Both the position numbers and the translations under genes were made by a program. 34,578 nucleotides of DNA from Bacteroidia bacterium (GTDB taxonomy: Bacteria; Bacteroidota; Bacteroidia; B-17B0; Aurantibacillaceae), in contig JAEUTM010000319.1 of NCBI GenBank assembly GCA_016788025.1, positions 1 to 34,578 of the forward strand. Reading direction: 5' to 3'. Position 1 is the stretch's first letter, and every line of letters starts with the position of its first letter. The notes under the pieces are model-generated. The model was not told the origin of the DNA. It did no database searches and worked only from the letters and a program-made list of their open reading frames with translations. This document shows positions 1-34,578 of the stretch, piece by piece.

Positions 1-435
1 AAATCTTTCACGCAGGAATGGAACGCAGCAGGCTTGGTTCCAATGAAAGACAAAAAACGTGTTAACGACGCTTTTTACAACAAGCTTGACGAACTATACG
101 AGCAAATGCATCTCGACAAACAAGAAAAAGCTGCTATACAGTTCCGCACTAAACTTGACCGAATGATAGCATCCGAAAATGGTTTCGATCTTTTGCTCCG
201 TGAATCAGATCACTTGAAAAAAATGATGGATGAGATCAATGGTCGTGTAAGAACTTATGACAACAATCTTGGTTTTTTCAAAAGCTCAAAAGGCAACAAT
301 AGTTTCATGAAAGAAATTGAAGATAAAATTGCCGCTGAGAAATCGAAAATCGCTGAGTTAACTGCAAAACGTAAAATGGTAAGTGATGAGCTGAGCAAAT
401 TACGTAATGCTGATAAACAGAAGGCGGAGGCTTAA
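1..435 (+). CDS. DUF349 domain protein, 3' end (5' truncated by window edge)
   Basis: The frame is open from base 1, with no stop, to the TAA at 433-435, so this is the C-terminal 144 residues of a longer gene. The first in-frame start codons are at 34 (TTG) and 43 (ATG), but coding sequence continues upstream of both. The opening residues, with an F-x-x-x-W core followed by G-L-V-P and a helix, match the repeated helical DUF349 unit found in long Bacteroidota proteins. The remainder is charged and helical, with a coiled-coil-like last 50 residues rich in Lys, Glu and Ala. The molecular function of DUF349 proteins in this phylum is unknown to me. The gene ends just before a strong hairpin and converges on gmk. 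I am confident of the family and that the gene is partial. Confidence 0.8.
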   Translation, partial: KSFTQEWNAAGLVPMKDKKRVNDAFYNKLDELYEQMHLDKQEKAAIQFRTKLDRMIASENGFDLLLRESDHLKKMMDEINGRVRTYDNNLGFFKSSKGNNSFMKEIEDKIAAEKSKIAELTAKRKMVSDELSKLRNADKQKAEA

Positions 436-454
436 AAATAGAAAACCTAAATCC

Positions 455-487
455 AAATCCCGTGACGAAAAGTGACGGGATTTTTTT
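455..487 (+). terminator. Rho-independent terminator of the DUF349 gene
   Basis: The 9-bp arms AAATCCCGT (455-463) and ACGGGATTT (475-483) pair perfectly and are followed by a T-run to 487. The inner AC/GT can add two pairs around a GAAAA loop. It lies 20 bases after the DUF349 stop and touches the gmk stop codon on the other strand, so it may also limit gmk read-through, although the T-run favours the + direction. Confidence 0.85.
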
Positions 488-1061
488 ATTTTATTTTAAG
501 AAAGTCTTTTACCAGGTCCTCCGCCTTGGTACAGGCAGTTTCAAGATCTTCATTAAGAATAAAGGTATCAAACAGTTCTGCTGTTTTTAATTCTTTTTCG
601 GCTTTGGCAATTCTCCTGGCAATGCTGTCTTTGCTGTCTGTACTTCGGGAATTCAGTCTTTCTTCAAGGATTTTAATGCTCGGTGGCATGACAAATATGG
701 CAAGTGCTCTATCACCAAACTGGTTCTTTAAATTAAGGCCTCCTTCTACATCTATATCAAAAATCACTGCCTTTCCTTTTGCCCAGATTTTTTCAACCTC
801 AGACCTCAGGGTGCCATAGTGGGTGCCTGCATAAACTTCCTCCCATTCAAGGAATTCATTATTTGCTACTTTCTCTTTAAACTCATCAACCGTAAGGTAA
901 TGATAATCCTTACCATTTACTTCCACGCCACGCTTCGGTCTGCTTGTAGCCGAAATTGAAAATTCTATGTTTTTAGGGAAAGTTTTGAGGATGTGACGCA
1001 CCAAAGTGGTTTTACCCGATCCCGAAGGTGCTGAAAAGATAACCAACTTGCCGTTATGCAT
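486..1061 (-). CDS. gmk: Guanylate kinase
   Basis: It phosphorylates GMP to GDP with ATP, an essential cytosolic step of purine nucleotide synthesis. The 191-residue product has the P-loop S-G-S-G-K-T-T at about residues 13-19, the GMP-binding S-A-T-S-R-P-K-R-G segment near 37-45 and the following G-K-D-Y-H-Y-L motif. Length and motif order are normal for the family. A TTG two codons upstream (1065-1067) is in frame but lies inside a perfect TAnnTTTG promoter box, so I take the ATG at 1059-1061 as the start. The gene stands alone, converging on the DUF349 gene and diverging from the receptor gene at 1183. Confidence 0.95.
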   Translation of the reverse strand: MHNGKLVIFSAPSGSGKTTLVRHILKTFPKNIEFSISATSRPKRGVEVNGKDYHYLTVDEFKEKVANNEFLEWEEVYAGTHYGTLRSEVEKIWAKGKAVIFDIDVEGGLNLKNQFGDRALAIFVMPPSIKILEERLNSRSTDSKDSIARRIAKAEKELKTAELFDTFILNEDLETACTKAEDLVKDFLKIK

Positions 1062-1064
1062 GTG

Positions 1065-1072
1065 CAAATATA
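1065..1072 (-). promoter_or_regulatory. -7 promoter box of gmk (TATATTTG)
   Basis: Read on the minus strand, TATATTTG fits the Bacteroidota -7 consensus TAnnTTTG. Only three bases separate it from the gmk ATG, so transcription would begin at or next to the start codon. I did not find a convincing -33 TTG element. Confidence 0.6.
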
Positions 1073-1167
1073 AGAAACAGATTCACACACGAAAGCCCTG
1101 TAAAAACCCTGTTATCCTGAGCTATCGCCACTGGTAAATAAAACTGGTGTAATATCGGGCTTTAGCT

Positions 1168-1175
1168 TAATTTTG
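1168..1175 (+). promoter_or_regulatory. -7 promoter box of the receptor gene (TAATTTTG)
   Basis: TAATTTTG matches TAnnTTTG and lies seven bases before the ATG at 1183, in the 121-base divergent gap between gmk and the receptor gene. The remainder of that gap (1073-1167) shows no other gene or clear element. Confidence 0.6.
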
Positions 1176-1182
1176 TGCCGTC

Positions 1183-3696
1183 ATGAAAAAAATCTCTCTT
1201 CTATTCCTTTTTCTTCTGTTTTTAACCGGTAAGGCCCAATTTCCGGGTGGAGGAAACCCCAAGGATATGGCTAAAGCCATGAAGGACATTAAAGGCCGGG
1301 TATATGGAAAGCTAATTGATGCGTCAACCAAAAAACCGGTAGAATTTGCTTCCGTAATGGTATTATGGTACAATAAAGACAGTATCCTTGGCGGAGCGCT
1401 CACCGGTGAGAACGGAGAATTCAATATTGAGAACCTTCCTCCGATGGGCGGATTTCGTTTTCGGGCCACCCAAATCGGTTATAAAAGCTATGAGCAAAAA
1501 ATTTATATACAGATCCCTAACAAACTCGAACAGGACTTAGGCGATATTAGCCTGCAACTTGACCAAAAACTACTGAATGAAGTGGATATAACTGCTGAAA
1601 AAAACACGGTAGAAATGTCTATTGACAAAAGAACATACAATGTTGATAAGGATATGTCTGTAAAGGGCGGTACAGCCGTTGATGTTATGAAAAACGTTCC
1701 GGGTGTTACCGTAGACGCTGACGGAAATGCCCAACTCCGTAACCAAAGTCCCACAATCTTTGTAGACGGCCGTCCCACCAATCTTACTCTTCAACAGATC
1801 CCTGCCGACCAGATCGAACGCGTGGAGGTAATTACCAATCCGTCCGTTAAATACGATGCAAGTGCCACAGGGGGCATTCTCAACGTGATCATGAAAAAGA
1901 ACCTTAAACCAGGTTACAACGGCATGGCCATGGCTTACATTGGAACTGGCGACCGTTATGGCGGGATGCTGAACCTGAATGTAAAAGAAGGCCGCTGGAA
2001 TATCTCAGGAATGTATTCGTACAACCAGGCGATCAATAATACAAAAGGATATACTCGTCGCACTCAATTGGATAGTGGAAACGTTTTGGGATACTTCAAC
2101 CAGGATAACAATACCCGGATGATGAACGTATTCAATTTTGGTAGACTTGGAATTGACTATAGCATTAACAATCGTAACACCATTTCGTTAAATGGAATGG
2201 TTGTAGCGGGACAGTTCAACACAAATGACAAACAAACCTTTGATGTGCTAGACCCGAACAAAACTACCTTGCTTTATGGAGATCGCATTAATAAACAAAA
2301 TGCAGCCTTTCAAAACTACATGGGGCAGTTGATGTACAAAAAAACGTATCCAAAGGCAGGAAAAGAGCTAACGGGGGATGTAAGCTATAACCATACCAAT
2401 TCCAATAATTCCTACCTGTTCAGTACTTACACCTACCCCGATTCTTTAGACATAGATAACCAGTACCAAAAAAATGCCGGCTTGAGTTCCGCAGATCAGG
2501 CTGTTTTACAAATAGATTATGTAAACCCTTATAGTGAAACCCGAAAGCTGGAACTTGGCATAAAATCGTTCTATAAAAACTCCACGAGCGAAAACAATAC
2601 ATCAAGGGCTATAGCCTCGGAGGATTTTTACACCAAAGACACCAATATGAGTAATCGTTATGTGATTGATGACATGATTAACGCAGCTTATGTGAACTAT
2701 AACGATAAAACATTCTGGAATGTTTCTTACCAGGCAGGTCTGCGTTTTGAACAATCGTACTATAAAGGAAATATCACCGATAAAAATCAGTCCTTCTCCT
2801 ATCAATATCCTTCCACCGGAGATGATATTCTGAAATCTGTTTTTCCGGGTATTTATTTCTCTAAAAAAACAAAGAACAACCAGGAATGGCAGCTAAATTT
2901 CAGTCGAAAAATCCAACGTCCGAATTTCTTTCAGCTGATGCCTTTTGTAATGTTTGCGGACAAGCAAAATTACAGAATAGGAAATCCACAGTTAAAACCT
3001 GAATTTCGTAACATTGCCGAGCTTAACTATAATAAAATATATAGTAAAGGCAGCTTCCTCGCTTCGGGATATTACCGGTATGAAGAACAACCGATTACAG
3101 ACGTAGCGTATCCAGATATCTCCGATCCTTCAGTTTTGGTAAATACAACGATTAATGGAAAGAATGCAAATCGTTTCGGTGTGGAGCTTACCGAAAAACA
3201 TACGTTTTTTAAAACCCTGGATGTTACGCTCAATGTAAATGCATTTTATATCTATATCAAAGGACTTATAGTTCCTACAGAGCCTGAGGTAACCGCCCAG
3301 GGTGTGGCATACAACGCTAAAACCACAATCTCTTATCGTTTTCCAAAACAAATCACGTTACAGGTAAACGGAAATTATGAATCGCCAAAGATTCTTTTGC
3401 TGGGTAATTCAAACGAGATTTATTCAATGGACATTTCCCTCAATAAAATGTTTGGAACAAAGTGGGTGCTAAACGCCACGCTTAGTGATGTGTTTAATAC
3501 AAGACGTATGGGCGCGCATTACGAAACTCCTTATTACACCCAGGATTTGTCTCGCAGAAGGGAAAGTCGTTATGTAAGATTCACCGTTACTTACATTTTT
3601 GGGAAAATGGATGCCTCCATCTTTAAACGCGCCAAACAAATGAGAGGTAACGACAACCAACAAGGAAGCCAGGATGGTCTGGACTTCGGGAAATAA
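1183..3696 (+). CDS. Outer-membrane beta-barrel protein, TonB-dependent receptor family
   Basis: This 837-residue protein has a signal peptide (residues 1-19, ending G-K-A-Q). A carboxypeptidase-regulatory-like beta-sandwich follows at about 37-125, then a receptor plug at about 140-240 containing the segments F-V-D-G-R-P and I-E-R-V-E-V-I-T-N-P-S. The rest alternates aromatic-rich beta strands, as in an outer-membrane barrel, and ends near an aromatic strand typical of the family. It should sit in the outer membrane and import or bind a ligand with TonB energy. The substrate cannot be read from the sequence: there is no SusD partner next to it, so a glycan-uptake role has no support here. 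The start is the ATG seven bases after a TAnnTTTG box. folB follows after five bases and may be co-transcribed. Confidence 0.85.
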   Translation: MKKISLLFLFLLFLTGKAQFPGGGNPKDMAKAMKDIKGRVYGKLIDASTKKPVEFASVMVLWYNKDSILGGALTGENGEFNIENLPPMGGFRFRATQIGYKSYEQKIYIQIPNKLEQDLGDISLQLDQKLLNEVDITAEKNTVEMSIDKRTYNVDKDMSVKGGTAVDVMKNVPGVTVDADGNAQLRNQSPTIFVDGRPTNLTLQQIPADQIERVEVITNPSVKYDASATGGILNVIMKKNLKPGYNGMAMAYIGTGDRYGGMLNLNVKEGRWNISGMYSYNQAINNTKGYTRRTQLDSGNVLGYFNQDNNTRMMNVFNFGRLGIDYSINNRNTISLNGMVVAGQFNTNDKQTFDVLDPNKTTLLYGDRINKQNAAFQNYMGQLMYKKTYPKAGKELTGDVSYNHTNSNNSYLFSTYTYPDSLDIDNQYQKNAGLSSADQAVLQIDYVNPYSETRKLELGIKSFYKNSTSENNTSRAIASEDFYTKDTNMSNRYVIDDMINAAYVNYNDKTFWNVSYQAGLRFEQSYYKGNITDKNQSFSYQYPSTGDDILKSVFPGIYFSKKTKNNQEWQLNFSRKIQRPNFFQLMPFVMFADKQNYRIGNPQLKPEFRNIAELNYNKIYSKGSFLASGYYRYEEQPITDVAYPDISDPSVLVNTTINGKNANRFGVELTEKHTFFKTLDVTLNVNAFYIYIKGLIVPTEPEVTAQGVAYNAKTTISYRFPKQITLQVNGNYESPKILLLGNSNEIYSMDISLNKMFGTKWVLNATLSDVFNTRRMGAHYETPYYTQDLSRRRESRYVRFTVTYIFGKMDASIFKRAKQMRGNDNQQGSQDGLDFGK

Positions 3697-3701
3697 AAAC
3701 T

Positions 3702-4055
3702 ATGACGCATTGCATAAATATTGAGGGAGTAAAACTCTATGGATTTCATGGCTGCCTTGAAGAAGAAGGTAAAATTGGTGGTAATTACATTGTGGACGTG
3801 TATATGACCGTTGACTTCAGTAAAGCTGCCAAAAGCGACGATCTGGCCGATACACTTGATTATTGTACCGTTTATGAAATAAGCAAAGCCGAAATGGCAA
3901 TCAGAAGCAAACTCATTGAAAACGTATGCGAACGTATTTATTTGAAAATACGCGCCGCTTTCCCAACCCTCAAAACACTTCATGTAAAAGTTACCAAATT
4001 GAGTCCGCCGATGAACGGTAATGTTGAGAGGGTAAGCGTAGAAATGAAGGATTAA
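3702..4055 (+). CDS. folB: Dihydroneopterin aldolase
   Basis: It converts 7,8-dihydroneopterin to 6-hydroxymethyl-dihydropterin and glycolaldehyde in folate synthesis. The 117-residue product shows the family landmarks: L-Y-G-F-H-G near residue 12, a central T-L-D-Y-x-x-V-Y-E motif that binds the pterin, and L-I-E-N-V-C-E-R-I around residue 67. The length is typical. It begins five bases after the receptor gene and precedes a pterin carbinolamine dehydratase, so two pterin-handling genes are adjacent, although the second appears to have its own promoter. Confidence 0.93.
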   Translation: MTHCINIEGVKLYGFHGCLEEEGKIGGNYIVDVYMTVDFSKAAKSDDLADTLDYCTVYEISKAEMAIRSKLIENVCERIYLKIRAAFPTLKTLHVKVTKLSPPMNGNVERVSVEMKD

Positions 4056-4074
4056 AGGCTTTTAGAATTATTCT

Positions 4075-4082
4075 TAACTTTG
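4075..4082 (+). promoter_or_regulatory. -7 promoter box before the dehydratase gene (TAACTTTG)
   Basis: TAACTTTG matches TAnnTTTG and lies 15 bases before the ATG at 4098. It overlaps an in-frame TTG (4080-4082), which argues against that TTG as the start codon. Confidence 0.55.
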
Positions 4083-4097
4083 TACTTTCAAACGTAC

Positions 4098-4382
4098 ATG
4101 CGACCTGGTAAATTATCGGAATCAGAAATTCACGAGAAACTAAAAAATCTTCCTGACTGGAAATTACTGGGTAATTACCTGCACCGCGATTTTAAATTTC
4201 CAGATTTTACCTCTGCCTTCGCATTCATGACACAGGTTGCTTTTGAGGCTGAAAAACTGAATCATCACCCAGAATGGAAAAATGTATATAATTCTGTTTC
4301 CATTACCCTAAACACCCACGATGCAGGCGGAATAACCGAACTCGATTTTAAGCTCGCCGAAAGGATCAACAAATTATTATAA
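4098..4382 (+). CDS. phhB: 4a-hydroxytetrahydrobiopterin (pterin-4a-carbinolamine) dehydratase
   Basis: The 94-residue product is a single PCD domain. The N-terminal helix L-P-D-W precedes the catalytic core K-L-N-H-H-P-E-W and the later T-H-D-A-G-G-I-T segment, which together carry the active-site histidines. The enzyme dehydrates pterin-4a-carbinolamine so that the pterin cofactor of aromatic amino acid hydroxylases can be recycled. No hydroxylase gene lies in the window, so it may serve a distant phenylalanine hydroxylase or have another pterin role. I use the ATG at 4098; the upstream TTG at 4080 falls in the promoter box. thiL starts one base after its stop, which suggests co-transcription. 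Confidence 0.9.
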
Positions 4383-4383
4383 T

Positions 4384-5427
4384 ATGGATTTCGACAATAC
4401 TTCACGCACCGAACTCTCAGAACTCGGTGAATTTGGACTCATTAAACACCTTACACAGTATATTGAATTAACAAACGATTCAACGGTTAAAGGCGTGGGT
4501 GACGACGCAGCTGTTATTGATAACGGCGATTTGCAAACAGTTGTAAGCACCGACATGCTGGTTGAAGGAGTTCACTTTGATTTAACTTATGTCCCCCTAA
4601 AACACCTGGGATACAAAAGTGTGGTGGTTAACTTAAGCGATATCTATGCCATGAACGCCCAACCAAGACAGATCGTAGTCTCCATAGCTATCTCCAACCG
4701 TTTCAGCCTCGAAGCCGTAGAGGAATTGTACGCTGGAATGTTGCTCGCCTGCAAAAAATACAAGGTTGATCTTGTTGGTGGAGATACCACATCTTCCCTC
4801 AGTGGTTTGGTAATAAGTGTAACGGCCATTGGAGCTGCAAAAAAAGAAGATATTGTTTACAGGGATGGGGCGAAAGAAGGTAATCTACTTTGTGTAAGTG
4901 GTGACCTTGGCGGTGCATACATGGGTCTGCAGATCCTGGAGCGTGAAAAAACCATATTTAAGGAAAATCCAAAACTCCAACCCGATCTTGGAGGTAAAGA
5001 CTATATTCTTGAACGGCAGTTAAAACCTGAAGCAAGAAAGGACATCGGAGAACTTCTTAAGTCACTGAACGTTAAACCCACTTCGATGATTGATGTGAGC
5101 GATGGACTTTCTTCCGAGATTCTTCACCTTTGTACGCAGTCTAAAGTTGGAGTGGAGTTGTATGAAGAGAAATTACCGATCGACCCTTTGACCTTTGAAA
5201 CTGCGCGCGAATTTAATCTCGATCCAACCTTATGTGCCCTGAGCGGCGGAGAAGACTACGAGTTGTTGTTTACGATTGATATTGGTGATTACGATAAAAT
5301 TAAAAACTCTATGGATATTTCCGTAATCGGGCATATCACAAATGAATCCAAAGGTCGCCTGATGGTTGCAAAAGCCGGAACCGCTCACGAATTAAAAGCA
5401 CAGGGTTGGAATGCTTTGCTGAAATGA
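4384..5427 (+). CDS. thiL: Thiamine-monophosphate kinase
   Basis: It phosphorylates thiamine monophosphate to the active cofactor thiamine diphosphate, the last step of thiamine synthesis. The 347-residue product has the AIR-synthase-like fold motifs in order: V-G-D-D-A-A-V near residue 38, D-M-L-V-E-G-V-H-F near 58, L-S-D-I-Y-A-M near 84, G-G-D-T near 127, D-V-S-D-G-L near 238 and S-G-G-E-D-Y-E-L-L-F near 289. These supply the Mg-ATP and substrate ligands, and all appear intact. The gene starts one base after the dehydratase stop. No other thiamine gene or TPP riboswitch is visible near it. Confidence 0.95.
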   Translation: MDFDNTSRTELSELGEFGLIKHLTQYIELTNDSTVKGVGDDAAVIDNGDLQTVVSTDMLVEGVHFDLTYVPLKHLGYKSVVVNLSDIYAMNAQPRQIVVSIAISNRFSLEAVEELYAGMLLACKKYKVDLVGGDTTSSLSGLVISVTAIGAAKKEDIVYRDGAKEGNLLCVSGDLGGAYMGLQILEREKTIFKENPKLQPDLGGKDYILERQLKPEARKDIGELLKSLNVKPTSMIDVSDGLSSEILHLCTQSKVGVELYEEKLPIDPLTFETAREFNLDPTLCALSGGEDYELLFTIDIGDYDKIKNSMDISVIGHITNESKGRLMVAKAGTAHELKAQGWNALLK

Positions 5428-5433
5428 TATCTC

Positions 5434-5468
5434 AGAAGTAAGATTTAAGAAATATGACCCTCACTTCT
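5434..5468. repeat. Imperfect inverted repeat between convergent thiL and gldH
   Basis: AGAAGTAAG (5434-5442) can pair with CTCACTTCT (5460-5468) with one mismatch across a 17-base loop. It lies in the 53-base gap between two convergent genes, where a bidirectional terminator would be expected, but no T-run follows on either strand. I record it as a weak candidate only. Confidence 0.25.
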
Positions 5469-5480
5469 CAATTCTGAAAT

Positions 5481-5966
5481 CTATTTGCTTTTCTCAATTT
5501 CAAATCCAAAATCCATAATCATTGGAAGCGGATCCACACGCATGGCTTGTTCGAAAACAAACTGGTATTTCCCACCCAATGGAAAACGTACGTTTTTTTT
5601 GATAGGCACTTTAAAATCGAAGATATCGCCAACTCCACTACCTAACCATTCTCCTTTGCTGTTCGCAAGGATTACTTCCATTGTATCCGTCAATACTTTC
5701 CCGTCTGGGTATTTAGTGGTTACAAAAAGAAACAAATTGTTATAAGGATAAGTGTCCGCATGCCTCACCATTAATGAGATGTTGTTCAGCGTTTGTGTAT
5801 CGGTGATTTCGAGATCGAATACTGCTTTATCCTTGGCATACCACTGTGCATCTTCAAACGTCTGGTATTTACTGTAAACAATATTCTTGTTACAGGACGA
5901 TAAAAACAAAACCAGGAATGACAACAACAAGGTGTTCCTATTTTTCAGTATTAGGTTTCTGATCAT
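5481..5966 (-). CDS. gldH: GldH-type gliding motility lipoprotein
   Basis: The 161-residue product starts with a short charged leader, a hydrophobic stretch and the lipobox L-S-S-C at about residues 22-25, so it should be a membrane-anchored lipoprotein. The mature part is a beta-rich domain with the conserved D-L-E-I-T-D and V-R-H-A-D-T-Y-P-Y-N-N-L segments of the GldH family. GldH is one of the lipoproteins needed for gliding in flavobacteria. The frame is open far upstream inside ricT, but those residues are low-complexity shadow of its tail, so I use the ATG at 5964-5966. This start overlaps the 3' end of ricT by 29 bases, implying co-transcription. Lineages without visible gliding also carry the gene. 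Confidence 0.85.
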   Translation of the reverse strand: MIRNLILKNRNTLLLSFLVLFLSSCNKNIVYSKYQTFEDAQWYAKDKAVFDLEITDTQTLNNISLMVRHADTYPYNNLFLFVTTKYPDGKVLTDTMEVILANSKGEWLGSGVGDIFDFKVPIKKNVRFPLGGKYQFVFEQAMRVDPLPMIMDFGFEIEKSK

Positions 5967-7323
5967 TTTTCGGCGGATTTGGTTTTCGGTTTTGTGGATG
6001 ACGAGGCTTATTATCCCCGGGTTTTCCCTGTGGTTTATTATGATTTGGTTTGTTTTGCTGTCCCTGCTTATTTTGCGCTTGTTGTTTAGCCTGTGGCTTA
6101 TTTTGTTGCTGGGGTTTAGGCTTCTGCACCTGTGATGATCCCTGAGCCTGTTGCGGCTTAGGCTTGTTTTTCCCAGGCTTATTTTTATGCCTGTTGTTTT
6201 TCTTATCTCTATCAAAACGTGTTAAGCTATCCTGGCCAACAACATTCTCGAAATTATGCTCCACCGTGGCAGTAGCGCTGAGCAATTTCTCAGCAGATCG
6301 AACAGCAGGCGCAAGCGCTTCAGGAACTTCGCCTTTAGCATTCGCTTCTACAATTTTCTTCACCTCTTTAATGTCCATAGGAATGAGTACACCCGGTTCA
6401 CTACGATAACTGAACCACATCATCCTCCGGAAAATGTCGGTCTTTTGAAGAAATGCATCGCCTTTTTTTGTCTGCAATTTTTTGCCATCCAGATCCGGAA
6501 ATTCCTTCAGAGCATCCACATAACTATCTAATTCATAATTCAAACAGCACTTAAGCTTTCCACATTGCCCGGCCAATTTTAAAGGATTTAAAGACAATTG
6601 TTGGTATCTCGCAGCGCTTGTATTTACCGTTCTGAAATCCGTAAGCCAGGTGCTGCAACACAACTCCCTGCCACAGGAACCTATTCCACCAAGACGTGAA
6701 GCTTCCTGCCTGGCACCAATCTGGCGCATTTCTATCCTCACCTTAAATTCGTCGGCCAGAACCTTAATCAACTCCCGAAAATCTACCCGTGCATCCGCTG
6801 TGTAATAAAAAATAGCTTTTGATTTATCACCCTGGTATTCCACGTCGCTGAGCTTCATCTCCAGGCCCAGTCTCAAAGCAATGGTACGAGCTCTGTACAT
6901 GGTGCTCGTTTCCAAAGCCTGAGCCTCGCGCCATTTATCGATATCACTTTGTTTTGCCTTGCGATAAACTTTCCTGATCTCTTCGCTGTCAAAGTTTACA
7001 TTACGTTTTTTTAACTGCAATCTCACAAGTTCGCCGGTAAGCGAAACCGTTCCGATGTCATGTCCAGATCCTGCTTCTACCGCAATCGGGTCTCCAACGT
7101 TTAGCGTGAGGCTGTTTACGTTTCTAAAAAACTCTTTCCTTGAATTTTTGAAACGAACCTCTACGATATCAAAAGGTTTTTGTCCTTCAGGTAAACTCAT
7201 GTTGCCCAGCCAGTCAAAAACTGTTAGTTTATTACACCCGTCTGCAGTGCCGCAAGAACCGTTGTTGTTACATCCCGCCGGAATTCCGTCCTTACCTGTG
7301 CCGCATCCGCTGCTACATCCCAT
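5938..7323 (-). CDS. ricT: RicT/PSP1 domain protein with Cys-rich N-terminus and disordered tail
   Basis: The 461-residue product carries the PSP1/RicT core at about residues 50-310. The paired cysteine motifs are C-G-x-E-L-C-C (217-223) and C-G-K-L-K-C-C-L-N-Y-E (254-264). RicT (YaaT) is known in Bacillus as part of an iron-sulfur complex acting with RNase Y in RNA processing and phosphorelay control. The role in Bacteroidota is not settled. Two additions stand out: five further cysteines within the first 30 residues, and a tail from about 373 to 461 made almost only of Lys, Gln, Pro, Asn and Gly. The tail should be disordered and may bind RNA. gldH overlaps the 3' end. A TATCTTTA box (7343-7350) may be its promoter. 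Confidence 0.88.
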   Translation of the reverse strand: MGCSSGCGTGKDGIPAGCNNNGSCGTADGCNKLTVFDWLGNMSLPEGQKPFDIVEVRFKNSRKEFFRNVNSLTLNVGDPIAVEAGSGHDIGTVSLTGELVRLQLKKRNVNFDSEEIRKVYRKAKQSDIDKWREAQALETSTMYRARTIALRLGLEMKLSDVEYQGDKSKAIFYYTADARVDFRELIKVLADEFKVRIEMRQIGARQEASRLGGIGSCGRELCCSTWLTDFRTVNTSAARYQQLSLNPLKLAGQCGKLKCCLNYELDSYVDALKEFPDLDGKKLQTKKGDAFLQKTDIFRRMMWFSYRSEPGVLIPMDIKEVKKIVEANAKGEVPEALAPAVRSAEKLLSATATVEHNFENVVGQDSLTRFDRDKKNNRHKNKPGKNKPKPQQAQGSSQVQKPKPQQQNKPQAKQQAQNKQGQQNKPNHNKPQGKPGDNKPRHPQNRKPNPPKNDQKPNTEK

Positions 7324-7342
7324 AGTTCTTTTTTTTGAGTCC

Positions 7343-7350
7343 TAAAGATA
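7343..7350 (-). promoter_or_regulatory. Candidate -7 box of ricT (TATCTTTA)
   Basis: On the minus strand, TATCTTTA differs from TAnnTTTG only at the last base and lies 19 bases before the ricT ATG, in the divergent gap with the gene at 7396. Confidence 0.35.
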
Positions 7351-7383
7351 GCTAATTAAGTGCTTTTGAGCAAAGCAATTTGC

Positions 7384-7391
7384 TATCTTTG
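7384..7391 (+). promoter_or_regulatory. -7 promoter box of the gene at 7396 (TATCTTTG)
   Basis: TATCTTTG matches TAnnTTTG. A TTTTG (7364-7368) lies 15 bases upstream as a possible -33 element, somewhat close for the class. Only four bases separate the box from the ATG at 7396, so the transcript should be leaderless or nearly so. Confidence 0.6.
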
Positions 7392-7395
7392 GTTA

Positions 7396-8304
7396 ATGAA
7401 ATTCCGCTTTTTGGGCTTTTTCCTGTTTATGACTCTGCACATTATTGCGCAGGATAAAATCTATATGCAGGACGGTAGCTGCCGGGTCGCCAAAGTTCTT
7501 GAAATTGGCCTGGATGAAATTACTGTAGTTCCGATTAGTGAATCCGGGGCTCCCTTCATAAACGCCAATGAAACCATTTCAAAATGGGATATTGTTTTGA
7601 TAGAATATAAAAACGGAACCGTTGAATATCTTAATTCTCCCCGGACAGATATTGTTAATGATGGTAACTCGCGGCGAGCGGAGAAACAAAAAAAAATAAG
7701 CGATAAAGTGATTTATCACAATTTTGCGTCCATAAACACCCTTGCGCTGTGCAATTCGGATATTGCTGGTTTCTTTGAACATCTCAGCGATAATTCAAAA
7801 TTTGGAATTGGGATCATGGGTGCTTACAATTTTAATAAATATGCAGGAGGTCAAAATGCGTTCATATCACAACTCAACGCTTCCAAGAAAAAATATGACG
7901 CAGGGGCTTTCTTCAATTTTTATCCAGCCGGTTTTAAGCGGCGTTCCGCATTTTATTTTGGCCTAATGATAAAATATACTGCCTTTACATTTAGCAGTAC
8001 CCAGGAATTAAATAGTGGGGGACAGGTAAGTTATAAATATACGCCCGCAAAAGGAAGCCAGTTAGCGACAATGATCACAATAGGAAATCAAACCAATCTA
8101 ACAAAGACTGTTTTTTTAAAAACAATAGCAGGCTTTGGGGCTTATACACTTCGTGGAGAATATAAACGAGAATTTAATTATCAGGTTAATGCGAGCGCGC
8201 AGGCCAGTACAAATCCAAATGGCACAAAAACAAATATAGAACCTGTAACCTACAATATGCTACCCAAACTATATTTTGGAATAAACATTGGCTGCAATTT
8301 TTAA
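7396..8304 (+). CDS. Exported protein of unknown function, probable outer-membrane beta-barrel (first of a tandem pair)
   Basis: I do not recognise a named family. The 302-residue product has a signal peptide (about residues 1-19, ending I-I-A-Q). A small beta-rich domain with D-K-I-Y-M-Q-D-G-S follows, then from about residue 105 alternating strands rich in Gly, Phe and Tyr that look like a small outer-membrane barrel ending in N-I-G-C-N-F. The longer frame from 7360 would place a TATCTTTG promoter box inside the coding region, so I choose the ATG at 7396. The next gene starts one base after the stop and shares the N-terminal pattern D-K-[IL]-x-x-x-D-G, so the two look like diverged duplicates in one operon. 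The function is not known. Confidence 0.75.
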   Translation: MKFRFLGFFLFMTLHIIAQDKIYMQDGSCRVAKVLEIGLDEITVVPISESGAPFINANETISKWDIVLIEYKNGTVEYLNSPRTDIVNDGNSRRAEKQKKISDKVIYHNFASINTLALCNSDIAGFFEHLSDNSKFGIGIMGAYNFNKYAGGQNAFISQLNASKKKYDAGAFFNFYPAGFKRRSAFYFGLMIKYTAFTFSSTQELNSGGQVSYKYTPAKGSQLATMITIGNQTNLTKTVFLKTIAGFGAYTLRGEYKREFNYQVNASAQASTNPNGTKTNIEPVTYNMLPKLYFGINIGCNF

Positions 8305-8305
8305 C

Positions 8306-9085
8306 ATGAGATCTTTTCTGCTCATACTATTCATAATGCCCTTTTATTTTAAGGCGCAGGACAAATTGTTTTTCAGAGATGGAACCGTTAGAAAAGGTTA
8401 TTTGTTATCCATTTCTAAAGAACATGTCTTCTTTAAAGCAAGTGACACGTCAGTTGCAGAAAAAATCAACAAGTCAAAACTTGCGCTGATAGAAGATTAT
8501 AAAGGCAGGCGTTATCTTTTTTCTGAAACATATTCAGAGCAATCGGGTGCCGTGGAACTTCCGAATGATAAAGAAAAGAAATTTTCAGAACACAGGAATA
8601 TTGTAACCGTACAACCTTTGGGACTCTTCTTCGGGAGAGCAACATTAAATTACGAACGACTAAGTAAGGATGAAAAAATTGGTGTTTCTATTCCTTTCAT
8701 CTTAACTTTTGATCCCAGCGGGGTTATGTACAATTCAGATCTCGATACTAGTAAAAATGCTTTGCCAAAAATAAAAGGAGTAAGCTACATCACTGGTGCC
8801 GACATACATTTCTACATTGGAAGGCACGAGCGGCCAAAGTTTTTTATTGGACCGCGGTTCAGATATGGAACAGATCTCTTTCTGAGAAAATCAAGTGGTT
8901 ACAGCCTGCAAACGGAATTGGGCTGGATAGTAGCACCAAGAGATATGGGAAGGGGATATACCCAGAGTTTTTCGGTAGGTTTTGGTTTTGTGAGATTGAT
9001 GACGGCTCCAAACGGAATTCTTGTTGACCCAAAACAATCTTACGGCTGGTTTAGTGTCAGTTACAAACTGGGCGTCAAGTGGTAA
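8306..9085 (+). CDS. Exported protein of unknown function (second of a tandem pair)
   Basis: The 259-residue product begins with a signal peptide (M-R-S-F-L-L, cleaved near F-K-A-Q at residues 15-18), then D-K-L-F-F-R-D-G-T, the same opening pattern as the upstream gene. The middle has about 50 residues of soluble beta structure ending in a Y-K-G-R-R-Y-L turn. After it come amphipathic strands with many aromatic and Gly residues, such as F-I-G-P-R-F-R-Y-G, consistent with a small barrel. I use the ATG at 8306, one base after the upstream stop; an in-frame GTG/ATG further up would lie in the preceding gene. Its 3' end overlaps the convergent PLP-enzyme gene by 25 bases. No function can be assigned. 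Confidence 0.72.
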   Translation: MRSFLLILFIMPFYFKAQDKLFFRDGTVRKGYLLSISKEHVFFKASDTSVAEKINKSKLALIEDYKGRRYLFSETYSEQSGAVELPNDKEKKFSEHRNIVTVQPLGLFFGRATLNYERLSKDEKIGVSIPFILTFDPSGVMYNSDLDTSKNALPKIKGVSYITGADIHFYIGRHERPKFFIGPRFRYGTDLFLRKSSGYSLQTELGWIVAPRDMGRGYTQSFSVGFGFVRLMTAPNGILVDPKQSYGWFSVSYKLGVKW

Positions 9086-10002
9086 CGGGTTTCAAATCCT
9101 TTATTGCCCTGAAGTCCACCGCTATGAACTATCAGAATTCTTGCATCAGGTCTGAATTTTTTGTTTTCCAATAAAGCAAACACCGCATACATCATTTTAG
9201 ATGTATAAACATAGTCGAGCGGGATATTGTGTGTGTGTTCAAATCTGGTTTTAAAATGGTACCAATCCGGATCAAAAGAAGCGTAACCTTTAAAAGCATA
9301 CGAATTGATGATGCAGTTTTCATTCAGAACATCTTCCTGCAAAATTTCGTTACCCAGAATTTTCTTATGTTTTGCTTTATCAAATGCATGTAACGTTTGC
9401 CGCACTTCATCCACCATCTTATTCTCACCTTTTAAAACACTGATTCCAATGATCTTCTGCGCCTCGCCAGATGAAATACACAAGCCTGCGAATGTAGCGC
9501 CGGTACCACACGCACAGATAACGTAATCATAATTTTTTTGTCCGGATAAAATCTCAGCACAACCAAGAATACCTTGCAAGTTATTACCCCCCTCAGGAAT
9601 AAGATAATATTGTCCAAATTTCCGGTGAAGATCATTGAGGAATTTTTTTTCCTCTTTTAATTTATAGTCTTCACGGCTAACGTAATGTAAATGCATTCCG
9701 TCGTGGAGAGCCCTGGCTAAAGTTTCGTTCGTCTCAACCTGCTTTTCCCCACGTATAACACCAACAGAACTAAAACCAAATCGTTTACAGGCAGCAGCAA
9801 ATGCCGCAATGTGATTGGAATACGCACCTCCGAATGTCAGGATTTTAGTATGCCCCAACCGTCTGGCTTCATCAAGATTTCTTTTTAATTTAAACCATTT
9901 GTTGCCGCTTATTTCAGGGTCCAGTAAGTCCAGCCTCAAAACAGCAAGGTGGTATAGGTATTCTGTTTTTAATTCCTGGATTATTGCGCGTTGAGCGATC
10001 AC
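9061..10002 (-). CDS. PLP-dependent ACC deaminase / D-cysteine desulfhydrase family protein
   Basis: The 313-residue product is a fold-type II pyridoxal-phosphate enzyme. I-S-G-N-K-W-F-K-L-K (31-40) carries the lysine expected to hold PLP (K35). G-G-A-Y-S-N-H (58-64) matches the substrate-carboxylate loop, and C-G-T-G-A-T-F-A-G (about 165-173) is the phosphate-binding Gly-rich loop. Family members open 1-aminocyclopropane-1-carboxylate or cleave D-cysteine to pyruvate, H2S and ammonia. These two activities cannot be told apart here, and many homologues are D-cysteine desulfhydrases. It is predicted to be cytosolic. The start is GTG (10000-10002), eight bases after the stop of the TPR gene, so it is likely the last gene of that transcript. 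Its 3' end overlaps the opposing gene by 25 bases. Confidence 0.82.
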   Translation of the reverse strand: MIAQRAIIQELKTEYLYHLAVLRLDLLDPEISGNKWFKLKRNLDEARRLGHTKILTFGGAYSNHIAAFAAACKRFGFSSVGVIRGEKQVETNETLARALHDGMHLHYVSREDYKLKEEKKFLNDLHRKFGQYYLIPEGGNNLQGILGCAEILSGQKNYDYVICACGTGATFAGLCISSGEAQKIIGISVLKGENKMVDEVRQTLHAFDKAKHKKILGNEILQEDVLNENCIINSYAFKGYASFDPDWYHFKTRFEHTHNIPLDYVYTSKMMYAVFALLENKKFRPDARILIVHSGGLQGNKGFETRYHLTPSL

Positions 10003-10010
10003 GCTTTAGA

Positions 10011-11891
10011 CTAGTTATTTAAATTATCTCCACGCAATTCCCTGAAGCGTTTACGAGCCTCAACTGTGTATATACTTCCCGGATATTTCGTGAGCAACTC
10101 CTCATACGTTTGTTTTGCTTTCTCCTTATCTTTCAAGCTATTTTCATATAGCTCGGCCAGCTTAAACTGAGAGTCGTCAGCATAGAGATCGTTTGGATAA
10201 TATTCGAGTATGTTCCTGTAGGCCGCTTCTGCGTCGGTAAATTTACCAAGAGTTGAATAGATCTGAGCCTTTTTATAGTAAATATCGTCTCCAAGCGTAT
10301 TGGTACTGTAAAGAATATTAATACTGTCCATGCGCACAATTGCTTCGGAATATTTATGCTGTAGGATTAAAAGTTCTGCACTTGAAAATAATTTGAGTGG
10401 AGCATCATTGGTATCAACCCCGATCGCATCTGTAATTACCAGGCTCAGATCCAAAGCGTCATTAGCAATTAATTTGGTTGTAGCACCTTTTAAAACATCA
10501 GCCTGAGTTTTTGCCCAGGCAAAATCTCCGGCATAAAAACTAAGTTTCGCATTTCTGAATTTTGCTTCCTGTCCTATTGCTTCATACTTAAAATCTTTTT
10601 CAACCTGCGAATATAAAAGCGACGCCTCCCAGATCTCCCCTGAAACAAGGTTAATGTCAGCAAGTAATATTTTGTATTCTGATTTTATCAGGGGTTCTAT
10701 TCCCGGTTGACTTACAAAATCGGAAAGCAGAACAATAGCTTCCTCAGACTTATTAAGGTAAAAAGCTTTCAGGTAAGCAAGATTCTTTAGAATATTTACA
10801 TTCATAAAATTGCCTTTGTACTTCTCGTTTGCCTGGTTAAGCTCGTGTTCCAGCAAAAGCAATTCTTCTTTCGAAGGCTGCGACTTCTGTGTAACCGCCT
10901 GATATTTGGTATTAAGATTGTCTATTAATGCTGCGTCATAATAAATATTTGATGGTCCTTTTTGGACAATGTAATCAAAACAACGCTGTGCAGTCTCCCA
11001 CTGCTTATTACTCATGCATATCTTTCCAAGCTCATAAACCCTCTGTCCGTCTTCAGCTAATCGTTTATCCAAAGCCTTAGACTGTACAAATGCTCCGTCA
11101 AAATCGCCCTGTTGTTTTTGGATAAAAATGAGAAATTCACTTAAAACGACCTTGTCTGGGTGCTTCTGAATGCGTTTTTGCAATTCCTGTTTGAGGAGTG
11201 GATTTTTTATTCCTCCCTGTTCATCGTCATAACCCAATGAGTTTTGAAGTTGCATCTGCACGGTCTGAAGCTCAGAGTCACGAAACTCAAGTGCATCAAG
11301 GTACTCGTTTACCATCGAGGTAAGATCATTCTTTGCTTTAAAAACTTCAGCGCGCTCGTAAAAATAAGGGTAGTCAGGGCTTGTGCGTTTTGCTTTGTCA
11401 TAAACCTGTAGAGCATATTCAAAGAGGTTTTCCTCTTTAAAAGCTGTCGCTAAATTTTCTATGTATGGCTGAACCGGATGAAGATCTTTAATGGCTTTTT
11501 CATAACTTTCCTTCTCCTTTTTTGGATCATCCATTAATTTGTAAATGTGCCCAAGGTTTACGTATAGGTAAACATCCAGCTTACTTAATTTCAATTGCTT
11601 TTTGGTGATCTTTTCTGCTTTAGAATATTCTTTAGCTCCCAGCAGGCTTTTGTAATAATAGCTATACCAGGCAAAGGCGTTCTGATCATAAAGTTCAGCA
11701 AAATAAACATTGGCTTTATCGTATTCTTTTTGCTCGAAATAATACATGGCCATTTTGTCCGGGCCCTCCGCCTTTTTTGCTGGGATAGGCGTGATGCCTA
11801 CCTGAGCGTGGATATTCAGAAGCGAGGTAGAAAGAAAAAGAAATAATCCTGTTATTTTCGAATAGAAAGCCAAGCGTTTAGATTTACACAT
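10011..11891 (-). CDS. Exported tetratricopeptide-repeat protein
   Basis: The 626-residue product has an N-terminal signal sequence (about residues 1-30, ending N-I-H-A-Q) followed by tandem helical TPR units over nearly the whole length. The last ones, near 540-620, show the A-E-x-x-Y-R-N-I-L-x-Y-Y-P-N pattern of YbgF/BamD-like TPRs. It probably acts in the periplasm as a protein-protein scaffold; no enzyme motif is visible. A GTG at 11919-11921 would add ten residues before the signal sequence, so the ATG at 11889-11891 is preferred. The gene ends in TAG, showing that TAG is an ordinary stop in this genome. It follows the anti-sigma-type ATPase gene by about 70 bases on the same strand. Confidence 0.8.
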   Translation of the reverse strand: MCKSKRLAFYSKITGLFLFLSTSLLNIHAQVGITPIPAKKAEGPDKMAMYYFEQKEYDKANVYFAELYDQNAFAWYSYYYKSLLGAKEYSKAEKITKKQLKLSKLDVYLYVNLGHIYKLMDDPKKEKESYEKAIKDLHPVQPYIENLATAFKEENLFEYALQVYDKAKRTSPDYPYFYERAEVFKAKNDLTSMVNEYLDALEFRDSELQTVQMQLQNSLGYDDEQGGIKNPLLKQELQKRIQKHPDKVVLSEFLIFIQKQQGDFDGAFVQSKALDKRLAEDGQRVYELGKICMSNKQWETAQRCFDYIVQKGPSNIYYDAALIDNLNTKYQAVTQKSQPSKEELLLLEHELNQANEKYKGNFMNVNILKNLAYLKAFYLNKSEEAIVLLSDFVSQPGIEPLIKSEYKILLADINLVSGEIWEASLLYSQVEKDFKYEAIGQEAKFRNAKLSFYAGDFAWAKTQADVLKGATTKLIANDALDLSLVITDAIGVDTNDAPLKLFSSAELLILQHKYSEAIVRMDSINILYSTNTLGDDIYYKKAQIYSTLGKFTDAEAAYRNILEYYPNDLYADDSQFKLAELYENSLKDKEKAKQTYEELLTKYPGSIYTVEARKRFRELRGDNLNN

Positions 11892-11961
11892 AAAGATACT
11901 TGCAAAATCCGGAAAATACACCCGCAGCCTTGATTTTGGCTTTTTTTAATTTAGGATCGGA

Positions 11962-12369
11962 CTAACTGTTGAAGCCAAGCAGTACGCGTTTGCCGCCTTG
12001 CTCAAACTGAATGGAATCAGTCAGGTTCTGCATTAAAAACACGCCGCGTCCGCTTACTTTATCGATGTTGGCGGGGTCTGTAGGATCTGGTAGGTTGGCA
12101 TAGTCAAAGCCGGCGCCTTCATCCGTAATGGAAAAGATCAATTTATTATTTTCGGATTCAAAACCAATCCTTACAAATTTATCAGGATCATTTTTGTTAC
12201 CGTGTAGAATAGCATTATTAACCGCTTCGGTAACTGCAATAAGCATATTGCCATAGCAGTCGTCGTTTACGCCATAAACCTGGCAAACATCCTCCACTAA
12301 CCTTTCAACCAACCTCAGGCTCTGTGTGTTCGAATTTATCTTTAGGGTCTGGTATTTAGTTGGTATCAT
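11962..12369 (-). CDS. Anti-sigma-factor-type ATP-binding protein (HATPase_c, RsbW/SpoIIAB-like)
   Basis: The 135-residue product is a stand-alone GHKL ATPase domain. The N-box T-E-A-V-N-N-A-I-L-H-G-N is near residues 48-59, the D-E-G-A-G-F motif near 88-93 and the G-R-G-V-F-L-M motif near 113-119. This architecture is that of serine kinases that bind sigma factors or phosphorylate STAS antagonists. No STAS, PP2C or sigma gene is in the window, so the partner is unknown. The start codon overlaps the stop of the DUF4175 gene by four bases (ATGA), indicating tight translational coupling and a possible functional link. Confidence 0.85.
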   Translation of the reverse strand: MIPTKYQTLKINSNTQSLRLVERLVEDVCQVYGVNDDCYGNMLIAVTEAVNNAILHGNKNDPDKFVRIGFESENNKLIFSITDEGAGFDYANLPDPTDPANIDKVSGRGVFLMQNLTDSIQFEQGGKRVLLGFNS

Positions 12370-15300
12370 TCTTTATTCAAACTATTAAAATATTCGTTTA
12401 CTTTTTCCTTATAATAAGGGGTAAGAGAAGGGGGAACAGTATTTAACAATTCCATTTCCTTTTCTTTGATTCTTTTATACTCTAAAAATTCGACAGGGTT
12501 GCTTAAATTTTCGTTTTTTGCCTCGTTACTTTTACGCTGTTCGTCTTGCTCTCTTTCCCTTTCTGCCTTTTCACTTTCAAGCAGTCGGCTTAATATTTCC
12601 TGCTGTCTCTTCATGGTTTGACTTGTAATTTGCTTATTTACAAGGTCTTTTTCCGTTTCTTCCATCATATTGGCAATATCCCCGCCTGGATTTTGACCTT
12701 TATTTTTCAATTTATCCATCAAGGCCTGCATTTGGCGTCTCAAAGCTTCCTGCTGCGCGGCCATTTTCGCAAACTGTTCGCTGCTTCCGGGCATACTAAG
12801 CCCGTTTTGTCCGTTTTTACCAAGACCCTGACCGGGTTTATCGCCCGGTTTATTACCTGGTTTCTGGCCGCCTTTTTCAAGCGCGTCTTTCAGTTGCTGA
12901 AGTTGCTGATTTAGTTGCTCCTGCAGTTTACGCATGCTGCTCGCTGGCATGCCATTGCTTGACGGGTTTTTACCGGATCCGGTACCTGGCTTTTTACATT
13001 TTCCCGGCTTTGACGATTTACTTTGCTGCTGCTGTTTCATTTGCTGCTGCATTTGCTCAAGGGCTTCATTTAAAAGCAGCGCAAGGTTGTTCACCGAAGT
13101 CATGGTAGACTGCATGCGAATAGTACTTTCCCCGGGATTTCGCTCCGCAAGAGCTTTTACGGTCTTTTCCATGTTCAGATGAATAGAACTTATCTCGCGG
13201 TTCACAATAGAACTAACCTGAGGCGCACGTTTACTTAATGCAAGTAAACTATCTTCTATTATTTTACTATCGTCCTTAAGCTTGTTTTGTTCTTTAGGGA
13301 TTTCCACATATTGAGGATTGTCGATCCGGGTTTTTGGAAGTTTTTTTATGAGTTCTTCCTGGGCAAAAGACAGGTTTACAAGGTTTTCGAGGATCTGTCT
13401 CAAGGTCTGAGCGTTCTCTTCCTGTTGCTGTTGCTCTTGCTCCTCCATCGATTTCTCCATCTGCTCCTTCATTTCCTGCATTTTCTGGCTTGCGCTTTTC
13501 TGCGACTTAGCAGCGTTACTTTTGTTGTTCTTACCAAGTTGGTCTGAGCTGTTCTGAAGATCTTTACTTATTTCATCTTGCTTTTGCTCGTTGTTTGGAA
13601 GTTCATTAGGTTCTTCCAGTTGTTTATTCTTTTCCTGCAGTTCCTTTAAATCTTGTTTTAGCTGTTCAAATTCTTTACTTATCTCATCCTGCTTTTTTTC
13701 CAGCTCTTTCGAATCAGTTTTCTTATCGTTTTTATCTCCAGAATTTTCGGCGCTCTTGTTATCTTTATTTTCTTTTGAATCTTCCGCCTTCTTACCCTCC
13801 GTTTCTTTATTCAACGCATCCTCCTTTTTCTGGAGCTCATCCAGCTTATCGATTGCGTTTTGCATTTTTTGCTGCACTTCAAGTTGCTTAAATGCCTCAA
13901 GATTTCTATCGAGTTCTTTCTCTATGTCTTTATTGCTCAGTTTGAGTTCATCCAACTTCTCCTGGACCTGGTTCTTGTCCAGTTTCTCCATCATTTTATT
14001 CAACTCCTCAAAGAGTTTTTTCATTTCAGGAGTCATAACGTTTTCAAACAGTTCCTCAAGTTGCTTCTGTTTTTCCATGATGGACTCGTCCGTTGGCGTA
14101 AACTCGCTTTGTTGCTTGTTGTTTAGCTCATTTTCATTTTTAACTTCGTTTATCTTGTTCTGCAGTTCTTGTTGTTTTTTAAGCAACTCTTCCAGCTTCT
14201 TTTTTTCTTCATAACCAAGCTGCTTTTTGTCGTTTATTTTCTTTGACAACTCGTTTATATCCTTTTGAAGTTGTTTGGCCTTCTTAATACTTTCCTCAAG
14301 ATCCTTTTTAATTTCCGAATTATTCTTTTCTGTGTTCTTGTTTATCTCATCTCTGCTTGGTGCTTTAAACACCATCAATCTCGTTTTTGAAGATTTAGGA
14401 CCCGAGACCCCGTCATTGTCAAATACTTCAAAATAATATTCAACCTTATCGCCAGGTTGCAGATTGTATTGAGCCGCATCGAAAAAGTAATAGTAGGGTT
14501 GACTTACCTGCGATCTTTGAATGTTGATAGGAAAAGCGCCACTTGTTTCAATCGCTTTACCGTTGCTATCGGTACCCATTTTGGTGAAATGGAATGTGAG
14601 CCGATTAAACCCGTAGTCGTCTTTAAGCTGTCCGCTAAAATAGATGTTTTTTGGATTTAAGGAGTCCGGTGTTTCAGTGACATCAATCTGCGGAAATTGA
14701 TCAGGAACGACGCTTACATTGTAGGAAACAGAATCCGGTGCATTTAATACAAATTTGTTGGAGGTTTTTACAGTGTAATTATTGTTGTGAAGAAAGCGTC
14801 TTGAAAACTGAAATTGATTCTCGCCGTTTCGCGTTGGTTCAGCAAGGCTATCATTGAATCGTAAACTGATCTGGTCGGTGTTTTTGGTATTAAAAACCCA
14901 ACTCACTTTCGTACCCTGCGGAATCTGGAGGTCCCCGGTATTGGCAATACTCTCATTAGGTTTATTAAGATAAGAAGGATATACCAATTGCAGATTAAAT
15001 TGAAGTAAGGATGGTTTAGGAATTACCTGCAGTGTATAAGGTTTCGAAAGGAAGCCTGCTGCCCCCAGCTGGAAGTCGAAGGTATTTTGAACGTTTGGGA
15101 AAGTATACGTAAACAAAGAATTATTTTGTTTCTCAAGTTTATATTCTATTCCTTTCAGTTCCACATAAACCTCGTTAGGAAGTTCTTCCCCTGTTATTTT
15201 CACTTCGAGGTGATAGTCCTGGGTTTGAAGAGCCTGAAGTTTAGGGTTTTTAATTTCGAACCTGAACGGCATTTCCTTTTCATAGTATGTCTGGTAATTT

Positions 15301-15857
15301 ACCAGGCGCGTAGTGCTTTTGGAAATGATCTGGGGCCAAATGATAATTAAAACACTTGCGAATAGGAACAAGGGGAGAATGTATTTGAGATATTTTCTAT
15401 TCTCGGCAATATTGATTGCAGCGGTAAAGGGAACTGGTTTTAATTCATTAATCTTCTGACTGATTCCTGCAAGCAAAAGGTCATCTGAACCTGTCATGCT
15501 TTTGCTGCTCTGCAACTGAAGCACGTTTAGAAGTTTATCCTGCACATTTGAAAAATGACTCCCTATAATATCAGCTGCCTGATCGTAAGAAATAATTTTT
15601 CCGATTTTGTTAAGTTTGAGGACCGGAATGGCGATATATTTTATCACCACGCCAGTTGTTACGCCTAAAAATCCGAAAAATAAAAAAGCTCTAACTGCAG
15701 TATTAAACTCTCCGAAATATTCCAGCAAAACAACACTTAGAAACGCCGTTAATAAAATCCCACCAGAGTAGATTAGTCCCTTTACAAGTTGATTCCTATA
15801 ATACTTGCGAATAAACTGATCGAGTTTCTCAATAAGAATATGGTTTGCCGAGTTCAA
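12366..15857 (-). CDS. DUF4175 family membrane protein with long coiled-coil region
   Basis: This is a 1163-residue protein. The N-terminus has hydrophobic segments at about 24-46, 57-79 and 152-173, then a beta-rich, probably periplasmic region to about 500. From about 500 to 1150 it is charged, Lys/Glu/Gln-rich and helical, with long coiled-coil segments, a run of Gln near 855, and Gly/Pro/Lys-rich linkers near 1000 and 1040. This layout matches the DUF4175 proteins of Bacteroidota, whose function is unknown. The start is TTG (15855-15857): a TAG lies in frame five codons upstream, no ATG follows nearby, and the opening residues L-I-E-K-L-D-Q-F-I-R-K-Y-Y are those expected at the family N-terminus. 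It is coupled by a 4-base overlap to an anti-sigma-type ATPase. Confidence 0.85.
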   Translation of the reverse strand: MNSANHILIEKLDQFIRKYYRNQLVKGLIYSGGILLTAFLSVVLLEYFGEFNTAVRAFLFFGFLGVTTGVVIKYIAIPVLKLNKIGKIISYDQAADIIGSHFSNVQDKLLNVLQLQSSKSMTGSDDLLLAGISQKINELKPVPFTAAINIAENRKYLKYILPLFLFASVLIIIWPQIISKSTTRLVNYQTYYEKEMPFRFEIKNPKLQALQTQDYHLEVKITGEELPNEVYVELKGIEYKLEKQNNSLFTYTFPNVQNTFDFQLGAAGFLSKPYTLQVIPKPSLLQFNLQLVYPSYLNKPNESIANTGDLQIPQGTKVSWVFNTKNTDQISLRFNDSLAEPTRNGENQFQFSRRFLHNNNYTVKTSNKFVLNAPDSVSYNVSVVPDQFPQIDVTETPDSLNPKNIYFSGQLKDDYGFNRLTFHFTKMGTDSNGKAIETSGAFPINIQRSQVSQPYYYFFDAAQYNLQPGDKVEYYFEVFDNDGVSGPKSSKTRLMVFKAPSRDEINKNTEKNNSEIKKDLEESIKKAKQLQKDINELSKKINDKKQLGYEEKKKLEELLKKQQELQNKINEVKNENELNNKQQSEFTPTDESIMEKQKQLEELFENVMTPEMKKLFEELNKMMEKLDKNQVQEKLDELKLSNKDIEKELDRNLEAFKQLEVQQKMQNAIDKLDELQKKEDALNKETEGKKAEDSKENKDNKSAENSGDKNDKKTDSKELEKKQDEISKEFEQLKQDLKELQEKNKQLEEPNELPNNEQKQDEISKDLQNSSDQLGKNNKSNAAKSQKSASQKMQEMKEQMEKSMEEQEQQQQEENAQTLRQILENLVNLSFAQEELIKKLPKTRIDNPQYVEIPKEQNKLKDDSKIIEDSLLALSKRAPQVSSIVNREISSIHLNMEKTVKALAERNPGESTIRMQSTMTSVNNLALLLNEALEQMQQQMKQQQQSKSSKPGKCKKPGTGSGKNPSSNGMPASSMRKLQEQLNQQLQQLKDALEKGGQKPGNKPGDKPGQGLGKNGQNGLSMPGSSEQFAKMAAQQEALRRQMQALMDKLKNKGQNPGGDIANMMEETEKDLVNKQITSQTMKRQQEILSRLLESEKAEREREQDEQRKSNEAKNENLSNPVEFLEYKRIKEKEMELLNTVPPSLTPYYKEKVNEYFNSLNKE

Positions 15858-15934
15858 TAGAAAGGAGGACTATATATACAAATTTAAGCTTCCTGGCCAG
15901 TTTTGCCTTCCTGCAATTGTTAAATAGTGATAAG

Positions 15935-17041
15935 TCAATCTTTAACTAATTTTTTAACAACAGTACCTTCGGAAGTATTCAATTCCAGGGTATAAATCCC
16001 TTTTTGGAGGTTCGTAAGGTTTATAGTGTTATCCTTTTTTGAGTCGGTCTTTTTAGCAAAGACCAGTTGTCCTGTTATATTATAAATATTCATGTCTATC
16101 ACGTCGACGTTTTGTGAAACGATCCTAACCTCATTTTGTGTGGGATTTGGAAATATTTGAATGATCTCATTAAGTTTATTTTCATCTAAACCTGTATAAA
16201 CGCTATTAACCAGAATCTGCATGTCTCGTGTTACATAACCCATGCTTTGATGTACTCCGGCAGTGTTTTTTCTCCATTGGGTTACCATAATAGCAATGCT
16301 ATATTCTCCGATTTGTTGTGGAGTACACCAATCTATAAGGCCTGTCACGTGATTAATCCCGAACGAGCCACCGTTGCCGGTGGAAGGGTCGGAATAGCCC
16401 ACGGCACATTCACAAGGCGTTATGTCATAACTTAGACTGTCACCATCGGAATCGTATGCTCCCGGGTTATGTGAAAAACAAGCATTTACTGAGCCCTGAT
16501 CCAAAGGGGGAAAAGAAAATTCAGGTGATGAGCCAGCATCAGCAAAGGGATTGATGATAATAAGAGACGAAATGCAAAAAGGGAAATAATCGGAATTTAG
16601 AATATTTATAATACCTGCATTCCTGTTTGGGTCCCGCGATCTTATTAGAAAATTACCCGGACCTCCATAAGTGTGAATGATGGAATAAACGTTCTTTTTT
16701 ACAACGTATCCTGGAGTATTTATGATTATCTCACCGCAACCGATCGAATCTCCGTTAAGCATTCCACAACAACCATATGCACCATTAATTCTGGGAGCGA
16801 TTCCTTTGTTTCCATCCCCGAAATACACGGTATCTACGCAACGATCTGCAATTATTGGGCCGTGATCAGTGTACTTTACTACTGTTATGGAGTAAGTAAA
16901 TACCTGAATGGTGTTTGTACCTACTCCGGAAGTGAAGGGTGCTATACGCTTATATAATATTTCGCCAGCCCTATTATGAGTTGCACTTAGTACAAAGCAT
17001 AAAACGACAAAAACAATTGAAAAAACGATAGATCTGATCAT
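15935..17041 (-). CDS. Secreted protein with T9SS type A sorting domain
   Basis: The 368-residue product has a signal peptide (about residues 1-19). The mature N-terminus A-T-H-N-R-A-G-E-I is a motif seen in many exported Bacteroidota proteins. The middle is Cys-rich (for example Y-G-C-C-G, A-C-F, P-C-E-C) with an S-D-G-D-S-L-S-Y segment resembling cadherin-like repeats. The last 80 residues are a T9SS tail: I-F-P-N-P-T (near 297), Y-N-I-T-G-Q, L-Q-K-G-I-Y-T-L and the final V-K-K-L-V-K-D. It should be exported by the Sec and then type IX systems and anchored at the surface or released. The ligand or activity is unknown. It lies 65 bases downstream of the ispD-polX-GH3 cluster and is probably transcribed separately. 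Confidence 0.82.
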   Translation of the reverse strand: MIRSIVFSIVFVVLCFVLSATHNRAGEILYKRIAPFTSGVGTNTIQVFTYSITVVKYTDHGPIIADRCVDTVYFGDGNKGIAPRINGAYGCCGMLNGDSIGCGEIIINTPGYVVKKNVYSIIHTYGGPGNFLIRSRDPNRNAGIINILNSDYFPFCISSLIIINPFADAGSSPEFSFPPLDQGSVNACFSHNPGAYDSDGDSLSYDITPCECAVGYSDPSTGNGGSFGINHVTGLIDWCTPQQIGEYSIAIMVTQWRKNTAGVHQSMGYVTRDMQILVNSVYTGLDENKLNEIIQIFPNPTQNEVRIVSQNVDVIDMNIYNITGQLVFAKKTDSKKDNTINLTNLQKGIYTLELNTSEGTVVKKLVKD

Positions 17042-17106
17042 GTTTGGGTGTTTTAAATAAAATTACTGGATTTTTCCGAGTTTAAGAAGGATAAATAAAA
17101 TTTTCC

Positions 17107-17928
17107 TCAGAACTTCTGAATTCCGACTGAATCCTGGAAAGCCGACATTAATCGGCCATTAACGTACCTCACGTCTCGAACAATCTTACCATTTGGAACC
17201 TCTTTACAGGCTTCTTCAAAAAGACGATGATTGTAACTACATAGATTCCCGTCTTTTTTGTAATAGATAATATCATCGCTTACCTGGAATTGTTTCAGAC
17301 CCTTCAAAGAAATGACTTTGCTAAAAGCGCCAAAAATATCGAACACATAAATTCCGGTTTCCGGCGAGTTAAGGTAGAGAAAACCATTGTGTTCGATCAT
17401 GTAATTTGGTGTGATATTAGCCTGGAGGATTTGTTTCAGATTTCCTGTGGCAGCAATTTTTTTTGAACTTTCATTGAATCTTACAAGTTCGTTGTTCCGC
17501 TTATCGTAAACCCAGAAACTATTGTTAGCCCCGGCGCAAACGAGTTCAACCTGCTCGTATCCAAGCTTCTCGAGGGCAACCACGTCGCTATTTTCCGAGA
17601 GCTGGTTGTCGAGGAATAAAATTTTCTGAAAGTCTCTGTAATAAATCAGCAGCTTTAAGGGATTTGTAACATCAATTGTTGTAATCGTCCCCAATTTCAA
17701 GTTGCTGTACCTTGCAAAGAACTTTCCGGAAGCCAGATATTTCATCAATTCGTCGTCCTTCAGGAGGTAGCTGTTCCCGATATTATCCATATAAGCAACA
17801 TCATACCTGGCTTTAATTGTGATTAAGCCGCCATCGCTTTGCCTGATAAAGCCACAAAATAGCACCGAAAAACATAAAAGTAAGCCCCGGCCCCCTGCAT
17901 TAAATAAAATATTTAATCGATTGTTCAA
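17107..17928 (-). CDS. Exported protein of unknown function, possibly beta-propeller
   Basis: I recognise no named family. The 273-residue product has a hydrophobic N-terminal segment (about 14-28) that could be a signal sequence. It is followed by repeating short beta strands with patterns such as N-S-F-W-V-Y-D, G-I-Y-V-F-D-I and D-I-I-Y-Y-K-K-D-G, which suggest a small propeller. The start is TTG (17926-17928), overlapping the TGA stop of the GH3 gene by four bases. No ATG lies before the hydrophobic segment, so this start is the best available. The overlap places it as the last gene of the ispD-polX-GH3 operon. Its role there is unknown. Confidence 0.65.
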   Translation of the reverse strand: MNNRLNILFNAGGRGLLLCFSVLFCGFIRQSDGGLITIKARYDVAYMDNIGNSYLLKDDELMKYLASGKFFARYSNLKLGTITTIDVTNPLKLLIYYRDFQKILFLDNQLSENSDVVALEKLGYEQVELVCAGANNSFWVYDKRNNELVRFNESSKKIAATGNLKQILQANITPNYMIEHNGFLYLNSPETGIYVFDIFGAFSKVISLKGLKQFQVSDDIIYYKKDGNLCSYNHRLFEEACKEVPNGKIVRDVRYVNGRLMSAFQDSVGIQKF

Positions 17929-19442
17929 ATTGAATTGAGCTTTAGAATTTCTTCAAGCACCTTCCTATCATTGCTAAGTCTGGGAATTTTAAACTGGCCT
18001 CCTATTTTATTGTTCTGTTTTTGCCATTTATAAAATCCCCCTAATGGAATAGAATGAACCTTTGGATAGTGCAGGACAAAATTATTATATCTTTTCGCCT
18101 CATAGTCGCTATTCTGCCTTTTAAGGCTTTCGTCAAGTATCGAAACAAAATAGTCGAAATTATTAGGTTCTTTTTCAAATTCAATAAGCCACTCGTGTGT
18201 GCCCGAATTATTCTCCATAAATACCGGGGCAACGGTGTACTCTTTTACCCGGGCATGTGTTTTTTCGCATGCGCTGGCAATTGCCGAGTCTGTGTTATGC
18301 ACCATAAGCTCTTCACCAAACACATTGATGTGTTGTTTTGTACGTCCCGATATTTTAAACCTATATGGATTTGTACTGGTAAAGTGTATTACGTCTCCCA
18401 ACTGGTAACGCCAAAGCCCCGCATTTGTTGTGATGACCATGGCATAATCAATCCCTGTTTTTACCTTATCGAGATGGATAATCCTTTCATTCACACTTTC
18501 AGATCCAAGATCTTTGATATCAATAAACTCGTAGAAGATGCCATAATCCAACATTAGCAACATTTCGTCGCTTTCAACCTGGTCCTGAATTCCAAAAAAG
18601 CCTTCAGATGCATTATAAAGTTGCATATAATTTACCTTCGGATTGCAAAATATCTCGGCAAATTGATCCTTGTAAGGGGTAAAACTAACTCCCCCGTGAA
18701 AATACACTTCAAGATTCGGCCATACTTCATTAATCGAACTAACTCCTTTCTTTTGGAGAATTCTTTTTAGAAGGACCAGCATCCAACTTGGTACGCCTGC
18801 AATGCTTGTAACATTTTCATTCATCATACTGTCCGCCATCCGCTCAAGTTTACTTTCCCATTCGTCCATTAAAGCGATGCTAACGTCTGGGGCTCTGAAA
18901 AAATCAGCCCACATAGGAAGGTTTTGAATGATGATTGCGCTCACGTCTCCATGGAATGAATTGTGACTTCCAAATTGATCTTCTTTGTAACTACCGCCAA
19001 GAGCAAGATTTTTCCCGGTAAATAATTGCGTATCGGGATGATTATAACAGTGTAAGGTCACCATATCCCTTCCTGCGTTATAGTGACAACCATCCAGGCT
19101 CTCTTGGCTTACTGGCAAAAATTTACTTTTATCGGTAGTTCCGCTGCTTTTCGCAAACCATTTTATTTCCGAATGCCAGATGATGTTTTGTTCTCCGCGT
19201 CTGGTTCTGTCAATGAGTGGTTTCAGGCTTTCATAGTCATTCAGAGGGATAAATTTTTTAAATTGCTCGTAATTTTCTATTTCATCGAAATTATATTGCT
19301 GGCCGTATTCTGTGTTCGCTGCGTCCCTGACCAGGCTATACATCCACTCCATTTGAACGTCTATCGGGTACTTAATAAAAAGCTCGATCTGATGCATTCG
19401 TTTTTTCATCAGCCAGCTTGCTATGGAATTAATCAGCGGCAT
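17925..19442 (-). CDS. GH3-family acyl-adenylating protein
   Basis: The 505-residue product matches the GH3 fold of the ANL adenylating superfamily. The phosphate-binding motif S-S-G-T-T-D-K-S-K-F is at 99-108, Y-N-A-S-E-G-F-F-G (near 275) matches the second adenylate motif, and Y-Q-L-G-D-V-I-H-F followed by S-G-R-T-K-Q-H-I-N carries the late catalytic segment. Plant members conjugate amino acids to auxin or jasmonate through an acyl-adenylate. Bacterial members are uncharacterised in most lineages, so the acyl substrate and acceptor are unknown. It begins with ATG overlapping the polX stop by one base (TAATG) and ends overlapping the next gene by four bases, so it belongs to a tight operon. 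Confidence 0.85.
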   Translation of the reverse strand: MPLINSIASWLMKKRMHQIELFIKYPIDVQMEWMYSLVRDAANTEYGQQYNFDEIENYEQFKKFIPLNDYESLKPLIDRTRRGEQNIIWHSEIKWFAKSSGTTDKSKFLPVSQESLDGCHYNAGRDMVTLHCYNHPDTQLFTGKNLALGGSYKEDQFGSHNSFHGDVSAIIIQNLPMWADFFRAPDVSIALMDEWESKLERMADSMMNENVTSIAGVPSWMLVLLKRILQKKGVSSINEVWPNLEVYFHGGVSFTPYKDQFAEIFCNPKVNYMQLYNASEGFFGIQDQVESDEMLLMLDYGIFYEFIDIKDLGSESVNERIIHLDKVKTGIDYAMVITTNAGLWRYQLGDVIHFTSTNPYRFKISGRTKQHINVFGEELMVHNTDSAIASACEKTHARVKEYTVAPVFMENNSGTHEWLIEFEKEPNNFDYFVSILDESLKRQNSDYEAKRYNNFVLHYPKVHSIPLGGFYKWQKQNNKIGGQFKIPRLSNDRKVLEEILKLNSI

Positions 19443-21043
19443 TATTTCTTGAATTTAAGAACCAGGTTTTCCAATGAAAGAGCATTCAAACAGTGTTCCT
19501 TGCTGAGCATTCCTTTACGCGCCACGCACACACCATAGTACATATCATGAAATCCCTCCTTATGATGAGCGTCGGGATTAATAGAAACCATCACCCCCCT
19601 TTCCATGCAATAGGGAATCCAGCGCCAGTCGATGTCAAGGCGATAAGGATGTGCATTCAATTCAATAGAAACTTTATTAGCAGCACAGGCATCTATGATT
19701 TTTTTATGGTTAACAGGATACCCGTTTCTGGCGAGTAAAAGCCTCCCCGTGGGATGACCAAGAATAGAGGTATAAGGGTTTTCAATGGCTTTGATGAGTC
19801 GCTCGTTAGCTTTCTCCTCATTCATTTTTAAATTAGAGTGGATAGACGCAACCACGAAGTCAAATGATTTCAAAACCTCTTCTTCGTAATCAAGTGAACC
19901 ATCGCCTAAAATATCGCTTTCAATTCCTTTTAATATTCTAAAACCAGAATAGCCAGCGTTTAATTTGTCAATCTCTAAATGTTGGTCTAAGATCCTGTCT
20001 GCACTAAGTCCGTTTGCGTAAACAGCCGTTTTTGAATGATCGCAGATTCCAAGATAAGAATAACCTAAATCTCTGCAGTAATCGGCCATTTCCTTAAGAC
20101 TGTGTACACCGTCACTGTACGTTGAGTGATTATGTAAAACTCCTTTCAAATCGCTTAATTCGATTAATTGAGGCAAGGCATTTTTCTCGGCTAGGGAAAC
20201 CTCAGTTAGACCTTCTCTTAACTCTGGCTCTATGTACTGCAAGTTTAATGCCTGATAAATCTCCGAATCGTCGGAGAATTCTTTGGTTTCCAGATTGGCA
20301 AATTCAATCTTATCCAAATGCGCCTGAGTTGATGTTAATTCAACATAGTGATAAAAAAATTCAGCGGGCTCGCAACGTATAAAATTTAGCTTTAAAGGGA
20401 TTGTTTTTGCAAGTCCGGAGATGTCTGCGGCCAGCTCACCGTCTATTAATATTTCGATCTTGTCAATTACTTCACATTTCCTTGCCAATTGCCCAACAAC
20501 GGTAATCTGCAACTCTGGTTGTTTCTCAAGAATAAATTCTATCAACCCCGCTACAGGCTTTTCCAAAGAAGCATAATGGAACTTATTCGCATTAGCATGT
20601 TTAAATTCAATGCTTTGCTTTACTTGTGCCTGTGTTTTTTCGCCGAAGCCTTTTAATGTTACCAGGCGGTTTTCGTTACAAGCATACAATAATTCGCCCA
20701 CAGATTCCAGTTGAAGATCGCGCCAAAGCTGACCAACTTTTTTTGGGCCGAGTCCTTTAACGGAAAGCATTTCAATCACTCCGGCCGGAGTGCTATCAAG
20801 AAGTTTATGAAGCTCTGGCGTTGTTCCATTAATCATCAATTCATAAATCTTTCCCGAAATGCCTTTACCAACACCTTCAATGGATTCTATATCCTGTTGT
20901 GTTTTACCCGTAAAATCATAACGCAGTTTGGAAAGCCTGAACGCGGCATTAGCATAGGCTTTTGATTTAAATGGATTCTCGTTGTGCAAATCCATTAATT
21001 TTCCTGTAAGCTCTATCGCCTCTATTATTTCGTCATTATTCAT
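19442..21043 (-). CDS. PolX-like protein: HhH, degenerate polymerase-beta domain and PHP phosphoesterase
   Basis: The 533-residue product has the PolX domain order. Helix-hairpin-helix motifs lie near 52-63, 94-106 and 130-141, a polymerase-beta-like region at about 155-290 and a PHP domain at 300-533. The PHP metal ligands are all visible: H304/H306, D311, H336, E375, H402, H430 and D491/H493. The polymerase site is not: the family G-S...D-x-D motif reads G184-Q185 and K195-I-E197, and the third aspartate appears as N220. It is therefore expected to keep PHP 3'-5' exonuclease or phosphoesterase activity but not to polymerise. PolX proteins act in base-excision repair. It starts inside the ispD stop (ATGA overlap). 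Confidence 0.85.
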   Translation of the reverse strand: MNNDEIIEAIELTGKLMDLHNENPFKSKAYANAAFRLSKLRYDFTGKTQQDIESIEGVGKGISGKIYELMINGTTPELHKLLDSTPAGVIEMLSVKGLGPKKVGQLWRDLQLESVGELLYACNENRLVTLKGFGEKTQAQVKQSIEFKHANANKFHYASLEKPVAGLIEFILEKQPELQITVVGQLARKCEVIDKIEILIDGELAADISGLAKTIPLKLNFIRCEPAEFFYHYVELTSTQAHLDKIEFANLETKEFSDDSEIYQALNLQYIEPELREGLTEVSLAEKNALPQLIELSDLKGVLHNHSTYSDGVHSLKEMADYCRDLGYSYLGICDHSKTAVYANGLSADRILDQHLEIDKLNAGYSGFRILKGIESDILGDGSLDYEEEVLKSFDFVVASIHSNLKMNEEKANERLIKAIENPYTSILGHPTGRLLLARNGYPVNHKKIIDACAANKVSIELNAHPYRLDIDWRWIPYCMERGVMVSINPDAHHKEGFHDMYYGVCVARKGMLSKEHCLNALSLENLVLKFKK

Positions 21044-21714
21044 TTTGAAAACAATAAAGTAGCTATTTTCAAATCGTAGGGAGAAGTTATTTTAATATTC
21101 TCCTCGTTACCCTCAACAAGTATTATTGATTCGCCAGTTGATTCCAGAACGGTTGCATCGTCGGTGTAGATTGGTACAAAATCCTGCTTAAAAGCTGACT
21201 TTATTTTTGAAGCAATAAAACACTGTGGCGTTTGTATGATCTTGTATTCGTTACGGTTCACAGAATTATTTATATTATTACTTATTTTCCTCATGCTTTC
21301 ATTCACTGGAATACATGGCACAGCATTTCCCCTGGTGGCAGCAGTATCATAGCAGTTTGATATTGTTTGCAAAGATACGAACGGCCTTGCCGCATCGTGA
21401 ATTCCTACAATTGCGTTTTCATCATTTATCAGTTGCAAACCATTCTTTACCGATGCAAAGCGTGAATCACCACCAATAGTGATGCGGATCCCTAAATCCT
21501 GTAAATTGAATTTATCAATCAAACCTTCAAGGTACGTGCGATAATTTTTGTGAACAGCTATGATGATCTGAATTTTGGGATTATAGTCCAGGAAACACCT
21601 TATCGTTTTGATAATTATCGGAATTCCGTTTATCTCAATAAACTGTTTTGGCCTATCGGCCTTCATCCGGGTACCTATTCCCCCAGCTACTATGATTACG
21701 TATTGTTCTGGCAC
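21040..21714 (-). CDS. ispD: 2-C-methyl-D-erythritol 4-phosphate cytidylyltransferase
   Basis: It transfers CMP from CTP to methylerythritol 4-phosphate in the MEP isoprenoid pathway. The 224-residue product has the nucleotide-binding A-G-G-I-G-T-R-M with R-P-K-Q-F (about 10-25), H-D-A-A-R-P-F (about 105-111), T-P-Q-C-F and T-D-D-A-T-V-L-E. These are diagnostic of IspD, and the length is normal. The start is GTG (21712-21714), the only sensible start before the Gly-rich loop. It is the first gene of a cluster in which polX, GH3 and an unknown exported protein follow with overlaps of 4, 1 and 4 bases. A terminator separates it from the upstream gene. Confidence 0.92.
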   Translation of the reverse strand: MPEQYVIIVAGGIGTRMKADRPKQFIEINGIPIIIKTIRCFLDYNPKIQIIIAVHKNYRTYLEGLIDKFNLQDLGIRITIGGDSRFASVKNGLQLINDENAIVGIHDAARPFVSLQTISNCYDTAATRGNAVPCIPVNESMRKISNNINNSVNRNEYKIIQTPQCFIASKIKSAFKQDFVPIYTDDATVLESTGESIILVEGNEENIKITSPYDLKIATLLFSK

Positions 21715-21735
21715 AAATCGCTTTCTAAATTAATA

Positions 21736-21765
21736 AAAATCCCGGCTTTATGCAGCTGGGATTTT
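21736..21765 (-). terminator. Terminator of the substrate-binding lipoprotein gene
   Basis: On the minus strand, AAAATCCCAGC (from 21765-21755) pairs with GCCGGGATTTT (21746-21736) with one A-C mismatch around an 8-base loop, and T-rich sequence follows. It lies 20 bases after the stop at 21786 and before the ispD start. Confidence 0.75.
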
Positions 21766-21785
21766 CACAGGAAGTATCAAAGAGT

Positions 21786-23540
21786 CTATTTCTTCGGAAC
21801 GAGGTAAGTGGCAGACATGTCCATATAATTGAGCATGTTCTCGGGAAGATTTTTTACATTTTTCTGCTCAAGGCGGAAATTCTCGTCATAGAATAAGGGC
21901 ATAAATGCGGCTTCGTCAATAATTATCTGTTCGGCTTTTGCAAAGAGCTGATAACGCTTTTTCTTTTCTGGCTCCATCCTTGCAGCGGTAAATAGAGAAT
22001 CAAAGGTTTTGTTTTTAAACCTGCCAAGATTTATGTATGATCTGTCCTGATAATTTTCGGGTACATGCTTACCATAAAACAAGGTTAAGAATGATTCGGG
22101 ATCTGCATAATCGCTAACCCAGGCATACCTGAAAAAATCTCCCTTACCACTTTGAATATTTTCGAGATGTTCGGCCCAGGGCACGATGTTCATGTTTACG
22201 TTAACACCAAGATTTTCCTTCAGCATTTTTTGAATAGCCAGCGCAACAAGGATATTGCGATCGCCACCCCCGCTGTTAATCTGGAGGTTAAAGTCTGGAA
22301 GTCCTTTTCCATCTGCATATCCCACGGCGCTTAAAAGTTTGCGTGCAGAATCCGGATCATACGTGTATCCTCTGAGTGTTTTATAACTGTATCCTGCCTT
22401 TTCAAAGGACTCGTTGTAAGGCACTATTCCGTAATCAGCGGAGCGGCCTTCGCCTTTGATGGTATAGTCAGCTATTTTGTGCCTGTCTATTGCGAGATTA
22501 AACGCCTGGCGTATTTCCTTAATGGAGAAAAAGGGATTTGTCTGAAGATTAAACCCGTAATAATCTGTCCTCAGTGCTGGAGAAGAGTAAATTTCAAAAT
22601 CAATGTTTCGTGGCGTATTGCCTTTCTGAAGGTCCCCAAAGATCTCGTGGAACATTTCCACCGGAATCCGGTAAATCATATCAAGGTTACCCCTTCTGAA
22701 CTCCAGCACTTCAGTTTGTTTGTCGGAAATGAAAGACCACTTTATCCCATCGAGATAAGGCAACTGGTTGCCATCTTTGTCTGAGCCCCAGTAATTAGGA
22801 TTTCTCTTCATGATTATTGCTTCTCCCTCTTTTACCTTATCTACATAAAAAGGACCTGTTCCTACACATTTAAAACGCATGTCGTTACCATACGCAGTAA
22901 TTGCCTCTTTCGGATAAATATAACAGCCCGACATCGTCAGAATATTCAGGAAATTCTCATCTGGTCGGATAAGCCTTATCTTTATCGTAGAATCGTCTAC
23001 TACCGTAATGCCTGAAAATGTTCTTACTTTTCCCGATTGCGATTCGGAAAAAAATTGGTTAGCTCCTTCAACACGATCTTTAAACGTAACATCATATTGC
23101 GTGTTGTTTATATTCTTTGAGCATAGGTTCTCGAAACAATATTTTACGTCAGATGCCAGGACATGTCTTCCGATGCTATCTTTAAAACAAGGGTCGTTGT
23201 GAAACCTTGCGTTACTCCGAAGGTGAAACGTATATTCTTTTCGATCCGGAGAGATTTCCCAACTTCTTGCTAACGCAGGCATAATCGACAGATCTGATTG
23301 ATTATATTTTACCAGTCCTTCATATACCTGGGAGGCTACATGATAACTGGTCATTTCATTGATGGCAAGGGGAAATAAACTTCTGATATTATCTACTTCA
23401 TTAACCCTTAAAATGCCTCCTTTGTATATGCCACCCGATGCACCTTTTTTGTCCCTATCAGTTTTGTCTCCGCCACCACATGACATGAGAATGAATGCTG
23501 GAATCAGAACCAGATAAACAGAATTTTTTTTCATACTCAT
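21786..23540 (-). CDS. ABC transporter substrate-binding lipoprotein, oligopeptide type (SBP_bac_5)
   Basis: The 584-residue product has a lipoprotein signal peptide with the lipobox L-M-S-C-G (C21), so it is anchored to a membrane. The mature protein has the family-5 solute-binding layout: a two-lobed fold with A-R-S-W-E-I-S-P-D-x-K-x-Y-T-F-H-L-R near 95, G-T-G-P-F-Y near 230, R-N-P-N-Y-W near 252 and A-I-D-R near 345. Such proteins bind oligo- or dipeptides (sometimes nickel or sugars) for an ABC importer. No permease or ATPase gene is adjacent, so this is an orphan binding protein here and its transport partner must be elsewhere. M1 or M3 could be the start; either keeps the signal peptide. 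Confidence 0.87.
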   Translation of the reverse strand: MSMKKNSVYLVLIPAFILMSCGGGDKTDRDKKGASGGIYKGGILRVNEVDNIRSLFPLAINEMTSYHVASQVYEGLVKYNQSDLSIMPALARSWEISPDRKEYTFHLRSNARFHNDPCFKDSIGRHVLASDVKYCFENLCSKNINNTQYDVTFKDRVEGANQFFSESQSGKVRTFSGITVVDDSTIKIRLIRPDENFLNILTMSGCYIYPKEAITAYGNDMRFKCVGTGPFYVDKVKEGEAIIMKRNPNYWGSDKDGNQLPYLDGIKWSFISDKQTEVLEFRRGNLDMIYRIPVEMFHEIFGDLQKGNTPRNIDFEIYSSPALRTDYYGFNLQTNPFFSIKEIRQAFNLAIDRHKIADYTIKGEGRSADYGIVPYNESFEKAGYSYKTLRGYTYDPDSARKLLSAVGYADGKGLPDFNLQINSGGGDRNILVALAIQKMLKENLGVNVNMNIVPWAEHLENIQSGKGDFFRYAWVSDYADPESFLTLFYGKHVPENYQDRSYINLGRFKNKTFDSLFTAARMEPEKKKRYQLFAKAEQIIIDEAAFMPLFYDENFRLEQKNVKNLPENMLNYMDMSATYLVPKK

Positions 23541-23565
23541 TTAAAATGTGTGTGTTTGAATGTAT

Positions 23566-23590
23566 AACAAAAATGCCTTTTAGGCTTGTT
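23566..23590 (-). terminator. Weak candidate terminator after exonuclease III
   Basis: On the minus strand, GCCT/AGGC form a 4-bp stem with a 3-base loop, followed by ATTTTTG; flanking AACAA/TTGTT could extend the structure with a bulge. It lies between xth and the substrate-binding gene. The stem is short and I hold it only loosely. Confidence 0.3.
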
Positions 23591-23631
23591 AAAACCTAAA
23601 CAATTTAGATGAAACCATAAAATTAGTAGAC

Positions 23632-24393
23632 TTAATCTATTTCAAGCAGGACAGGACAATGATCGCTGTGCATAGCGTCGGGAAGAATAACCGACCTTGA
23701 TAAACGTTCTTTAAGGTTATTACTTCCCAAATTATAGTCTATGCGCCAACCAAGATTCTTTCCACGTGACCCTGCTCTGTAGCTCCACCAACTGTATTGA
23801 TGAGGCTCCTGATTAAAATGTCGGAACGTATCAATAAAACCCGAATTAATAAACTGTTCCATCCACTCCCGCTCTTCAGGTAAAAAACCGCTTGTATTTG
23901 CGTTTGCTTTTGGATTGTGAATATCAATTGGTTTATGACAAATATTAAAATCACCTGAAAGAATAAGATTGGGCTTCTGCTTCTTAAGGGAATCAATATA
24001 GCTGTGAAAATCCGAAAGCCATTTCATTTTGAAAGCTTGTCTCCGGTCGCCGCTACTTCCACTGGGATGATAAACGCTCATCACTGAAACGCTTTCGAAA
24101 TCAGCAACCAGTACCCTTCCCTCATCATCGTAGGCTTTTATCCCACAACCATAATCCACATTTTTGGGTTTAATCTTTGTAAAGATTGCCACTCCACTGT
24201 ATCCCTTTTTCTGTGCGGGATGCCAATAGTGATAATACCCGAGATTTTCCAGTTGTGATAAGTCAACTTGCTCCGGATTTGCCTTAATTTCCTGCAAACA
24301 TAAAACGTCCGGCTTGGCCTTTTCGATCCAATCCATCAACCCTTTATTCATAGCGGCTCTTATTCCGTTAACGTTGTAAGTAATAATTCTCAT
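23632..24393 (-). CDS. xth: Exodeoxyribonuclease III
   Basis: The 253-residue product belongs to the AP-endonuclease/exonuclease III family of base-excision repair enzymes. It cleaves the DNA backbone 5' of abasic sites and degrades 3' ends. The catalytic landmarks are present in order: N7 in T-Y-N-V-N-G, E35 in L-Q-E-I-K-A, the tyrosine in S-V-Y-H-P-S-G, D and N in S-G-D-F-N-I-C-H, W-R-I-D-Y near 215 and S-D-H-C-P-V near 243. The length is typical. A TAnnTTTG box lies 13 bases upstream of the ATG, so it probably has its own promoter. The substrate-binding lipoprotein gene follows after 91 bases. Confidence 0.95.
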   Translation of the reverse strand: MRIITYNVNGIRAAMNKGLMDWIEKAKPDVLCLQEIKANPEQVDLSQLENLGYYHYWHPAQKKGYSGVAIFTKIKPKNVDYGCGIKAYDDEGRVLVADFESVSVMSVYHPSGSSGDRRQAFKMKWLSDFHSYIDSLKKQKPNLILSGDFNICHKPIDIHNPKANANTSGFLPEEREWMEQFINSGFIDTFRHFNQEPHQYSWWSYRAGSRGKNLGWRIDYNLGSNNLKERLSRSVILPDAMHSDHCPVLLEID

Positions 24394-24406
24394 ATTTTTT
24401 CGTGCA

Positions 24407-24414
24407 CAAAAATA
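24407..24414 (-). promoter_or_regulatory. -7 promoter box of xth (TATTTTTG)
   Basis: On the minus strand, TATTTTTG matches TAnnTTTG and lies 13 bases before the xth ATG, in the gap below the upstream gene's terminator. Confidence 0.55.
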
Positions 24415-24459
24415 ACCAAATCCTTATGTGACATGCTCGGTTCCTTTTATTTACAAGTC

Positions 24460-24494
24460 AAAAAAAAGCCGCTCCTGAATTTTGGAGCGGCTTT
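24460..24494 (-). terminator. Terminator of the T9SS cargo gene at 24499
   Basis: On the minus strand, an 11-bp perfect stem AAAGCCGCTCC (24494-24484) / GGAGCGGCTTT (24475-24465) with an 8-base loop runs into a T-run. The distal arm lies five bases after the stop codon of the gene. This is a strong intrinsic terminator. Confidence 0.9.
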
Positions 24495-24498
24495 CCTT

Positions 24499-26373
24499 TT
24501 ATTCTTTTACCAACCGGACTACTTGCTGTCGGTCAGCTTCGCGGAGCTTTATATAATACAATCCGCTGTGTAAACTCTGTAGATCCAGGTTAACAGCAGA
24601 CGAAACCATTTTTTCTGATTTAATTAATTGTCCTATTGAATTGTATATTTCAACAAAAACCCTATCGCCAAATAATTCCGAACGTATGGTAATCTGTCCA
24701 TTACTTGGATTTGGGAATACTTCAAGGCCAAACCCTGAATCGATGTTCTCGTCTATTCCCGTACAAGGCTTGACAGTTACATTTACTGTAGCTGAACCAG
24801 GGCAGCCATTGGCGTCCTTACCATTGACCACAAAAACTGTACTTGCATTAAGAGCAATAGTAAATGTGCTCGTTTGATTATTGTTCCATGTATAAGTGGT
24901 AACGCCACCTGCCGTTAAAACAACACTTTCCTTGGCGCATATACTCGTGCGGGAAGCGCTTGCCGTGAGGGTAGGAAGAGCGTACACTGTGAGAGAACTT
25001 GTCACAGGATCGCTTACACAGTTGTTGGTTCCACCATATGTTCCTGTTACAGTATATACATAATCTCCGGCCGCTATTGGCTGTACAGCGCTAAAGCCGT
25101 TTGAAAAGGTGTAGTTGTTAGCGCCCTGTGGGGTCATTGTAAACATCGCACCAAGACAAATGCTTCCACTGTTAACGGTTATACTAGGCGTTTGTTTTAC
25201 CAGGACATAACTGGTAGGATTATTTATGGAAAGGCATCCCAACGCATCTTCAGTTGTTACAGTATACGTAATATTCATATTCGGAGTATCTGTTAACGGA
25301 GAAACGCCTGTGATAAATCCAGGATTTACAGTATAATTTACGCCCCCGGTGAGATTTAGAGTTACAGTTTTTCCTGAACAGATAACGTTTGGTGTTACAG
25401 AAGTTATTCCGGCCGTAGGCGATGGATTAACTGATAGTGTAATAATGGTCGGGTCCGAAACACCACAAGAATATGTTGCTGTAACCGACATGTTTCCGCT
25501 TGTGCCCGCTGTCGCCGTTATAGAACTTAATGTGCTTGTGCCAGTCCAACCGGTCGGAAGCGCCCAGGAATAACTTGTTGAACCAGTCATAAAAGTAGCC
25601 TGGTAGAATTCAGAGGTGCCCTCACAAAGCAAAGTGTTCCCGGTAATGGCTGTTGGAGGAGCCGGTGTGTATGGTAAAAAACGATAGGCTGTCAGAGCGG
25701 CTGGACTCCCTCCCCAGGTATTATTTCCGTTTCTTCCCGGAGCCGGAGTTGCAACTGTGCCCAGGGTGTTTTCTATACCCTGTGTGCTGCCCAGTGTCTG
25801 ATTGGGATCGGGATAAGCGCTTCCAGTGTGAATTTCGATAATGTTCGAACTTTCGTATAGAACGATCTGACCGGTGTTTGGATTGGAATTTGAAAAGCAT
25901 GGTACGTCACTGTACGTTACTATAAACATTTGGTTTGGACTCACACCCACAGTCGTATAACTTATAGTACCACTAAAACGCGGATCCAAGTCAGTCATAT
26001 TGAAAGCAATCATACCGTTTGGTGTTGTACTATTAGGTATGTTTTGTGTGTTATGCACATACTGCGCTGACGGAAATGCCATGTAATCGAGCATTATAAA
26101 ACCGTTTGTGCAAATATGCACCATGTTGTAGGAGCTACAATAAAAGTCAAAATTGAACCCGATCGGAATAGCGCTTACGGATCCGTCATCGCCAGGAACT
26201 GATCCCGAAACCGGATTGGTAAAAGATGAATTGGCAATTGGGGGTCCCTGCGGAAATACGCTATGGCTAATAGGCAACGTTACATAATTCGAACAGGTGG
26301 GTACACATTGTCCGAAAATAAAAGATGCGTTACTCAAAAAAGCTAGGATAAGAATGAGTAGACTTTTTTTCAT
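24499..26373 (-). CDS. Secreted Ig/PKD-like repeat protein with T9SS type A sorting domain
   Basis: The 624-residue product has a signal peptide (about residues 1-21, ending I-F-G-Q). A beta-sandwich region at about 22-235 contains C-T-N-G-F-I and G-I-E-N. Several Ser/Thr/Gly-rich repeats of about 80 residues follow (about 240-535), each with the pattern of bacterial Ig or PKD-like domains and paired cysteines. The last 80 residues are a T9SS tail: L-E-V-F-P-N-P-S-N-G (near 550), Y-N-S-I-G-Q-L and L-H-S-G-L-Y-Y-I-K-L. It should be exported through the type IX system to the surface. The ligand is unknown; adhesion is an inference from the domain type. The gene has its own strong terminator. 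Confidence 0.85.
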   Translation of the reverse strand: MKKSLLILILAFLSNASFIFGQCVPTCSNYVTLPISHSVFPQGPPIANSSFTNPVSGSVPGDDGSVSAIPIGFNFDFYCSSYNMVHICTNGFIMLDYMAFPSAQYVHNTQNIPNSTTPNGMIAFNMTDLDPRFSGTISYTTVGVSPNQMFIVTYSDVPCFSNSNPNTGQIVLYESSNIIEIHTGSAYPDPNQTLGSTQGIENTLGTVATPAPGRNGNNTWGGSPAALTAYRFLPYTPAPPTAITGNTLLCEGTSEFYQATFMTGSTSYSWALPTGWTGTSTLSSITATAGTSGNMSVTATYSCGVSDPTIITLSVNPSPTAGITSVTPNVICSGKTVTLNLTGGVNYTVNPGFITGVSPLTDTPNMNITYTVTTEDALGCLSINNPTSYVLVKQTPSITVNSGSICLGAMFTMTPQGANNYTFSNGFSAVQPIAAGDYVYTVTGTYGGTNNCVSDPVTSSLTVYALPTLTASASRTSICAKESVVLTAGGVTTYTWNNNQTSTFTIALNASTVFVVNGKDANGCPGSATVNVTVKPCTGIDENIDSGFGLEVFPNPSNGQITIRSELFGDRVFVEIYNSIGQLIKSEKMVSSAVNLDLQSLHSGLYYIKLREADRQQVVRLVKE

Positions 26374-26569
26374 GGTGTTTGGTTTAGTTAAACAAAGGTT
26401 TGGTTATATAAAATTAAGAAATATGGTGATACAACAAAATCAAAAGAAAAATGTGCGACATTGGATTGACGAAAATCAATACTTCCTGTCATATCAACGT
26501 CCGCGCCAGCCTCTTATTTACTGCTTCTAAATCCTTTTAAATAAAGCAGAGCGAGTTATGTAAAAAACA

Positions 26570-26593
26570 AATCCCGGGATTTCTCCCGGGATT
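26570..26593 (-). terminator. Terminator of the pyrophosphatase-YceI gene
   Basis: The 10-bp arms AATCCCGGGA and TCCCGGGATT (26570-26579 and 26584-26593) pair perfectly around a 4-base loop. On the minus strand TGTTTTTTA follows. It lies 24 bases after the stop of the gene at 26618. The rest of the 26374-26617 gap shows no gene; it holds the unresolved promoter region of the gene at 24499. Confidence 0.85.
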
Positions 26594-26617
26594 CGTAAAA
26601 CATTATTTCGTGTTTAA

Positions 26618-29347
26618 TTATTTTTTTGGTTGAGCTCCCTCAATTGCAAATTCAATTTTTACATCATCACCATCAATTCCAAAATCGTGACGGTTAAAAG
26701 TTGCTTCTCCCTCAAAACCTGCAACATTCATGTTTGGATCCCATTGCGGTTGAGTAAGTCCAGCATAATTAAATGTTAAGCTAAGCTCTTTTGTTACTCC
26801 TTTCAGCGTTAGTTTTCCATTCGCAACATAAGCGTAGTTACCGCCTTTGTCGTTCTTCTGAATATCGTTAGCTTCGAAAATAGCTTGTGGATATTTAGCA
26901 ACGTCAAAAAATTCAGGTTTATCCTTTAGATGACCATCACGCATTGAATTCTGAGTGTTTAAACTCTTCATATCCATACGTATGAATATTTTCGGTCCGT
27001 TTGCATCATCGAAATTCACGTAACCGCTGTCGATATTAATTGTTCCTTTTACGTTAGTCACGATATGTTTTACACTAAACGCAACAGAACTGTGTGCGCC
27101 ATCAACAACATAAAGCCCTTTAACTTCTTCGATCGGTTTTGGAGCAACCATAGAAGCACTGTCAATTGCAACTGTTGAAGGATCCTGGTGTTCAAGCGTC
27201 ATATCAGAGCTGGTTACAGCAATGTATGGAGCAATAACCAACGAAACAATACTCATCAATTTGATAAGAATATTCATAGATGGTCCGGAAGTGTCTTTAA
27301 AAGGATCTCCTACTGTATCACCCGTTACTGAAGCTTTGTGCGGTTCCGATTTTTTGTAATAGGTTTCCCCGTTGATAACCACTCCTTTTTCGAACGATTT
27401 TTTAGCGTTGTCCCATGCACCACCTGCATTGTTCTGGAATATTCCCATTAGCACACCACTAACAGTAACACCTGCTAATAAACCGCCAAGAATTTCTGCA
27501 GAACTAACACCTTCAAATACGCCTTTCAGGCCAAATCCGATAATTACCGGCGTAATTAAAGCGATTGCCCCAGGCATTAACATTTCGCGGATAGACGCTT
27601 TGGTGGAAATAGCAACGCATTTTTCATACTCAGGTTTTGCTTTGTATTCCATAATTCCAGGAATTTCGCGAAACTGACGACGCACTTCCTGAACCATATC
27701 CATAGCAGCACGACCAACGGCTGCTATTGCAAGCGCAGAGAATATAAAAGGGATCATTCCGCCCACAAAAAGGGCAGCTAACACAGGAGCCTTGTAAATA
27801 TCTATTGCACCGATTCCGGCAACTCCCACAAAGGCAGCAAATAAAGCCAGGGAAGTAAGTGCTGCAGAAGCGATCGCAAATCCTTTACCGGTAGCCGCGG
27901 TTGTATTACCTACAGCATCCAGGTTATCCGTACGTTCACGAACTTCAGGAGGCAACTGACTCATTTCGGCAATACCGCCAGCGTTGTCTGCAATGGGCCC
28001 GAAAGCGTCAATAGCTAACTGCATTGCAGTAGTTGCCATCATACCTGCGGCAGCAATTGCCACGCCGTAAAGACCTGCGCATGAATAAGAACCAACAATA
28101 CCTGCTGCAAGAACTAAAATCGGAGCCACGGTAGATTTCATACCTACTGATAAACCCCCAATAATGTTTGTAGCGTGACCCGTAGCTGACTGTTGAATAA
28201 TAGAATTAACCGGTTTTTTGCCCATTGCGGTAAAATACTCAGTGATCATACTCATTAGGGCACCAACAACAAGACCGATGAAAATAGCACCGAACACCCC
28301 ACCTTTTGTAAATTCAAATCCCCGTAGGGTCAGAGAGTCAGGAAGCATCCAGTTAACGAGGAAATAACAAGCCACAACCGTTAAAATAATAGAGGACCAG
28401 TTCCCAAGATTTAACGCGTTTTGAACGCTGTCTTTTTCACCTTTCACACGAACAAAAAACGTCCCAATAATAGAGAAGATAATTCCAAGACCAGCGATTA
28501 CCATTGGCAATAAAATAGGCGATAAGCCATTGAAATGATCTGTTTTTGCGTCAATCTCCTGACCTAAAACCATGGTTGCGAGAATTGTCGCTACATAAGA
28601 GCCGAATAAGTCAGCTCCCATACCTGCAACGTCACCCACATTGTCCCCTACGTTATCGGCAATAGTTGCAGGGTTACGAACATCATCTTCCGGAATACCG
28701 GCTTCCACTTTACCAACTAAATCTGCACCAACATCCGCTGCTTTTGTATAGATCCCCCCACCAACACGCGCAAACAAAGCAATTGATTCAGCACCCAAAG
28801 AAAACCCGGTTAAAACCTCAATAGCAGTGCTAACCTGGTGAGTTCCCAGGTTAGAGAACATTGCCAGGAAGACAATAAATAAACCGCCCAAACCCAACAC
28901 CGCAAGACCAGCAACGCCCAGCCCCATTACAGTACCTCCTGTAAAAGAAACCTTAAGAGCTTTCGCTAAACTCGTGCGGGCCGCCTGAGTTGTGCGAACA
29001 TTAGCCTTGGTTGCTACGCGCATTCCAATGTATCCCGCCGTTGCAGAAAAAACTGCACCAATAATGAACGCTAAGGAAATAATCCAGCTTGAATGAATCT
29101 CCTTACCATTCACCTCATGTATTGTTCCGCTCCATGCTAACAGTGCAGCAGCAACTATTACGAAATAACTTAAAATCTTCCACTCGGCTTTCAGAAAGGC
29201 CATTGCACCGTTAGCAATATAACCTGCCAACTCCTTCATATTTGCATCGCCCGCATCCTGCTTGCTAACCCAGGCAGATTTTACGGCCATTACGATCAAT
29301 CCAACGATCCCAAGAAGCGGGACTAAATAAATAATACTGTCGCTCAT
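26618..29347 (-). CDS. hppA: Membrane-bound ion-pumping pyrophosphatase fused to a YceI domain
   Basis: The first 710 or so residues form a complete membrane pyrophosphatase, which couples PPi hydrolysis to H+ or Na+ export. PPi-binding D205[10 protein letters not shown], the Asp-rich D-N-V-G-D-N-V-G-D motif (231-239) and [10 protein letters not shown] (676-685) are intact, and there are many membrane helices. [10 protein letters not shown] (480-489) matches the K+-dependent class. A linker of about 35 residues follows, then a YceI domain (about 745-905) with V-D-G-A-H-S-S-V-x-F-S-V-K-H and L-T-L-K-G-V-T-K. YceI proteins are periplasmic lipocalin-like isoprenoid binders. The usual pyrophosphatase ends near 700 residues, so the addition is unusual. 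The frame is continuous with one stop. Known topology puts the C-terminus outside the cytoplasm, which fits a periplasmic YceI. Confidence 0.93.
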
Positions 29348-29367
29348 AATTTTAATTTATAGGGCTG

Positions 29368-29375
29368 CAAAAATA
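29368..29375 (-). promoter_or_regulatory. -7 promoter box of the pyrophosphatase gene (TATTTTTG)
   Basis: On the minus strand, TATTTTTG matches TAnnTTTG, 20 bases before the ATG. It lies in the 206-base divergent gap. The remainder of that gap (29376-29553) is AT-rich; the best match toward the + gene is CAACTTTG (29507-29514), one base off consensus, and I do not call it. Confidence 0.55.
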
Positions 29376-29553
29376 TGAAATTTTCGGGAATTGTAAAATT
29401 ATTTAAACAATTGATTAACAACTATATAGCAAAATAATTTCACTTTTTTTAGCGACTTTCTAAAGTCATTTCTGAAGGCGTTTTTCCCTGGGCTGCGTCG
29501 AGGTTACAACTTTGTCTTAAAAATAATATAGTAAATTCACCACATTAAAATTA

Positions 29554-31029
29554 ATGGAGCATTACGATCTGATAGTAATTGGCGGTGGGCCCAGCGGTTA
29601 TGCCGGCGCTATGCGCGCTATTGATTTTGGGAAAAAGGTCTTGCTGATTGAAAGGAAACGCATTGGGGGTGCCGGCGTTTACGATGGCGTGTTAACTTCC
29701 AAATCACTCTGGGAACAAGCTCTTAAAACTGCTTCAATACGCAAAATGATCCCGGCCTAGGAAGTTAATATCGACAGCATAAAAAAAATAATTAACGAGG
29801 CCGTTTACGAGCGCAAAACCCAGATGACTTTGCATTTACAGCTTCTTCAAACGCTTCCTAAAAAACTATTCTCTTACGAAAAAGGTACTGCGTCCCTCAT
29901 TGACAAACATACGGTACAGATAGTTAAGGAAGATGGTAAAACCAAAGTAGTAAGTGCGCAAAACATCTTAATCGCTACTGGCAGCAGGCCGCGGATTCCA
30001 GCCAACATTGAAGTGGACGAACAAACAATTGTAACGAGTGATGGCATAAAAAACTGGGATCGCTTCCCTGAAAGCATGGTTGTGCTTGGCGCTGGGGTAA
30101 TTGGTTGTGAATTTGCAACCATTTTTTCCTCATTTGGCAAAACCAAAGTATTTCTTATTGATAAAGCCGATAGGATTTTGCCGTTTGAAGATGAAGACGT
30201 TGCCGATATCGTGAAGAAAAATCTTGAAGCGCAGGGAGCCAAAGTGCATCATGGGGCATCTCTGAAGAGAATGGAAATCAGGAAGGGCAAAGTGGAATAT
30301 GAGCTTGAATACAAAAATGGTTCATGCGAAGTGTTTACTGTCGATAAAGCCTTAATTTCAATTGGTCGCGTTCCGAATGTTGAAAACCTGGGACTTGAAA
30401 AAGCGGGCATTACTGTAAATCCGAAGGGAAATATATGGAATGACGACACGCAGACGAATATCAGTAACATTTATACAGCAGGCGATGTTTCGACCGATGT
30501 TGCCCTTGTAAATGTGGGTGAAAGGGAGGCGAGGCATGCTGTGGTAAGGATGTTTGGCCCAACCGTAAAACCACTTTCCTATAAGAACATTAGCACAATA
30601 ATGTTCCTCAATCCCGAGGTTGCTTCGGTTGGAATGAGTGAGCAGGAATGCGTTGCTAAAAACATTCCTCACAAAGTTGTAAAACTGGATTACTCGATTA
30701 ACGCAAGGGCAATAGCAATGCGTAAAACAACCGGATTTTTTAAGATTATCGTTACCAACGACAATGGTATGAGGATCCTGGGAATGAGGGTCATCGGAGA
30801 ACACGCCAGCAGTGCAATTCAGGCTGTTGCTTACCTTATATACACTAACCAGGGGATACGTGAACTTGCAGATATGATGCATCCGCATCCAAGTATTCCC
30901 GAAGGTGTTCAGGAATGTTTGCGTATGTTGCTTAATAAATCTATTTACAAACCTTATGTGTTTAAAGATAAACTAAAGTGCTTTGTGTGTGAAAATGGTG
31001 TTTGCACGCCTTTAGAAAGTCTCGTGTAA
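29554..31029 (+). pseudogene. Dihydrolipoamide-dehydrogenase-like flavoprotein interrupted by an in-frame TAG
   Basis: The frame from ATG 29554 encodes an Lpd-family flavoprotein of about 491 residues but has TAG at 29758-29760 (codon 69). The same frame continues open to the TAA at 31027-31029, so one substitution would restore it. The FAD loop G-G-G-P-S-G (10-15), the central NAD loop G-A-G-V-I-G, the FAD-binding T-A-G-D-V and the C-terminal H-P-H-P-S-I-P-E are present. Both redox cysteines of the usual G-G-T-C-L-N-V-G-C motif are replaced (G41, V46 in G-G-A-G-V-Y-D-G-V). The C-terminus adds a C-F-V-C-E-N-G-V-C segment. It could be a recent pseudogene, a real variant or a sequencing error. 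A downstream start at 29824 would lack the FAD loop. True substrates are unknown. Confidence 0.8.
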
Positions 31030-31078
31030 GCTAAAGGTATTTTTACATTTTTTAAATCCAACTCCGTTCCATAAACCC

Positions 31079-31086
31079 TAACTTTG
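31079..31086 (+). promoter_or_regulatory. -7 promoter box of the histidine kinase gene (TAACTTTG)
   Basis: TAACTTTG matches TAnnTTTG and sits four bases before the ATG at 31091, which predicts a leaderless or near-leaderless mRNA. Confidence 0.6.
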
Positions 31087-31090
31087 CCCG

Positions 31091-32620
31091 ATGAATAAAA
31101 GGCTCCTTACCTTCATTTCCGTTTCCTTTTCAGTAGCCCTTTTGGTCCTGATCTGTTTCCAGATTTATTGGATCAGAAAGGATTTTAAAGTACGTGAGGA
31201 ACTATTCAGAAATAAAGTAGACGAGGCCTTGAATGTAACGTCTGTCAAACTAGAGCGATTAGATACGCGATCGAACTACACCAAGATCACAGAACGTTTC
31301 CAGGGCATGTTCAGGCCTAATTATAAAGGCAAAGGCCTTGGCTTCAGTGTTAAAGAAGAGGTAAATATAGACAGCAGCGGACACCAGATAAGTCGCTTCA
31401 CACAGAAAGATCTTACCGCCGACTCCACAATTAAATTCGACGCATCATCTGTAAACTTTCTCGATTACATAAAGGAACAGAGCAAACTGCAATCTCAAAG
31501 CGGCGATCTGATAAACCAAAACGGCGGAAATAGTTTTTTCGATTTCAGTTTTACAAGAAAATATTATCCCGGGCGAAAACAAAAAGTTGATACAGTTCTC
31601 TTAGACTCACTTCTAAGAAGTGAGCTTATTAAACAAAAAATTACCGCGCACTATATTTATTATTTAACCTCACTTTATCCTGGCAGCCCGCATCACAGCG
31701 ATCTCAGTCAGGCTGAAAATATGTCGGATTCGCTTGGAGTTGACTATTACACGGTTAATCTTGCTCCAAATAACACGTTCATCGATCCTGAATATCTTAT
31801 TCTTTATTTCCCTACCCAAGACCAGGATGTGTTCAAACAAATGTGGCCTTTCCTTATCACTTCCATTGTTGTGATCTTCATCCTGATTTTTTCTTTCTAT
31901 TTCATCACGGTTAATAACCTAAAACAAAAGAAACTCTCGATAATAAAGAACGACTTCATTAATAACATGACGCATGAGTTTAAGACACCAATCAGCACTA
32001 TCTCTTTAGCCAGTGAAATGTTGGGGGACGACAGCATTTCACAAACGCCTGAGAAAAGGCAGCGTTATTTGAAGATGATTCGTGATGAAAACAAACGCTT
32101 GAGTGTACTGGTTGAAAGCATCCTCCAGACGTCGATATTGGATAAAGGAGAATTTAAACTCAAATTAAGCGAAGTAGACGTTCACGATATTATCAACAGT
32201 GCGATTAATAATACACATTTGCTCATTACACAACGTCAGGGTGTTGTAAACACATCGCTAAAGGCACAGAAATTCAAACTGCAGGCAGACAAGGTTCATT
32301 TAACCAACATTATTTTTAATCTGATTGACAATGCCATAAAGTACTCTAAAGAAACCCCGGAGATAACAATCTCTACATACAATACTGCCGAAGGCATTAT
32401 GATCCAGGTAAGAGACAACGGTATTGGTATTTCTAAAGAAAATCAACGCAAAATCTTCGATAAATTCTATAGGGTACCTACAGGCAACGTTCACAATGTA
32501 AAAGGCTTTGGATTAGGTCTTTCTTACGTTCTTGCCGTATTTTTAAAGCACAAAGGTACTATTTCTGTTAATAGCGACCTGGGCAAGGGCAGTACTTTCA
32601 ATGTTCATCTTCCAATTTGA
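31091..32620 (+). CDS. Sensor histidine kinase, RprX-like
   Basis: The 509-residue product has a membrane segment at about 7-28, an extracytoplasmic sensor region of about 220 residues without a recognised domain, and a second membrane segment at about 252-274. The kinase core follows: HisKA with the phosphorylated H295 in M-T-H-E-F-K-T-P, the N-box L-I-D-N-A-I-K-Y near 415, D-N-G-I-G-I-S near 444 and G-F-G-L-G-L-S near 475. It should autophosphorylate and pass phosphate to the regulator encoded 72 bases downstream. The arrangement and the regulator's similarity to Bacteroides RprY suggest an RprX-type envelope sensor. The signal is unknown. Confidence 0.9.
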   Translation: MNKRLLTFISVSFSVALLVLICFQIYWIRKDFKVREELFRNKVDEALNVTSVKLERLDTRSNYTKITERFQGMFRPNYKGKGLGFSVKEEVNIDSSGHQISRFTQKDLTADSTIKFDASSVNFLDYIKEQSKLQSQSGDLINQNGGNSFFDFSFTRKYYPGRKQKVDTVLLDSLLRSELIKQKITAHYIYYLTSLYPGSPHHSDLSQAENMSDSLGVDYYTVNLAPNNTFIDPEYLILYFPTQDQDVFKQMWPFLITSIVVIFILIFSFYFITVNNLKQKKLSIIKNDFINNMTHEFKTPISTISLASEMLGDDSISQTPEKRQRYLKMIRDENKRLSVLVESILQTSILDKGEFKLKLSEVDVHDIINSAINNTHLLITQRQGVVNTSLKAQKFKLQADKVHLTNIIFNLIDNAIKYSKETPEITISTYNTAEGIMIQVRDNGIGISKENQRKIFDKFYRVPTGNVHNVKGFGLGLSYVLAVFLKHKGTISVNSDLGKGSTFNVHLPI

Positions 32621-32628
32621 TAATAAAT

Positions 32629-32668
32629 GTTAAATTTGTTAAATTTAGGTCTTTAGTGCCTATCTTTA
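32629..32668 (+). promoter_or_regulatory. Promoter with tandem repeat before the response regulator gene
   Basis: The 9-base unit GTTAAATTT occurs twice in direct tandem (32629-32637, 32638-32646). The junction contains TTTG (32635-32638), which can serve as a -33 element. TATCTTTA (32661-32668), one base off TAnnTTTG, follows at 22 bases spacing. OmpR-type regulators bind direct repeats near this position, so the repeat is a candidate autoregulatory site. This is inferred from position and symmetry only. Confidence 0.45.
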
Positions 32669-32692
32669 ATTTACTATTTAACATTTTAAACC

Positions 32693-33394
32693 ATGGATAC
32701 TGTTAAAACTAAAATTCTGTTGGTTGAAGACGATCCCAGCTTAGGACCTCTTCTTCAGGAATACTTAGACGCCAAGGGATTTGAAACCAAATTAGCCGAT
32801 GACGGCAAAAAGGGCAGTGATTTGTTTTTTAAAGGTTCTTTCGACCTGCTGCTTCTTGATGTTATGATGCCTGTAAAAGATGGCATTACACTTGCAAAGG
32901 AAATAAGGGTTGTTGACAAAAACGTACCTATTATTTTCCTTACTGCAAAGAGCATGAAGGAGGATACAATAGAAGGATTTAATGCTGGTGCAGATGACTA
33001 CATTACCAAGCCTTTTAGTATGGAAGAATTGTTGGCCAGGGTAAACGCTGTTTTACGAAGAACAAATAAAGTTCGTTCTTCTGAAGGTGAAGATTCTGAT
33101 TTTAAAATCGGTAGCTACCAATTTAATTCTGAAAAGCAGATTCTTCAGCATAATGGCATCGAGCAAAAACTAACAACTAAAGAAAGTCAATTGTTACGCC
33201 TTCTTTGCATCCATAAGAACGATGTTTTGGATCGGACCTTTGCTCTGAAATCTATCTGGCATGACGACAACTATTTTAATGGCCGAAGCATGGATGTATA
33301 TATAGCAAAACTTAGGAAATATCTTAAAGATGATTCCAAAGTCGAGATCATAAACATTCATGGTAAAGGTTTTAAATTACTAGTGAATCAATAA
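32693..33394 (+). CDS. rprY: OmpR-family response regulator, RprY-like
   Basis: The 233-residue product has a receiver domain with the acidic pair E12/D13/D14, the phosphorylated D56 in L-L-L-L-D-V-M-M-P, T84 and K106 in T-K-P-F-S, and a C-terminal winged-helix DNA-binding domain (about 132-230) ending with G-K-G-F-K-L. Its receiver strongly resembles Bacteroides RprY, including the A-G-A-D-D-Y-I-T-K-P-F-S-M-E-E-L segment. It is predicted to be phosphorylated by the kinase immediately upstream and to control envelope or stress genes. It has its own candidate promoter and a strong terminator. Confidence 0.9.
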   Translation: MDTVKTKILLVEDDPSLGPLLQEYLDAKGFETKLADDGKKGSDLFFKGSFDLLLLDVMMPVKDGITLAKEIRVVDKNVPIIFLTAKSMKEDTIEGFNAGADDYITKPFSMEELLARVNAVLRRTNKVRSSEGEDSDFKIGSYQFNSEKQILQHNGIEQKLTTKESQLLRLLCIHKNDVLDRTFALKSIWHDDNYFNGRSMDVYIAKLRKYLKDDSKVEIINIHGKGFKLLVNQ

Positions 33395-33418
33395 CTCCGA
33401 TTTTCTGCCAAATTATAC

Positions 33419-33451
33419 TCCCGATTCAATTTCTTGAATCGGGATTTTTTT
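33419..33451 (+). terminator. Terminator of the response regulator gene
   Basis: An 11-bp perfect stem TCCCGATTCAA (33419-33429) / TTGAATCGGGA (33434-33444) with a 4-base loop is followed by seven T. It lies 25 bases after the stop. Confidence 0.92.
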
Positions 33452-33478
33452 ATTCAGTTATTTGAAATTCCTGTAACG

Positions 33479-33510
33479 AAAAAAGCCGCCCCGGTTATCC
33501 AGAACGGCTT
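33479..33510 (-). terminator. Terminator of the gliding-type surface protein gene
   Basis: On the minus strand, AAGCCG (33510-33505) pairs with CGGCTT (33488-33483), with a partly paired GC-rich interior, and TTTT follows. It lies 17 bases after the stop at 33528. It stands back to back with the response regulator terminator, as expected between convergent genes. Confidence 0.75.
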
Positions 33511-33527
33511 AAACTCCTTACTACAAA

Positions 33528-34578
33528 TTACTTTACAAGGGAAACGTGGCCCATCTTATTGTAAGCGTTACCATCCATATCCTTGTACTTAATTCTATAG
33601 ATGTATACTTCTTCTTTCAATGGTTCTCCTTTATTTTGTATTGAGCCATCCCAACCTTTACCTACATCTTTTGTTCTATATATAGAATGGCCCCAGCGAT
33701 CAAAGATCTCCATTTCAAAGCTCTTAACATCCAGGCCGTACGGAGTAAATACTGGCCCAAAAACATCATTAAGTCCATCAAAATTAGGAGAGAATGAATT
33801 CGGAATGAAAATATTAAAGTTGTTTTTCACTTCAACTGTTTTAGTAAGATCATTTTTACAACCAAACGCTGAAGTAGCTTGCAGTGTAATATTGTACTTA
33901 CCAATCTTAGGGAATTCCATTACAGGATTCACATCAGAAATTGGTTCTACTTCATTCACGCCACTCAATTTCCATTTGTAAGTATTACTTGTTAAGAGTG
34001 CTGTTAGATTGGTAATCTGAACCTGTGGGTCAGAGATAAATATTTCATCCGGTACTGAGAAGTCTGGCTTTGGTAGTTCATGTGCAACTACAGGACGTGT
34101 CTCAACCGGTAAAGATCTGCAACCAATATCATCAACGTAGTTAAAAGTTGCTACGTACGTACCCGCAGTTGTATAAACGTGGCTAATGTTAGACAAACCA
34201 TTAACAGGTTCGCTGCCATCTCCAAAATTCCAGGTTCCAACTGCGCCCGGTAAATTTGAATTTGGCGAATTAAACACTGCCTCAACTGGTACGCATTCGC
34301 TGATACTTGTTTCTACATGCGCCACAGCTGGTTTAACCGGCCTTACAGCTATAGTCATGGTCGCCACATCCTTACATTGTCCTTTCGGTTCTGACTGGGT
34401 GTAGTGCGTAATGGTTACATTCTCAGAGTTGGTATTGCCAGGATAGAACATGCTCGTTCCACTTGTGATACCTTCTCCTTCCCATTTACCACCCTGGTTA
34501 GAAGCGAATGTGTTCATGTTGATGCCTTCCGATGTTTTACAATATGGACCAGCCTGAGAGAATGTTGCAGAAACAAAC
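33528..34578 (-). CDS. Secreted PKD-repeat protein with gliding-motility-associated (T9SS type B) C-terminus, 5' truncated
   Basis: The frame is open to the right edge; an internal ATG at 34517 is not the true start because in-frame coding codons (including Q-A-G-P-Y-C-K-T) continue upstream without a stop. The visible 349 residues include a PKD domain with G-T-W-N-F-G-D-G-S and Y-T-T-A-G-T-Y, a second PKD-like domain ending G-K-Y-N-I-T-L-Q-A, and the type B C-terminal domain: F-I-P-N-S-F-S-P-N-F-D-G-L-N-D, F-D-R-W-G-H-S-I-Y and G-W-D-G. Such proteins are exported by the type IX system and often serve as long surface adhesins. Most of the gene lies outside the window, so its full architecture is unknown. 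Confidence 0.85.
   Translation of the reverse strand, partial: FVSATFSQAGPYCKTSEGINMNTFASNQGGKWEGEGITSGTSMFYPGNTNSENVTITHYTQSEPKGQCKDVATMTIAVRPVKPAVAHVETSISECVPVEAVFNSPNSNLPGAVGTWNFGDGSEPVNGLSNISHVYTTAGTYVATFNYVDDIGCRSLPVETRPVVAHELPKPDFSVPDEIFISDPQVQITNLTALLTSNTYKWKLSGVNEVEPISDVNPVMEFPKIGKYNITLQATSAFGCKNDLTKTVEVKNNFNIFIPNSFSPNFDGLNDVFGPVFTPYGLDVKSFEMEIFDRWGHSIYRTKDVGKGWDGSIQNKGEPLKEEVYIYRIKYKDMDGNAYNKMGHVSLVK

Follow-up and report, generated by a model that had tools for sequence, protein, structure and literature searches.

An RsbW-type ATPase encoded beside a DUF4175 membrane protein as the probable kinase of a scattered partner-switching system in Bacteroidia

A stand-alone RsbW/SpoIIAB-type ATPase encoded next to a DUF4175 family membrane protein in a Bacteroidia bacterium is probably the kinase, or anti-partner, of a partner-switching system whose parts are scattered over the genome and which would act in trans. 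DUF4175 itself is probably an old neighbor of the ATPase and no more. The kinase reading is based on the class of the domain, its catalytic residues and predicted fold, the order of the genes, and co-occurrence across genomes; phosphorylation, binding, target, and signal are steps that we infer.

The RsbW-type ATPase and its locus

The genes lie in a stretch of 34,578 nucleotides, the whole of which is referred to here as the window.

12366..15857, minus strand: DUF4175 family membrane protein, 1163 aa, TTG start (open reading frame; PF13779)
11962..12369, minus strand: stand-alone RsbW/SpoIIAB-type HATPase_c_2 protein (the ATPase), 135 aa (open reading frame; PF13581; PDB profile match; fold match)
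12366..12369, minus strand: ATGA stop/start overlap of the DUF4175 and ATPase genes (read from the sequence)
12196..12228, minus strand: N-box of the ATPase, E48 to N58 (EAVNNAILHGN; conservation across 80 loci)
10011..11921, minus strand: TPR protein of 636 aa, not conserved with the pair (Pfam TPR; neighborhood count)

Both reading frames and their overlap, as called in the first-pass annotation, were confirmed from the sequence: in AAAGAATGATACC, the TGA stop of the DUF4175 gene and the ATG of the ATPase gene overlap as ATGA. Promoter and terminator scans came out below the shuffled mean.

The ATPase matches PF13581 (HATPase_c_2) in Pfam with 90.1 bits (E 1.5e-25) over residues 13-130 of 135, and is thus a stand-alone domain in the size range of ~130-160 aa, as in RsbW/SpoIIAB kinases. 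Residues E48, N52, H56, and G57 of the N-box are invariant in 80/80 loci, as are D83, G85, and G87; we take the N-box Glu/Asn and the glycine boxes to be the ATP/Mg residues. A PDB profile search aligned the protein with RsbW (6m36) and SpoIIAB (1til), and only these two and 9qih reached E <= 1e-5. Its AlphaFold2 model (pLDDT 89.9), a predicted structure, matches SpoIIAB with Z 18.5 and RsbW with Z 17.7, compared with Z <= 8.9 for histidine-kinase domains among the best 50 matches listed. The earlier description of a free RsbW-like kinase domain is upheld, and placement of the ATPase in the anti-sigma/RsbW class, with sigma binding putative, is supported by sequence and model. The protein scores below the NCBIfam equivalog cut-offs for RsbW (52.1 of 145 bits) and SpoIIAB (45.1 of 135), as well as a third (41.4 of 155), and is for this reason given neither name. 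TAL effectors ranked top in a phmmer search with the ATPase alone and were rejected as the sum of many tiny repeat matches, each stretch having an i-Evalue of 170 or worse among the matches listed.

Co-occurrence with STAS and SpoIIE proteins

The window proteins given to Pfam/NCBIfam, a subset of the open reading frames, contain no STAS, SpoIIE, or sigma domains, in agreement with the original remark that no STAS or sigma gene lies nearby. Elsewhere, the window's genome encodes a single STAS protein of 115 aa with the motif NSSGL, its gene beside fur, and at least 15 SpoIIE matches (at most 15 candidates scored). Ten of the 15 SpoIIE matches listed are open reading frames of 516-770 aa, the extra length of which presumably represents sensors. 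The ATPase is the sole short HATPase_c_2 protein above the cut-off in this genome. Among the 30 STAS loci most like the window's, the gene follows fur in 28, the first Ser of the motif N-S-[S/N/T]-G is kept in all 30, and the second is replaced by N in four and by T in one.

Across 198 genomes of the class, which are not independent of one another, the ATPase, STAS, and SpoIIE all occur in 140, none of them in 37, and part of the set in 21. For the ATPase and STAS, both are found in 141 genomes, the ATPase only in 7, STAS only in 13, and neither in 37 (phi 0.72); 9 of the 13 genomes with STAS and no ATPase are < 90% complete. The corresponding counts for the ATPase and SpoIIE are 147, 1, 13, and 37 (phi 0.81), where at most 15 SpoIIE candidates were scored per genome, so that absences and high counts are soft. 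A single SpoIIE match is found in 21 of the genomes with all three. The pattern can differ within one family, in which one genome has all three components and three have none. As the occurrence of the ATPase follows that of STAS and SpoIIE, a partner-switching role is likely.

Kinship was taken into account with a tree built from the DUF4175 sequences of 93 genomes, along which there are 6 changes in the ATPase. Among 5 independent pairs on this tree, SpoIIE changes in the same direction as the ATPase in 3.9 (mean) and in the opposite direction never (p 0.125), and STAS in the same direction in 2.3, with ties in 2.7 (p 0.5). Joint loss of the ATPase with STAS and SpoIIE is thus consistent in direction, over few events; a 47-row tree held too few. 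Other classes of the phylum have RsbW-like ATPases too, encoded apart from DUF4175, so possession of one does not set the window's class apart.

DUF4175 and the conserved neighborhood

Conservation of the two genes as neighbors in relatives had been set beforehand as a test, and it was found: the gene immediately upstream of the ATPase is DUF4175 in 78/80 named loci, and of the two exceptions one ends at a contig end and the other is without an upstream DUF4175. Roseivirga spongicola and Marinoscillum furvescens are among the bacteria that carry the pair. The adjacency is old and not due to chance. Downstream, ybeY is next to the ATPase in 48/80 loci and mnmG lies within the stretch around the locus in 37/80, and the old shared cluster is DUF4175-ATPase-ybeY-mnmG. 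This cluster and overlapping translation are what DUF4175 shares with the ATPase; a function in common is at most putative. The TPR protein, proposed at first as an outer component, is rejected as a conserved part of the set: its gene follows the pair directly (<=900 bp) in only 5/80 loci, all from the nearest relatives. In four loci a TPR relative recurs past mnmG, ~5 kb downstream, which makes it a loose member of the old neighborhood.

DUF4175 matches PF13779 with 65.3 bits against a cut-off of 27.3, over profile positions 201-429 of 825 only. Its topology was predicted from family-mean hydropathy and charge in 77 sequences and from an AlphaFold2 model, with the N-terminus placed inside by the positive-inside rule.

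15300..15857, minus strand: residues 1-186, transmembrane hairpin, cytoplasmic helical loop (about 79-157), and third transmembrane helix (hydropathy/charge; AlphaFold2)
14364..15266, minus strand: residues 198-498, some three Ig-like beta domains in tandem, predicted periplasmic (AlphaFold2; Foldseek; VIA-align)
12372..14354, minus strand: residues 502-1162, long charged helices/coiled coil with low-confidence stretches, predicted periplasmic (AlphaFold2; topology)

The first-pass picture of a membrane protein with a long coiled coil is thereby refined to three transmembrane helices and a helical region of ~660 residues on the predicted periplasmic side. Foldseek and VIA-align returned, among the matches listed, almost entirely generic tandem Ig/Fn structures over residues 193-500; a few long-helix or composite entries appeared in Foldseek, and the helical parts were barely covered. 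DUF4175 is predicted to be a separate protein of the inner membrane whose Ig domains and coiled coil lie in the periplasm. The word DUF4175 was found in only one paper, on AdvA of Acinetobacter baumannii, which describes a critical cell division protein with a reported DUF4175 domain (PMC7481262). AdvA shares the Pfam name and predicted transmembrane helices with the window's protein, a likeness by description only, and therefore says little about it. If the kinase reading holds, DUF4175 merits separate study as an envelope protein linked with ybeY.

The strongest rival to a trans-acting kinase is a dedicated envelope-sensing unit made up of DUF4175 and the ATPase, in which the periplasmic Ig domains and coiled coil would sense strain and the cytoplasmic loop would hold or release the ATPase. 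The near-constant adjacency and the ATGA overlap favor such a unit, as does the position of loop residues 101-150 among the best conserved stretches of the family (77 sequences). A conserved neighborhood alone does not make one functional unit, however, and of 11 other loci read, 9 have the genes 5-123 bp apart with no overlap. Because DUF4175 is predicted to be mostly periplasmic, coiled coil included, only ~100 residues would be left facing the cytoplasmic ATPase. Each gene has also been lost independently of the other, in both directions: in ten loci of one family lacking the ATPase, DUF4175 abuts or overlaps ybeY, and three genomes keep ATPase-ybeY-mnmG with no adjacent DUF4175 found. In the 198 genomes, DUF4175 is present in 40 of the 50 that lack the ATPase and the ATPase in 3 of the 13 that lack a DUF4175 match (both 145, neither 10), with only the best 3 DUF4175 candidates per genome scored and absences correspondingly soft; the joint gain and loss expected of an obligate unit is not seen among them. 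The resulting phi of 0.32 is well below the values for STAS and SpoIIE, although DUF4175 is so common that it leaves little room for a higher one. We consider the dedicated unit unlikely. Of the sensing or partner-switching unit first proposed, partner switching is supported, and DUF4175 as its dedicated sensor is not.

That the ATPase is a kinase of other substrates, outside partner switching, is less probable again: a related domain occurs in the Leptospira protein 9qih (molecule SenB; entry title LvrC response regulator), but the SpoIIAB/RsbW fold match lies far above those to histidine kinases and the ATPase co-occurs with STAS and SpoIIE. Regulation of the neighboring YbeY and MnmG (rRNA and tRNA maturation), whose genes are the commonest downstream and stay with the ATPase in the three genomes just described, is very improbable, as the ATPase persists in the window's genome with ybeY on another contig and loss of the ATPase leaves ybeY next to DUF4175.

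Proposed partner switch

As a partner-switching kinase, the ATPase would bind ATP and phosphorylate the one fur-linked STAS protein on a serine of its NSSG motif, and SpoIIE-type phosphatases would strip the phosphate off again. Unphosphorylated STAS would then hold the kinase and so release whatever the kinase controls, perhaps a region-3 sigma factor, either housekeeping or paralogous, or perhaps a protein that is not a sigma factor. Counted by genome regardless of kinship, and for region-3 sigmas only, the 140 genomes with all three components have one region-3 match in 41, two or more in 97, and none in 2, while the 37 with none of the three have one in 28 and two or more in 9. A fixed sigma-B-like target is not supported. 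As a tentative and on the whole doubtful extension, the class may possess a widespread, little-described bow-tie stress switch, in which many sensor-bearing SpoIIE proteins (at least 15 matches in the window's genome) would feed into a single fur-linked STAS protein and a single orphan RsbW-type kinase. The kinase would control either the housekeeping sigma or a non-sigma target and would itself be tethered to the envelope by the cytoplasmic loop of DUF4175.

Comparison with known systems

If the kinase reading is true, a partner-switching stress system is present in a large group of environmental bacteria, and its scattered parts make it easy to miss. Among the open-access papers listed on partner switching or its components in Bacteroidetes, Bacteroidota, or Flavobacterium, no title or start of an abstract describes such a system. 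The RsbW-RsbV-RsbU and SpoIIAB-SpoIIAA-SpoIIE systems of Bacillus comprise the same three domain types as the scattered set described here, and the ATPase has catalytic residues and a predicted fold in common with their kinases. It differs in scoring below the equivalog cut-offs and in that STAS, SpoIIE, and sigma genes were not seen next to it, and the window's genome pairs one kinase and one STAS protein with its many SpoIIE matches. The RsbW-RsbV1-RsbU system of Chlamydia trachomatis, from another phylum, is described in a review as a partner switch without sigma-B that controls the housekeeping sigma-66 (PMC8256260). Here a housekeeping target is no more than possible, with a single region-3 match in 41 of the 140 genomes that have all three components. 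SiaB of Pseudomonas aeruginosa has a kinase fold similar to the ATPase model (Z 12.1), a much weaker match than SpoIIAB and at 5% identity, and SiaB-SiaC is an example of a non-sigma output.

The DUF4175-ATPase pair and its surroundings

ORF calling places the DUF4175 and ATPase genes on the minus strand, where, as the first-pass annotation had it, they share an ATGA in which the TGA stop of DUF4175 overlaps the ATG start of the ATPase gene. The larger protein has a Pfam DUF4175 match covering only part of the profile. The window is one entire contig, C34; the assembly that it comes from totals 4.13 Mb and is split into 628 contigs (completeness 91.6%, contamination 5.1%).

Features of the window
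10011-11921, minus: 636-aa TPR protein
11962-12369, minus: 135-aa ATPase
12366-15857, minus: 1163-aa DUF4175 membrane protein
~15879-15886, minus: candidate -7-like element TAAATTTG, ending 21 nt before the DUF4175 start
17925-19442, minus: GH3-family protein with Pfam GH3, GH3_M and GH3_C all present
26618-29347, minus: single ORF with H_PPase (residues 14-705) and a C-terminal YceI-like domain (746-903) (domain matches)
31091-33394, plus: histidine kinase adjoining a Trans_reg_C-containing response regulator (domain matches)

The element TAAATTTG resembles the Bacteroidota -7 consensus, TAnnTTTG; about 0.08 such matches per 200 nt are expected by chance, and no TTG or TTTG element turned up at the spacings tried. 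The GH3 family is best known for plant hormone conjugation, and a fusion of a membrane H+ pyrophosphatase with a YceI-like domain is, to our knowledge, unusual.

Assignment of the ATPase to the RsbW-like anti-sigma kinase class is supported by its match to HATPase_c_2 (Pfam, E 1.5e-25), by a PDB profile search (RsbW 6m36, E 1.1e-16; SpoIIAB 1til, E 3.2e-13) and by its predicted model (pLDDT 89.9), which resembles SpoIIAB (Z 18.5, rmsd 2.0, 127 residues) and RsbW (Z 17.7, rmsd 1.4, 105 residues), with histidine-kinase domains at Z 8.9 or below among the matches listed. The protein misses both the RsbW and the SpoIIAB cut-offs of NCBIfam. A genome scan with A1, a profile built from 17 ATPases, yielded the best 80 loci, across which E48, N52, H56, G57, D83, G85, G87, D95, P96, G107 and R108 are invariant and G109 is kept in 79.

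Hydropathy and charge of DUF4175, averaged over 77 family sequences (A2), give three hydrophobic segments (~31-44, 60-77 and 163-174) with mean net charges of +3.0 before the first, 0 in loop 1, +1.9 in loop 2 and 0.1 after the third; the sequences suggest that the N-terminus is inside and everything beyond residue ~178 periplasmic. The AlphaFold2 model (mean pLDDT 77.7, pTM 0.46) runs from a helix hairpin through a lower-confidence helical loop and a third long helix to about three Ig-like domains (residues 198-498), then long helices to the end; the solved structures resembling it are generic tandem Ig/Fn proteins.

Gene order and dissociation across relatives

DUF4175 lies directly upstream of the ATPase in 78 of the best 80 loci, the exceptions being one cut by a contig end (L212) and one without DUF4175 (L203). 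Downstream, the next gene is ybeY, no more than 600 bp away, in 48 loci and another gene in 30, and 2 end too early, while mnmG falls inside the examined stretch in 37. The window's own genome carries ybeY on a different contig from the ATPase, two genes after what we read as a serS-like gene. In other classes of the phylum, DUF4175 occurs within 1.5 kb of the ATPase in 0 of 14 loci read (L016-L022, L025-L031), although both genes are common in the phylum (ATPase matched in 167 and DUF4175 in 143 of 198 phylum genomes); the pairing thus belongs to the window's class. The TPR protein, proposed as an outer component, is not supported as one, its gene lying directly downstream (within 900 bp) in 5 of the 80 loci, all from among the closest relatives. 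A TPR relative ~5 kb downstream of the ATPase, past ybeY and mnmG, in L228, L231, L243 and L244 suggests an older, longer cluster. The neighborhood is conserved and holds a real and apparently little-studied regulator.

The two genes also occur apart in both directions. Of 198 class genomes, 185 carry DUF4175 and 13 do not, and the ATPase is present in 3 of those 13. Conversely, of the 50 genomes lacking the ATPase, 40 have DUF4175. At DUF4175 loci with no ATPase neighbor and sufficient downstream sequence, ybeY follows within 660 bp in 12 of 13 (ybeY and mnmG presumed from reading the sequence; L035, whose ATPase is on another contig, was left out). In ten loci of family f5, perhaps Flavobacteriaceae, ybeY overlaps DUF4175 or begins within 4 bp of it. 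Among the 13, an unassigned 183-aa frame intervenes in L042, and a different gene takes ybeY's place in L046. Three genomes (G076, G111, G194) have the order ATPase-ybeY-mnmG behind what we take to be an exonuclease III-like gene, with no DUF4175 match among three candidates scored per genome. Because DUF4175 abuts or overlaps ybeY where the ATPase is missing, it overlaps whichever of the two genes comes after, and the overlap is weak evidence for a complex; a role for DUF4175 as the ATPase's sensor is not supported.

Candidate STAS and SpoIIE partners encoded in trans

Partner switching stands as a possible role of the ATPase, with STAS and SpoIIE proteins encoded elsewhere. In the window's own genome a single STAS match was obtained: a STAS-only protein of 115 aa whose gene comes immediately after a Fur-family gene (locus L070, 675-1493, on contig C494). 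SpoIIE matches were obtained for 15 of 15 candidates scored, and 13 of these lie in ORFs 405-770 aa long. Its 16 HATPase_c_2 matches include 8 above cut-off, of which the window's is the only short one; a second short frame (C573, 163 aa) falls under it. Another class genome, G286, gave 89 first-look SpoIIE candidates, 15 of them scored. Fur is directly upstream in 28 of the 30 STAS loci closest to that of the window's genome, a selection that is biased and contains this locus itself. All 30 retain the first Ser of the motif N-S-[S/N/T]-G, and the second Ser is replaced by N in 4 loci and by T in a single one.

Co-occurrence in 198 class genomes (both; first only; second only; neither). A genome missing from the match lists is scored negative.
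ATPase and STAS: 141; 7; 13; 37
ATPase and SpoIIE: 147; 1; 13; 37
STAS and SpoIIE: 153; 1; 7; 37

The ATPase (A1, E 1e-8 or better) is present in 148 genomes, STAS (searched with the genome's own STAS protein, E 1e-3) in 154, and SpoIIE was matched in 164, of which 160 were counted and G021, G033, G228 and G320 set aside as weak (E 1.3e-6 to 9.4e-4). All three parts occur in 140 genomes, none in 37 and a partial set in 21. Completeness is below 90% in 9 of 13 STAS-only against 2 of 7 ATPase-only genomes, and three of the weaker ATPase matches, those in G209, G212 and G292 (E 6e-25 to 6e-16), are possible paralogues. Within family f2, G122 has all three parts, G002, G080 and G138 have none, and G099 has ATPase and SpoIIE without a STAS match.

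To gauge kinship, 93 genomes (all three parts in 62, none in 23, a partial set in 8) were placed on a tree of DUF4175, in which a gene of the region itself stands in for the species tree and genomes without it are left off. The ATPase requires 6 changes. Over 5 independent pairs that differ in the ATPase, SpoIIE varies with the ATPase in the same direction in 3.9 on average and opposite in 0 (p 0.125), and STAS in 2.3 and 0.0 with 2.7 ties (p 0.5); Fisher values for the co-occurrence are accordingly not readable as independent evidence.

Possible target and comparison with known systems

Where all three parts are present (140 genomes), region-3 sigma matches number exactly one in 41, more in 97 and none in 2, against one in 28 and more in 9 of the 37 without; the window's own genome has three. 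Uncorrected for kinship, extra sigmas (97/140 vs 9/37) are seen more often where the system is present, without being a requirement for it.

The sole open-access paper found to mention DUF4175 concerns AdvA of Acinetobacter (PMC7481262). Open-access literature on Bacteroidota partner switching, surveyed mostly by title and abstract but also through PMC8256260 and PMC9239204, gave no account of this ATPase/STAS/SpoIIE system. A Leptospira structure, PDB 9qih (molecule SenB, title LvrC), contains an ATPase domain with the same DP...SGRG(I/V)FL motif as the window's family; nothing was found in the open-access literature on SenB in connection with partner switching. Chlamydia provides a precedent for a partner switch targeting the housekeeping sigma (PMC8256260).
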